Below are positions 1 to 64,000 of a stretch of 64,000 nucleotides of DNA, one piece after another. Positions within the stretch are counted from its first letter, which is position 1; every line of letters starts with the position of its first letter. The stretch spans positions 1 to 64,000 of the forward strand of contig SZXZ01000011.1 of assembly GCA_005843835.1 (NCBI GenBank), read 5' to 3'. This DNA comes from Chlorobium sp. (GTDB taxonomy: Bacteria > Bacteroidota > Chlorobiia > Chlorobiales > Chlorobiaceae). A program made the position numbers and the translations under genes. The notes beneath the pieces are model-generated. The model was not told where the DNA came from. It saw nothing but the letters and a program-made list of their open reading frames with translations, and made no database searches.

Positions 1-169
1 TGCAATGATACGAACAAAAAACAGGTTTAAACTTATTAATATCCATGTTTGCGTACCTAACCATCGGCATCAGTATCGTATATCAGAAATCAGTACAGCT
101 TTGATCTTAATAGTGTTACGTAACTGTTAATTTATTAAAAAAAAACACAAAGGCGCAACTATTACATAA

Positions 170-191
170 ATCCCCGTAGTGCTACGGGGAT
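170..191. other. perfect 10-bp inverted repeat (atccccgtag-tg-ctacggggat), possible terminator hairpin of the leftward gene
   Basis: read directly; lies just 3' of the minus-strand ORF; no strong U-tract. Confidence 0.5.
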
Positions 192-253
192 GATAGAAAA
201 AAATTAAGTAAAGTGAGAGGTGGCGAGTAATCTGCTTTTGGTTGTGACAGCTG

Positions 254-1456
254 TTAAATCACACCAAGCTCCCTGCCGATGGAAGTGAATTCGTCAATAA
301 CTTTATCGAGATGTTCACGCTTATGGGTTGCCATAAAACTTGTTCGTAGAGCTTCATGGCCAGGCATAACGCCTGGGCGTATGAAAGCGTTTACGTAAAC
401 ACCAGCATCGAAAAGTTTTTTCCAGAAAAGAAGGGTTTTCATCTGATCCTTAATCAGTACGGTAACGATAGCCGTACGTGAAGGCATAAGAGTAAACCCG
501 ACGTTGAGTAGTCCCTGACGAACGTAATCGGTATTTGAAATCAACTGATCCATAAGTTGAGGCTCATGGCGTATAATTTCGAGTGTCGTCAATACTGCCG
601 CTACGCTTGCCGGTGTGGGCGAAGCACTGAAAATAAGCGAAGAGGCGTTATGCTTGATATAATTAATTACGCTCCGGTCGCCGACAACGTAACCTCCAAG
701 AGATCCGAAAGTTTTTGAGAAGGTCCCCATAATAAGGTCAACGTCGTTGACAAGGTTAAACTCCGAAGGCGTTCCCCTTCCGTTTTTACCGATGACACCG
801 ACAGCATGAGCATCGTCAATAAGAATGCGTGCGTCATATTTTTTTGCCAGCGCAACAAGGCTTGGAAGGTCCACAATTTCACCTGAAACAGAGAAGACCC
901 CATCCGAAACAATCAATCGACCTGATGTGCCCGGAAGACTTTGAAGCACTCGCTCAAGGTCTTCCATGTTGTTATGGTTATAGCGTACCAGGTTTGCCCC
1001 GGCACCTTGGGCCATTATAGATGCAGCAACAAGGCTGGCATGGTTGTCGCGGTCAGAAACAATGTATTCACCGCGTTGTACAAGAGTCGGTATAATGCCT
1101 TGTCCTGTCTGGTAGCCTGTACTGAAGAGCAGGCAGCGTTCCTTTTCAAAGAAATCTGCAAGCTTCTCTTCCAGTTCAACATGAAGATTGACCGTCCCCG
1201 TCATGTAACGTGAACCGCTACAACTGGTGCCGTATTTTTTGATAGCCTGTATTGAAGCCTCTTTTACCCTTGGATCGGCTGTAAGGCCGAGATAGTTATT
1301 AGATCCGGCCATGACAAGTTTCCTTCCGCCAAATGTAACAACCGGTCCTTCGTTTTCGTCTATAGGGTGAAAAAAGGGATATATGCCCTGTGCCTTTACT
1401 TCGTCGGCAAGGGTAAAATCAATGCATTTTTTAAATAAGTCTTTGGTTTTATCCAC
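254..1456 (-). CDS. PLP-dependent alpha-oxoamine synthase (serine palmitoyltransferase / 8-amino-7-oxononanoate synthase-like)
   Basis: 400 aa [21 protein letters not shown] and [13 protein letters not shown] (PLP Lys) motifs typical of the AOS family. Confidence 0.9.
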
Positions 1457-1711
1457 AGTAACGCAAATTTACTTCAGCTGTAAGAAAAAAAGCTGGAATT
1501 TCTTGTTTTTACGATCGATTACTTAATGTTTATTTTTATTGATGACTGGGTATTTAGCGAGCGGGATTTACCCACGAACCGAAATGTATTAAAATTTTTA
1601 TTTTTTTTGTTGAAACACGGTGTGGTTTTTTTCCTGTACGGAAAGCTTGATGGTCAAATAAGCCTCTTGAAAATCTCAATCAAGGGGTAAAAAAAGGAAA
1701 TTAATAAGATT

Positions 1712-2704
1712 ATGGGCGAAACAATACTAGTGACCGGTTCCACAGGATTTATTGGCGCAAGGACATTAATGTATCTCGCTGACGAAGGTGCAAAGGTCAG
1801 GATTTTTCTTCGGCCGGAGAGCCTCTCAGGAGCGCTGCCCGAAGGGGTTGAGGTTGTTCGAGGCAGTTTCAGCGATTCAGATGCTCTTGCAAAAGCGGTA
1901 AAGGGCGTTGACAGAATCATACACCTTGCAGGGTTGACGAAAGCAGTTGATGAGGCGGGCTATGATGCCGGGAATGTGATGCCGGTTCGGAATCTGCTCA
2001 ATGTAATCAGGGAGCATAATCCAGCACTCAAAAGGTTTTTATTCGTCTCGTCACTTACGGCGGCAGGACCGGCATCAGAGGGTATATACGGGGTCAAAGA
2101 GTCTGATTCTTCTTATCCCGTAAGTGCATACGGTCGCAGCAAGTTAAGAGCTGAAGCCCTCTGTATGGAAAGCGCAGCTGAGATTCCTGTAACGATAGTA
2201 CGTCCTCCCGCAGTCTATGGACCGGGAGACAGGGACATACTTCAGGTTTTTCAGATGCTTGCAAAAGGGGTGTTGGTGACAGCCGGAAGTTCTGAGAGAC
2301 AACGCTTCAGTATGATTTATGTTGACGATCTTGTCAGCGGTGTAATGATGGCTCTTCGCTCAGACCGGACAGCGGGTCGACTCTATTATATTACATCTCT
2401 CCAGTCATGCTCATGGGATGAAGTTATTGCAGCGGCACAACCGGTGCTTGGGTTTAAAAGACTGCACAGGCTGCCGTTACCTAAGCCTTTTGTATTTCTT
2501 GTTGGATTGGTTATTGGTGCTGCAGGTTCATTATCAGGAAAACCGGTCCTTATCAATCGCGACAAGGCAAATGAACTCGTGCAGGATTATTGGGTATGTT
2601 CTCCTCGGCAGGCAGAACTCGATTTTGGGTTTACAGCCGGAACGTCTCTCCCTGAAGGGGTATCAAAAACTATTTCCTGGTATAGAAGCCAAGGGTGGTT
2701 ATGA
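1712..2704 (+). CDS. NAD-dependent epimerase/dehydratase (SDR)
   Basis: N-terminal GSTGFIGARTL Rossmann motif, YGRSKLRAE (YxxxK). Confidence 0.9.
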   Translation: MGETILVTGSTGFIGARTLMYLADEGAKVRIFLRPESLSGALPEGVEVVRGSFSDSDALAKAVKGVDRIIHLAGLTKAVDEAGYDAGNVMPVRNLLNVIREHNPALKRFLFVSSLTAAGPASEGIYGVKESDSSYPVSAYGRSKLRAEALCMESAAEIPVTIVRPPAVYGPGDRDILQVFQMLAKGVLVTAGSSERQRFSMIYVDDLVSGVMMALRSDRTAGRLYYITSLQSCSWDEVIAAAQPVLGFKRLHRLPLPKPFVFLVGLVIGAAGSLSGKPVLINRDKANELVQDYWVCSPRQAELDFGFTAGTSLPEGVSKTISWYRSQGWL

Positions 2705-2733
2705 ATAGCGGCAAGTGTTGCATGGTATTGTTT

Positions 2734-3774
2734 TCAGCCAAGCAGTTTCTGCATAAGTTTCAGGAGCAGATACTTTTCATCACTGTAAGGTATCAGCCCT
2801 TTCATTGAGGCATCAGTTTCCCTTAAAGCTGCAATAGCATTTTCTGCATCCTGCAATGAAAACGATCTGGTGTAGCTGAGATAGTTTTTAACGAAATACT
2901 CTTGTTTTCCGTACATGCCGAGAATGTTGGCAATCTCTGATTGAGGAAGCTGTCGGACGTTGGGTAGAGAAAGTTTCCAGAGCCGGAAATAAAAGGTAGT
3001 AAGAAACCGGACAATATTAGCCAGCCCTTCCTTCTGCCCTTCCTGATCCATAATCATAAGTGATATCCCGCTGCAGAGTCTCAAATTTCTATCAGCAAGG
3101 GCTTTTTCAAGTTCAAAAACATTGTAGGTTTTCGAAATGCCAACACAATCAAAGACATCATGCGCCGTTATGCGTTTTTCAGCGCCTCGGGCGGAGGCAT
3201 ACATGATTATTTTTTCGATCTCGTGGCATATTTCCCGGGCTGATGGCTGAATATACGTTGTAAACGCCTTGAGTGCATCCGGGTCAAATTCCCATCCGGA
3301 TGCTTTTGCCCTGTTAAAGGCGAAAAGGTCCGGTGCTTTGATAATAGGAAAATCGTGACGGTATTTTTTCAGCGTACTGAAAGGAGGTTTTTCAATATCC
3401 TTTTTATCGATTTGATCAGCATCAAACACTAGGACGGTAAATTCAGCTGGATTTGAAAAATACCGGATGAACTTTTCCTCATGCTGTTTCTGGAGCTCTT
3501 TTGTAGCAGGCTTTTTGATTTTTTCAAACTGCCTTACAATAATGAGCTGCTTTGCCGTAAACATTGGGTACTCGGAGGCCTTTGAAACCAGCTCTCCAAG
3601 GGTAAGGTCAGGGCCATAAAAAATATGGGTGTTGCATGCAGCATCGTTTTCCGAAGGGAAAATAGCTGTCCTGACCATACCCGCCAACTCCTCTTTAAGG
3701 TAGCTTTCCGGACCGTATAAGAAATAAACCGGTAAAATAGTACCAGCCAGAATGTTTTTTTTTAGTGCATCCAT
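2734..3774 (-). CDS. holA: DNA polymerase III subunit delta
   Basis: N-terminal [15 protein letters not shown] and HolA-like overall organisation. Confidence 0.85.
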
Positions 3775-3822
3775 CAGCTAGGGGGGGTGCGAAGGAGTAC
3801 ACCCGGTAAATATTAAGAGAGT

Positions 3823-4281
3823 TTAAAAAGGCAGATCATCTTTTTCATTTTCAAGGTGCGGCCCCGATGATGGAGCTGGATATGAAGGTGCACTGTTTTG
3901 CTGACGTTCGCTGTTTTGTGGAGGGCCTTCATTATATCCACCCGGTCCAGATGGTTTTCCATCCAGCATCTGCATTTCACTCATCACGATTTCCGTGGTA
4001 TACTGCTTGACTCCTTCTTTCTCCCAACTCCGGGTCTGCAACCGTCCCTCAAGATATACTTGCGAGCCTTTGTGCAGATACTCTTTGCATATTTCTGCCA
4101 ACCGTCCCCATGCAACTACTCTATGCCATTCTGTTTTTTCCTGGAACTCTCCCTGCTGGTTTTTATACTTTTCACTGGTTGCAACCGTGAAGTTCGATAC
4201 AGAAGTCGATCCAACCTGACGGCTTTCCGGTTCACCACCAAGTCTGCCGAGAAGTATTACCTTATTAACGCCTTTTGCCAT
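3823..4281 (-). CDS. ssb: single-stranded DNA-binding protein
   Basis: [19 protein letters not shown]..., OB-fold, acidic C-terminal tail DDLPF. Confidence 0.95.
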
Positions 4282-4373
4282 TTCTGTTACTCTTTCATTA
4301 TTCGTTGAGAAAAAAATCGAAAGTACCTTTTAACATGTATACAGAAGATATATCTCCGCTGCCGAAACTACAA

Positions 4374-5183
4374 CTAAATTACAAGAAGTTGCGCATCAAT
4401 GACCGGCCCTTCCTTGCATAGCAGTATGGTACGATTACCTCCATCAGGGTCATTTATTTCAACACTGCATCCGTAACATATACCAATACCGCAACCCATA
4501 ACCGATTCAAGTGAGAGATCGCACACCAGCTTTTTAGACCTGCTGTAGCCTGCAAGTGCTTTCAGCATTGGATTTGGTCCGCATGCAAACAGTTTGATCG
4601 GTCCTTCCTGTTCAATATCGGGCAATTCGTTGTTGAGAAGATCCAGCACAGTACCCCTGAACCCAAAAGAGCCATCATCTGTCGCAAACCTGCAATTGTC
4701 AAGATTATATCCCAGAAGGTCGTCTTTTGTTCGACCGCCAATCAGGTTAATCACCTTTATACCATTTGCAGCAAGTGATTTTGATAAAAAGAGCATCGGT
4801 GCGGTGCCTATACCCCCCGAAAGCAGAACAGCAGTTTTAAAATGCGGGTCTGTTATGTTAAAAGAGTTTCCCAGAGGTCCAAGCACCATAACTGTTGAAC
4901 CTTCATCGTAATTGGCAAAAATAGCAGTACCACATCCTATGGATTTAACCATGATGTCAATAAGATTTCCATTCACATTGTGAATCGAAAAAGGTCTTCT
5001 TAGCAAGGGTTGTGTGGATGTATTGACCTTAATATTAACAAAGTTCCCTGGTTTTGCCGTTGCGGCAATTGACGGGCAGTTCAGGGTTATGATATTGACA
5101 TCGCTGATAATGGATTGAGTCCGGACCACAGTTGCCCTGACATCAATAATAGTTTTTGTTTGGAGCATAACGGGGCTCTTCAA
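4374..5183 (-). CDS. pyrK: dihydroorotate dehydrogenase electron transfer subunit
   Basis: FNR-like domain plus C-terminal CGIGICYGC 2Fe-2S motif. Confidence 0.85.
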   Translation of the reverse strand: MKSPVMLQTKTIIDVRATVVRTQSIISDVNIITLNCPSIAATAKPGNFVNIKVNTSTQPLLRRPFSIHNVNGNLIDIMVKSIGCGTAIFANYDEGSTVMVLGPLGNSFNITDPHFKTAVLLSGGIGTAPMLFLSKSLAANGIKVINLIGGRTKDDLLGYNLDNCRFATDDGSFGFRGTVLDLLNNELPDIEQEGPIKLFACGPNPMLKALAGYSRSKKLVCDLSLESVMGCGIGICYGCSVEINDPDGGNRTILLCKEGPVIDAQLLVI

Positions 5184-5473
5184 AGAAAGTGAAGTTATAA
5201 ATTATAGTAATTAATTAAGCGAGTGGCGCGTTCATTTGCAAACCATTTTCCAGCCATTCCTGTATGATGCATAAACAACAACCCGCCAATGTATTCATGT
5301 GCTTGTTGAGGATATGCCGAAACCGGTAAAAAATTTTTAATTAAAAAGAGGGCATAAAATTTTTAACATTGATCGAAGTGTGTATGTTAGATCTTTTGTA
5401 GTATCAGCTCAGAGTTATATCTTAAACTTTTCTGATTTTTTCCGCTCTATACATAAAATCCAATGTTTGGTTC

Positions 5474-6700
5474 ATGCGTATTTTAACGTTCACAGGTAAA
5501 GGCGGGGTAGGCAAGACCAGTGTTTCAGCAGCTACAGCTGTTAGGTTATCACAGATTGGTTATCGTACTCTTGTCCTCTCAACTGATCCCGCTCACAGTC
5601 TCTCGGATTCATTTAACTTGTCTCTCGGTGCAGAACCAACAAAGATCAGGGAAAATCTTCATGCAATTGAGGTAAATCCTTATGTAGACCTTAAACAGAA
5701 TTGGCAGTCCGTACAGAAGTACTACACAAGAATTTTCATGGCTCAGGGTGTTTCAGGGGTAATGGCCGACGAAATGACCATTCTTCCGGGTATGGAAGAG
5801 CTTTTTTCTCTGCTGAGAATAAAACGCTATAAAGCCTCTGGACTTTACGATGTTCTGGTTCTCGATACAGCGCCGACCGGAGAAACATTGAGGCTTCTTT
5901 CGCTTCCTGATACCCTGGCATGGGGCATGAAAGCGGTGAAAAATGTCAATAAATATCTTATCAAGCCACTCAGCAAGCCTCTTTCCAGGATGTCTGATAA
6001 AATAGCGTTTTTTATTCCTCCTGCAGACGCTATTGAATCAGTCGACCAGGTTTTTGACGAGCTTGAAGACATCCGTGAAATTCTGACAGACAATAAAAAA
6101 TCCACGGTTCGGCTGGTTATGAATGCCGAAAAGATGTCGATCAAGGAGACCATGCGCGCATTGACCTACCTGAACCTCTACGGGTTCAAGGTGGATATGG
6201 TGCTTGTCAACAAATTGCTCGATACCAACGAGGACAGCGGGTATCTTGAGAATTGGAAAGCTATTCAGCAGAAGTATCTTGGTGAAATAGAAGAAGGCTT
6301 TTCTCCGCTTCCTGTCAAAAAGCTCAGGATGTACGAGCAGGAAATTGTTGGTCTCAAATCGCTTGAGATGTTTGCTAAAGATATGTATGGTGATACCGAT
6401 CCATCAGATATGATGTATGACGAACCACCGATCAAGTTTGTCCGCAACGGCAATGTCTATGAGGTTCAGTTGAAGCTGATGTTTGCCAACCCCGTTGATA
6501 TCGATGTCTGGGTGACCGGTGATGAGCTCTATGTACAAATCGGAAATCAGCGCAAAATTATCACCCTTCCAATCAGCCTGACAGGTCTTGAGCCTGGTGA
6601 TGCGGTCTTTAAGGATAAATGGCTTCATATACCTTTTGACCTTGACCGTCACGATCACACCCAGCTGCACAAAGAGCAAAAGGCCTATGATAGAGGATGA
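5474..6700 (+). CDS. ArsA/Get3-family ATPase with C-terminal HSP20/alpha-crystallin-like domain
   Basis: [11 protein letters not shown] deviant Walker A, STDPAHSLSDSF switch I; C-terminal beta-rich domain; no cysteines in the ORF. Confidence 0.9.
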   Translation: MRILTFTGKGGVGKTSVSAATAVRLSQIGYRTLVLSTDPAHSLSDSFNLSLGAEPTKIRENLHAIEVNPYVDLKQNWQSVQKYYTRIFMAQGVSGVMADEMTILPGMEELFSLLRIKRYKASGLYDVLVLDTAPTGETLRLLSLPDTLAWGMKAVKNVNKYLIKPLSKPLSRMSDKIAFFIPPADAIESVDQVFDELEDIREILTDNKKSTVRLVMNAEKMSIKETMRALTYLNLYGFKVDMVLVNKLLDTNEDSGYLENWKAIQQKYLGEIEEGFSPLPVKKLRMYEQEIVGLKSLEMFAKDMYGDTDPSDMMYDEPPIKFVRNGNVYEVQLKLMFANPVDIDVWVTGDELYVQIGNQRKIITLPISLTGLEPGDAVFKDKWLHIPFDLDRHDHTQLHKEQKAYDRG

Positions 6701-6814
6701 TTTATCCTGTGGAAGAGTATTTGTTTAGATTGATTTTTATGTTTAAATTTTCGTCATATAATCTCGTTAGTTCATCATCATAACAGAGGCATTTTCAAGA
6801 AACGCCTCAATTCC

Positions 6815-7246
6815 ATGGAGAGCAATATGTCGGAATCGTATCAGAAACTTCGCAAGGATTTTAAAGAGCTGGATTTTACAGATCGCCTAACTTTTCTCGC
6901 TGAAAGCGTGCTTTTAACCGGACAGAGTGCTGTCGTCGGAAGTCTGAATATTGCCGGCAATATTTTTGATACAGTAACCGGTACAGTTGGAGCTGTTATT
7001 GATGCTTCAGGAATAGGAAATCTGCTTGGTAATACAGGCGGGGTAGTGGGTGAAACCATTGACCGTGTTGCAATTACCGTGAAAGACGCATCAAGAACAG
7101 CTAACGAGCTTTATGCAAGTGCTGTTGAAACAGTTGAAAATGCTACCGGAAATGCCGCAACAGCTGTTGGCGATGCAGGTGTATCAGCATCTGAAGTTGT
7201 AAAAAATTTTACCGGATCTTTTCAAAAAGGCCCGATAAGAAAATAG
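6815..7246 (+). CDS. csmC: chlorosome envelope protein C
   Basis: [27 protein letters not shown]..., Gly/Ala/Val-rich helices; directly upstream of csmA. Confidence 0.88.
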
Positions 7247-7402
7247 AAGAATTAGCTTCCTTGAGAGAAATTTGCTCTGTAAAGGGATGAAAATCTTTTT
7301 CTTGTGTTTTTTTGTTTATTACTGTAAATTAAAAACAGAATCCTGTTTTAAACATTCTGAATTCTGAAAGCTTTTCAATTAATTAAATTTCAAGGAGGAA
7401 TT

Positions 7403-7645
7403 ATGAGTGGTGGTGGCGTTTTTACCGATATCCTGGCAGCAGCAGGACGCATTTTTGAAGTGATGGTTGAGGGACATTGGGAAACTGTAGGTATGTTGTT
7501 TGATTCTTTAGGCAAAGGCACAATGAGAATCAATCGCAATGCTTATGGTAGCATGGGCGGAGGCACAAGCCTTCGCGGTTCTTCACCTGAAGCCACAGGC
7601 TATGCTGTTCCTTCAAAAGAAGTAGCATCAAAGTTTGCTAAGTAA
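7403..7645 (+). CDS. csmA: chlorosome baseplate bacteriochlorophyll a-binding protein precursor
   Basis: [51 protein letters not shown] matches CsmA; strong RBS aaggaggaatt. Confidence 0.97.
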
Positions 7646-7668
7646 TGTAATTCGGTATGTCCGTTTTC

Positions 7669-7706
7669 AGGCAGTGAAAAGTATTTGGTTTCACTGCCTT
7701 TTTTTA
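7669..7706 (+). terminator. Rho-independent terminator downstream of csmA
   Basis: aggcagtgaaa-loop-tttcactgcct followed by T-run. Confidence 0.88.
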
Positions 7707-7923
7707 TTGTCGTATTGTTGGCCCATCTCGCAACATAACCTGCCCTTGTTTCTTTAATCAGCAGATGCAGGCAGTTACTTCTTATCCTCTATTCTTTGCA
7801 GAAATTTTCTTTAACTGTTTAATGTTTACCGAATGCATATCGGTTCATTGAGTTATTTCTGTTTATTGTAAAAAATTTGATAAATTTCAGTTCAGGGCGC
7901 CAATAAGTATTAAGAGAGCAGGT

Positions 7924-9570
7924 ATGGTTAATTTATCGTTGTATATCTCAGGTCAGGCTGATCAGAATGATGTAACTGAGTTCTTTCAGAAAAGTCTCAT
8001 GAACCCCGGTGAAAATCCGATTGCTTTTTTTGAAGGGGTTTTTTATGAGTCACATCAGGAACGTGTCGGTAATATCGCGTTTCAGGATTATTTGATCTAT
8101 TCAGACAAGGCAGTTTACTTTTGGGCAAGGGGTTCGAGTAAAGATTATCTCGACAGATTTGATCTTGGCGCTGTTTCTGTGAACAGCAGGAACAAAAATC
8201 AAGATTTCGCGACTCTTAATTTTAAGGTGCGTCGCGACCAGAAAGATCCTGTGTATGTAATATTTGATATGGTTGAACTGCACGAAGCTGAGTTAATAAC
8301 CCGGCTTCACACAGTCATAGAATCAATTATTGAGGACGCCCTAGGGGTTAACTACAGCAAAGAATTGCCCGTCGAAGTCTCCAATGCAGTTCTTCGAGGA
8401 GCACGTGGTATATGTATTCCGCAGATTATTCCTCTTCGATTTGATACACCAGACATAGCCCAGCAAGAGAGCCACATTGGCTATGGCCAGGATCTGCTGG
8501 AGCAATACAAGGCAAATATCGGTTATTCCAGCCCCGAAATGCAGCAGCCATTCAATGGACAACCTGCAGGTGCGGCACAAGGCGGAGAGAAACACACAGG
8601 CGGGTTTTCTCCTGCTGATGCTTTAAAGGGTATTGAAAATATGCTTCCCAAGGATCCTGCTTCATTAAAAAGAGTAGCCGATTCTATCAAGGAGATGCTT
8701 GGTGATGCCCCGCTAAGGTTTCGTGATCAGGTTAAGAACGACCTGCAACATGTTCCTGGCATGCTTTCTGCGCTCAATGAGCTGTTAACCAATATAGCCG
8801 ATAATCCGCAGGCAGAGCGCTTTGTAATGAACATCGTTAAAACTGCCGTGCGCAATGACGGTATGATTGGATCTGTTGGCAAGCTTATTAAACTTTCTTC
8901 AAATTTTGGAAGCTCAGGAAGCGGCTCAGGAAGGCGATCGTCACAGCGAAATGCCAGTAAATCCGATACTTCAGGATCCAATGAAAATACGTCGAAAAGT
9001 CCAAGACGCGGTGTTGATGACGACGATGAAACTCCTGTAAGAAGAAGAAATATTCACATCAAAAGCGATGATGAAGCTACGCTGAATGAAGATTGTTTTG
9101 GTAATGATACAGCCTCAAACGAAAAACATGCTGTTTCATCGGCATCAATCCCAAATACAAAGACCGCTGATGACTTCGATGGTGATACTGTACCGCAACG
9201 AAAAAAGATTACGATCAAATCCCCTGACGAAGACGTTCTTCCTATTGTCAAAAACATGATGAGTACGGACGATTTTTCATCCGATGACCAATTTTCAGAT
9301 AAAGGGAATCAGGCTGATAGTGTTGAAAAAGTCGAAGAGATAACTCCTTCAAGAAAAAAAATTCGAATAATACCGGCTGAAGCTGAAGATGAAATTCATC
9401 CGGGAGAAAAGGTTTTTTCGGCACCTCAGTCAGAAAAGAGCTTTTCTGAAATAGATCCCATGCCACACCCTATGAATAATGCTGTTGATAACTCAACTGA
9501 AACCAAAACTGCGGATAACAGCAGATTGACTGGTGGTGAAAACGATAACGAAGGGCAAACACATCGGTAA
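7924..9570 (+). CDS. hypothetical protein: PH-like N-terminal domain, low-complexity C-terminus with three R-K-x-I-x-I repeats
   Basis: 548 aa ORF in the chlorosome cluster; repeats RRRNIHIKSDDE / QRKKITIKSPDED / SRKKIRIIPAEAEDE. Confidence 0.85.
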   Translation: MVNLSLYISGQADQNDVTEFFQKSLMNPGENPIAFFEGVFYESHQERVGNIAFQDYLIYSDKAVYFWARGSSKDYLDRFDLGAVSVNSRNKNQDFATLNFKVRRDQKDPVYVIFDMVELHEAELITRLHTVIESIIEDALGVNYSKELPVEVSNAVLRGARGICIPQIIPLRFDTPDIAQQESHIGYGQDLLEQYKANIGYSSPEMQQPFNGQPAGAAQGGEKHTGGFSPADALKGIENMLPKDPASLKRVADSIKEMLGDAPLRFRDQVKNDLQHVPGMLSALNELLTNIADNPQAERFVMNIVKTAVRNDGMIGSVGKLIKLSSNFGSSGSGSGRRSSQRNASKSDTSGSNENTSKSPRRGVDDDDETPVRRRNIHIKSDDEATLNEDCFGNDTASNEKHAVSSASIPNTKTADDFDGDTVPQRKKITIKSPDEDVLPIVKNMMSTDDFSSDDQFSDKGNQADSVEKVEEITPSRKKIRIIPAEAEDEIHPGEKVFSAPQSEKSFSEIDPMPHPMNNAVDNSTETKTADNSRLTGGENDNEGQTHR

Positions 9571-9616
9571 TTAGCGTCATTCAAAATCAAGTCCACTCAA
9601 TAGTTTTATTATCAAC

Positions 9617-10771
9617 ATGAGAATTATTCTTTACTTGGGTAAAGGAGGGGTAGGAAAAACTACCGTGTCAGCTGCCACAGCAACTGCAATAGCCCGACGA
9701 GGGCAGCGGGTTTTGATCATGAGTACCGATGTTGCTCATAGTCTTGCAGATGCTTTGGGTGTTGAACTCTCTTCTACGCCTGTAGAAGTCGATAAAAATC
9801 TCTTTGCCATGGAGGTTAACGTTCTTTCCGAAATCAGGGAGAACTGGAGCGAGCTTTACTCCTATTTCTCTTCTATTTTAATGCATGACGGGGCTAATGA
9901 AGTTGTCGCGGAAGAACTTGCGATTATGCCCGGTATGGAAGAAATGATTAGTCTGCGTTATATATGGAAAGCTGCAAAATCGGGTAATTATGATGTTGTT
10001 GTTGTTGATGCTGCTCCAACGGGAGAAACCATGCGCTTGCTGGGAATGCCCGAATCATATGGATGGTATGCCGATAAAATAGGAGGCTGGCACTCAAAAG
10101 CGATTGGCTTTGCAGCTCCTCTTTTGAGCAAGTTTATGCCGAAAAAAAATATCTTCAAGCTTATGCCTGAGGTCAATTCGCACATGAAAGAGCTTCATGC
10201 CATGCTTCAGGATAAATCAATTACGACCTTCAGGGTTGTACTGAATCCTGAAAATATGGTTATCAAGGAAGCTTTGCGGGTTCAAACCTACCTCAACCTG
10301 TTCGGTTATAAACTTGATGCCGCAGTAGTTAACAAAATTCTTCCTCAGAGTTCTACCGATAACTATTTACAGAGCCTTATAGATCTTCAGACCAAATATC
10401 TAAGAGTTATAGATAACTGCTTTTATCCGGTGCCTATTTTCAAGGCTAAACAGTCGATTGCTGAAATTATAAATACAGATCGGCTCTATGAATTAAGTCA
10501 GCAGATTTTTGGCACTCAGGATCCTGCCGCAGTGCTTTACAGCGATGAAAAGACCCAGTTGCTCGAGAAAATCAATGGTAAATATGTGCTGAGTCTTTAT
10601 CTGCCTAACGTTGAAGTGACAAAACTTAATGTAAATATCAAGGGTGATGAGCTTCTTGTGGATATCAACAACTTCCGTAAAAGCATAATTCTTCCCAATG
10701 TTCTTGTCGGCAGAAAAACTGAAGGAGCTGACTTTATAGAAGGCAACCTTAATATTACTTTTGCCAACTAA
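9617..10771 (+). CDS. second ArsA/Get3-family ATPase with C-terminal HSP20-like domain
   Basis: [35 protein letters not shown]; paralogue of 5474..6700. Confidence 0.9.
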
Positions 10772-10819
10772 AAGAGCATGAATCAGTTTTACTGATTCGC
10801 CCCGATTATAATCCGATTA

Positions 10820-10863
10820 AAAAAGGGCAGATTACTGTAAAAGGTAATCAGTCCTTTTTTTTA
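10820..10863. terminator. Rho-independent terminator at convergent gene ends
   Basis: gattac...gtaatc stem with a T-run on + strand; overlaps the last codons of folK. Confidence 0.7.
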
Positions 10864-11359
10864 TGGTGATTTCTTCTTTTAGCTTTATAAGTACAGAACG
10901 GTCAATGCAGTTGTTGAGAAGTTGGAGCATAGTCTGCAGTATAGATGGGTGTAAAGGATTAGCAATATCAAGTAATGGGATAAGTACAAATTTTCTTTTA
11001 TGCATTTCACGATGCGGGATGGAAAGAGTTTCAGTCTGAAAACAAGTATCACCGTAAAGGAGAATGTCAAGATCAATAACCCGTGGACTCCAGCGTGGAT
11101 ATTTGTCAGGTCTTCCAAGATCCTGTTCGATGATCTTGCAATACTTGCGAAGTTCTTCTGGTGAAAGGGAGGTCTCAAGAAGGATGACGCCGTTATAAAA
11201 TCGGTTCTGTTCTGTTTCACCTACCGGTTCGGTCATATATATCGACGATACCTTGAGGACCGATGTATTGTCAAGCAGCCCGAGCTGGTCCACAGCATCC
11301 TGAATATGCCCGAGACGGCTCCCGATATTGGAACCTATCCCGATAAATACCTTGTACAT
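10832..11359 (-). CDS. folK: 2-amino-4-hydroxy-6-hydroxymethyldihydropteridine pyrophosphokinase
   Basis: MYKVFIGIGSNIGSR..., RWSPRVIDLDILLYGD; internal Met preferred over the ORF-track start because of folB overlap. Confidence 0.92.
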   Translation of the reverse strand: MYKVFIGIGSNIGSRLGHIQDAVDQLGLLDNTSVLKVSSIYMTEPVGETEQNRFYNGVILLETSLSPEELRKYCKIIEQDLGRPDKYPRWSPRVIDLDILLYGDTCFQTETLSIPHREMHKRKFVLIPLLDIANPLHPSILQTMLQLLNNCIDRSVLIKLKEEITIKKRTDYLLQ

Positions 11360-11369
11360 GCTCATTATT

Positions 11370-11747
11370 TCATGAACGGTTGATAGAGTAATCTGCCTCT
11401 GCGAAGTCGCAGATACCATCAACCGGGGGGTTGCGTTTTCGAACCTTGATGCTGACCCGGTCAAGAACTGAAAAATCATGCAAAAGCTCATTGGCTATTT
11501 TATAAGCCACAGCTTCAATAAGAAAGTATTTCTTATGGGTTAAAGCTTCCCTGATCTTTCTGTATACAGCACCGTAGTCCACTGTTTTAGTAATGTCATC
11601 GTTTTCCGCCGCCTCGGTGAAGTCAAAGGAAAGTTCCGCATCAACTTCATATTTAGCCCCTACAGTGTGCTCTTCCTTAAGTACACCATGGTGCGCATAG
11701 AAAACAATATTAGTCAACCGTACGCAGGAATGGGAGTACTGTGTCAT
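11370..11747 (-). CDS. folB: dihydroneopterin aldolase
   Basis: [19 protein letters not shown] motif; adjacent to folK. Confidence 0.92.
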
Positions 11748-11930
11748 GAAATCTTAAAGTGATGAGTTCAAAAAAAACGGATAATCTTAATGAGAAAAGT
11801 CTCAAATTAAAAGCGACCTGTAACGTTTAAAGTGAAAAAAAAGTCGTGTCTTTCGAGGAAAGGGTTAAGCCTGAATATAACTGGTTAAAAGAGCAAAGTA
11901 ACCGGTCTTTTGCAGTCAGGTGGCTTCATT

Positions 11931-12278
11931 TCAGGACTGTACTCGAGGTTTGACTTCTTTGTTGTATTTGTTGCCGATAACCTCACATTCCGGAACACAA
12001 TACCATAACAGCATATCGGAGTTGCCATCATTCAAAATTTTAAAACTCCCCGATTCAACAACAACCTCAACCACATAATCAGCCCATTGTAAAAGGTCTC
12101 CTTCATAAATCTCATGACCATCTTTGTCGTAGAGTCCAGAAAACTGAAGCCATTCAGATACTTGTCTGAAATCAAGAAAATCGACATTCCTTGTATTCAC
12201 TGTTGAAAACTGCCAGCTTTTTTGATGGGATGTAATGTGCTGAAAGAGTGCTTTGAATTTTATCTTGTTTATATCCAT
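11931..12278 (-). CDS. YopX-like (phage-type) protein
   Basis: QFSGLYDKDGHEIYEGDLLQ ... CEVIGNKYNKE resembles the YopX domain. Confidence 0.75.
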   Translation of the reverse strand: MDINKIKFKALFQHITSHQKSWQFSTVNTRNVDFLDFRQVSEWLQFSGLYDKDGHEIYEGDLLQWADYVVEVVVESGSFKILNDGNSDMLLWYCVPECEVIGNKYNKEVKPRVQS

Positions 12279-12567
12279 AACAGTAAATAAAAAACCTGGA
12301 AACAGGGCAGGGTTTCAAGGTTATTCCAGAAGCTGGTATCTGCCTATACCGCATAACTTTCAATATAGTAATTCCGTATCTCGTTATAAAATGAGGTATA
12401 AAATCATAAACTATCGGGGGCCATAATTGCTTTGATTCAAACGAAGGTTAACGCGCGTTTATTTATGAGTGCAGAGTCATGGAGGAAGAAGGTTTCTCAA
12501 AAAAAGTCTAAATTTCGCTACCTTCAAGGCGAACAACCATTTTATTAATGTATTAAGAACGGCAAAT

Positions 12568-13446
12568 ATGAAGAATTTGGCTCGTGATGATTTTTACGAG
12601 GGGTGCCGTGCAAGAGCAATTATGCTTGCTCTCGAGGAAGATCGCTATACTGGCGATATTACCACGCTCGCAACTATTGAGCCTTTACAGGAAGGCCTTG
12701 CTGTGATCAAAGCCAAGGAAAGTGGTATTGTCGGCGGCGTTGACGTTGCAGTTCAGGTATTCGCCGCTTGCGATCCCGATCTGTCGGTTATCCTTCATCG
12801 TAAAGATGGCGAAGCAGTCCAATGTGGTGACATGATTCTTGAAGTCAAGGGCAAACTCGCTCCGTTGCTTATCGGTGAGCGTACAACGCTTAATTTCATG
12901 CAGCGTATGTCTGGAATAGCTACCAGAACAAGGACTTATGTTGAAAAGGTAAGCCATACAAAAGCTAAAATTCTCGATACTCGGAAAACCGTTCCCGGTC
13001 TGCGATATTTTGACAAAGAGGCGGTCAGGATAGGCGGAGGGGTAAACCATCGTTTTGGTCTGTTCGATATGATTCTTATCAAGGATAACCATATCGATGC
13101 TGCAGGTGGAATTGCAAAAGCAATTCGCTTGTCACAAAAATACAGAGAAAAAAAACACATCGACGTGCAGATCGAAACAGAGGTCCGCTCCATGGATGAG
13201 TTAAGCAGAGCACTTGTTTGCGCCCCTGATATCATACTGCTCGATAACTTTACGCCCGATCTCATCAACGAAGCTGTTATTTATGTCAAATCAGCCTGCA
13301 GCAGTGTCATTCTCGAAGCTTCCGGAAATATTGGTATGCACAATGTGCGTGAAGTTGCCGAAACAGGTGTTGATTTTATTTCAATTGGTGAATTGACTCA
13401 TAGCGTCAAAGCTCTTGATCTATCGATGACAATTGTGCTCATTTGA
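12568..13446 (+). CDS. nadC: nicotinate-nucleotide pyrophosphorylase (carboxylating)
   Basis: TLNFMQRMSGIAT, LDTRKTVPGLR, SIGELTHS motifs; start placed at MKNLARDDF. Confidence 0.94.
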   Translation: MKNLARDDFYEGCRARAIMLALEEDRYTGDITTLATIEPLQEGLAVIKAKESGIVGGVDVAVQVFAACDPDLSVILHRKDGEAVQCGDMILEVKGKLAPLLIGERTTLNFMQRMSGIATRTRTYVEKVSHTKAKILDTRKTVPGLRYFDKEAVRIGGGVNHRFGLFDMILIKDNHIDAAGGIAKAIRLSQKYREKKHIDVQIETEVRSMDELSRALVCAPDIILLDNFTPDLINEAVIYVKSACSSVILEASGNIGMHNVREVAETGVDFISIGELTHSVKALDLSMTIVLI

Positions 13447-13456
13447 AGAACTGCAT

Positions 13457-13819
13457 ATGGATATAGGAGTGGACATTGTCGACCTTGACCGGATCGAAAG
13501 AGTATACAAGCGGTTCGGAATTAAGTTTCTGCAGAAGTTTCTGACAGAAGAGGAAATTGCTGTTTGTCTCCGTAAATCACAGGTCATAGCAAGTGTCGCG
13601 GGTCGCTTTGCTGCAAAAGAAGCTGTTGTAAAGGCTCTTGGAACAGGATTTTCCGGTGGCATTCACTGGAAAAGCTTTGAAATATTCAATGACGACAGAG
13701 GCTGCCCATATGTGCGACATGGTGAAACCGGTTGTTTCCCTTCTGGATGCGCAATCAAATTATCCATCGCTCACGACCGCCACTCTGCAATAGCCACAGC
13801 TCTGATTGACAGAGTATGA
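13457..13819 (+). CDS. acpS: holo-[acyl-carrier-protein] synthase
   Basis: MDIGVDIVDLDRIE, FAAKEAVVKALG. Confidence 0.94.
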   Translation: MDIGVDIVDLDRIERVYKRFGIKFLQKFLTEEEIAVCLRKSQVIASVAGRFAAKEAVVKALGTGFSGGIHWKSFEIFNDDRGCPYVRHGETGCFPSGCAIKLSIAHDRHSAIATALIDRV

Positions 13820-13867
13820 ATGACATGGTAATAGAGTGAGTTTTGTTGTTTTTACGAACAAAAAAAA

Positions 13868-13902
13868 ACCAGGAGTCGTTTATCATACTCCTGCTTTTTT
13901 TG
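13868..13902. terminator. terminator between convergent acpS and tig
   Basis: aggagt-loop-actcct with flanking A-run/T-run (bidirectional). Confidence 0.85.
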
Positions 13903-13926
13903 TTTATACCTCTTTGATATGCCGGA

Positions 13927-15204
13927 TTAGTGAGCTGGAACCGGAGTATCTTCTTCGGTGATTGTTACCGTAGACTTGATGATGTCGTAGATTTTGTCTT
14001 TAAGGATGGTATCAGTGATGTAATCCCTGAATTCAGCGGACATATAAGTATTCAAGAGATCTTCAGAATCTGCAGCGCCGGTTTTAACTGCTTCTTTTTC
14101 TGCATAAGCCTTGATATCATCGTCCGATACAGAAAGTTCGCTAAGTTCTGCTATTTTTTGGCTGATAAGAAGCCACTGAGCGTGTCTTATCGCATTAGGT
14201 TTCATCGAAAGGCGGAACTGCTCTTCGTCAAACCCTTTGGGGAAGCGTCCACCCATTTGGCGTTTGGCATTTTCAATAAGCATTTTTGAAAATGATGCTA
14301 TCATCGATTCCGGGGCAGGTACTGGATTTTCCTCAATCAGTTTTGCCGAAATCGATTCAAGCAAATCCTCGTCAGATTTCATGAGAAAGTGCTGTTCTAT
14401 CTGGATACGAACATCTGCAGAAAAATCAGCAACTTTTTCGAAGCGCTGGCCTGTGAGTTCCTTAACCAGGTCATCAGTCAATTCAGGCAGTTCAAGTTGT
14501 TTGATCTCACTGATTGTAACACGGTATCGTGAAGGCTCTTCACTAGGATCTTTCCGATCGTTTTCAATTTCAACACTGTCACCCGATTTTTTGCCGATAA
14601 GGACTTTACGGAACGGATTTTCTTCAGGCAGATACTCGAGGTTGAAATGATGGTTTTCTGTTTTCTCATTCTCAAGCGGTTCGCCGGCTTCATTCAGTTT
14701 GTAGACATCTCCGATAACAGTGTCTTTTGATGTCGCTTCTCCATCAACCGAAACTAAGGTGCCATGACCTTTCAAAATAAGGTTTATTTCATTCTGGACA
14801 TCCTCATCGGTGACTGTATAGACGGCTTTGGTAAATGTATATCCACTGAAATCTTTAACATCAAATTCGGGATGAATTTCATAAGAAAGCTTAAGAGTAA
14901 GCTGATCAGGCGTGAAGGTGAAATTGATGATCTGTGCCCGACTTGCCGGTTTAATTTTTTCAGCTTCAGCAATTTCTTCAAAATATTTTGATGCCATTTT
15001 TTCAGCGATGGTAGCCTCAATAGATGGCCCGGCCAGTTTTTTAATCAAGCCGGCAGGGGCATGCCCTTTTCTGAAACCCTTGATCTGAATGCTTCTCTTG
15101 GCTTCTTCCAGTTCCTGGTTATATTCGGTACCGAACTCTTCTGCGGAAAGAATAATTTCAAGTTCCTGTTCGGTTTCGCTGACGTTCGTGATATTCTTTT
15201 GCAA
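13927..15204 (-). CDS. tig: trigger factor
   Basis: N-terminal ribosome-binding domain [10 protein letters not shown]; 425 aa. Confidence 0.93.
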
Positions 15205-15302
15205 AGCTATCTCTGGTTAATTGGTAATTGTGAAAAATTAAAAGTTACGAAGATACGAATTATTCCTGTTTTAATAAAACGGAGCATCGCCTGACTTTCT
15301 CT

Positions 15303-16583
15303 TTACTTCTTTGGCTTATAAACCAGTGTTGAATAAGGCGCATCACGAAGCAGCAATGCAGCAGCTTCGGCAATATCATCTGCCGTGACCATCTCGACAC
15401 CTGCTATTTTTTCTTCAGGTTCAATATATCTGCCAAAATATGAAATGTCTGATGCCAACTGTGACATACGGCGTGTCATTTTTTCCATACCCATAATATG
15501 CGAGCCCAGCAGTTTTGTTTTTGCTGCCTGAAGTTCTTCAGGATCTGGATTTTTTAGTGAATCACTCTGGAGTATCTCTTTGATAAGTTCCAGTGTGACC
15601 TTTGTTTTATTGCTGTCAGTACCGGCATAGATGTTCATTGTTGTCAAATCGTCGAAAAAGCTGACCGATGAATAGACGTTGTAAGCCAAACCGCGCTTTT
15701 CACGAAGTTCAAGATTGAGCATCGAACTCATGCCGTTTCCGAGCATAGAGTTAAGTACCATCTGACTGTAAAAGTGTGCATCGTTTCTTGCTATTGCAGT
15801 GCCCAGAACGATCTGCGCCTGGCAGACTCTTTTTTTCAGGGTCAATGAAAAAGGGGTGTAATCTTCTGTCGTAAAAGGCTGGCGAACATACTTGTTGCGT
15901 TTAGGTTCTCGGAGTTTTCCAAGAAATTTTTCACTAAGTCGCATGATCTCATCATGATGTACTTTTCCGGTTGCCGTGAGTATCATTTTCTGCGGTACAT
16001 AGTGATCCCGCATAAAGTTTTTAAGATTTTTATCCGTGAAATTTGTGACGCTTTCCTCAGTACCTAGAATTGGTCTGCCAAGAGGGTGCCCTGGAAAAGA
16101 GCGAAGATCAAACTCTTCAAAAATAAGTTCTTCAGGAGTGTCGTTGACACTGCTAATTTCTTCAATAACAACCTCTTTTTCTTTTGTGATTTCTTCCGGG
16201 GGAAAAACCGGGTCACAAACAAGATCCGAGAGCAGGTCAAAAGATGGCTCCAGATGTTCGGCGAGGCAACGAAGATAGATGCAGGTTTGTTCTTTGGTAG
16301 TGAAGGCATCAAGGTAGCCTCCGTTCTTTTCAATATTTCTAGCAATATCAATGTACGAACGTCGACCGGTCCCTTTAAACAGAGCGTGTTCAATAAAATG
16401 TGCCAATCCCTGGCACTGGTCGGTGTCATCGCGCGATCCTGCATCAATCTGAATACCAAGAGTAATGCTTTGTACATAAGGCACTGCATCGGTGACAATG
16501 GTCAAACCGTTACTCAGTATATTTTGCTGAACCGATGCTTGATAAGTCGGTGTTGAGGGATGCAGAGTTTTATCTTTTGACAT
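15303..16583 (-). CDS. M16 family zinc metallopeptidase (processing protease-like)
   Basis: GLAHFIEHALFKGT (HxxEH), downstream E; 426 aa. Confidence 0.92.
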   Translation of the reverse strand: MSKDKTLHPSTPTYQASVQQNILSNGLTIVTDAVPYVQSITLGIQIDAGSRDDTDQCQGLAHFIEHALFKGTGRRSYIDIARNIEKNGGYLDAFTTKEQTCIYLRCLAEHLEPSFDLLSDLVCDPVFPPEEITKEKEVVIEEISSVNDTPEELIFEEFDLRSFPGHPLGRPILGTEESVTNFTDKNLKNFMRDHYVPQKMILTATGKVHHDEIMRLSEKFLGKLREPKRNKYVRQPFTTEDYTPFSLTLKKRVCQAQIVLGTAIARNDAHFYSQMVLNSMLGNGMSSMLNLELREKRGLAYNVYSSVSFFDDLTTMNIYAGTDSNKTKVTLELIKEILQSDSLKNPDPEELQAAKTKLLGSHIMGMEKMTRRMSQLASDISYFGRYIEPEEKIAGVEMVTADDIAEAAALLLRDAPYSTLVYKPKK

Positions 16584-16830
16584 TACTGAATAATTTTCTA
16601 ATGCTTGTGACAGGAATTGAGTGCAATGTAGTTTTAATTCTTATTTTTATGAACAGCGAAGCTTTGACGTCATTTATACGTTATTGCCGAAAATTCGCTT
16701 ATTTTACACTAGATTGTGGCAGTAAAAGACTTTTATTCCGGTATACTAAAACCAAGGAACCTGCAAAAAGGTTTATTGCCGGATTATCAACCGAATAAAC
16801 GCAAAGAAGGCTGAAAATATTCAGCATGTA

Positions 16831-17820
16831 ATGCTAAAATCATTAATAGTAGTAACCGGTGCGACCGGATACATAGGATCTCAGCTCGTTTTTGCGCTGC
16901 TTTCAAAATATTCAGAAAAGTTCACGGTCAGAGTGATTGCTCGGAAGAGTTCAGACTGCTCCTTTCTTGAGGGTCTTCCTGTTGAAATCGTATATGCGGA
17001 CCTGCTGAATACTCTTGCGCTCACGGATGCGTTTAAAGGTGCTGATACCGTTTTTCATTGTGCCGGGTTTATTTCCTATACCCGAAATTTCCGTAATGCG
17101 CTTTATGATATCAATGTTCTCGGAACGAGAAACGTTGTCAATGCCTCTCTCTTCAACGGAGTCCGAAAGTTGGTAGTAACTAGCTCTATTGCAGCTATAG
17201 GCGCCACAGAGGACGGTGCACCTGCCAGCGAATCAACATCTTTTCAGGAATGGCAGCGCCGAAATGGCTACATGGAGGCGAAACATCTTGCTGAACTCGA
17301 AGCATTGCGCGGTGTGGCAGAAGGACTGGATGTCGTCATGGTGAATCCTGGAGTTGTTATTGGGACCGACCGCAGAAATCCAGCCTCGGTAAGTTCATCA
17401 AATGACGTTCTTCGATTGATCTATCAAGGAAAGTTGCCGCTCTATCCGTCAGGAAGTACTGGTTTTGTTGATGTACGCGATGTAGCTGATGCACATATTG
17501 CAGCATGGGAAACAGGACGCTCTGGCGAGCGTTATATCATCGTTGGTTATAACCTGCTGTTTCGTGACCTGTTTGACCGTATCGGCACTTTAGCCGGCAG
17601 CAGCATCAGGCATACATATATGGTGCCGCAAAGCATGGGGATCCTTGCTGGTTTTGGTGGTGAACTCTGGTCGATGCTGTCCAACAGACCCTCCGTTATC
17701 AGTTTTGAAAGCATACGTATTTCATCAAGAATGCTTGCATACAGCAATACCAGGTCATTGGAGGAATTGAGTTTGAGTTACCGGGAGCTGTCTGAAACGC
17801 TTAACACCATTATAATCTGA
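16831..17820 (+). CDS. NAD-dependent epimerase/dehydratase (SDR)
   Basis: [21 protein letters not shown]. Confidence 0.9.
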
Positions 17821-17860
17821 AGGATCTGTTTTATTTATCCAATTTTATCACATTTGTTCT

Positions 17861-18907
17861 ATGGATACTAAAAAAAATGACACTAAGGTCGTTACTGTTG
17901 ATCCGGCAAAACTCAAACAACTCAACCTTGCCGTTGAAGCGCTCGAAAAACAGTTCGGCAAAGGAGCCATCATGCGTCTGGGTGACGATTCAGCAGTTAT
18001 GAAAGTTCTCTCCATTTCAACGGGATCGATGGCTCTTGATTTTGCACTTGGTGTAGGTGGGTTGCCACGAGGGCGTGTAACTGAAATTTACGGACCTGAA
18101 TCATCAGGAAAAACTACCCTTGCCCTGCATGTTATTGCAGAAGCTCAGAAAGAGGGTGGAATAGCGGCTATTGTGGATGCCGAACATGCCTTTGATCCTT
18201 CATACGCTCGAAAGCTCGGTGTTGATATCAATGCTCTGCTTATCAGTCAGCCTGAATCAGGTGAACAGGCGCTCTCAATTGTTGAAACTCTTGTCAGGAG
18301 CGGAGCCATTGATGTTGTGGTGGTCGATTCTGTAGCAGCGCTTGTGCCTCAAGCTGAGCTTGAAGGCGAAATGGGCGACAGTGTCATGGGTCTGCAGGCC
18401 AGGCTTATGAGCCAGGCTTTGCGCAAGCTTACAGGAGCTATTTCCAAATCAAGCTGTGTATGTATTTTCATCAACCAGCTTCGCGATAAAATCGGGGTTA
18501 TGTACGGCAGCCCAGAAACGACAACTGGTGGCAAAGCTTTGAAATTTTATTCATCCGTACGTCTTGATATCCGTAAAATAGCCCAGATCAAGGATGGTGA
18601 AGAAAGTACCGGGAACCGGACCAGGGTCAAAGTTGTTAAAAACAAGGTTGCTCCTCCATTTAAGACAGCAGAGTTTGATATCCTTTACGGAGAAGGTATT
18701 TCCGCTATTGGAGAACTGATCGATCTGGCAGTAGAGTTTGGTGTGGTAAAAAAAGCCGGGTCATGGTTCAGTTATGGCCAGGATAAACTTGGTCAGGGAC
18801 GAGAAACCGTCAAGAAGGCTCTTCGAGAAGATCCTTCTCTTTATGCAAAAATTCATGCGCAGGTTAAAGAATTAATGTCAAATCCTGCTGAGATCATTAA
18901 TGGATAG
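17861..18907 (+). CDS. recA: recombinase A
   Basis: [13 protein letters not shown], full RecA core. Confidence 0.98.
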
Positions 18908-18909
18908 GT

Positions 18910-19953
18910 ATGAAAATCGGAACCATTGCTATTGACCGTCCTGTAATACTTGCCCCTATGGAAGATGTAACCGACAGGGCATTCAGGCAACTGTGCAAAC
19001 GTCATGGCGCGGACATTGTCTATACAGAGTTTATAAGTGCTGAAGCCTTGCGCAGGGGTGTTGAAAAGTCTGTGCGCAAACTTACAGCCGATGCGGTAGA
19101 AAGACCGCTTGCAATCCAGATTTTCGGAAGCAGTGTTGAGTCGATGATAGAGGCAGCGGTAATCGCTGAAGAGTATAGTCCGGATTATCTTGATATCAAT
19201 TTCGGATGCCCAACCAAAAAAGTTGCAGGTAAGGGTGCAGGTGCGGCTCTCCTGAGAGAGCCGGAAAAGATGGCAAGCATAGCAGAAGCAGTAGTCCGCG
19301 CGGTAAATATACCGGTGACAGCCAAAACAAGAATCGGATGGGACAGGGAATCGATTAATATTATTGATGTCCTTCATCGCCTGGAGGATGCAGGTATTCA
19401 GGCGATGGCTCTGCACGGTCGCACCAGGAGTGAAATGTATAAGGGCAGGGCGGACTGGAACTGGATTCGTGAAGTGAAACAGCATGCCCGGATACCTATC
19501 ATCGCAAATGGCGATATATGGACTGATGAGGATGCAGTTGCCATGTTTGACCAGACGGGTGCGGATGGTATCATGATAGGTCGTGGATCGATTGGAAATC
19601 CGTTTATATTTGAGCGTGCAAAGCACCTTTTGAAAACAGGGCAAAAAATGCCACTGCCGGACTTTCGGGAAAGGATACATGCTGCAATTGAGCATGTCAG
19701 GCTTTCAGTACAGTTCAAAGGCGAAAAATACGGCATTCTTGAAATGCGTCGTCATTATGCCACATATTTGAAAGGACTCAGGATGGTGTCAAGGGTACGC
19801 AACAAACTTGTTCGTGAAGACGGGTGGGAGCAGGTCATTGATATTCTTCTTGCGTATGAACAGGAATGCGAAGGATATGCAAAAGAGGGAACAATCCGCG
19901 ATGATGCGGAATATCTCAATGACCATTCCAATAGACTTGAATTAAATTACTAA
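18910..19953 (+). CDS. dusB: tRNA-dihydrouridine synthase
   Basis: DINFGCPTKKVAGKGAGAALL, LHGRTRSEMYKG. Confidence 0.93.
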   Translation: MKIGTIAIDRPVILAPMEDVTDRAFRQLCKRHGADIVYTEFISAEALRRGVEKSVRKLTADAVERPLAIQIFGSSVESMIEAAVIAEEYSPDYLDINFGCPTKKVAGKGAGAALLREPEKMASIAEAVVRAVNIPVTAKTRIGWDRESINIIDVLHRLEDAGIQAMALHGRTRSEMYKGRADWNWIREVKQHARIPIIANGDIWTDEDAVAMFDQTGADGIMIGRGSIGNPFIFERAKHLLKTGQKMPLPDFRERIHAAIEHVRLSVQFKGEKYGILEMRRHYATYLKGLRMVSRVRNKLVREDGWEQVIDILLAYEQECEGYAKEGTIRDDAEYLNDHSNRLELNY

Positions 19954-19973
19954 GTTTAAAATATATAATATTT

Positions 19974-20996
19974 ATGAGTAGCTCGGATTATCACTGTCGA
20001 GTAGCGGTGTTTGGTGCAACTGGCCTTGTCGGACGCACAATGCTTAAGGTTCTGGAAGAGAGAAATTTTCCGGTAACTGATATTGTCCCGATTGCTTCCG
20101 CACGAAGTGCCGGTCAGGCAGTGCAGTTTAAAGGACAGGATTATATTATCCAGGTTCCATCAAAAGAAGCGTTTCAGGGTGTCGATATCGCTCTTTTTTC
20201 GGCAGGCGCAACCGCTAGTAAACAGTGGGCTGCTGTTGCAGCAGCGGAAGGTGCGGTTGTTATCGATAATTCATCAGCTTTTCGTATGGATCCCGATGTG
20301 CCTCTTGTAGTTCCGGAGGTTAACCCTGGAGATATTTTCAAAGAGGATGGTACCCCGGAACATATTATTGCTAATCCAAACTGTTCAACCATTCAGATGG
20401 TAGTGGTACTCAAACCTCTTCATGATCTTTTTGGCGTAAAGAGGGTTGTGGTTTCGACCTATCAATCGGTTACCGGTAAAGGCAAGGTAGGCCGCGACGC
20501 TCTCGAAAGCGAACTTGCCGGAGAAAAGCAGGATGAATATACTCACTTTCATCAGATAGCATTTAACGCGGTCCCGCAGATTGATATGTTCACCGAGAAC
20601 GGCTACACTAAAGAAGAAATGAAGATGGTCAATGAGACTCGAAAGATCATGGGCGATGACACTCTGAGCATTTCTCCCACCACGGTACGCATACCTGTCT
20701 ATGGCGGTCATGGAGAATCCCTAAATATAGAACTTGCGAAAGATTTTGATATCGACCAGGTTCGCGACTTGCTTGCCGCTTCACCTGGGATCATCCTTCA
20801 GGACGACCCCTCAGCGCGGATTTATCCCATGCCGTTGACTTCATATGAGCGTGATGAGGTTTTTGTAGGAAGGATTCGACGTGATTACTGGCATCCGCAG
20901 ACCCTGAACATGTGGATTGTTGCCGATAACCTCAGAAAAGGTGCCGCAACCAATGCCGTTCAGATCGCAGAAGTTGTCAATACAAAAAGAAAGTAG
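19974..20996 (+). CDS. asd: aspartate-semialdehyde dehydrogenase
   Basis: FGATGLVGRTML, NPNCSTIQMVV active Cys, HGESLNIE. Confidence 0.95.
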   Translation: MSSSDYHCRVAVFGATGLVGRTMLKVLEERNFPVTDIVPIASARSAGQAVQFKGQDYIIQVPSKEAFQGVDIALFSAGATASKQWAAVAAAEGAVVIDNSSAFRMDPDVPLVVPEVNPGDIFKEDGTPEHIIANPNCSTIQMVVVLKPLHDLFGVKRVVVSTYQSVTGKGKVGRDALESELAGEKQDEYTHFHQIAFNAVPQIDMFTENGYTKEEMKMVNETRKIMGDDTLSISPTTVRIPVYGGHGESLNIELAKDFDIDQVRDLLAASPGIILQDDPSARIYPMPLTSYERDEVFVGRIRRDYWHPQTLNMWIVADNLRKGAATNAVQIAEVVNTKRK

Positions 20997-21003
20997 AGTT
21001 CGT

Positions 21004-21864
21004 TTATTCCATCAAAGCCATCAGCGCTGCGCTGATGGCTTTGACTGCCGAAGCGGAAGAAACAGCAAAGCGTTGCGGGTTACTTAGTGATATCGATGGT
21101 GGTAAACCGAGTGCTTTAAAGGTAATGGAAGTCTCTCTTCTTAAAAGTGCTATCATGGCTTTATTACTATTTGTGCCGGCAACCTGAACATCCGTTTCCC
21201 TGCAGACTCTATTTTCTGTGAGTACTTTTATAGCAAAGTATTCCATTTCTTCCCTGCTTTTTACCTTATGGTAAGCAAACGTTTCAATTCGTCCATTTCT
21301 TGCTATTGACAGGAGTACCGAATTGTTTCCAAGCTCAAGAATTACTTGCGGCTCTTCGGCGAACTTAGACAGGCAAACAAGAGGAAGTTGTATAGAACCA
21401 CTGAACACTATTTTGTGGTGGCTTGATAAAAAGAGTGCCAAAGTTTTGCACTCCTCATCTGGATAAAAGAGCAACAGGCGTTTTTCAAGTGTTTCGCTGC
21501 CGGCATGATCGCAATAACAGGTATGGTCGCAGCTGTATTTTTCGGGGTTGGTTAAAAAGTATCCCGCTTCAATTCTGCAGTACTCTTTACACTCATCTCG
21601 GCTTGCATTAGCAGGAAAGAAAGCAGGCAGAGGATAATACACTGTAGGTTCCACACATAGAGTCAGCTCTTCATCATGCCACTCTTCAAGGTGCTTGCCC
21701 AGCTTGTTAAGAAGACGCTTTCCTTTGCCCGAATTAAGGTCACCAAGATCGAATGGCAAAGTCTTGCAGTCAGTCAGGCTATATCCCGTAACCCCGGATG
21801 TTTTAAGCCGGACAACAGAGCATTCTGTTGAACTGATGAAGCATGCTATCTGGCTTTTGCTCAT
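21004..21864 (-). CDS. conserved hypothetical protein (possible actin-fold-like)
   Basis: 286 aa ORF between asd and a helix-hairpin-helix gene; no firm family recognised. Confidence 0.7.
   Translation of the reverse strand: MSKSQIACFISSTECSVVRLKTSGVTGYSLTDCKTLPFDLGDLNSGKGKRLLNKLGKHLEEWHDEELTLCVEPTVYYPLPAFFPANASRDECKEYCRIEAGYFLTNPEKYSCDHTCYCDHAGSETLEKRLLLFYPDEECKTLALFLSSHHKIVFSGSIQLPLVCLSKFAEEPQVILELGNNSVLLSIARNGRIETFAYHKVKSREEMEYFAIKVLTENRVCRETDVQVAGTNSNKAMIALLRRETSITFKALGLPPSISLSNPQRFAVSSASAVKAISAALMALME
21012..21044. repeat. 33-bp near-perfect palindrome (16-bp arms)
   Basis: tcaaagccatcagcgc-t-gcgctgatggctttga read directly. Confidence 0.95.
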
Positions 21865-22379
21865 TACTCCAGGGTGAAATATTTTTTTAGGACTTCAAGT
21901 TTTTTGTTGCTGATCCCTTTGACTTCAAGAAAGTCCTGAAAGTTTTCTACTTTACCGCCTTTTGATGTTCTGAAAGTAATCAATCGACCGGCCATAACTG
22001 GACCAATCCCTGGAATTTTCTGTAACTGAAGATTGCTCGCTTTATTAAAGGAAATTGAACCGCTGAAATTCTTTTTTGCTATCGCAATGCGTTTCGTATT
22101 TTTTCCTGCGCTATCATTTTTTCCTTCAGCGGTTTTGTTTTGCTCCCCATCATCGTCAACTGTTGCCTGTTCCAGTGTAGCAATCTTGATAAGGCTGTCG
22201 ACTTCTGCATCCTTATAACGGGCAGTTTCAGCTTTTTTTATAAGAATGTCAGTTTCCTCGACCGACTGAAAATTTTTGACCACCACCCCAAGTACCAAAA
22301 ATCCCAGAAGAATTGTAACTACATAGATTTCAGCTTTTGTAAGGCTGAGTCTGATAGCCAGTTTTTCAAGGAAAATCAT
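21864..22379 (-). CDS. ComEA-like helix-hairpin-helix protein, membrane anchored
   Basis: N-terminal TM; LQKIPGIGPVMAGRLITFR...GGKVENFQDFLEVKGI; start placed at an internal Met. Confidence 0.85.
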   Translation of the reverse strand: MIFLEKLAIRLSLTKAEIYVVTILLGFLVLGVVVKNFQSVEETDILIKKAETARYKDAEVDSLIKIATLEQATVDDDGEQNKTAEGKNDSAGKNTKRIAIAKKNFSGSISFNKASNLQLQKIPGIGPVMAGRLITFRTSKGGKVENFQDFLEVKGISNKKLEVLKKYFTLE

Positions 22380-22402
22380 AATGCTGAGGGGTTTAACTTC
22401 TA

Positions 22403-23554
22403 CTACACGAAAATACGCTTTACTCTTGAAGAAACCGAACACAGGGTTTCATAACTTATAGTGTTGTCAATTTCAGCAATATCGTTCGCTGTAGGTCCAT
22501 TCCAGCCAAAAAGAATTGCCTTATCACCTTTTTTGACATCATGTTGTGTGCCGAGGTCCACCATGATCTGGTCCATCGTTACCGTCCCTACCTGCTGGTA
22601 AATACGTCCATTGATCATCACGCAGGCCCGGTTCGATAAAGCACGCGAATAGCCATCAGCGTAACCAACCGCGATAGTTGCAATATCCCTTGACCCCGGA
22701 GAAGTCCAGGTTCGTTTATAGCTTACAGAGGTTCCGGCAGGTACGGTTTTAATAAAAATTACTTTTGCCTCAAACTGCATTACCGGTTTTACGTCCAGAT
22801 GGTAATCAGTATTTTTTGTAGGATGATATCCGTAGAGCAAAATACCAGGGCGCACCATATCAAGCCAGGACTCTTTAAGCGAAAGAATCGCTCCGCTGTT
22901 TGCGGCATGTTTGCAGACAATTCGCCCTGAGAAATGCTCGTATTCTGCAGTGAGGGAATTGAATGCACTGAGTTGTTGGCCTGTAAAACCGTCTGTTGAT
23001 GTACTGTCCGCAAAGTGAGTATAAATACCTTTCAGATCAATAAGTGGCGTTTGGTCAATTTCCCTGAGAATCTCCATGGCTGCCTGAGGAGACATGCCGA
23101 GTCGTCCCATACCGGTATCAACTTTTAACTGTACAGCAACCGTTTTATTATGAGCAGAAGCGATTTCCATTACAGCCTTCAGGGTAACCATATCGCAAAC
23201 AGTCATTTCGATGCCGTATTTCAGGAAAAAATCAATATGCGAAATAAGCGGAGGAGCAAAAGCAAGAATTCTTGGTGATTTTTTAAGTGCTCCACCCGAC
23301 TTGAGTTCAATGGCTTCATGGATGTTTGCAACACCGAAATCCTCTACTCCTGATGCTTCAAGAGCTCCTGCTACCTTGTGGACATTATGACCGTAAGCAT
23401 TAGCTTTAACGATGCCCATGATTCGAGCCCTGCCAGATAATTTTTCGCGGATGATGCGTACATTTCGGGTAAGGTTGTCGATCGAAATCAGGGCTTCTGT
23501 CATGTTTTCGGCAGAAATTTCCCCTTCAGAAAAGCCCGGGGTTAGGTTGTCCAT
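22403..23554 (-). CDS. alr: alanine racemase
   Basis: GIVKANAYGHN PLP lysine motif; substrate-site region SYKRTW. Confidence 0.95.
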   Translation of the reverse strand: MDNLTPGFSEGEISAENMTEALISIDNLTRNVRIIREKLSGRARIMGIVKANAYGHNVHKVAGALEASGVEDFGVANIHEAIELKSGGALKKSPRILAFAPPLISHIDFFLKYGIEMTVCDMVTLKAVMEIASAHNKTVAVQLKVDTGMGRLGMSPQAAMEILREIDQTPLIDLKGIYTHFADSTSTDGFTGQQLSAFNSLTAEYEHFSGRIVCKHAANSGAILSLKESWLDMVRPGILLYGYHPTKNTDYHLDVKPVMQFEAKVIFIKTVPAGTSVSYKRTWTSPGSRDIATIAVGYADGYSRALSNRACVMINGRIYQQVGTVTMDQIMVDLGTQHDVKKGDKAILFGWNGPTANDIAEIDNTISYETLCSVSSRVKRIFV

Positions 23555-23754
23555 AAAGCGTTTGCCGTTTTGTGGTTACAGTGGTTGATTTCCCCGGGTT
23601 CCGGAACTTTCTGTAAAAAAACATATTTTGTCCATGATTATCAAACGGGAAAGGAGCTTATTCATCCTCTGTCGTGAATTGAGCAATTAATGTATATTTT
23701 CTTTGAGTGTAATCAGGGCTTGTTATCACGTTAACCATTTTTTCAGCTACTATC

Positions 23755-25128
23755 ATGTCGAACCACGATATATTCGGGCTTGCTGCAGAAACACCGTTGG
23801 TTCTTGTCAAACAGATGGCCCGGCACATCAGGCCAATTGTTATGGCCAAGCTTGAGTATATGAATCCTGCCTGTTCACACTATTACAGGGTTGCATCGGC
23901 ACTCATTACAGATGCCGAAGAACAAAAAGAGATTCATCCGGGAATGACCCTTGTGGACTGGACTTGCGGCAACAGCGGCATAGCTCTCGCCATGGCCAGC
24001 GTCAGGCGGGGTTACAAGCTGCTGCTTGCAGCCCCTGATAAAATTTCAAGGGAGAAACAGGATGTTCTCAGGGCAATAGGTGCTGAGCTGGTTATTACTC
24101 CGTCAGACGTTTTGCCCGGTGAGCCCCGCAGTTGTATGAATGTCGCCGAAAGCCTGGTAAAAAGTATACCGAACTCCTTTTTTACAGGCATGTATGCGAA
24201 TCCGGTAAGTATTAAAATTCATACTGAAATTACAGGCAGAGAAATATTTGAACAGACTGAAGGCAAGGTAACTCATGTATTTGTACCGATGGTCTCTGCA
24301 GCAATGGCATCAGGATTGGGCCGTTTTCTAAAATCCCGGAATCCCGGAATTCGCATAATAGGTGTTGAATCTCAGGGTTCGATATATGCAGATTTGTTTA
24401 AGGGGACAAAACCCAGCAATCCTGTGTTTTCTGAACTTGAGGAAATTGGTTCCGGACAGCAATCTGTATTCTGGGACCCAACGGTTATTGATGATATCAT
24501 ACAGGTGAGCGATTATGAAGCGTTTAACTGTGGCAGGGAACTTTTGCGAGCTGAAGCCATATTTGCAGGCGGAGCATCCGGGGCAGTAATGTCAGCAGCA
24601 CTTCAGGCTGGAGAGGGGTATGGTGATGACGATTGCATTGTTGTGGTTATGAATGATTTCGGTGGCTATTATCTCAGTAAAATGTATAATGATGAGTGGA
24701 TGCGGAAGCGGGGGTTTTACCGAAAAGCTAAATCTGCACTTGAGCAGATTACAGCCGAGGATATTCTGCAACTGAAAGTACGCAGGGACCTTATTTTTGC
24801 ATATCCTGAAAATACACTCGCTGAAGTGTTCGAAATGATGAAGCAGAACGATGTTTCCCAGTTGCCTATTGTTTCATATAACGCTCCGATTGGCAGTATC
24901 AGTGAAAACAAAATTCTTTCAATACTTATAGAAAACGATGAAGCAATGAATTCAAAGGTTGTCGGCTTCATGGAACAGCCTTTTTCAGTCTGTCAGCCGG
25001 ATGCCACGATTTCCGAATTATCCGATAAACTGCAGCAAAGCGCCTCCGGCGTATTGATCAGTCTATCAGATGGAAGGCTTCAACTGCTTACCAAATCAGA
25101 TCTTATTGATGCGTTGACCCATAAATAA
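23755..25128 (+). CDS. cysteine synthase/cystathionine beta-synthase-like protein with tandem C-terminal CBS domains, apparently catalytically dead
   Basis: LEYMNPACSHYYRVAS aligns with the CBS NxGGSVKDRI motif, without the Lys; WTCGNSGIALA; two CBS motifs at C-terminus. Confidence 0.85.
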   Translation: MSNHDIFGLAAETPLVLVKQMARHIRPIVMAKLEYMNPACSHYYRVASALITDAEEQKEIHPGMTLVDWTCGNSGIALAMASVRRGYKLLLAAPDKISREKQDVLRAIGAELVITPSDVLPGEPRSCMNVAESLVKSIPNSFFTGMYANPVSIKIHTEITGREIFEQTEGKVTHVFVPMVSAAMASGLGRFLKSRNPGIRIIGVESQGSIYADLFKGTKPSNPVFSELEEIGSGQQSVFWDPTVIDDIIQVSDYEAFNCGRELLRAEAIFAGGASGAVMSAALQAGEGYGDDDCIVVVMNDFGGYYLSKMYNDEWMRKRGFYRKAKSALEQITAEDILQLKVRRDLIFAYPENTLAEVFEMMKQNDVSQLPIVSYNAPIGSISENKILSILIENDEAMNSKVVGFMEQPFSVCQPDATISELSDKLQQSASGVLISLSDGRLQLLTKSDLIDALTHK

Positions 25129-25337
25129 GTACCGGCTAATTATATCGTTGCATTTTTGGAGGGAATTACTTAATTAAACACCTCTGAATATTCCTCTTTT
25201 TTTTTAGGTGCGATGCACTATATTGCGCAATGACGCTGGAAAATATGTCATGTGCGGCACTCCTGATCCAAACAGTCAATGGATTAAAAAAATAGATCCC
25301 GACGATTGAAGAGCGGGTTAACAACCAGCAATATGAT

Positions 25338-25898
25338 ATGAAGGTAGAGTCCAGAAAAAGGCAGTTCATTTTAGAGGGTAAGATCAAGGCATGCTTCTGT
25401 GAGGGATGCGGTCAGATTACCGAAAAGACTTTTGTTGGTGAATGGATGCCGAGCGATAAGCCGAAGGACGATGATTTTCTAACGGCAGTTCCGGTAAAAA
25501 AACTTAAAGATGGTAAAAATGGTGTCCGCGATGTGCAACCGGCAGCGGAAAACCAGTACTGGATTCGTTGCTCACAGTGCAATCAGGTTTTTTTGCTGAA
25601 GGAATGGCAGATACAGATCGATCGTGAAATAAGCCCTGAAGAATTAAAAGTTGATGACTGCCAGGTATACTCACCCCATGGTATATATGCTAAAGGGGAT
25701 GCGCTCTTTCATAAGGCGTTGGGTGAAGTAGGAGTTGTCAGAGAAAAGCAGGCAACAGGCAGTGGAGCATTTGTAATTATTGTTGAATTTTGTAAAAGCG
25801 GAAGAAAACAATTGCTCGAAAATGTTCAGTTGAATTCTTCTAAAGAAAAAAACTCAGAGAGCCTGACAGATATTATTAAATTAAAATTAAGACGTTGA
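25338..25898 (+). CDS. conserved hypothetical protein with zinc-ribbon-like Cys pairs and a C-terminal SH3-like region
   Basis: CFCEGCGQ ... CSQCNQVF; GDALFHKALGEVGVVREK. Confidence 0.75.
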   Translation: MKVESRKRQFILEGKIKACFCEGCGQITEKTFVGEWMPSDKPKDDDFLTAVPVKKLKDGKNGVRDVQPAAENQYWIRCSQCNQVFLLKEWQIQIDREISPEELKVDDCQVYSPHGIYAKGDALFHKALGEVGVVREKQATGSGAFVIIVEFCKSGRKQLLENVQLNSSKEKNSESLTDIIKLKLRR

Positions 25899-25922
25899 TC
25901 TTTTAAAAGGGGGTGAATTTCA

Positions 25923-26120
25923 TTGGTTAGTGTGCAGATAAATGACAATGAGTCGATCGATAAAATGCTGAAACGCTTCAAGAAAAAATATGAGCGTGCA
26001 GGTGTTTTAAAGGAGTTTCGTGCAAACGCATACTTTGTTAAACCTTCGATTGATGGTCGTTTGAAACGCTCAAGAAGCAGACGCAGAGCTCAGCGGGCAA
26101 ATGAAGAACGCAATTCATGA
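25923..26120 (+). CDS. rpsU: 30S ribosomal protein S21
   Basis: [24 protein letters not shown]...; TTG start after gggggtg RBS. Confidence 0.93.
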
Positions 26121-26146
26121 TCAATTGATCGTAGCAGTTATTGCAG

Positions 26147-26178
26147 AGCAGCTCCTTTACAGGAGTTGCTTTTTTTTT
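26147..26178 (+). terminator. Rho-independent terminator after rpsU
   Basis: agcagctcc-tttaca-ggagttgct plus long T-run. Confidence 0.9.
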
Positions 26179-26202
26179 GTCAATACCACAATTCATTAAC
26201 TC

Positions 26203-27504
26203 ATGAGAGTTTTTAAGGGCGAAGTTACAGCATTACCTCCAGATAAGTCGATATCCCATCGCGCCGCGCTGATTGGCGCACTGTCTGAAGGCACCACAGA
26301 AATCACGAACTTTTCCGGAGGTTATGATAATCAGTCAACTCTTGGAGTGCTCCAGGCTGCCGGTATAGCGCTTCGACAGGAAACAGAGGCGGGTAAATAT
26401 GGTCGTCAGATTAGAAAAGTAGTCATAGAATCACAAGGATTATGGAGCTTTCAACCCCCATCTGCTCCGCTGATGTGCAACAATTCGGGCAGCACCATGA
26501 GGATGTTTGCCGGTATTCTTGCCGCCCAACCGTTTACAAGCGAACTCATCGGCGATAATTCGCTGATGAAGCGTCCTATGAAAAGGGTTGCTGACCCGTT
26601 GCGCCTAATGGGTGCTGATGTTGAACTTTCAGTATCAGGAGCTGCTCCGATAAAAATAAAAGGCACAAAAGATCTTATGCCTATCGAGTACCGGCTTCCT
26701 GTACATTCAGCTCAGGTTAAGTCACTGGTTGCTTTTGCCGCACTTCATGCCGAAGGTGAAACCAGAATTATCGAAACAGTACCTTCGCGTGATCACACTG
26801 AAGTTATGCTCGGGCTTGAGACTTTGGTTAACGGGCTGGATCGGATTATAGTTGTGCCTGGCAGAAAACGTATTGTTGCAAAGCCTTTTTTTATTCCTGC
26901 GGACCCCTCCGCAGCTTGTTTTATTGTAGCGCTTGGTCTTCTGGCTCGGGGTTCAGAAATCATAATCAGGGATGTCTGTCTCAATCCTACCAGAGCCGCA
27001 TTTCTTGATATTCTAAATGTTGCCGGTGCAGGGATATCAATTGAAAACAAGAGAATCATTGGTGGTGAATCAATAGGAGATATTCTTGTTCAAAACAACG
27101 CCGGGCTCGACTCGCTTCTGATCAGCGATCCACAACTGGTTGCCTGTGTCATAGATGAAATACCTATGCTGGCTGTTCTTTCAGCCTTTGCAACCGGACA
27201 GTTTGAGTTGCACAATGCAGCCGAACTTAGAACCAAAGAGAGTGACAGGATTGATGCCCTAGTGGTTAATCTGCAACGCCTTGGTTTTGACTGCGAACAG
27301 TATCCCGATGGTTTTATAGTAAAAGGTAGGAAGATCACACACTCAAACACAGTGGTGATAGACAGCTTTGACGATCATAGAATTGCCATGAGCTTCGCCA
27401 TTGCAAGTCAGGCAACAGGTGTAGCGATTGATATTACCGATATCAATGTGGTTGGAGTTTCGTTTCCGAATTTTTTTGAAATGATAGAAAGTCTGAGCGT
27501 CTGA
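26203..27504 (+). CDS. aroA: 3-phosphoshikimate 1-carboxyvinyltransferase
   Basis: [42 protein letters not shown]. Confidence 0.96.
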
Positions 27505-27534
27505 TTATCAAATACGTTACGAAGCATGGTAACA

Positions 27535-28326
27535 TCAGGTCAGTCGGACTTTTTCAATATGGTCAAGCAGTGCGCGGTTAAATTCTCCGGATTTCTCCAT
27601 ATTCGAAAGATGTCCTGCTGCTGCAAGCAATCGGAGTTGTGACCCTGGAATTCGACAGCTGATGCTTTTTGCAGTTTCAGGGGTGGTAAGCTTATCCTTA
27701 GTCCCGTTCAGTACGAGAACCGGGCAATGTATGGCTGGTAAAATGGTGGTAGCATCGTACCGCAGCATTATTGCCCGCATTGCTTCGGTGATGATATTCC
27801 CCGTCTGCTTTCTGATAATATTCTCGGCCAGTACAACCAGTTCAGGCTTACTAGTGTATGTCGCCGCCGTAAAATAATTCGGTATCATGCGCCGTATTGC
27901 CTCTTCAGCCCCACCAGCTTTAACGGCCTTAATAAATTCTTCTCGCCCTGCCCTCGCTTCAGGAGTATCCCCATCTGCCCTCGTATCGCATAGCACCAGT
28001 GAGACCGTTTTATCAGGGTAAAGTCTGTAGAATTCAAATGCCTGGTACCCTCCCATCGATAGGCCGACAACAGTTACTCTCTTCACTCCAAGAGATTCAA
28101 GGAGCGTTGAAAGTTCATGAGCGTAATCCGTAAAAGTCCAATCCTTTTTTTCTGCTGACCCATCTATACCGTATGCATTCGGAGCTATAACCGTAATACC
28201 GGCTTTTTCAAGAGCATCAATCTGAGACTGCCACATGGTGGCCGAAAGAGGAAAGGCGTGTAACAAAAGCACAGCATAACCCTGAGCGCCACTTTTTGCC
28301 ATCTCAGCGCTTAAATATGTCAGCAT
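27535..28326 (-). CDS. alpha/beta hydrolase
   Basis: VVGLSMGGYQ nucleophile elbow; catalytic His region GHLSNMEK. Confidence 0.92.
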   Translation of the reverse strand: MLTYLSAEMAKSGAQGYAVLLLHAFPLSATMWQSQIDALEKAGITVIAPNAYGIDGSAEKKDWTFTDYAHELSTLLESLGVKRVTVVGLSMGGYQAFEFYRLYPDKTVSLVLCDTRADGDTPEARAGREEFIKAVKAGGAEEAIRRMIPNYFTAATYTSKPELVVLAENIIRKQTGNIITEAMRAIMLRYDATTILPAIHCPVLVLNGTKDKLTTPETAKSISCRIPGSQLRLLAAAGHLSNMEKSGEFNRALLDHIEKVRLT

Positions 28327-28329
28327 AAA

Positions 28330-28653
28330 TCAGTTATCCTGGGTTTTGGGATATCCCTTGATTTCCCTGATAATGCCGTTTGCCTCATTAAGAATCTTTT
28401 TAGCTTCGTCGCGAGCCGTGTCGATAATGTCCTGTGAGCGCTGTTTAGCTTCATTGCTATAGGCACTGTCATGCTCATTGCTTTCGTATAAATCGGTTGC
28501 TTTGTCAAGAGCAAGTTTAACCTTGCCTGAAATAATCTGCTGAGTTTCAGTTCCTTTATGGGGAGCGAAAAGCAATCCCATTATTGTTCCGACAGCTGCA
28601 CCAAGTACTGCCCCGAAAAACAGACCCTTGTAAAATTTATCCTGCTGTTCCAT
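28330..28653 (-). CDS. YtxH-domain-like protein
   Basis: FFGAVLGAAVGTIMGLLFAPHKG. Confidence 0.85.
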   Translation of the reverse strand: MEQQDKFYKGLFFGAVLGAAVGTIMGLLFAPHKGTETQQIISGKVKLALDKATDLYESNEHDSAYSNEAKQRSQDIIDTARDEAKKILNEANGIIREIKGYPKTQDN

Positions 28654-28689
28654 AGTTCTATGAGGTTTATTTTTTAAATAATATAAGGT

Positions 28690-30099
28690 TTACCGCTGTA
28701 ACATACTCATAATCTCTTCGCGCGACTCAACGATACATTCCACGAGATCAGGGCGGCAAAGCAGTCGGAATTTTTTAGTATAACGCTCGAAAGCAAGAAT
28801 AAAATCCGAACGAAAAACAGATTCATTTAAATCGTCAAACCTGATATACTCGGATTTGAGTTGAAGATTGTAGTGAATGTGTTCGGACCGTGTAGGATAA
28901 ACCCTCAGTTCCTTTAAATCTGCATAATCAAAAATATCTTTTTTTGAAGGAGGGTCGATCAGAACTTCATGACCATGCAGTCCGAGATGGTATCGTTTGT
29001 TGAGGAGATCGCAAATCTTCAGTTCCATTGACCTGCGAAACTTCTGATCACTATTATAAGTAAACCAACGATCGTCCTCCCGCGCAGTTTCCTGCAAGTA
29101 AGGTTGTACAGTTATTGCCCTTTTGTAAACCCTGCGCATCAGGATATCTTCCAGAAGTGCCCCGACAGGATGATTATTACCAGAAATAAGGCTTTTCAGT
29201 TCGTACAGTACTCGGTCATCCGCATTACCATAAAAAAGTTCGCGCAGAGTATCAGGAGATAGTATTCCTTCACCGGCAATATCCTGCAGAAGTCTTCGAA
29301 GCATTGCCGAAAGGGATCTGCTTGTATGATGCCAGTAGACGTTACGCATCATCATATATTTTGCAAAAAGCAGACTTTCAAGCGGAGCAATCCCTTTTTC
29401 GGTTATAGCAAACCGTTCACGTTGTGGGTCAGGTACAAACGACTCAATCAGCCTTTCAATATCAATGCTCCCATAAGGAATGTTGCAGTGATGGGCATCC
29501 CGCATGAGATAATCCATTTTATCAGGGTCAAGTGTCCCGCTGATAAGTTTGCTGAACCGGGTTCCGGAACTGCCGGTAATGAGTTTAATAACCGACTCAG
29601 GCGATACTTTCCATTCATCATGTAGAATTTCAGCTATCGTTGGAACACCTTGGTTTTTCTCAAAAATAAAGCGCTTGCAAAGTTCTTCATGATGCGAAAA
29701 TACTGGAATAGCTTCGCACAGGGGAATCTGCTCCTCAATGATATGAGCATGGGGAAAATGGCCGATATCATGCAGCAGGCAAGCTGAAAGCAAGACCCTG
29801 CAGTTGTGATCGTCAAATTTAAACGTATCATCCTGCAGGCTCAGAGCTAAAGGACTGGTTAACATACGCTGCAGAATCAGCTTCATGAGATGATACACTC
29901 CAATGGAGTGCTCAAATCGCGTATGAGTAGCACCAGGATAGACCTGTTGCGAAAAGGACAATTGCCTGATGCCTTTAAGTCGCAGAAACGAAGGGTGAGA
30001 AAGAATTTTTTTGAGTGGTCCGCTCAGCGGGATATGCCCCCATATGGGGATGCGGATAAATCCGCCATCCGACTGAAAAAGCAAATGTTCAGCAATCAT
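28690..30099 (-). CDS. HD-domain phosphohydrolase (dNTPase-like)
   Basis: HTRFEHSIGVYHL, HDIGHFPHAH, DPDKMDYLMRD. Confidence 0.92.
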   Translation of the reverse strand: MIAEHLLFQSDGGFIRIPIWGHIPLSGPLKKILSHPSFLRLKGIRQLSFSQQVYPGATHTRFEHSIGVYHLMKLILQRMLTSPLALSLQDDTFKFDDHNCRVLLSACLLHDIGHFPHAHIIEEQIPLCEAIPVFSHHEELCKRFIFEKNQGVPTIAEILHDEWKVSPESVIKLITGSSGTRFSKLISGTLDPDKMDYLMRDAHHCNIPYGSIDIERLIESFVPDPQRERFAITEKGIAPLESLLFAKYMMMRNVYWHHTSRSLSAMLRRLLQDIAGEGILSPDTLRELFYGNADDRVLYELKSLISGNNHPVGALLEDILMRRVYKRAITVQPYLQETAREDDRWFTYNSDQKFRRSMELKICDLLNKRYHLGLHGHEVLIDPPSKKDIFDYADLKELRVYPTRSEHIHYNLQLKSEYIRFDDLNESVFRSDFILAFERYTKKFRLLCRPDLVECIVESREEIMSMLQR

Positions 30100-30195
30100 A
30101 GACTCTCTGGGGTTTCCTGGCTATAGGTTACTGCAACAAGATACAGAAAATCTATGGTTGAAGCATAACCAGGCCATTTCCCAATATCGCAAACG

Positions 30196-31692
30196 CTACA
30201 CTTTCCTCGCTTCTTTCAAATGCAACCTGCAGACCTTTCGGAAATGGTGCCCGTAAATGGCAAGGGTTACAGCATGAGGCAAGGCCTTTTGGCGGTTAAA
30301 AAAGGTCCATGTCAGCATTTTCCAGTACTGGAAACGTTCCCTGCCGACCACACCAAGAAGCACTGTTGAGCGGGCGAAAGCAAGCAGGTGACCAAACCGG
30401 AAACTTCCTTTCAATTCAGGTGCCCTGTACTCCCGGAGAAGGGTCTTGATTCGTTTATAGTATTGCTTTGGCGCATAGAGCTGGGTCATCATATCAGTAT
30501 ATCCCTTGCGCAGAACCTCAAGATCCATTTTCGGAACAATATTGGTATTGCTGTCAGCATTATCACCGCTCGAGTTATGCAGCAGTCGGCCCTCTTTTTG
30601 CATTCGGTCGTAAAGCTTTGTGCCGGGAAGCGCCTGAAGGATTCCTACCATGGCCGTGACAATTCCGCTTTTCTGGATAAATTCTATCTGTTTCTGAAAA
30701 ATAGATGGGGTATCGCTGTCAAAACCAACTATAAAACCACCTTGGACTTCCATACCGGCCTGCTGAATTTTTTTGATGTTGCCAAGCATGTCCCTGGACG
30801 TATTGTGCTCCTTGCCACAGGCCTCAAGTGCAGTATTATCAGGAGTTTCTATGCCGATAAAAACCTGTGTAAACCCGGCTTGTACCATAAGAGCCATCAG
30901 TTCAGGATCATCAGCCAGGTTAATAGAGCATTCGGTAAAAAATTTGGTGGGGGCTTTATTATTTTTTTGCCACGCAATCAATTGAGGCAACAACTCTTTT
31001 TTCAAGTAACCTTTGTGCGCAATAAAATTATCGTCAACAAAAAAAATGCTGTCCCGCCATCCCATACGTTTTATTCCGTCAAGCTCTTGAATAATCTGCA
31101 AGCTTTTTTTCGTTCTTATTTTATGCCCGAAAAGAGCCGTGACATTGCAGAAATCACAACGGTATGGACAACCCCTCGAAAACTGCACTGCCATAGCAAC
31201 ATACTTATTAATGTCGAGCAGATGCCATTGCGGTGATGGGGTAAGGGTAATATCCGGAAACAGCTCGGAACGGTAGAATTTTTGTGGAGTTCCTTTATAA
31301 ATATCTTCAAGAAACGGTGGCAGGGTAAGCTCGGCTTCGTTCAGCACAAAATGGTCAACCGCGGGAAATGCTTCGGGTTCTGAAGTAAAAAGTGGCCCGC
31401 CTGCAACTACTTTCAAAGAGGCCTTTTTACAAACATCAATTACCTTTCGAGCCGACTCCTGCTGTACCGCCATGGCGCTTATAAATGCCATGTCAGCCCA
31501 TGCAATATCCTTTGCTGTAAGCGCTGAAACATTAAGATCAACCAGCTTTCGGTCCCAGTCTTCAGGAAGCATCGACGCAACGGTTAACAGACCAAGCGGG
31601 GGCAATGAAGCTTTCTTGTTTACAAACTTAAGTGCGTGCTTAAAACTCCAGAAGGTGTCTGGAAATTCGGGATAAATCAGAAGAATATTCAT
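30196..31692 (-). CDS. B12-binding domain radical SAM protein (DUF4070-type)
   Basis: N-terminal cobalamin-binding-like domain; RGCPYRCDFCNV (CxxxCxxC). Confidence 0.9.
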   Translation of the reverse strand: MNILLIYPEFPDTFWSFKHALKFVNKKASLPPLGLLTVASMLPEDWDRKLVDLNVSALTAKDIAWADMAFISAMAVQQESARKVIDVCKKASLKVVAGGPLFTSEPEAFPAVDHFVLNEAELTLPPFLEDIYKGTPQKFYRSELFPDITLTPSPQWHLLDINKYVAMAVQFSRGCPYRCDFCNVTALFGHKIRTKKSLQIIQELDGIKRMGWRDSIFFVDDNFIAHKGYLKKELLPQLIAWQKNNKAPTKFFTECSINLADDPELMALMVQAGFTQVFIGIETPDNTALEACGKEHNTSRDMLGNIKKIQQAGMEVQGGFIVGFDSDTPSIFQKQIEFIQKSGIVTAMVGILQALPGTKLYDRMQKEGRLLHNSSGDNADSNTNIVPKMDLEVLRKGYTDMMTQLYAPKQYYKRIKTLLREYRAPELKGSFRFGHLLAFARSTVLLGVVGRERFQYWKMLTWTFFNRQKALPHAVTLAIYGHHFRKVCRLHLKEARKV

Positions 31693-31845
31693 GTGTGAAA
31701 TGCGATTCCAGCATTACAGTTCTATGTAACCGTATAAAAAAAATCTGAACTCTACGATCTGAACTCTACGGCCAAGAGCTTCATATCTATACAAAACGCT
31801 TAAACGGAAGTATAAAGTTTCATATATAAAATATATATACTTGGT

Positions 31846-32580
31846 CTAATATCTGTCAAGAGTAAATTTTTCACCGAGATACATTTTCCGAACCTCCGGA
31901 TTAGATGCAATTTCTTCAGGACTGCCATCCATAAAAATGCTTCCATCAAAAAGCAGATAGGCATGGTTAGTGATGGAGAGGGTTTCGTGAACGTTATGAT
32001 CGGTAATAAGTACCCCGATATCGCGTTTGGCAAGTCCTTCAACAATTTGCTGAATATCTTCAACAGCAATTGGATCCACTCCGGCAAATGGTTCGTCGAG
32101 CAGGATAAATTTTGGGTTCAGCGACAAGGCTCGTGCAATTTCAGTGCGTCGGCGTTCACCGCCAGAAAGTGCATAACCCATGCTTTTACGGATTGACGAA
32201 ATGTTAAGATCTTCCAGTAGACTTTCTGTTTTTTCCTTTCGTTCAACTTTTGACAGTGAGGTAAACTCAAGCACACTCAGAATGTTTTCCTCAACCGTTA
32301 AATTTCGGAATACAGAAGCTTCCTGGGGGAGATAACCAACTCCAAGACGAGCCCGCTTGTACATAGGAAGGCGGGTTATATTGACAGAATCAAGAAAAAC
32401 ATCACCGCCGTCAGGCCTTACCAAACCGACAATCATATAAAATGTAGTGGTCTTTCCGGCACCGTTCGGACCGAGAAGACCAACAACTTCACCTTGTCTC
32501 ACCACAATTGATGAGCTTTTAACAACCTCTCGTTTGTTGTAGATTTTTTTTAATGCGCTGCAGCTAAGAGTAGCTTTCAT
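31846..32580 (-). CDS. lptB: LPS export ABC transporter ATP-binding protein
   Basis: [43 protein letters not shown]. Confidence 0.93.
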
Positions 32581-32703
32581 GCCGATTTCTGAAAAGGTAA
32601 TGTTCGGGTAGCTTGGCGGGGTTCTGTATCACACATTCAGCCAGTTACGCTAAAACACAATTTATAGAAAATATTGTATGGTAACTCCAAAAATCCAGCA
32701 AAT

Positions 32704-32731
32704 AAAAAACGAGGCATAAAGCCTCGTTTTT
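32704..32731. terminator. bidirectional-looking terminator downstream of csmE
   Basis: aaaaaacgaggc-ataaa-gcctcgttttt. Confidence 0.9.
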
Positions 32732-32783
32732 ATAACTAACACCGCCATGACAATGTCAGGCAATAGTATAGAATTCTATGAAC

Positions 32784-33038
32784 TTAATCCTTGAAACGTT
32801 TTTCGATGTCTTTACCTGGCTTGGCATAACCGGAAACCTTAGGTGAAGAACCTCTTAAGCCCGATAATGAACTTCCGCCATACAGAAAAGGATAGGCATT
32901 AACAAGAAGGCGTTTCGTTGTTTTTCCAATGTTCTCAAGAGAGTCGCCTACAACCCACCAGTGACCGTCAATAAAAACTTCAACAAATCTCCCGTAAGCC
33001 TCTCCCCAGTTGGTAAAAACACCTGATATATTGCTCAT
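32784..33038 (-). CDS. csmE: chlorosome envelope protein E
   Basis: CsmA-like small protein GVFTNWGEAYGRFVEVFIDGHWWVVGDSLENIGKTTKRLLVNAYPFLYGGSS. Confidence 0.88.
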   Translation of the reverse strand: MSNISGVFTNWGEAYGRFVEVFIDGHWWVVGDSLENIGKTTKRLLVNAYPFLYGGSSLSGLRGSSPKVSGYAKPGKDIEKRFKD

Positions 33039-33228
33039 GGTAATTTGTTTTTATAGTGTTGACTGCTTTATGAGTGCAATTTAAAGAATCCAGCGATTAT
33101 AAAAAAATATTTTATGATCTTATGATTCAAAGTTCATCAAATTGCTTTGATTCTGCTGAGCATAACCTTATAAAAAGATATTACAGCAATCAAAGAATAT
33201 TTATTAAACCTGAATAAACCATAATTGT

Positions 33229-33762
33229 ATGGGAAAAGTGATGCCTTACAAGGGAGTCTGGCCGCAGCTGCATGAAACTGTTTTTATGACTGACGGTACG
33301 TTTGTTATTGGCGACGTGCATATTGGCGCATATTCAAGCGTATGGTTCAATGCAGTTGTCCGGGGTGACGTATGTCCCATCCGTATCGGTGAGAAAACAA
33401 GTGTGCAGGATAATGCAACCCTGCATGTAACGCATGACACCGGCCCGCTAACCATAGGAAACTGTGTAACTATCGGTCATGGAGCCGTATTGCATGCCTG
33501 CACCGTCAAGGACTATGTTCTGATTGGTATGGGAGCGGTACTTCTTGACGACTGTGTTGTCGAGTCATATTCAATTGTTGCAGCGGGCTCACTGGTCAGA
33601 CAGGGATTTACAGTACCTTCAGGGATGCTGGTTGCCGGAGTACCTGCAAAGGTAATGAGGCCCATAACTGATGATGAGCGACGCAATATTGAAGAGTCGC
33701 CCGAAAACTATGTTCGTTATTCCCAGAACTATCTTGACGATCAAAAAGCCGGTCAGAAATGA
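33229..33762 (+). CDS. gamma carbonic anhydrase family protein
   Basis: hexapeptide repeats; IGHGAVLHACTVKDYVLIGMGAVLLDD. Confidence 0.93.
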   Translation: MGKVMPYKGVWPQLHETVFMTDGTFVIGDVHIGAYSSVWFNAVVRGDVCPIRIGEKTSVQDNATLHVTHDTGPLTIGNCVTIGHGAVLHACTVKDYVLIGMGAVLLDDCVVESYSIVAAGSLVRQGFTVPSGMLVAGVPAKVMRPITDDERRNIEESPENYVRYSQNYLDDQKAGQK

Positions 33763-33916
33763 GGTAACTCAGGTTAACTTTTTTAAGTGGGGTTCTTGAC
33801 TGATTTCGCTAAATTGAGCCAGAAGTTTTTGATTGTTCAGGGGGGGATTTCGAATTTTCTCTTCAACCTGGCTCTCTTGTTTTTTTGAACGTATTACCGA
33901 AAATATTTTTCAGGTT

Positions 33917-35110
33917 ATGATGCAAAACGATGTTGTAGTTGTCGGTGGGGGTATTAGCGGGCTTAGCCTTGCTTTTTATTGTGTTCAGGCCGGTATGAAA
34001 ACCACGATCCTTGAAAAAAACGATACTATCGGCGGTTCCTTTGCATCTCCGCACTACAGTGCAAACGGTAAAAAATTCTGGCTGGAAATGGGAGCACACA
34101 CCTGTTACAGTTCGTATCAGAACCTTCTGGAGATCGTTGAGACTTGCGGTATGAAGTCAAACATCATTCCACGGGCAAAGGTACCGTTCACGCTGTTTAA
34201 AGATGGACAAATCAAATCGATTGTTTCCCAGCTCAATATTCCCGAACTGCTTGTATCAATCCCGAACCTTTTTACGCTGAAGAAAGATAGTCAAAGTGTC
34301 AAGTCCTATTACTCGAAAATAGTAGGGGAACGAAACTATCGCGAGGTACTCAGCCATTTTTTCAATGCCGTACCTTCTCAGCGAACAGATGATTTTCCAG
34401 CAGACATGATGTTTAAAAGCAGAGCGAAAAGAAAAGATGTCCTGAAGAATTATACGTTTAAGAATGGTTTGCAGAGTGTTGCACAGGCGATTTCAGGAAG
34501 AAGCGGCCTCAACGTGTTTACCAACCAGAATGTCAACTCAATACAATACGTCGATGGCTTGTATGAAATCCGTACGCCAGAGGGTGGCGAGTATTCAGCA
34601 AAAACTCTAGTACTTGCAACTCCATCGTCGGTTTCCTCTCAGCTTTTAAAGGGTATTAAGCCTGATGTAGCTAACCATCTTGGTATTCTTAAGGCGGCCG
34701 ATGTCGACTCACTCGGTGTCATTGTTCGCAAGGAAAATATTTCGATGAAACCTGTTGCTGCTCTTATTTCACCTGACGATGTGTTTTTTTCGGTTGTTTC
34801 TCGTGATACTGTTCCTGACGACAATTATCGTGGCTTTGTATTTCACTTCAAGCCTGGACTGGATGAAAAGACCAAGAAAAACAGGATAACCGAGGTATTA
34901 GGAATTACAATGGCGAAGGTTGAGCATACCATTTCAAAAATCAACACAGTTCCAACGTTGCAACTTGGTCATCATGAATGGCTGGCAAAAACTGATGCAA
35001 TGCTGAAAAAGGAAAAAAATCTGCTTTTGACCGGTAACTATTTTGGTGGTATGGCTATTGAGGATTGCGTCAGCCGCTCACGAAGTGAATTTGGCAGAAT
35101 GAAGGGATAG
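33917..35110 (+). CDS. FAD-dependent oxidoreductase, protoporphyrinogen oxidase (HemG/HemY)-like
   Basis: DVVVVGGGISGLSLAFY...EKNDTIGGS; C-terminal LTGNYFGGMAIEDCVSRSR. Confidence 0.8.
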   Translation: MMQNDVVVVGGGISGLSLAFYCVQAGMKTTILEKNDTIGGSFASPHYSANGKKFWLEMGAHTCYSSYQNLLEIVETCGMKSNIIPRAKVPFTLFKDGQIKSIVSQLNIPELLVSIPNLFTLKKDSQSVKSYYSKIVGERNYREVLSHFFNAVPSQRTDDFPADMMFKSRAKRKDVLKNYTFKNGLQSVAQAISGRSGLNVFTNQNVNSIQYVDGLYEIRTPEGGEYSAKTLVLATPSSVSSQLLKGIKPDVANHLGILKAADVDSLGVIVRKENISMKPVAALISPDDVFFSVVSRDTVPDDNYRGFVFHFKPGLDEKTKKNRITEVLGITMAKVEHTISKINTVPTLQLGHHEWLAKTDAMLKKEKNLLLTGNYFGGMAIEDCVSRSRSEFGRMKG

Positions 35111-35113
35111 AAT

Positions 35114-36253
35114 ATGCAGAAGCCCCGTTCAATTATGTTCGGGGCTTCATTATTGCCAGATTATTGCTGTATACGTATGGAGACAATCGTAAGATATTGG
35201 AACAATCTACAGGGGATTTACCTGATACCGGTGGTAATATTTTTGTCAACCATCGTATTTTATATCGTTGCAAATTCGCTCTTCAAGATTGTTATAAAAA
35301 TCATCCGATCCTCAATCAGGGAGATCTATGTTCACTATGAACTGATGGTTTGGCCTTTCAGGTTGCTTGTTTCTCTCATTGCGTTGCCCTTGCTTCTTCA
35401 TTATCTACCGCTTACTCCAGATACTCGGGACCTCTTCAACCACTCGCTGCTTATCATTGCCATTATCGGAGCAACATGGTTCATAATGCGGCTTTTTCTG
35501 TTGTTTGAGCAGTTTATTCTACAACACTATGCTTCAAAAGTCAGGGAAAACGAATCAGCAAGAAAAATTGCCACCCATGTCAGTCTTGCTCGAAAGATTC
35601 TAAACGTTATTCTTGTTCTTGTTGCCATATCAGGGGTACTTATGACCTTTGATACTGTTCGACAGGTTGGCTTGAGTATTCTTGCTTCAGCTGGAATTGC
35701 CGGTGTGATCCTTGGTTTTGCAGCACAGAAAAGCCTTACAACCCTGATAGCGGGGATTCAGATAGCAATCACTCAGCCCATAAGTATTGATGATGTCGTG
35801 GTGCTTGAAAATGAATGGGGGAGGATTGAGGAAATATCTCTGACCTATGTAGTAGTTCAACTCTGGGATCAGCGTCGCCTTATTGTACCCATTACCTGGT
35901 TTATTGATCGTCCTTTTCAGAACTGGACGCGTACATCATCAGAACTTCTGGGTACAGTTTTTTTTTATCTCGATTATGCTATGCAACCCGAAACTCTTCG
36001 CAATGAGCTGCAGAGGATTGTTTCTTCCACTCCACTGTGGGACAGGCGAGTTGTTAAAATGCAGGTAAGCAATATTACAGAAAGGTCTGTTGAACTTCGG
36101 GCATTGGTGAGTGCGGTGAACTCCTCTGATCTCTGGGAATTGCGCTGTTTCGTACGTGAACAATTGATTGAGTTCATTAAAAGCAAATATCCTGGCTGGT
36201 TACCGAAAGTAACTATGGATATGGAGCAGGGCAAACTGCCCGGAAAAGAATAA
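35114..36253 (+). CDS. mechanosensitive ion channel (MscS family)
   Basis: multi-TM; SILASAGIAGVILGFAAQKSLTTLIAGIQIAITQPISIDD. Confidence 0.92.
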   Translation: MQKPRSIMFGASLLPDYCCIRMETIVRYWNNLQGIYLIPVVIFLSTIVFYIVANSLFKIVIKIIRSSIREIYVHYELMVWPFRLLVSLIALPLLLHYLPLTPDTRDLFNHSLLIIAIIGATWFIMRLFLLFEQFILQHYASKVRENESARKIATHVSLARKILNVILVLVAISGVLMTFDTVRQVGLSILASAGIAGVILGFAAQKSLTTLIAGIQIAITQPISIDDVVVLENEWGRIEEISLTYVVVQLWDQRRLIVPITWFIDRPFQNWTRTSSELLGTVFFYLDYAMQPETLRNELQRIVSSTPLWDRRVVKMQVSNITERSVELRALVSAVNSSDLWELRCFVREQLIEFIKSKYPGWLPKVTMDMEQGKLPGKE

Positions 36254-36390
36254 AAAAAATGTGATTTTTAAAGTTTTTTCAATAGCTTCGCTGCTTATTC
36301 TGAACGTTGCCTATACTGTCAAAGAAAAAAAACATAAAGGTACAGGTTTCAGCAGCTCATTGTTTTGATAAGTTTAAAAAGGAGGAAAGC

Positions 36391-36819
36391 ATGGCTCAAG
36401 CCAAACAGGGGGATACAGTAAAAGTTCATTATACAGGCACACTTGATGACGGTACCGTATTCGATACGTCAGCTGACCGTGAACCGTTAGAGTTTACAAT
36501 CGGTGGCGGGCAGGTTATCCCGGGATTTGATATTGCTGTTCTTGATATGGCCCTTGGAGATATCAAAATTACTGTTATTCCTGCAGAAGAGGCGTATGGT
36601 CTGCATAGCGAAGATCTTGTAACCGAAGTGGACCGCGAGCGGTTTCCCGCTGATATGGAACTTGAAATTGGTCAACAGCTTCAGGTCGGACTTGCTGACG
36701 ACCAGCAGGCAATTGTAATGGTTGTCGATATGAGCGATACTGCTGTAACGCTTGATGCCAATCATCCACTTGCCGGCCAGGAACTCACTTTCGAAATTGA
36801 ACTTGTCGAAATTCTCTAA
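36391..36819 (+). CDS. FKBP-type peptidyl-prolyl isomerase (SlyD-like)
   Basis: [18 protein letters not shown]...[10 protein letters not shown]; ggagga RBS. Confidence 0.92.
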
Positions 36820-36833
36820 TCAAAGTTAATAAC

Positions 36834-36864
36834 CCGAGGAAAGCATGGCAAGAGCTTTCCTCGG
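36834..36864. terminator. hairpin between convergent FKBP and hydrogenase genes
   Basis: perfect 11-bp stem ccgaggaaagc / gctttcctcgg, weak U-tract. Confidence 0.6.
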
Positions 36865-36883
36865 CGTCTTGTCCTTATCCGCT

Positions 36884-38158
36884 TTAATGTACCGAGCATG
36901 AAATACAAGGATCGTAGGATCGCACCAGCATTACACAAAGCCTCTTTATCTCAGCGTCATTTTTTCCTTCCCCTAACGCTTGTTCGGCAATTGCACGCAA
37001 ATCGTAATGAATGTTGGCGTTATTCTGTGTTGTCGGAATAATACAGTTCGCTTGAATCACTTTGCCCTCATTATCGGTCTCAATATGGTGGTACAGAATT
37101 CCACGAGGAGCTTCAACGGCTCCGGTTGCCGAACCGGCTCTCGGTGTATAACTGGTTTTTAACTCCCGCAGCTCCATATCGAGCAATACGCTGGTTAATG
37201 CCTCAGCATCTTCAAGAATATGAGCACACTCAACAAGCTGAGCGATATTGTTCATGAACGGATTATGACAAACAGGTCGGAGTCCAAAGCTTTCAGCAAC
37301 CTCTTTTGCTTTCGGATGAAGCAGATTGTGGTTGTTGTTAAATCGTGCCAGAGCACCCGCGACTGAAGATTCACGACTGAGCCGGGTAAACTTCGAGGTG
37401 GAAAATTCTTTGGTATACTCATTCGTCATCGAAAGATACTCATTCTCATCCCGATTAAAGCCCTCTGACGACATAAGCTGTCCACCGATTGACGGGTAGC
37501 TTGAACCGTTATACAGAGAAATAAATTCAGTTTCACGGATAAAAGCAGGCAGCTTACAAGAGCGGAAAAAAGTACATGCACTTTCAATTGCCGGTTTTGT
37601 GTCACGGATCCTGGTAAGAAGCTTTTGTAACTGTACCTTGTCCGGAGCTTTGCTGATCCCTCCAACTACAAGGCTGACTGGATGAGTGCATCGACCGGTT
37701 GTAACCGTACTTATTTCATTCCCAAGCTCCTTGAGCTGCAGGCCTGCCCTCACAATATCCGGGTGAGAATGAATCAGTGGTAAAATGCTTGACGTATTGG
37801 CAAAATCCGGTGCAACAAGAAAAAAGAGGTGAAGAGCATGGCTTTGAAGGGTTTCTCCATGCATGGCAAGTAGCCGTATCTGTTCTGCTGCTCTTGGAAC
37901 AGTGATGTTCATTGCCCTTTCCAGAGCCCTTATGCTTGCTAGTGCATGTGATATCGAGCAGATTCCGCAGATTCTTGATGTTAAAAAAGGGACCCTTTCG
38001 GTGCTCATTCCTTTCACCATCACCTCAAAAAACCTTGGTGTTTCAACAATTGCCCATTGAGCATCGACAAGCTGGCCATCCTTCACGGTTATGACTATGT
38101 TGGCGTGCCCTTCAACTCTGGTCAAATGATGGATATCTATGGCATAGTCAAGCTTCAT
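36884..38158 (-). CDS. hyhL: [NiFe] hydrogenase large subunit, cytoplasmic group 3 (HyhL-like)
   Basis: [15 protein letters not shown] and terminal DPCISCSVH. Confidence 0.9.
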
Positions 38159-38912
38159 AGTTTATAAATCCTTCAAAGGCGTTATAAAATGTGATTTTTT
38201 CCCTAAGGTCTTCAAGGTTGAGTTTTCTTTCATTGACCAGTTCCAAAAAAGCAGGCATGTTGATCTCCTCTGAAGGTCCACGGCATCCAAGGCAGGGAGT
38301 TTTTCCTGTTGTACATACTGCATTGCAACCACCGCGTGTGATTGGTCCAAGGCAGATTTCTCCAAGCTCGAACAGGCAGGTATTAAGCTGCGCCTTGCAT
38401 TCAACGCATACAGGGTACTTCGGTAGCGTCACCTGTGACCCGGTAACCAGGCTGACCACAATACGCTCCACCTCTTCTTTGCTGACGGGGCATCCAGGTA
38501 TTGATATATCAACCGTAACAACATCGCTGATCTTTTTGACTGGCAGGGTCTCCACAACCATATCCGGATAAACTTCAGCAACAACCTCCTCTATCGAAAA
38601 TTTGTTTTTCATGCTGTTTACACCTCCAAAACAGGCGCACGTGCCAAAAGCAATAAGGGTTGTCGCCTGACGTCGTATCTTTATAAGCCGATCCACCTCA
38701 TCATGCCTGCTTATGCATCCTTCAATAAATACAATATCGAAATTGTTGTGTTGCTCAGAAGAGAGCTCCCTGAAATTTCTAATGTCGAGCAGCTCAAGAA
38801 AGTTTATAAGCGTTGATTCTCTGTTCGCAAGCTGTAGCTGACAACCCTCACAGCAGGTAAACTCAAACGAAGCGAATTTCAGCTTTTTAAAGGTAAATCC
38901 CTGATGCCTCAT
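38148..38912 (-). CDS. hyhS: [NiFe] hydrogenase small subunit
   Basis: [23 protein letters not shown]...; Cys-rich C-terminus. Confidence 0.9.
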
Positions 38913-38922
38913 ATGGATGGTC

Positions 38923-39840
38923 CTAGATTGCTTCCTTGAGATTCATGACCGACCAGTAATCGAAAACCGGGCCATCAACACAGGTAAAAGTTGATCCAAC
39001 CATACAGCGGCAGCATTTGCCCATACCGCAGTGCATCCTTCGTTCCAAAGATACAAACATCCTGTTCATAGGAATGCCGAGCTTATCGAGATAACTGCAT
39101 ACTACCTTGAACATGACAGGAGGCCCGCAGACAATAGCATAGGTAGTTGCAGGATTGATTGTAATATCATTGAAGAGGTCAGTAATCATCCCTGTTCTGC
39201 TGTTCCATTCAGCTGTTCCGTGCTCAACAATGGTATGCAGCCTGATATGGTTGATCATTTCCCATTCATCAAACTGATAGGTAAAGAGCAGCTGCGATGG
39301 TTCTTTAACTCCGTAGAGCACATCAACATTTTCAAATCGCTCCCTGTGCTCGTTGATCCACGAAAGGGGTGAGCGTAACGGTGCCATACCAAGTCCACCG
39401 GCAATTAAAAGGATGTTGTTGCCGGACATTTCATCCATAGGAAATGACGATCCGAAAGGGCCTCTTACGGCGACATAAGCACCCTTTTCAACATTAAAAA
39501 GGGCAGAAGTTACGTGACCTGCTTTACGGATGCAAAGTTCCAGAAACTCATGGTTGCTGCACGAGCTTGAAATCGAGATAGGTACCTCTCCATAACCCGG
39601 AAGTTCCAGCATAAGAAACTGACCGGGCCTGAACCTGAAAATTTCGCGTTCCCGAGACTCAAGAATATGAAGCTGAAAAAGCTTTTCCTGTTCAGTAAGG
39701 CGGACTATATTGGTGATGGAGCATTTATATCCCATGTCGGTTTTCATAATCTCCGACCGACGGTTGAAATCCGGTATAGAAGCGGCAAAAGCCTCCCGGT
39801 TTATGTCCTGCCGGGGGATAACGAAACGTTTGTCAGGCAT
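38923..39840 (-). CDS. hyhG: hydrogenase FAD/NAD(P)-binding subunit
   Basis: FNR-like fold, CGMGKCCRC Fe-S motif; start placed at MPDKRF. Confidence 0.88.
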
Positions 39841-40961
39841 GATTCCTTCTCCATTCTGAGATCGTTTATGACATCTTTGGGATTGATTCCGGCAAGACAT
39901 GCTCTTCCACAACGGTTGCATCCTACGCAAATCTGCTGATTGGCATTTTCAGCAAATCCACGGTGCTGATGATAATACCGGTATTTCAGTCGGTCACCAT
40001 TTTTTGGACGGAAATTATGTCCACCTGCAACAACAGCAAAATCAACGAGGTTACAGGAATAGAGTCTTTTCTGCCGGGTTGCACCGTTCAGATCAATAGC
40101 AAATGATTCCTCGACTGAGTAACAATAGCACGTTGGACATACCATCGCGCAAGTGCCGCAACTAAGACATTTGTTACCCCATTTTTCCCAGACGGGGGAG
40201 TCGAACTCAATGTCGAGAATGCTCGGAAGTGCGGTTACATCAACTTCCGAGAGAAAACTGTTTGAAATAAGTTTACGCCGCTCCACAAGACGGCAGTTGT
40301 CTTCGTCATGAGGGTCTCGGGTATTGAACTCTTTGAGAAAGTTGAAAGCTTTTGACGAGTTAATTGACAAATAGTACTCCTCACCAATATCAGAACAAAA
40401 AAGATTAAAGCCAGTTTGGACAGAGTGATGATTCATTGACTTACAAAAGCAGTCTGGACGCGGTAAATGGTCCATACCGATCACAAAGGTATTTTTGCGT
40501 TTTCCGAGATAATACGGTGAAGGGAAGTGGCCGTTTAAAAGAACATCATCAAGAATGTTTAATGCGCTTATGTCACAGGGTCTCAGTCCGATGAGAACAA
40601 TGGGGTTGGTATCGTAGTTTATATGCTGATTCCAATCTTGACCATGAAAGGCAAAACGTGACAACTCCTCTCGAAACGGGAGAAAAAAATGTTTGGCCGA
40701 TGATGCTGTCGCTGTATAGTCGAAGGCAATATCATCAAACGATGTTACTGGTAAAAAATGGTAAACTGCATCTCCACGGATGTCAGAGTCAACCTGCCGA
40801 GGCCCGAAAGAGGGATTATTCAGGACCAGGGTATCAATAAACCTTTTGAACTCTGCTTTTGAAATGACTTTGTATATCATCCCGTCACACTCCTTTCCCG
40901 TTGGTTTTGAAGAATAGAGTTCGTTTACAAAAGCGAGGATGCCTTTTGTTGAAAGGTACAC
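39801..40961 (-). CDS. hyhB: hydrogenase 4Fe-4S electron transfer subunit
   Basis: [16 protein letters not shown] and [14 protein letters not shown] motifs; overlaps hyhG. Confidence 0.88.
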
Positions 40962-41011
40962 AAAACCTTTCTGTTAGCACAAAACAGAAGGGGTAGATCT
41001 ACGGTTTTTGT

Positions 41012-42274
41012 TCAGGGTCTTTTTTCAAGAACGTAGACCTTGTCGTTTTTTCTGACTTTAGAACATTTAACGGTAACACTGTTACCTTTAACGGCATCTC
41101 TTGCAGGCAGATCGTTTGTATAAAAAGTTTCAGCTATCACGGTTACTACTCCGGTTTTTGGTCCAAGTATAGAGAGTTTCTCGTTACTTTTCAGGCCACG
41201 GGCGAATATAAGGATTTCAGCAATCCCGGCTTTCGGGTAATACTTTTTCACATCGCCGATATAGATTTTTTTTTCTTCAGCTAATGAGCCGTATTCTCTG
41301 GTCCATGCTTCAAAAGGTTTTCCAAAATAAAACCCTTCCGAAAACCCACGGTTATAAACAAGGGCAAGCTCCTGTTTAAGTTGAGCGGTCAATCGGTTAA
41401 ATGCTGTTCTGAATTCTCTATCGTTACGGTGGTTTTTGCAAAAGTCAATGGCCTTACGGTAAGCCGTGGTGACAATATGGACATATTCAGGACTGCGACT
41501 TCTTCCTTCAATCTTGAACGCATTGATTCCTGCATCCATGAGGACATCCAGAAATTCGATACTGCAGAGATCTTTAGGGCTCATCACATAATCAGTACCA
41601 ATCTCAAGTTCTTCATTCTCTTCCGGGTCAGTAATAATATACTGTCTGCGGCAAGGCTGAACGCACTGTCCGCGGTTAGCCGATCGGCCAAAAAGCTCCT
41701 GAGACATAAAGCATCGGCCTGAAACAGCAACGCACATCGCACCGTGAACAAAACATTCAATCTGCACGTCAAGCTGCTCGGAAGCTATTTTTCCTGTAAT
41801 ATGGCGAACTTGTTCAAGGGTGAGCTCCCGGGCCAGCACTATCATTTTTGCTCCTAGTCCGGCATAAAATTTTACCGCACTATAGTTGCTTACTGAAGCC
41901 TGTGTTGAAATATGAAACGGCATAGCTGCTTTGCGGCAAGCCTCTATAACTGCCATGTCCGAGCATATTACAGCATCAAAACCTGCAGTTTTAGCAGCTA
42001 AAACGGTCGCTGTCATTTTTTTAAGTTCGCCGTCATATACAATAGTATTTAATGCGATATACCCTTTGGCATTGAACTCCTTGCAGAGGGCATGAAGTCT
42101 AGGAAAGTCTTCAACGGTAAAGTTACTGCTTCCTGCACGCATGTTATAGCCTTCGGCTCCAAAATAAACAGCATCAGCGCCAGCCTTCAGTGCAGTTCTC
42201 AAAGAGGTCATGTCACCGGCAGGTGCAATCAGTTCAATATTTTTTTCCTGCATTCCAAGCGTTCTAGAGTTCAT
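41012..42274 (-). CDS. peptidase U32 family protein
   Basis: [54 protein letters not shown]. Confidence 0.94.
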
Positions 42275-42470
42275 TATTTTCAGGGTAATTCAAATCCTTT
42301 AGTGTTTCTAAACTATGATAATCTATCAGAAATTCTGAATACGTAAGAGCATCTTTTAGTTCATGCAGTTGAAGTGGAGCCTAAACGAAGCAACAACAAC
42401 TGCAAAGAGAAACTGTTCCTTAAGGCTGGTATTAAAATGTTATACCTGGAAATCGATGACTTTAATGTAG

Positions 42471-42758
42471 TATTCGCATAAAAGCGGCACATAAATTGAA
42501 TTTTTATACGAGATCGGAAACAGGATATTTCCAGTCGAAGTGAAATCAGGCATTAGAGGTACCATAAAATCGCTGCACTCCTATGTCATAAAAAAACAAG
42601 CAGATCTCGCCATCCGAATCAGTTCTTCAAAACCCTCTATTCATGAACTCACAGCAAAAGTGAACATGCAGGCGAAAACGTTCAAGCTTGTCAATATTCC
42701 TTTTTATATGATTAATAATCTTGAAGGTATAATTAACGAGGCAATCATGCCTGCGTGA
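42471..42758 (+). pseudogene. remnant of a DUF4143/AAA-type ATPase C-terminal domain
   Basis: frame reads YSHKSGT*IEFLYEIGNRIFPVEVKSGIRGTIKSLHSYVIKKQADLAIRISS...FKLVNIPFYMINN; internal stop, no N-terminal ATPase. Confidence 0.75.
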
Positions 42759-42979
42759 CCAATGCCAGGGTAACAAAGTAACTGGCTGTGGAAACTCAGT
42801 GACAGGTCGGTTTTGAGTAGATAAGAGCTCTCTGTAAATCCGTCTGCTATATTTCACTAAGAACACGTAAATTCTGTGAATGGAGCACGAAGGGGAAGAA
42901 GCATCAAATTTGATATCTCAAAAGTTTCGTCCTGGTTGCAATTCTTCATCATAACCATATAACACGAAGACCTGAAACA

Positions 42980-43789
42980 ATGAATGAACGTTTATTCTTG
43001 AAACTTTTGCTTGTTCTTTTTTTAGGACTTATTGCAGCGGAAATCGTTGTTGTGTCGCTATTTGGCTTGAAACTTGAGCTGATTCTTTTGTGTTTCATAA
43101 TCGCGGCAGCCCTTACAGGAATTCTTTTTGTTGTAAGACTGCTTTTTAGTGAGCGCCCTGATATTGACTCTGTTTCCGTGCGTCGCGCAAAACAAAAGAG
43201 TAACCATATCATGCAGGATCGTCTTAAGGAGTATACTGTTGACGAGGAGTTTCTTGGTGCAAACGCTTTCAGTCATGGAAAAGGCAACTCTCAAAAATTC
43301 TCCGATAAGGAACCCCATGTGTTAAAACCGGATATCCAGAAACCACCTGTGTTGACTTCAATAGAAGAAGCAATCAGAGTGCATGCAGAAATGTACGGTG
43401 GGCTTGATGAGTTGCAGAAGATGATTCAAAAAATTGATGAGACCTCATTCGAGCGGCTTCTAGCAAAAGCGGGGTTTGGCAGAATTTCAAGAGAGGAGAT
43501 AATACTTCAGATCGCACTCATGGCTAATAGTGAACTGGATTCTGTTGAGACTAACAGGGAACAGCAGTGTATCCTTGATGGCCATTCAATGGACAGAGAT
43601 AGTTTCGATGAGTATATCCGGAGATGCATGAATGTCTCAGATGAGGAATCAGAGGCGTCGGATAAAGGCTTTTCTGTTGAACTCGATCAGGAAGGACTTT
43701 CTCGGGGAACAGGCCCCATGCCTGCTGATTTCTCCCACGACCCGAAAGCAGTGTTTTCAAAGCTCAATAAACAGGGAAAGAACTCATGA
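42980..43789 (+). CDS. hypothetical protein with two N-terminal TM helices
   Basis: 269 aa ORF overlapping the next CDS by ATGA. Confidence 0.8.
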   Translation: MNERLFLKLLLVLFLGLIAAEIVVVSLFGLKLELILLCFIIAAALTGILFVVRLLFSERPDIDSVSVRRAKQKSNHIMQDRLKEYTVDEEFLGANAFSHGKGNSQKFSDKEPHVLKPDIQKPPVLTSIEEAIRVHAEMYGGLDELQKMIQKIDETSFERLLAKAGFGRISREEIILQIALMANSELDSVETNREQQCILDGHSMDRDSFDEYIRRCMNVSDEESEASDKGFSVELDQEGLSRGTGPMPADFSHDPKAVFSKLNKQGKNS

Positions 43790-44595
43790 AGCCGCTTGAA
43801 GTCCCTTCGTTAAGCAAGGCAAAGCTCAAGCAGTTTATTAAACTCCATCAAAAAAAGGTAAGGGATTCAGAAGGGCTTTTTCTTGCTGAAGGCCTGCGTA
43901 CAGTCAGAGAACTCGCTCTTAACCTCCCTGATGAAGGAATGCTTGTTGCACTGATGTTCAGGGAGGGAGATGCGGAAAGTGATTGTTTTCTGTTGCAGCA
44001 TAAGGAAAAGCTTTTTTCAATCAGTGACCGTGATTGTTCCCAGCTTTCCGGCACATCGACACCGCAAGGAATTTTCGGAGTTTTTCGCCAGCAGAAATTG
44101 ATTGAACAAAACGCCGAGCCTTATATCGAAACTCTCGGAAAATCATTTATTGTTGCTCTCGATGATGTCCAGGACCCCGGTAATGTGGGCACTATACTCA
44201 GAACAGCGGTCTGGTTCGGTGCTGATGCATTGATCTGCAGTTCGGCTACTGCCGACAGGTATAATGCAAAAGCGGTTCGCTCATGTGCAGGGAGCATATA
44301 TGGTATCCGCCATTACAGTGTTGAGCACCTTGCTGATGAACTCCGAAGGCTTCAGAAAATTGGTTATTCCGTTATTTCCGCATCTCTTGATGGACAAGAT
44401 TTCAGAGATATCAGCATCTGGCCAAAAAAACAGATACTGGTAATCGGAAACGAAGCGAACGGTGTACATGAGACGGTAAAAGGGTTAAGCGATCTGCTTG
44501 TCAGAATACCACATCAGGGCCAGAAAGTTCGGGTTGAATCACTGAATGCCTCAGTTTCAGCGGCCATCCTCATCGAACGGATGACACTTTCCTGA
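43786..44595 (+). CDS. TrmH/SpoU-family RNA methyltransferase
   Basis: LDDVQDPGNVGTILRTA, IGNEANGV, ESLNASVSAAILIE. Confidence 0.95.
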   Translation: MKPLEVPSLSKAKLKQFIKLHQKKVRDSEGLFLAEGLRTVRELALNLPDEGMLVALMFREGDAESDCFLLQHKEKLFSISDRDCSQLSGTSTPQGIFGVFRQQKLIEQNAEPYIETLGKSFIVALDDVQDPGNVGTILRTAVWFGADALICSSATADRYNAKAVRSCAGSIYGIRHYSVEHLADELRRLQKIGYSVISASLDGQDFRDISIWPKKQILVIGNEANGVHETVKGLSDLLVRIPHQGQKVRVESLNASVSAAILIERMTLS

Positions 44596-44605
44596 AATGC
44601 TCCTC

Positions 44606-45457
44606 TCACACCAGAAGCACAGGATAGTCTATCTCATCAATCAGTTTATGTACCGCCTCCCTCGAGATATTCATATTTTCGCTCAATACAAGCAGACCGG
44701 AATCAACCAGACGGATTGCGCGTGATAGTGTTTTCAGGTTGTTCAGAGGGAGCTGATGATAAAAAATAATGCTGTGCAATGGAGGAATTATCGTTTCCGA
44801 CAATTTAAGTTCCATCATCATACCCTCTTCGTGGGTTTCACCAAGTATAAGCACGTTTAGTGTAATACCCGGATGTGCCAGATCAAGAGCAATAGTAAGG
44901 GCTTTTTTGGAGCCATCAGAGCCATCATAAAGTACTAATAACGGCCACTTTTTTACCGAAAAGCCAGGTCGAATAAGTAAGACAGGTTTTTTCCCTTCAG
45001 TAAGAGCTTTTTTCGCTGTCGACCCCAATCCTTTTCGGCAGGTCGGCGACCTTCCACTGCGCCCCAGAACAAGAAGATCCGCATCTACAGCTGCAAGAAT
45101 CACTTCTGCTGGAACCATACCCCGACATATCCTGAATGAGTGTTTTAGCATAAACTTTTCAGCGATACGCTGCAAAGCTTCATGTGCGGCTCTTGCCTGT
45201 AATTTAAGGGATCGCTCAAGTTGCGAAGAGTCAATTTTCTCAGGCTCAGTCGTGTACATACGGATTTCATGGCAAAAGGGAAGTTCAGCCATTCGGAGTA
45301 GATTGATATCTTCAACAAAAATACCGGTAAGATCAGCGTGCATTAGCCTGGCAATTTCCGCCGCAGCCGTCAGCGAGGCCATGCTGTGCGGTGAACAGTC
45401 AAGAGCAACAGCGATATGACGAATAATGTTGCTCTTAGTTATCATCGGAAGATGCAT
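44606..45457 (-). CDS. universal stress protein (tandem UspA-like domains)
   Basis: [27 protein letters not shown]. Confidence 0.87.
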
Positions 45458-47852
45458 TGAATATTTTCAGTTTTTCCGCCATTTCTGTCAGTCGTGCAAC
45501 TGCCATCCCGTTTATAGTGTTGGGCGGGTACTTCCCGGTTTTATCAAGTTCTCCGGCAGGTATGCCTGTTAGAATCTCAATTCCCTCATCCACAACCGAT
45601 ACCGGGAAAATAGAAAAGAGACCTTGTCTGACAGCTGCAACAACATCGTTGCGGAGCATAAGATTTACTGTATTCGATATCGGTATCAGAACACCTTGTT
45701 TTCCTGTCAAACCCCTCGCTTTGCAAAGATCAAAATAACCTTCGATTTTTTCGTTTACTCCGCCTATTGCCTGTACTTCACCATTCTGGTTCACTGAACC
45801 GGTAACAGCAAACCATTGCCTGATTGGAGCACCTGATATGGCAGAGAGCAAAGCATACAATTCGGCAGAAGAAGCGCTGTCGCCTTCTACACCGCTGTAT
45901 GACTGCTCAAAAACAAGTGATGCCGACAGCGACAGCGGTTGTTGAATACCAAAACGTGCGCCAAGATATCCTGAAAGAATCATCACACCTTTTGAGTGGA
46001 TAGGCCCACCCAATTCAACTTCACGTTCGATATCAATGACGTCACCTTTTCCGAGACGCACTCTCGCTGTAATTCTGGCGGGATGTCCAAAGCTCTGTCC
46101 GGCAAGAGAATAAATTGCAAGCCCGTTTATCTGGCCAATGGTTTCGGACTCCGTATCAATGAGAATGGAGTTTCTCAGAGTTGCCTCTCTGATTTTTTCG
46201 CTGATTCTGGATGATCGAAAGATTTTTGCATCAATAGCGTGTTGCACGTCATCTGCCAGAACGATCTCCCTTGATGCAGCAGTGGCATAATAATCGGACT
46301 CATGCACCAGATCGCAAATGCTTTGAATGTGAGCAGTCAGTTTTGTTGCATCCCCGGCAAGCCTGCTACCTTGTTCAACTACCCGTGCTACAGCGCTTCT
46401 GTCAAAATGATGCAGGTTATCCTTTTCTACAATTGAGCTTATAATGCGGGCGTAGGTAAGCTTTCCGTCAAAATCACCAGACAGTTCATCTTCGAAATCT
46501 GCAGCAACCTTGAAAAGCTCTGTAAAGTCAGGGTCGTAAACGCTGAGGAGGTAGTAAAGGTGGCGTTCTCCAAGCAGAATTACCTTCACATCAAGGGGTA
46601 TTGCTTCGGGTTCAAGAGATACTGTGCTAACAAGGCTATAGAGCTGGGCAAGAGATTCAATACGGATTTGACGAGTCCTGAGAGCTTTTTTTAAAGCTTC
46701 ATAAGCAAACGGCTCGGCCAGAAGTCTTCTGGCATCAATGAGAAGATATCCTCCGTTTGCCCTGTGAAGAGCTCCATGCTTGATAAGGGTAAAGTCAGTG
46801 ACCAGTGTACCCATTTGAGCAATGTGTTCAATATCACCAACAAGATTGTGACATGCCGGTTTATCTTCATAGACGATCGGTGCCCCTTTGGTGTTGCTGT
46901 TGTCAACAATAACGTTAACCCGATATCGGTTAAACGCAGGCCCTTTCTGTAAAAATTTTCCCGAAAATATTCCTGGAATCAACTCTCTTGGATCAGATTC
47001 TTTTTCAAGGAACTGGGCAAAATTCTCTATGAGGTCTGTTTCTACGGTTTCAAGATATAAGACGACCTCTTCAAGTGTTTCAAAATTTTTTCTGACCTCT
47101 GCCATAAGCGGTTTGACCGCAAAACTGGCAATGTTGCGGTTAAGATCCTTAATTTTTTCTTGGGTTTCTCGTTGCCATTTAGGGATCTGTGCCATAATGG
47201 ACTGCATCGCTGTTTTAAGTTCAACGATTTTCTCCTCAATCGACTCACGTTCTTCTTTTTTCAGCATCATGAACTCTTCCGGTTTCAGGACTTCTCCATC
47301 TTTTTCAGGAGCAAAAGCAAACCCGGCAGGGGTTCTTATGAGCGCTACATGGTGTTCAGTTGCGTTTTTTTCCAGTTCACCTATGGCTTCTGCCTGCTGT
47401 TCCTGAAATTTTTCACGGATATCCTTTTCCTGAGCCTGATATTCGTCACTGCTGAATGCCGCAGGAATTACTGTAAACAGCACCTCAAGAAGGTGTTCCA
47501 TATTGCTGGAAAGCGAACATGCCTTTCCTGCAGGGAGTCTCAAGGCCTTTGGATGGCGAGGTTTGTCAAAGTTATTGACATAGCACCAGTCAGAAGGAAC
47601 AGGTGCACCCGGTGTTATATCGCTGAGAAAGTGCATAATTGCACTTTGTTTGCCTGTACCATTCGGTCCAAGTGCAAAAAGGTTGAATCCGTTCTGTTTA
47701 ATTCCCATACTGAAGGTAATTGCTTCAAATGCTCTCTCTTGACCAGTGGTTTTAACGGGTCCGTCAAGTTCGGCAGTCGTGTTGAAGCTGAATTCCAGAG
47801 GGTTACAGATTCTGTAAAGTTCTTCAGGTGTAAGTTTTGAAGGTATTGCCAT
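45435..47852 (-). CDS. Lon-like ATP-dependent protease (LonB/AAA_32 type)
   Basis: [20 protein letters not shown] catalytic Ser; [11 protein letters not shown] catalytic Lys. Confidence 0.94.
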
Positions 47853-48007
47853 AAACGATCGTTCCTGGTTGGGGTTGATCTTGTGCTGGTCGCCTTATTA
47901 TTACTTATAAGATACAAAAACCCTCTCAACAACTCGTATCGTTTTGTGGACTCTACAAGTGCGATGATATGAGATAATTGTTTAAAAAAAACAGGCAGGG
48001 TGGATCT

Positions 48008-48763
48008 TCAGGTATTTTCTTCATCCTGGGGCAAAGTATTATGCAGTTGCAGGGGTGTAGCTGTTTTTGCACGCAGACGTATGTTCAGGACCTCAACAGA
48101 TACCGAAAATGCCATGGCAAAATAAATATACCCTCTTGGAATTTCAAACCCTGTACTTTCTGCCAGCAGGGTGACTCCAACGAGAATAAGAAAACTTAAG
48201 GCAAGCATTTTAATGGTCGGGTGATCATCAACAAAGTCACTGATTGTTTTGGCCGCAAGCATCATAATAAAAATCGCGATGATAATAGCTATAATCATCA
48301 CTTGGACTTGTTTCGCAAGTCCGACAGCCGTAATAACAGAGTCCAGTGAAAAGACGATATCGAGCACAGCAATCTGTAACATGGTCAATGCAAAACTCGT
48401 TGTTGAGTTTTTGGCCATTTTCTGCTCTATTCCTTCAAGACTCTGGTGAATTTCCTGAGTGCTTTTTGCAATCAAAAAAAGCCCTCCGGAAATCAGGATC
48501 AGATCACGGCCTGAAATATGGTGATCAAAAACCGTCAGGAGAGTCTCTTTCAGCCCCATAACCCATGTTATCGAGAGTAAAAGGGCAATTCTTGTCATCA
48601 TGGCGAGTCCCAAACCGATAATCCTTCCCTTAGGCTGTTTCTTTTTTGGCAACCGACCGACGATAATTGAAAGAAAAATAATGTTATCGATGCCTAGAAC
48701 GATTTCAAGAGCCGTCAAGGTTGCAAGAGCAATCCATGTTTCCGGCTGCATCATCCATTCCAT
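48008..48763 (-). CDS. TerC family membrane protein
   Basis: ALEIVLGIDNIIFLSI; VLDIVFSLDSVITAVG. Confidence 0.95.
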   Translation of the reverse strand: MEWMMQPETWIALATLTALEIVLGIDNIIFLSIIVGRLPKKKQPKGRIIGLGLAMMTRIALLLSITWVMGLKETLLTVFDHHISGRDLILISGGLFLIAKSTQEIHQSLEGIEQKMAKNSTTSFALTMLQIAVLDIVFSLDSVITAVGLAKQVQVMIIAIIIAIFIMMLAAKTISDFVDDHPTIKMLALSFLILVGVTLLAESTGFEIPRGYIYFAMAFSVSVEVLNIRLRAKTATPLQLHNTLPQDEENT

Positions 48764-48918
48764 TATACCACGGGATAAAGTTTATCAAGGTCTTGTATTA
48801 TTTGGCAATGTACCTAAGCGGAATGTGACTTGCAAAACGGCTGGTTACGCTAAACTCGTAAATTCGTTACATTGAATTGAAATGACCCTTTCCAGACTGC
48901 TTTTCATATTATCCTCTT

Positions 48919-50307
48919 ATGCAAAAAAATCAGGCCATCCCTGATGTGGCGTTATTGCGAGAGACATTTGACCGAGGTATAACTCACGATTTTTTCTGGC
49001 GAAGTTCACAGTTGCATGCGCTCAAGTCTTTTCTCATCGAATGTGAAAAGGATATCGCTGATGCGGTGTATGCCGATTTCAGAAAATCCGCAGCAGAGAC
49101 GCTTTTAACTGAAACAGGATATCTTTGCGGCGAAATCCGTCATACTCTAAAACATCTTAAATCGTGGATGAAACCTCAACGGGTCAGCATCCCATTGATT
49201 TACAAGCCTGGACGAGGTTATTATACCCGGGAACCCTATGGCGTTGTTTGTATAATCGGTGCATGGAACTACCCAGTAAACCTTTGTCTTGCACCACTCA
49301 TCAGTGCACTTGCAGCCGGTAACTGTGCTGTTGTCAAACCCTCGGAACTTGCTCCGAATACCTCAAAACTTATTGCAGACGGACTGAGACGCTACCTTGA
49401 CCAGCGGGCAATATGCGTGGTAGAAGGGGGTGTTGAAATAAGCAAAAAACTTCTTGAAGAGCGCTTTGACTATCTATTTTTTACAGGGAGCCAGAAAATC
49501 GGCAGGGAGGTCATGTATGCGGCAGCAAAGCATCTCACTCCATTGACGCTTGAACTAGGGGGAAAATGTCCCTGTATAGTAGAAGAAAATGTTGATCTCA
49601 ACGTTGCAGCACGCCGAATTGTGTGGGCCAAGTTTTTAAATGGAGGACAGACCTGCATATCACCAGATTATGTGCTGGTGCATAAACATGCGGAGGATGA
49701 ACTGCTCCGCAATATGAGGGAAGCGATCGCACACTTTTATGGTGATGATCCAAAAAAAAGTCCGGATTATCCGCGAATTATTAATGAGCATCATTTTCGT
49801 CGACTCGAAAAACTTCTTGTCGATTCTATTCCTTCAGGAGGCAATACCACAGACCAGCATGAGCAATATATTCCTCCGACGATTCTTCAAGGAGTGAGAC
49901 CAGAAGATAAAATTATGCAGTCAGAAATTTTCGGCCCCTTATTGCCGGTAATTTCATACGGGGATATAAGAGAAGCGCTTGATATTATCGGCAAAGGGGA
50001 TAATCCGCTCGCACTCTATCTTTTTTCATCGGACCCGAAGGTTCAGCAACGGGTAGTGCGACAATCTAAAACCGGGGGAGTATGTATTAACGATATGCTT
50101 TTTCAAGCATCTTGTCACATGCTGCCTTTTGGAGGTATCGGTAATAGTGGATTCGGAACCTACCATGGCAGAGCAGGGTTTAACACATTTTCTTTTCAGC
50201 GGAGTGTTCTGAAACGATCTTTTTATCCCGATCCCGATTTGAGATACCCTCCTTACAGCAGGGTTAAATTAAGCATTCTCAAGCACCTTATCACTTATTT
50301 CCATTAA
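48919..50307 (+). CDS. aldehyde dehydrogenase (class 3-like)
   Basis: LELGGKCPCIV; FLNGGQTCISPDY. Confidence 0.95.
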   Translation: MQKNQAIPDVALLRETFDRGITHDFFWRSSQLHALKSFLIECEKDIADAVYADFRKSAAETLLTETGYLCGEIRHTLKHLKSWMKPQRVSIPLIYKPGRGYYTREPYGVVCIIGAWNYPVNLCLAPLISALAAGNCAVVKPSELAPNTSKLIADGLRRYLDQRAICVVEGGVEISKKLLEERFDYLFFTGSQKIGREVMYAAAKHLTPLTLELGGKCPCIVEENVDLNVAARRIVWAKFLNGGQTCISPDYVLVHKHAEDELLRNMREAIAHFYGDDPKKSPDYPRIINEHHFRRLEKLLVDSIPSGGNTTDQHEQYIPPTILQGVRPEDKIMQSEIFGPLLPVISYGDIREALDIIGKGDNPLALYLFSSDPKVQQRVVRQSKTGGVCINDMLFQASCHMLPFGGIGNSGFGTYHGRAGFNTFSFQRSVLKRSFYPDPDLRYPPYSRVKLSILKHLITYFH

Positions 50308-50367
50308 TTGCTGTATTGTTGTTTCATTGTTGAGATGGTCAGTCAAAAATAATTTATCGGTATCAGC

Positions 50368-51132
50368 ATGAAAAAAACAGGTCTGGCTCTTGGTGGTGGA
50401 GCAGTTTTGGGTGCAGCTCATATAGGAGTCCTCAGGGCATTGGCTGAACTGCAAATTCCTGTCTCAATGGTTAGCGGTACGAGTATTGGAGCTTTTATTG
50501 CCGCCCTTTACGCTTTTGGTAAAAGCTGGCAGGAAATACGAGATATTGCTTTTGGTCTCGACTGGTTCGATTTGTCGGGGCTGGTGCTTTCTCAATACGG
50601 CCTATTGTCAAATAAAAAGTTTGGTGAAATTGTAACAGATCTGCTGGGCCATAAAAACATAGAAGACGCATTGATACCCCTTTCCATGATAGCTACTGAT
50701 ATCAGCTCTGGAAAAAAAGTTGTCTTTACAAAGGGCGATGTCTCAGTCGCTGTGATGGCAAGCAGTTGTATTCCGGGTATTTTCCGGCCTGTACATCACG
50801 ATGGGTTGTTGCTGGTTGATGGAGTGCTGATGGAAAATGTTCCCGTTTCCCCTCTTTTCGAAAGTGGCGCCGAATCAGTTATTTGTGTAGATCTCCTAGC
50901 TCGCCACTCGTTCAAGAAACCTGAAAACATTATCGGACTTCTGCTGAATGCTTTTTACAGTACAATCACCAACACTACAGCTATTCAGATAGAGCCTGCG
51001 GATTTGTGTATTGCTCCTAATCTTTCGGATTATAATCTGGTTGACCTTGCTCAGGTCCCTGACCTTCTTGACATCGGATACCGTGAGGCTTTGGGTAAAC
51101 TTCAAGGTTGGGGAGCCAACAGGGGTAATTAA
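50368..51132 (+). CDS. patatin-like phospholipase
   Basis: [34 protein letters not shown]. Confidence 0.94.
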
Positions 51133-51230
51133 GAGATGAAGGTTTTGCATGCTTTCAGCAAAGCATTACTTTGTGCTAATGGAAAAGGGAAAAATGATGT
51201 CGATTCAATGACTTAAATAAGGAATTACGC

Positions 51231-51797
51231 ATGAAAAAAATAGTTTCCGGTTTGGTCTGTTTGCTCATATTTTTTTTTAGTCAGATTGCAGGTGCTGTCA
51301 CAACACCTTATGTCTGTGGTTCAATCGGACTTGCAATGCTGAGTGATTCTCATGGAAATTATATTGCTGACCGTTCATTTGACAGTGGTCACCTTTTTTC
51401 AGGATCATTAGGACTTGACAGTGGTCGGTATCGAGTTGAAGCTGAACTCGGTTATCAGAAAAACGGTGTCAACAATTCCAGTTCCGTTTTATCAATGACA
51501 ACCTATATGGCAAATGGGTTTGTAAATGTCGAGCTGCCTCTCGCTCCGGTTAAGCCTTTTGTTCTTGCAGGCTTGGGTATAGCGAAAGTAGATGATGATA
51601 ATGGTTTTGGTCTTATTGTTGGCGACAGGGTGTTTGCCTGGCAGATTGGTGCCGGAGCAGGGTTTAGTATCGCTCCTATGGTAAACCTTGATGCTCAGTA
51701 CCGATATTTTACAACCACTAATCCCGAGCTTGCAGGTTATAATACCTACAGAATTGGCAGTCATAACGTGATTCTCGGATTAAGAATTGGATTATAA
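51231..51797 (+). CDS. outer membrane beta-barrel protein
   Basis: signal peptide; alternating beta-strand pattern; terminal VILGLRIGL. Confidence 0.85.
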   Translation: MKKIVSGLVCLLIFFFSQIAGAVTTPYVCGSIGLAMLSDSHGNYIADRSFDSGHLFSGSLGLDSGRYRVEAELGYQKNGVNNSSSVLSMTTYMANGFVNVELPLAPVKPFVLAGLGIAKVDDDNGFGLIVGDRVFAWQIGAGAGFSIAPMVNLDAQYRYFTTTNPELAGYNTYRIGSHNVILGLRIGL

Positions 51798-52162
51798 AAT
51801 ACCGTAGACCTTCTTTGTATTTTGTCCCCTTTTCGGACCGAATAGTTCCAGCAGAAAGTTATTGACTATTGTTTGTTAATTAGTAATTTAAAGTATTAAA
51901 GAGACGGTTTTGTAGTGAGTTTATAATTATTTGGCTCACATACATCCAAAATATTTTGCAGGGCATTTTTTTTATCCCGTTTTGTATTCTCTTTAAGCTC
52001 AATCCCTTTTGGGATAAAACGAGTTGAATCTGTTCCAGTTAGTTTATCGTAGTGCGGCGGATTTCCTCTGTATTATTATAAATAAATAGTAGGGTACAGT
52101 CTGTTTTATTCAGAAGCACCGGAGTTACGAAATACAAATGCTTTTAAAAAAGGGAGGATACT

Positions 52163-52633
52163 ATGCCTATTCGAAGATTGAGGGAGTTCCTGGACAGCCA
52201 TGCTGTCAGGTATTTTGTAGTCAGTCATTCTCCTGCCTACACAGCACAGGAGATAGCCGCTGCAGCACATGTGCCAGGCAAAGAATTGGCTAAAACGGTC
52301 ATGGTTACTATTGATGGTAAAATGGCAATGGTCATTTTGCCTGCCTCAAGACAACTTGATTTCGAGCTTTTACGTGACCTTATTAAATCCAGGGACGTGG
52401 AGCTTGCAAATGAGAAAGAATTTTCGGGGTTGTTTCCGGATTGTGAGATTGGCGCCATGCCTCCGTTTGGCAACCTTTTCGGAATGGATGTCTATGTATC
52501 AGAAGAACTTGAAGCAGATGATGAAATAGCATTCAATGCTGGAGCCCATACAGAACTTTTACGGCTTTCCTACGAGGATTATAAGAGGCTTGTTAAGCCG
52601 AAAGTTGCAAAACTTTCTCTGGAAGTAAAGTGA
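52163..52633 (+). CDS. YbaK/EbsC-type aminoacyl-tRNA deacylase-like protein
   Basis: ELAKTVMVTIDGKMAMVILPA; GCDIGAMPPFG-like region. Confidence 0.9.
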   Translation: MPIRRLREFLDSHAVRYFVVSHSPAYTAQEIAAAAHVPGKELAKTVMVTIDGKMAMVILPASRQLDFELLRDLIKSRDVELANEKEFSGLFPDCEIGAMPPFGNLFGMDVYVSEELEADDEIAFNAGAHTELLRLSYEDYKRLVKPKVAKLSLEVK

Positions 52634-52775
52634 TTTCCATGCTTTATATTGAACTCTTAAGACAATAGAAACGTATCAGTTACGATCATGACAGCTGATG
52701 GCTGTCTTAAGGGGTCTGCCTGATAGCGAAAGTATGGAAACTCAATTGATATCATAGGATTTTGTTCGCCTCTTT

Positions 52776-53915
52776 ATGAAGATTGCCTTATACTCAGGGA
52801 CGTATGTCAAGGACAAAGACGGTGCGGTAAAATCAATATCTCAGCTAGTCTCTTCATTCAGGAGAAAAGGTCATCAGGTAACGGTATGGTCACCTGACGT
52901 ATCGCTTCAGGATAATCATAATGGCGTAACAGTACACCCTATGCTGGCTGTTCCCATACCGCAATATCCTGACTACAAACTTGGTTTTTTCAAGCCAGAA
53001 ACCAGGCGGCAACTTGATGCATTTGCACCGGATATTGTGCATATTTCGACACCAGATATAGTCGGAAGAGAGTTTCTGCTCTACGCAAAAAAAAAGTCTT
53101 TGCCTCTCGCTTCAGTTTTTCACACTGATTTTCCCTCCTACCTTAAATATTACAGACTCAGGTTTGCCGAAAAGCCGTTCTGGAAATATCTGACATGGTT
53201 TTATAATGGTTGTGATATCGTTTTTGCTCCAAATGAGGGTATTCGATTGAAACTGATAAGCCAGAACATCAAAAATGTTGAAATATGGTCAAGGGGTGTA
53301 GACAAGGAGCTTTTTGATCCTTCTCACCGTTCTGAAAACCTTCGATCAACATGGAATGCAGATGGTCGGACGGTTTTTGTATTTGCCGGACGGTTTGTAC
53401 TCTATAAAGATGTCGAAGTCGTCATGAGGGTTTATGAGCGATTCATGGAGTCAGGCTATGCTGATCGCGTAAGATTCGTTATGATTGGTTCTGGTCCTAA
53501 AGAGGCTGAAATGAGACGAAGAATGCGCCAGGCTGTATTTACCGGGTATCTTACGGGGGTCGAACTATCTGAAGCCTATGCAAGTGGAGATATATTCCTT
53601 TTTCCTTCAATAACAGAGGCATTCTGCAATGTTGCTCTTGAAGCTCTTGCCTCAGGGCTTCCTGTTGTGGTTTCAAATGAAGGAGGATGCAAAGATATTG
53701 TTGAGAGATCGGGAGGCGGCGTCGTGGCCCGGTCCGGAGATTTTGAGGATTTTTTTTCAAGATGTCTTGAACTGTATGGAAATTCAGCCAAATACCGGGA
53801 ATTAAAAGCCCACGGGCTTAGGTTTGCAGAAACGAAGTCATGGTCATCTGTTAACAGTGTCGTGATTGACCGTTACCAGAATATGGTCAATTTTGCAACA
53901 GGAGGCGTGGCATGA
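52776..53915 (+). CDS. glycosyltransferase family 4-like
   Basis: VFAGRFVLYKDVEVV; PSITEAFCNVALEALASGLPVV. Confidence 0.93.
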   Translation: MKIALYSGTYVKDKDGAVKSISQLVSSFRRKGHQVTVWSPDVSLQDNHNGVTVHPMLAVPIPQYPDYKLGFFKPETRRQLDAFAPDIVHISTPDIVGREFLLYAKKKSLPLASVFHTDFPSYLKYYRLRFAEKPFWKYLTWFYNGCDIVFAPNEGIRLKLISQNIKNVEIWSRGVDKELFDPSHRSENLRSTWNADGRTVFVFAGRFVLYKDVEVVMRVYERFMESGYADRVRFVMIGSGPKEAEMRRRMRQAVFTGYLTGVELSEAYASGDIFLFPSITEAFCNVALEALASGLPVVVSNEGGCKDIVERSGGGVVARSGDFEDFFSRCLELYGNSAKYRELKAHGLRFAETKSWSSVNSVVIDRYQNMVNFATGGVA

Positions 53916-53965
53916 TCTAGCTTGAGCGGAATCGAGTGTTTTCTGATAATAATCCATTTAAAAAC

Positions 53966-54865
53966 ATGAATATTGGGTTTGTAGGACTCGGAAAAATGGG
54001 TTTCAATATGGTACAGCATCTTCTTGAATGCGATCATCATCTTGTTGTTTATGATCTTTCGGAAGAAGTTGTTGCCATTCTTGCCGAACAAGGGGCAACA
54101 GCGTCGACTTCGCTGCAGGAACTCGTTAATATGTTGCCCTCCCCTCGTCTGCTATGGCTGATGGTGCCTTCCGGTGCACCTGTCGATACAACCCTTGACT
54201 CTCTTATACCTTTATTGCAGCCAGGAGATATTATAATTGACGGGGGAAATTCGCATTATACCGATTCCGCAAAAAGGGCGATACGACTTCAAGAAAGTGG
54301 TATTCATTTTCTTGATGCCGGCACCAGCGGAGGGCTTGAAGGCGCAAGGCATGGAGCCTGTATTATGGTAGGCGGTGAAAAAGCGGCCTATGATGTAATA
54401 GAACCTTTGCTGAAAGATCTCTGTGTGGAAAATGGGTATGGTTATATGGGAAAGTCTGGGTCGGGACATTTTGCTAAAATGGTTCACAACGGGGTTGAAT
54501 ACGGCATGATGCAGGCAATAGGTGAAGGCTTTGAACTTTTAGAATCAAGCAGTTATGATTTTAATCTTGAAGATGTTTCAAGGGTTTGGTCAAATGGTTC
54601 AGTTATACGCGGTTGGTTGATGGATCTGGTGGTTTGTGCATTTCAGAAAGATCCGAAACTTGACTATCTCAGCGGACGTATTGCCGATTCAGGAGAAGGT
54701 CGCTGGACAATTGAAGCAGCGCTAGAGCATGAAGTATCGATTCCAGTGATCGCAGCGTCACTTTTCAGCAGGTATCGTTCACGTTCCGAAGATAATTTAT
54801 CCGACAGGGTCGTCGCCGCATTGCGTCACGAGTTCGGGGGACATGCGTTCAGCAAAAAACCTTAA
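53966..54865 (+). CDS. gnd: 6-phosphogluconate dehydrogenase, short form
   Basis: IGFVGLGKMGFNMVQHL; DAGTSGGLEGARHGACIMVGG; KMVHNGVEYGMMQA. Confidence 0.93.
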   Translation: MNIGFVGLGKMGFNMVQHLLECDHHLVVYDLSEEVVAILAEQGATASTSLQELVNMLPSPRLLWLMVPSGAPVDTTLDSLIPLLQPGDIIIDGGNSHYTDSAKRAIRLQESGIHFLDAGTSGGLEGARHGACIMVGGEKAAYDVIEPLLKDLCVENGYGYMGKSGSGHFAKMVHNGVEYGMMQAIGEGFELLESSSYDFNLEDVSRVWSNGSVIRGWLMDLVVCAFQKDPKLDYLSGRIADSGEGRWTIEAALEHEVSIPVIAASLFSRYRSRSEDNLSDRVVAALRHEFGGHAFSKKP

Positions 54866-56314
54866 ATGGAAGACATAATGCAGGGAAATGCCGATAATTT
54901 CACCGTCGTGATTTTCGGTGCCAACAGCGATCTGGCTGCCCGTAAACTGTTCCCTTCACTTTACGAACTATCCAAATGGGGACATTTACCGGGCGAATAC
55001 AGAATCATAGGTGTCGGGCGATCTCTCCTCACCCATGAGGAATTTCGGCACCAGGTGCATCAAAAACTCACGACACTTTCACCAGAAACTGTTCTGGATG
55101 AACAGCATGTGAACAAGTTCAGCTCAAGACTTTTTTACGTAAGTCTGGACCTTGCAGATAGTGAAGGTTATCATGATCTTTATAAAGAGCTTATGGATGT
55201 TTCACCCGAGTCGGGGTTGGGTGAGCATATTCTGTATTACCTTTCCACTCCTCCAGACCTTGCCCCGATTATTGTCAAAAACCTCGACCTTGCAGGTCTG
55301 GGAGAGCAACATGATTCACAGGGCGGGTGGAGAAAAATTATCGTAGAAAAACCCTACGGAACAAATCTGCAGACGGCCCGTCAATTGAATTCCGCTATCG
55401 GAGCGGTTTTCAACGAAGAACGTATTTTTCGTATTGATCACTACCTCGGCAAGGAACCGGTTCAGAATATTATGGTGTTCCGGTTTTCCAATGGAATTTT
55501 TGAGCCCTTATGGACACGCCATTACATAGCGAATGTCGAAATTACCATAGCGGAGGATTTTGGTATCCGTGACCGCGGTGCATTCTATGATGCAGCGGGT
55601 CTGCTTCGCGATATTATACAGAACCATGCCCTTCAACTTCTCGCAGCAGTTGCCATGGAGCCGCCTGTTGATCTTTCTGCAGATTCTGTCCGCGACGAAA
55701 AAGCAAAACTTCTCCGTTCCATTCGCCCGTTTAAATCCTTTGATGTCGAAAAATCAGTTGTGTTAGGCCAGTACGAAGGGTATCGATCCGAAAAAAATGT
55801 AGCACAGGATTCAACAGTTGAGACCTTTGCAGCAGTCAAATTCTATATCGATAACTGGCGCTGGAAAGATGTTCCGTTTTATGTAAAAGCAGGCAAGAAC
55901 CTTTCCCAGACGATGACCAAGATCGTTATCACCTTCAAATGTCCTCCCCAGAATTATTTCGGGCCGGCAGAAAGTTGCAGTTACATCGCTAATCAGGTAG
56001 TTTTTTGTATTCAACCTGACGAAACTATTGCGTTGCGATTCGGGGCAAAACGTCCCGGTGAAGCAGTGATTACAGATCCCGTCTACATGAAATTTGATTA
56101 CAAAACATCCTTTACTGAAGCAGGCATGACCCCTTACCATCGTCTCCTGCTTGATGCCGTCAACGGAGATCAGATGAACTTTATACGGCAGGACAGTGTC
56201 GAATATTCATGGGCCATTATAGATTCAATTAGGGAAACTGTCAATGGCATGACACCTGAAACATATCCAATCCATTCAAATGGCCCGGAATCTGCTGGCA
56301 GTATTTACAGCTGA
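54866..56314 (+). CDS. zwf: glucose-6-phosphate 1-dehydrogenase
   Basis: [29 protein letters not shown]. Confidence 0.97.
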
Positions 56315-57117
56315 GCGGTAAACCAGAACGTCATACCTTTTTCAGGTCTGACAAGGCTTGCCGGCAACAATCTCTCTTTATTAAGAAAAATTTTTTCAGC
56401 CAGTCTTGACTTCTCTTTTCCTGTGGTGTAAAACAGAACGTTCCGTGCATGGTTGATGACCGGTAGGGATAGGGTTAGCCGCTTTCCTGGAGGATTTGCC
56501 CGAGGTTCATCGACTGCAAGTACCCATCTTTGTTGTTTCTTAAGAACGTCAGCATTGTTCGCAAACAGTGATGCGGTATGACCGTCTTCACCCAGGCCGA
56601 GTATGATGAAGTCAAACATCGGAAAATCTTGTAAACAATATGGGTAGGTTGCACGAAAAAAAGCACTGATAGTCTCTTCATACTCCCTGGCAGCTTTTTC
56701 GCTGTCCTCTTTTTCTGCAGGCATTCTGAAAATATGATTTTCCGGCAGAGGAGCATGTTCAAGCAGCGACTCCACTGCCATGCGATAATTGCTGTCTGGA
56801 TGTGCAATCGGGACCCTTCGTTCATCCCCCCAGAACAACCATGTTTCTGCCCAGGGCATTGAGACTGTTTCTCCCTCCTGATTTACACTATTCTCTACGG
56901 ATGCCCAAAGCCCATAACGCTCAAAAATATCTTTTGTAACCCCTTGAGCAACATGCCGATAGAGTTGGCGGGGCGATTTTCCGCCTGCAAGAACAAGTGA
57001 AAACTGACCATGATCCTTAACAGCTCTATGTGCTTCAGTAATAATAAGCGCTGCGGCATGCTCTGTTATTTCTTTTTCACTGCCGCTGTAAAGGAACTTA
57101 CGTTCTGCTGTGCTCAT
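56305..57117 (-). CDS. pgl: 6-phosphogluconolactonase
   Basis: [42 protein letters not shown]; start placed at MSTAERKF. Confidence 0.92.
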
Positions 57118-57350
57118 GTGCTGTTTCCCTGGTCTTGTTGCAGTCAATCTGACGGTTGCGGTAATTCCGGTATGCGGCCTAAAGGTATGTAAGCATCAAC
57201 TATCCTCAATGATCAACATAAAGATAAACGATATAAACCTGTATAGAGGTTCCTGTGTATGTGATACAGTTTTGCTTCGGCGAGGTAGATGTATAACTTA
57301 TCATTTTGTGATTGAATAACCTGTCATTCTTCAGACGAAAACATATTGTT

Positions 57351-58046
57351 ATGCCTCTCTATGATGGATACGGCGTTCTGGTCGGCACATTGCAGAAGTA
57401 TTATTGCGATCATACAGTTAACGATGGTACATATTACCATTGTAATGTAAAAGTCCGAGCTGGCGGAAGAATATATCGTTGTCCGATTGACCTTGACAGT
57501 AAACATGATGCACATGGCCTCCAGTGGCGTGTTGTCGAGCTGGCGGCAGATGCTATACTGCCAATTCTTCATCTAAAGGAAGGCTGGCATCCCCTTGATT
57601 CTCACCCCGGTTCAGGTGCAATAGATTACTATCGAAGTCCTGAGCTGCAGCCAACAACAGAATGCCATCATGTAGCCTCCGATTCAGATAATCTTGAGGC
57701 AGAAATTGAAGGAACACTAACTGCTTCATGGAAATACGGAACAGGACCGGCAGCTTTCAGAGATCTTGAGCCCCTTCTGAGGCATTCCAGAAAACTGTTT
57801 ATTTTCGGCGAGCCTTTCAGAACGGGGTATGGCGTGCATAATATTCATCAAAATCAGGGTGACCCTCCCGAAAGTCAGTGGCACTCTGAAAACGGAATAT
57901 GGCAGGATGGTGCAGTTGTTGTACAGCGCGGTGACAAAACCTCGGCGGCATTTTTATGCAAATTTAATACCCAGAGTTTTTTTGCCGATACCTTATGTCT
58001 CTTATCCCCTGACGAGGAGCACCCTGAACATGAACATCTTCATTAG
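57351..58046 (+). CDS. DUF2278-like protein
   Basis: MPLYDGYGVLVGTLQKY...; HNIHQNQGDP. Confidence 0.88.
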   Translation: MPLYDGYGVLVGTLQKYYCDHTVNDGTYYHCNVKVRAGGRIYRCPIDLDSKHDAHGLQWRVVELAADAILPILHLKEGWHPLDSHPGSGAIDYYRSPELQPTTECHHVASDSDNLEAEIEGTLTASWKYGTGPAAFRDLEPLLRHSRKLFIFGEPFRTGYGVHNIHQNQGDPPESQWHSENGIWQDGAVVVQRGDKTSAAFLCKFNTQSFFADTLCLLSPDEEHPEHEHLH

Positions 58047-58145
58047 TTTGTTTTCCATAAAAAAATTCTTTTCAATGAATTTGTTGGTGCAGATACATCT
58101 CTTCTGTAACTTGCAAGTATAATATCTGAAAGTCATACAACTATT

Positions 58146-58171
58146 TGTGAGTCAATTCTGTTTGACTCACA
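58146..58171 (+). terminator. hairpin tgtgagtcaa-ttctgt-ttgactcaca
   Basis: perfect 10-bp stem in an intergenic region; imperfect T-run. Confidence 0.6.
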
Positions 58172-58243
58172 GACGTATTCCATTTTTTCTGTGGGCTATC
58201 TTTGTCTACGGATAACCGTTAATAAAAAAAAGGGAGAAGAGTT

Positions 58244-58900
58244 ATGGCAGCATTTGATTTTGGGAATAAAGTTGATCCGCATCTGTTTGATAAACAGCTT
58301 AATTCAACTTACACAGTCAACATTCAGGACTATATCAAGCAGGGCTGGGAGATGTTTAAAGAGCATATAGGAGAGTTCGTAGGGTTTACTCTTCTTATTT
58401 TCGCAGTATCGGCCGTTAGCTCAAAATTTGCATTTTTCGGCTCATTTATTTTTTCTGCAGTTGCTGCTCCGCTTTATGCAGGATTCGGTATTGTTGCTTT
58501 CAAGCTCATTAGCGGAAAGCCTTTCCAGTTTGCGGATTTTTTCAATGGGTTTAACTATTTACTTCCTCTTTTTCTCGCGGGTCTTGCAGGTGGTCTTTTG
58601 GTAGGTTTTGGTATGGTATTGCTTTTGATCCCTGGCATTTATCTCGCAATCGGGTATATGTTTTCCACGTTTCTAATCATTGATTATCGCATGGAGTTCT
58701 GGCAGGCCATGGAGACGAGCCGTCAAATCATTACCAAAAACTGGTTTGCTTTTTTTGGATTAGGGTTTGCTCTTTTTGCCCTTAATTTTCTTGGAGCGCT
58801 TGCTCTTGGTGTAGGTCTTCTTGTCAGTATTCCTGTTTCAGCCTGTGCGGTAGCGATTGCATACAAAGAGATTATAGGTTTGTATTCGACAGAGTGGTAG
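58244..58900 (+). CDS. hypothetical multi-TM membrane protein
   Basis: several hydrophobic helices; IPGIYLAIGYMFSTFLIID. Confidence 0.85.
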   Translation: MAAFDFGNKVDPHLFDKQLNSTYTVNIQDYIKQGWEMFKEHIGEFVGFTLLIFAVSAVSSKFAFFGSFIFSAVAAPLYAGFGIVAFKLISGKPFQFADFFNGFNYLLPLFLAGLAGGLLVGFGMVLLLIPGIYLAIGYMFSTFLIIDYRMEFWQAMETSRQIITKNWFAFFGLGFALFALNFLGALALGVGLLVSIPVSACAVAIAYKEIIGLYSTEW

Positions 58901-58945
58901 TTGGGGTACACTTTTTTTTAGATAATAAGGAGATAGGTATTGTTG

Positions 58946-59668
58946 ATGCAAAGGAAACTCCTTTTTTGGAGTGTTTGGTTATCAGTTATTGGATGCTGTA
59001 TCTCTCCTGCAGGGCAAGCCGAAGAAAGTCAGGTTGTGGTCTCGGCCACAGGCAGGGTTTCAGTAAAGCCCGATATGGCGAAGTTCGATGTGGTTGTTAA
59101 ATCGGATGCCAAAACCGCTGATAAAGCAGCTACAGATACAGCTGAAAAATATCGGGCTGTTCAGAAATCACTCAGAACAGAAGGGATTTCCCTTGATGAT
59201 TCTCCTACGGCAAGTTATACCGTTGCTCCGCGTTCGGAGTGGGATCAGTCCCTTGGAAAAAGCATTCTGAAAGGTTACACTGCTCGACATGTCATCTCAG
59301 TCAAGGTGCGTATTCTCGAAAAAATCGGACGGGCGATTGATGCAGTTGTAGGAGCAGGAGCAGACGAAGTACAAAGTATAACCTTTTCATCAAGCCAATA
59401 TGACATGCTTCGACAGGAGGCGCTTGTAGCCGCTGTTGAGAATGCCCGCAGGGATGCCGGGGTAATGGCAAAGGCCGCTGGAGGTCGTATTGGGCAACTT
59501 ATGGAGGTAAGTGTTAACCAGCCATCTTACAGAGATCATCCTCAAATGGATGTCATGGCTATGCGTGCAGCCCCTTCAGCCATTTCGACTGAAATAGCAC
59601 CAAAAGAGCAGGATATCATGGTTACCATCAGTTCAAGGTGGCGGTTTGTCGCTCCGTCTTTAAAATGA
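58946..59668 (+). CDS. SIMPL-domain (DUF541) protein, secreted
   Basis: signal peptide; VVVSATGRVSVKPDMAKFDVVV. Confidence 0.92.
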   Translation: MQRKLLFWSVWLSVIGCCISPAGQAEESQVVVSATGRVSVKPDMAKFDVVVKSDAKTADKAATDTAEKYRAVQKSLRTEGISLDDSPTASYTVAPRSEWDQSLGKSILKGYTARHVISVKVRILEKIGRAIDAVVGAGADEVQSITFSSSQYDMLRQEALVAAVENARRDAGVMAKAAGGRIGQLMEVSVNQPSYRDHPQMDVMAMRAAPSAISTEIAPKEQDIMVTISSRWRFVAPSLK

Positions 59669-60327
59669 CAAAAAGGTTTTTCTGGAAAATATATGGATGG
59701 AACAATCCAGTAAAAAGAAAAGTTCTGGAGCGCTACGAGCAGGCCGGAGATGGAAAAATCATTATCGATGTAGCATCAAAAAGTGTTGAGGATTTGTATG
59801 AAGATTTTGACAAAACAGCACCATATCATAAAAAGGATCTGGATGAAGATCTTGTTTATTATCTGACAGAATGTGTTCGTGAAATAGGTCATTCAGAATT
59901 TGTCATCAGGTTTGTATTCGAGCGGTTCCCCTCAGAAGAGTTTATGCAGCGAGTACGTACAAGTGTTCATAAATTTTTTATGTACCAGAAAGAGCTTGAA
60001 CTTGCCGCTATGAAAAAAATGCAGAGAACCTCCAGTGTTCTGCTTATTATCGGAATTGTAATTTTAGTGATTTCTCTTTGGTTCAATCTTTTTCTTTTTG
60101 AATCCCGCGGAGTATCCTTCATCAATAGTGTTATAGCAGAAGGCCTCACTATTGTTGCCTGGGTATCAATGTGGGAGGCTCTTGCAACATTTCTGCTTAA
60201 CTGGGCACCACACCGTTTTAACATACGGCTGTATATGAAAATCGCGGATGCTACCATTTTGTTTGATCACCCAATGAGCTATGTATCTGATGCTCACACA
60301 GGATCCGGCGGAGTACCGCAGATTTGA
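59665..60327 (+). CDS. hypothetical membrane protein
   Basis: two TM segments; ATGA overlap with upstream gene. Confidence 0.8.
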   Translation: MTKRFFWKIYGWNNPVKRKVLERYEQAGDGKIIIDVASKSVEDLYEDFDKTAPYHKKDLDEDLVYYLTECVREIGHSEFVIRFVFERFPSEEFMQRVRTSVHKFFMYQKELELAAMKKMQRTSSVLLIIGIVILVISLWFNLFLFESRGVSFINSVIAEGLTIVAWVSMWEALATFLLNWAPHRFNIRLYMKIADATILFDHPMSYVSDAHTGSGGVPQI

Positions 60328-60450
60328 CCCTTACAAAAAAAAATCATACCTTAACTGGTCTTCTTGCCTTTCTATTTTCTTCTTATTAGTGGATAAATCG
60401 TTTATCCCCTTTCAGCCGTTCTAAGGAGACTGAATTTCTGATTGTCGTGC

Positions 60451-60476
60451 TTTGGGGTGTGGAACCCCTTTTTTTA
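60451..60476 (+). terminator. Rho-independent terminator (first of two)
   Basis: ggggt-gtgga-acccc plus T7. Confidence 0.85.
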
Positions 60477-60490
60477 TTGAAACATTAAGG

Positions 60491-60528
60491 AGACTCCGGA
60501 ATTGTATCCTGTCCGGGTCTTTTTTTTA
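60491..60528 (+). terminator. Rho-independent terminator (second of two)
   Basis: agac(t)ccgga-loop-tccgggtct plus T-run. Confidence 0.8.
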
Positions 60529-60574
60529 TGCATATACCGCTTTACCGAAAAAGATGGTAACGGTTTAACACAGT

Positions 60575-61336
60575 TTGAGGCAGCTTATGATTCGATTGAT
60601 TTCTATGCTTTTTATGATGCTCATTATGGTATTTCCTTTAGAAGGACGCTCATTGAGCTTTGATAATAATAATGAGTTCCGTAACAACTTTTCAGCACTT
60701 TCACAATCTTCGGAAATCCAAAATAAAATAGATCCGATGGTGCTCAGTATGGCGCTCTCGGGTTACTACTCACTTAAAGATCAGGGAAAAGTTAACCGTG
60801 ATGGTATTTTGACGGTGATAGATTTTAATCGCCCTTCAGTTGATGAAAGACTATTTGTTATCGATGTCAACGAGGGCCGTTTGCTTTATTCAGGTTTGGT
60901 AGCTCATGGACGCAGAAGTGGTGAAAATTACGCGCAATTTTTTTCCAACGATCCGGGTTCCCATCAAAGCAGTCTTGGCTTTTTTACAACCGGTGATACC
61001 TATGACGGTAAAAACGGTTATTCACTCAGGCTTATTGGTATGGAACGAGGCATTAACGACCGAGCTGAATCAAGAAGCATTGTGATTCATGGTGCTAACT
61101 ATGTATCCTATGATTATATAAGGAAACATGGCCGCCTTGGGCGAAGCCAGGGATGTCCAGCTATCTCGGTTGATAGTTTTCAGCAGGTGATTGATCTTAT
61201 CAAAGGGGGAAGCTGCCTGTTCATTTTCCATGGCGACAAGGATTATGCTACCAAGTCAACACTTTTCAATCCTGATCTGGCTTTGCTCCATAGACGACCT
61301 TTGAATCGAATTCTAAACGCATACCAACACGTATGA
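60575..61336 (+). CDS. murein L,D-transpeptidase catalytic domain protein
   Basis: signal peptide; VIHGANYVSYD...RLGRSQGCPAIS. Confidence 0.9.
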   Translation: MRQLMIRLISMLFMMLIMVFPLEGRSLSFDNNNEFRNNFSALSQSSEIQNKIDPMVLSMALSGYYSLKDQGKVNRDGILTVIDFNRPSVDERLFVIDVNEGRLLYSGLVAHGRRSGENYAQFFSNDPGSHQSSLGFFTTGDTYDGKNGYSLRLIGMERGINDRAESRSIVIHGANYVSYDYIRKHGRLGRSQGCPAISVDSFQQVIDLIKGGSCLFIFHGDKDYATKSTLFNPDLALLHRRPLNRILNAYQHV

Positions 61337-63012
61337 TAGGTATCCTTCTTTTCTGGCTGGCGTTCAGTCCTGTTCAGCCCGTTCCGGAAAGACCTCCAGT
61401 CTCTCAAAAGGAACTTCTTCAGCACAAGAAAGAGAGTACGGGTCACCAGCAAAAAAGTGTTGTAACTAATAGCGTAACAGGACATATTCGACGATTCTTC
61501 GATCGGCTATTACAGCCGAATACCCATTCAGAACTTGCTGAACAGAAGTTTATCAATCCCCACCTTGCCCGGTTCTATGCTGCAAGGGGATTCCAGCCTG
61601 TATGGATAAAGCCTCTAATGGTTTCTGAGCTTATCAGTGCTGTTGAGGGTGCAGTAAATGATGGTCTTGAACCATCAGACTATCATATCAATGAAATCAG
61701 GGAGTTTCAAAGTCACCCATCATTAACCCCTGAATCTCAGGCCCGTTATGATATTCTTCTGAGTGATGCTTATTTTACTTTTGCCAGTCACCTTCGTTAC
61801 GGAAAGGTTGAGCCCAAAAAACTGGACCAGAATTGGAACCTCAATAATACAGTCAGCCGAAGTGCCCTTGAGTACAGGCTTGAGCATGCTCTTATTAACG
61901 AAAGAATTGCCGTACTTTTAAATGATCTTCACCCACAATATCCCAAATATAATAAGCTTAAAGCCGTTCTTGCACGTTACCGTTCAATTGCCAGGGAAGG
62001 AGGTTGGCCTGTATTGCCGGAAGGGCCGACTTTAACAGAAGGTTCCAGAGATAATCGTGTTTTGCTGCTGCATAAACGTCTTGAAGCTTCAGGCGAAATT
62101 GGGAGTTCTGAATCCGATACCTCAAAAGTCTACACAAAAGAATTGGTTGAGGCGGTAAAAAAGTTTCAGAAACGCAACGGTCTTGATCCCGACGGAGCGT
62201 TTGGCGCAGTCACTGTTAAGGTCATGAATATGCCTGTTGAGCGTCGGATTGATCAAATTCGTATAAACCTTGAAAGGTACCGCTGGTTTCTCAGCGAGCT
62301 TGAGCCTACCTATGTCATGGTTAATATTCCTGAATTTGCCCTTCAGTATATTGTAAATGGAAACACCCGCTGGGCAACACGGGTCATAGTTGGACAACCG
62401 GCCCGCAAAACACCTGTTTTCAAAGCGGAGATGCAGTATGTCATATTTAATCCACAATGGGTGATACCTCCAACCATTCTGGCTAAAGATGCCCTGCCTG
62501 GCATTCGTAAAAGTATATCCTACCTCAGCCATAAGAAGCTGAACGTTATTGACCGGAATGGCAGTATCGTCGACCCAGCATCGGTTAACTGGTCACAGTA
62601 TACGGAGAAAAACTTTCCATATCGCTTGCGGCAGTTATCTGGAGAACATGGTTCACTTGGGAGGGTTAAGTTCTTGCTTCCGAACAGGTTTATTGTATAT
62701 CTGCATGACACGCCAACGAAAGAGCTGTTTAAAAAGAGTGCCAGGGCTTTCAGTTCAGGATGCATCAGGGTGGAAAATCCTCTTGAACTTGCTGAACAAG
62801 TACTGCAGGACAGTATCAAATGGAACAGGGACAGGATCATGTCAGTGATCAAGACAAAAAAAACATCAACCGTTATCCTGCCTAAACGGATACCGGTCTT
62901 TATTCTTTACCTTACAGCCGTTGCAGATGGTGAGGATATCCAGTTTTTTGAAGATGTCTATGACAGGGATACTGCTGTTTTGAATGCACTGAACAAACCT
63001 TTATCAAAATAA
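61333..63012 (+). CDS. L,D-transpeptidase with peptidoglycan-binding domain (YcbB-like)
   Basis: KFQKRNGLDPDGAFGAVT; YLHDTPTKELFKKSARAFSSGCIRVENP. Confidence 0.94.
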   Translation: MIGILLFWLAFSPVQPVPERPPVSQKELLQHKKESTGHQQKSVVTNSVTGHIRRFFDRLLQPNTHSELAEQKFINPHLARFYAARGFQPVWIKPLMVSELISAVEGAVNDGLEPSDYHINEIREFQSHPSLTPESQARYDILLSDAYFTFASHLRYGKVEPKKLDQNWNLNNTVSRSALEYRLEHALINERIAVLLNDLHPQYPKYNKLKAVLARYRSIAREGGWPVLPEGPTLTEGSRDNRVLLLHKRLEASGEIGSSESDTSKVYTKELVEAVKKFQKRNGLDPDGAFGAVTVKVMNMPVERRIDQIRINLERYRWFLSELEPTYVMVNIPEFALQYIVNGNTRWATRVIVGQPARKTPVFKAEMQYVIFNPQWVIPPTILAKDALPGIRKSISYLSHKKLNVIDRNGSIVDPASVNWSQYTEKNFPYRLRQLSGEHGSLGRVKFLLPNRFIVYLHDTPTKELFKKSARAFSSGCIRVENPLELAEQVLQDSIKWNRDRIMSVIKTKKTSTVILPKRIPVFILYLTAVADGEDIQFFEDVYDRDTAVLNALNKPLSK

Positions 63013-63042
63013 ATAAAAGGGGAAGCTTCGGCTTCTAAAATT

Positions 63043-63510
63043 ATGTCATTTTCAGTAGCTATTAACATTCAAAGGGATTTTGAAACGTCCTCAACTCCCG
63101 ACAAAGTGTATGCGCTTCTTGCTGATGTTCCCCGTTCCGCATCCCACTTTCCCAAAGTAGATCAACTTGTAGATCTGGGTGACAATACCTTCCGTTGGGA
63201 AATGGAAAAAATCGGCATAGGAGGCTATACTCTTCAGCAAACCATATACGCCTCAAGGTACACAGCGGATGCAGCAGCAAAGAAGGTTTCCTGGACTCCG
63301 GTACACGGCGTCGGGAATGCCATAGTTGAGGGGGCTTGGACAATAACTCCACAAGGGGCCGGAACAAAAGTTACCCTCAAAACGAAAGGCGATCTTACAG
63401 TCGATTTTCCCTCGTTTCTTGAGTTCATAATTTCCCCCCTGGTCGTCATGGAATTCACCGGAATGATAGAGCGCTATCTCTCTAACCTGCAGGAGACCTT
63501 TAGCAAATAG
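63043..63510 (+). CDS. SRPBCC-family protein
   Basis: FETSSTPDKVYALLADVPRSASHFPKVDQL; ligand-binding fold pattern. Confidence 0.82.
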   Translation: MSFSVAINIQRDFETSSTPDKVYALLADVPRSASHFPKVDQLVDLGDNTFRWEMEKIGIGGYTLQQTIYASRYTADAAAKKVSWTPVHGVGNAIVEGAWTITPQGAGTKVTLKTKGDLTVDFPSFLEFIISPLVVMEFTGMIERYLSNLQETFSK

Positions 63511-63633
63511 TCTTTCTGCAAGCCACGTATAAGTACACCCTTGGCTCAAAAACCTGGGTGTACTCCTATTTGTAGTCAGGCGCCGCACCTCAGCATCTGG
63601 AAATTGGAGTTTGATCACTTAAATACTGTTATC

Positions 63634-63900
63634 ATGAAGCTGTTCCTGCACAGAAATCTGGATAAAGGGTTAAAAAAATCGCCCCTACCTGAAGCTCTCA
63701 GGGCAGATATTTTTTGTTCTTCCCCTGCTGTTGCATTTGGTGCACTTGCTCTCGGGGCTTTTGCCATAGGAGCGCTCGCTATAGGGACTCTCGTCATAGG
63801 AAAACTTGTTCTTGGCAAAGTCACTGTAGAAAACGCCCGCATCAAAAAGCTTGAAATCGAAGAACTTACCGTGAAAAAGACAAACACAATACCTGACTGA
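63634..63900 (+). CDS. small pentad-repeat (solenoid-like) protein
   Basis: AFGAL ALGAF AIGAL AIGTL VIGKL VLGKV TVENA RIKKL EIEEL TV periodicity; start placed at MKLFLHRN. Confidence 0.75.
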   Translation: MKLFLHRNLDKGLKKSPLPEALRADIFCSSPAVAFGALALGAFAIGALAIGTLVIGKLVLGKVTVENARIKKLEIEELTVKKTNTIPD

Positions 63901-64000
63901 GCCAGGAACAACCATAATAACCAGTAGAATAATAATGTTGTTGTTAGGGATAAGAAGTATAGAAAGGTCTACATTGTGCCTTCTCAAAATATTTAATGCT

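Follow-up and report, generated by a model that had tools for sequence, protein, structure and literature searches.

csmA is adjoined by a Get3d-type ATPase and a PH-like protein in two chlorosome-building phyla: a candidate module for CsmA targeting and assembly

The window is the whole stretch of DNA that was analysed, 64,000 nucleotides of a Chlorobium sp. contig (GenBank assembly GCA_005843835.1, SZXZ01000011.1). Five ORFs, in the order ArsA1–csmC–csmA–PH-like protein–ArsA2, were found on the + strand at 5474–10771. This order and orientation had been proposed in the original prediction and were confirmed by the ORFs and the Pfam profiles. The features of the locus are listed below.

5474–6700, + strand: ArsA1, 408 aa; PF02374 (E 5e-117) and PF17886 ArsA_HSP20 (E 7e-20)
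6815–7246, + strand: csmC, chlorosome envelope protein C; PF11098 (1.5e-62)
7403–7645, + strand: csmA, chlorosome baseplate protein precursor, 80 aa; PF02043 (8e-34)
7583–7642, + strand: C-terminal 20-aa tail of CsmA, with the motif K-x-[IV]-x-x-[RK]-F
7669–7705, + strand: intrinsic terminator-like hairpin and U-run after csmA (-15.5 kcal/mol, z -4.56)
7924–9570, + strand: P548, PH-like protein of 548 aa; no Pfam family, PH-like AlphaFold model
7924–8343, + strand: PH-like domain of P548, about residues 1–140 (AlphaFold model, Foldseek)
9030–9375, + strand: part of the P548 tail with three I-x-I motifs in basic flanks (RRNIHI, RKKITI, RKKIRI)
9617–10771, + strand: ArsA2, second Get3d-type ATPase; PF02374 (1e-81) and PF17886 (2e-18)
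10819–10860, no strand assigned: terminator-like hairpin and U-run after ArsA2, closing the module (-18.5 kcal/mol, z -6.27)
32784–33038, - strand: csmE-type CsmA paralogue, in the window and outside the module; PF02043 (8.5e-39), tail match E 1e-15

The strong U-run hairpins after csmA and after ArsA2 suggest two transcription units, ArsA1/csmC/csmA and PH-like protein/ArsA2. The genome from which the window comes contains eight single-domain ArsA homologues and one two-domain ArsA. Adjacency in a single genome is therefore not decisive, and cross-genome conservation is.

Both ATPases carry a deviant Walker A (GKGGVGKT) and have the architecture of Get3d, a PF02374 ATPase domain followed by a PF17886 HSP20 domain. 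ArsA1 contains no cysteine and ArsA2 contains one; the CxxC zinc motif was found in neither. Walker A, HSP20-like tails and cysteine content were thus as originally described. In ArsA1, switch I is DPAHSL, switch II is DTAPTGETLRLL and the HSP20-like domain is C-terminal. The AlphaFold model of ArsA1 matched the folds of NosGet3d (8egk, 3igf) and AtGet3d (8elf) over its full length (about 390–417 columns). The nucleotide-binding motifs of ArsA1 were invariant across the loci compared. Between Chlorobiia families, ArsA1 was 61–69% identical, CsmA about 50% and CsmC 40%. Judged by sequences and models, ArsA1 and ArsA2 are Get3d-type ATPases, and ArsA1 may bind a client. According to Barlow et al. 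(2023, PMC10248533), NosGet3d and AtGet3d bind tail-anchored clients and hydrolyse ATP, and a chamber for protein clients is present in Get3d. The same paper names members from green sulfur and green nonsulfur bacteria, in which the switch regions and the Walker A lysine are conserved; green-bacterial sequences were placed near Get3d and chlorosomes were not mentioned.

Synteny and co-occurrence were sampled in two chlorosome-building phyla (Chlorobiia; Chloroflexota). Loci L059–L138 were retrieved with CsmA as the sole query. The original prediction expected the ATPases to be conserved beside csmA in other chlorosome bacteria. ArsA1 was found directly upstream of csm(C)A at all 101 testable loci (Chlorobiia 71/71, Chloroflexales 28/28, Chloroheliales-like 2/2). 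The PH-like protein, treated as a bystander in the original prediction, was linked to csmA as tightly as ArsA1 was, being directly downstream at 96/96 testable loci (68/68, 26/26 and 2/2 in the same groups). Other flanking genes were shuffled in distant lineages (f3, G001, Chloroflexota). Close kinship as the sole source of the synteny was ruled out, since the flanks were not kept there.

The other two genes were less general. csmC was present at the csmA loci of Chlorobiia and absent from those of Chloroflexota; the proposal of CsmC as a general client was therefore dropped, and the conserved partner is CsmA. ArsA2 was found at the csmA locus in Chlorobiia only. Its position was occupied in Chloroflexales by other ArsA paralogues, the extra paralogues there being a GKGGTGKT ATPase and a Walker-A-less pseudo-ATPase, and no ArsA was found downstream at the Chloroheliales-like csmA locus. 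ArsA2 as a generally obligate partner was rejected on these grounds. ArsA2-type proteins also occur in csmA-less genomes, and an ArsA1/ArsA2 heterodimer, which had been suggested, did not hold up as a general arrangement. What stood of the proposed Csm-targeting module was the linkage of Get3d-type ATPases to csmA wherever csmA was found.

Among Chloroflexia, all csmA+ genomes gave ArsA1-grade matches of at least 609 bits, whereas matches in the 61 csmA- genomes did not exceed 425 bits; the same gap was seen in the phylum scans. ArsA1-grade proteins were confined to csmA-bearing lineages among the genomes sampled, and were absent from the csmA-less relatives scanned, as the original prediction would have it. 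The PH-like protein was found in 20/20 csmA+ and 0/61 csmA- Chloroflexia, in 59/62 Chlorobiia, in 19/301 Chloroflexota and in 0/186 non-Chlorobiia Bacteroidota. The ArsA1 scan had two apparent exceptions in Chlorobiia. In G005, csmA lies near a contig start, where the 3' end of ArsA1 can still be seen (L160). G047 yielded a csmE-type gene alone, so its assembly lacks the csmCA region. A plasmid search for ArsA1 gave distant matches only, with no Chloracidobacterium among them. In G012 and other genomes, an ArsA lies about 3–4 kb from csmE on the opposite strand; it was left out of the counts because the window's genome has that ArsA on another contig, without csmE. In the ArsA tree, which excludes gas-vesicle and pseudo-ATPase sequences (long-branch artefacts) and contains no cyanobacterial sequences, monophyly of ArsA1 across phyla scored 66/37, and this was counted against the best explanation.

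The motif K-x-[IV]-x-x-[RK]-F was found at the C-terminus of 103/103 CsmA proteins examined. The 20-aa tail is the stretch cleaved during maturation in Cba. tepidum. The same tail was found on CsmE and on unrelated Nif11-like proteins in Chlorobiia, and its presence on the latter suggests that it is a portable signal. CsmA does not qualify as a tail-anchored client: its tail is polar and basic, and a single C-terminal transmembrane helix was not found. CsmA is amphipathic and undergoes C-terminal cleavage (PMC4992139). It may be a client with a C-terminal signal without being a tail-anchored protein.

P548 consists of an N-terminal PH-like domain, a helical middle and a disordered repetitive tail. 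In its AlphaFold model, residues 1–170 (pLDDT mostly >90) form a beta-barrel with a C-terminal helix, which is a PH-like fold. The best PDB matches in Foldseek were PH/GRAM-like domains (E 9e-4 to 5e-3), and the domain was aligned with the Chloroflexota proteins at 99.7% by hhalign. PF14470 bPH_3 did not match the window's P548 at its curated cut-off; weak matches were obtained in 3/10 Chloroflexota homologues (best E 0.016). Compared with shuffled tails, basic-flanked I-x-I motifs, a pattern defined post hoc, were over-represented in Chlorobiia and Chloroflexales; in Chloroheliales the pattern was weak. These motifs are candidate ligands of alpha-crystallin domains. On sequence grounds, P548 is a new, previously undescribed chlorosome-linked family.

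ArsA1, CsmA and the PH-like protein are thus encoded side by side in two phyla, and among the genomes sampled they occur only in lineages that bear csmA. This adjacency, with the absence from csmA-less relatives, points to a dedicated assembly pathway. The locus is probably (about 0.58) a dedicated chlorosome-biogenesis module around CsmA, serving its targeting or assembly. A second ArsA1 copy amid csmB/csmE paralogues (L162–L164) also speaks for this. ArsA1, as a Get3-like ATP-driven dimer, would hold newly made amphipathic CsmA until its release at the cytoplasmic membrane or at the chlorosome being formed. The conserved cleavable tail of CsmA would mark the protein for recognition and for processing. 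The PH-like protein would be a membrane-side or scaffold partner, and the ATPases may receive its basic [IVL]-x-[IVL] motifs in their alpha-crystallin domain. The lineage-specific ArsA paralogues (ArsA2 in Chlorobiia; the GKGGTGKT ATPase and the pseudo-ATPase in Chloroflexales) could be accessory or regulatory subunits. It counts against the module that CsmA is small and amphipathic, and not a classical tail-anchored client. It also counts against it that there are about three independent csmA+ clades and that the csmA block may have been transferred between phyla, so that the counts are not independent events. A broader and tentative proposal is an organelle targeting pathway as old as the chlorosome and common to both phyla. 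The portable cleavable tail, borne by CsmA in both phyla and in Chlorobiia also by CsmE and Nif11-like proteins, would be read by a Get3d ATPase and passed to the chlorosome via the PH-like adaptor. The [IVL]-x-[IVL] repeats of this adaptor would bind the alpha-crystallin domain of the ATPase.

It is unlikely, if worth keeping in mind, that ArsA1 and the PH-like protein instead serve lipid, quinone or bacteriochlorophyll, by moving or organising these at the chlorosome growth site, and that co-regulation accounts for their place beside csmA. The PH-like domain hints at a role in binding lipid or protein at a membrane, and a second ArsA1 copy adjoins not just csmB paralogues but also a B12-radical SAM enzyme and an O-methyltransferase. 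However, the conserved cleaved tail of CsmA suggests protein recognition, and we know of no Get3 with pigment or lipid carriage as its main task. The protein-client chamber of Get3d and its demonstrated protein binding (PMC10248533) also speak against this role.

There is a low probability that these ATPases are general Get3d membrane-protein chaperones, adjacent to csmA through one ancestral block retained by chance or for co-expression. Each genome has several further Get3d/ArsA paralogues, most of them away from csm genes, and their presence in the same cells therefore leaves room for a general role. csmA-bearing lineages are also few. Against this stand the union of ArsA1, csmA and the PH-like protein at every testable locus while other neighbours were shuffled, the ArsA1 profile gap between csmA+ and csmA- genomes, and the absence of the PH-like family from every csmA-less genome sampled.

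A role in chlorosome positioning or segregation, by analogy with ParA/McdAB, is improbable. A deviant-Walker-A ATPase, an adjacent organelle structural gene and a partner with a repetitive disordered, multivalent tail would fit it; but ArsA1, with its HSP20 tail, is a member of the Get3/ArsA family (PF02374 5e-117, against 1e-8 or worse for ParA-type families), MinD/ParA models scored far below cut-off, and chlorosomes are numerous and membrane-attached. Arsenite efflux, the usual annotation of such genes (six 'ArsA' are given for C. tepidum in the part of PMC11269200 that cites Eisen 2002) and the source of the family name, is scarcely credible and was ruled out by the lack of arsenic-binding cysteines, the single NTPase domain with its HSP20 tail, the absence of any arsenic gene nearby and a TIGR04291 score of 118.7 against a cut-off of 650.

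Chlorosomes are light-harvesting organelles, and budding and aggregation models compete to explain how they are built. Get3d in green bacteria was already known; its link to csmA and a dedicated assembly pathway were not described in the literature searched. CsmA has been described as the sole chlorosome protein recognisably common to chlorosome phyla (PMC9316378; PMC10972752). In the two phyla examined, two more families now prove to go with csmA: a Get3d ATPase and a PH-like protein. A further addition is the C-terminal motif shared by every CsmA examined, which lies in the stretch lost from the mature protein. The proposed module yields concrete genes and residues for mutation. Through it Get3d, a poorly understood family that was carried into plant chloroplasts, would also gain candidates for a natural client and a partner.

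The csmCA operon of Chlorobiaceae has the same two genes in the same order as here, whereas the present locus is larger, with ATPases and a PH-like protein, and lacks csmC in Chloroflexota. csmA is essential and csmC dispensable, as quoted from Chung et al. (1998) in a passage of PMC12214013. P548 has a fold in common with bPH_3 (PF14470) and PH/GRAM-like domains, but it has no Pfam match at cut-off, is strictly csmA-linked and bears basic [IVL]-x-[IVL] motifs in its disordered tail. The arsenite pump ATPase ArsA belongs to the PF02374 family, as do ArsA1 and ArsA2; unlike it, these are not duplicated, have no metal-site cysteines, carry an HSP20 tail and lack arsB/arsD nearby. ArsA1 has the ATPase fold and catalytic motifs of the Get3/TRC40 pathway (yeast Get3, archaeal TRC40 3zq6), and the proposed client CsmA also carries a C-terminal signal; however, CsmA is an amphipathic monolayer protein whose tail is cleaved, and in Get3d structures the alpha-crystallin tail fills the Get4 site. 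With Get3d (NosGet3d All4481; AtGet3d At1g26090), ArsA1 and ArsA2 have in common a single NTPase domain, a C-terminal alpha-crystallin domain and the absence of CxxC, and they differ in lying in a conserved block with csmA and the PH-like protein and in having multiple specialised paralogues per genome.

The original prediction had proposed that two Get3/ArsA ATPases flanking csmC-csmA form a chlorosome-envelope targeting module. All five ORFs were found at the predicted positions, in the predicted order and on the same strand:

5474-6700, + strand: ArsA1, a Get3d-type ATPase
6815-7246, + strand: csmC
7403-7645, + strand: csmA
7924-9570, + strand: P548, a 548-aa PH-like protein
9617-10771, + strand: ArsA2, a Get3d-type ATPase

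Pfam placed both ArsA1 and ArsA2 among the ArsA/Get3 ATPases, each carrying an ArsA_HSP20 tail, and likewise confirmed CsmC and CsmA; it gave no family for P548. The GKGGVGKT motif was present in both ATPases, and the predicted cysteine counts (none in ArsA1, one in ArsA2) were correct. Because a hairpin with a U-run lies 3' of csmA and another 3' of ArsA2, the transcription units are probably ArsA1/csmC/csmA and P548/ArsA2. PMC12214013 describes mono- and dicistronic csm mRNAs, an essential csmA and a dispensable csmC.

Besides one double ArsA homologue, the window's genome encodes eight that have a single domain, and adjacency was therefore tested by conservation across genomes. The order ArsA1-csmC-csmA-P548-ArsA2 was found in all csmA regions examined from 20 Chlorobiia genomes (three families), a biased sample since it was selected among csmA matches already known to lie near an ArsA. 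In family f3 and in genome G001 of family f2, the genes that flank the module in Chlorobium (among them kbl, holA, ssb and folK) are mostly absent and the five genes are retained. One f3 genome has an additional csmC-like gene between csmC and csmA (L039:8103-8420:-). A contig filed under Latescibacterota (L118) carries a Chlorobium-like ArsA1-csmC-csmA; this assignment is probably a binning error.

GTDB genomes were scanned with a CsmA alignment alone, which yielded 28 loci from Chloroflexota and 52 mostly from Chlorobi. The first row of this alignment was the C. aurantiacus CsmA sequence, which occurs 100% identical in Chloroflexus contigs. At loci with enough flank, ArsA1 lay directly upstream of csmA (with or without csmC), as predicted, in 71/71 Chlorobiia, 28/28 Chloroflexales and 2/2 Chloroheliales-like cases, and a P548 homologue directly downstream in 68/68, 26/26 and 2/2; an additional ArsA was found downstream in 65/65, 25/25 and 0/2, about ten Chlorobiia assemblies being counted twice (under a G handle and by name). 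Chloroflexota ArsA1 proteins are 48-50% identical to that of the window. In Chloroflexales the genes run ArsA1-csmA-P548a-P548b-ArsA(GKGGTGKT)-ArsA, P548a and P548b being P548 homologues. The last of these, an ArsA-fold protein seen at L062:14129-15244:+ and at 23 other Chloroflexales loci, has lost Walker A (the P-loop is missing in 24/24) and kept the HSP20 domain. The Chloroheliales-like genome G069 and its relative G078 have ArsA1-csmA-P548a-P548b.

In the class Chloroflexia, csmA was present in 20/81 genomes. An ArsA1-grade protein was encoded at csmA in 20/20 (609-725 bits), as expected from the prediction; csmA-less genomes gave at most 425 bits, and the best score outside csmA genomes among 301 Chloroflexota genomes was 450 bits. 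Among 248 Bacteroidota-phylum genomes, full-length ArsA1 was found in all Chlorobiia except G005 (module locus interrupted by a contig end) and G047 (csmCA region missing); the best match in the 186 non-Chlorobiia genomes was about E 1e-112. The distribution of the P548 family is stricter: 20/20 csmA+ vs 0/61 csmA- Chloroflexia, 59/62 Chlorobiia vs 0/186 other Bacteroidota-phylum genomes, and 19/301 Chloroflexota genomes. As csmA-bearing lineages are few, all these co-occurrence counts represent about three independent clades, not hundreds of events.

Between Chlorobiia families, identity is 61-69% for ArsA1, similar for ArsA2, about 50% for CsmA and about 40% for CsmC. The nucleotide motifs of ArsA1 are all invariant, and its AlphaFold model (pLDDT 84) matched NosGet3d and AtGet3d over the full length. 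Client binding and ATPase activity have been demonstrated for Get3d, which was already known in green bacteria, with five copies in one Chlorobium (PMC10248533). A tree built without long branches grouped the ArsA1 of both phyla and Chlorobi-only paralogues in one clade of chlorosome bacteria (100/99), within which ArsA1 monophyly had low support (66/37). ArsA2 fell in a separate clade, alongside proteins from csmA-less Chloroflexia genomes. A second ArsA1 copy (88-92% identical) adjoins genes for a B12-radical SAM protein and an O-methyltransferase; at loci L162-L164 it lies amid csmB and csmE-like genes. The copy at L142:9184-10407:- (G000:C85; 88% identical) neighbours the same two enzymes and a csmB-like gene, an arrangement recurring in several Chlorobium genomes. 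At L148:5945-11189 (G012), csmE, a csmC-like gene and another ArsA lie within about 5 kb on opposite strands; the counterpart of this ArsA in the window's genome is on a different contig (L143), without csmE.

Profiles of Chlorobi P548 retrieved the Chloroflexota homologues among locus ORFs (E 5e-23 to 9e-7), and hhalign of the two groups gave 99.7%. Residues 1-170 were predicted with high confidence, PH/GRAM-like domains being the closest PDB matches. The tails are low-complexity and contain basic-flanked [IVL]-x-[IVL] motifs, a pattern picked post hoc after inspection of the sequences: 213 observed vs 12 in shuffles in Chlorobiaceae, 12 vs 0.9 in f2/f3 (in 10/10 proteins), 80 vs 5.8 in P548b and 19 vs 1.7 in P548a of Chloroflexales, and 3 vs 2.2 in Chloroheliales. 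Since motifs of this type are what the alpha-crystallin groove classically binds, the P548 tails might dock there.

In 103/103 CsmA proteins the motif K-x-[IV]-x-x-[RK]-F stands at the C-terminus, with two to four residues after it; a stricter pattern requiring a basic residue after F matched 86/103, the remaining 17 ending in FAE. The stretch preceding the motif aligned poorly between phyla. In C. tepidum and most homologues, the C-terminal region is cleaved off as the protein matures (PMC4992139). In Chlorobiia, a fuller tail (RGSSP...GYA.P.K.[IV]..[RK]F) occurs on CsmA, CsmE and proteins of about 100 aa with an unrelated, Nif11-like N-terminus (matches below Pfam's cut-off), whose genes adjoin csmE/csmB paralogues. 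Only three proteins of the window's genome bear it: CsmA, CsmE and one Nif11-like protein. Nif11-like proteins sharing only the tail, near csmB/csmE paralogues, were located at L162:5046-5381:-, L163:9522-9821:-, L164:9422-9745:-, L167:3217-3525:- (G000:C132), L168:7239-7532:+ and L172:8199-8501:-. Being conserved, cleaved and shuffled among proteins, the C-terminal piece of CsmA resembles a signal for sorting or processing.

The analysis thus shows conserved linkage, co-occurrence, the architecture and the CsmA tail motif. In the proposed mechanism, ArsA1 would capture CsmA, with the tail as the signal, and then deliver it; P548 may form the membrane or scaffold side, and the additional ArsA paralogues could be accessory. 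In the full text of open-licence papers, no paper was found linking Get3 with chlorosomes or combining csmA, csmC and ArsA, nor were the module's csmA neighbours found by the locus tags tried; given this coverage, earlier mention elsewhere is possible.

In a gas-vesicle gene cluster (L147:3415-4888:+, G000:C64), a tail-less ArsA ATPase directly follows a separate HSP20/GvpH protein. Compared with Get3d, this pair is the same architecture split in two, beside another organelle-like structure.
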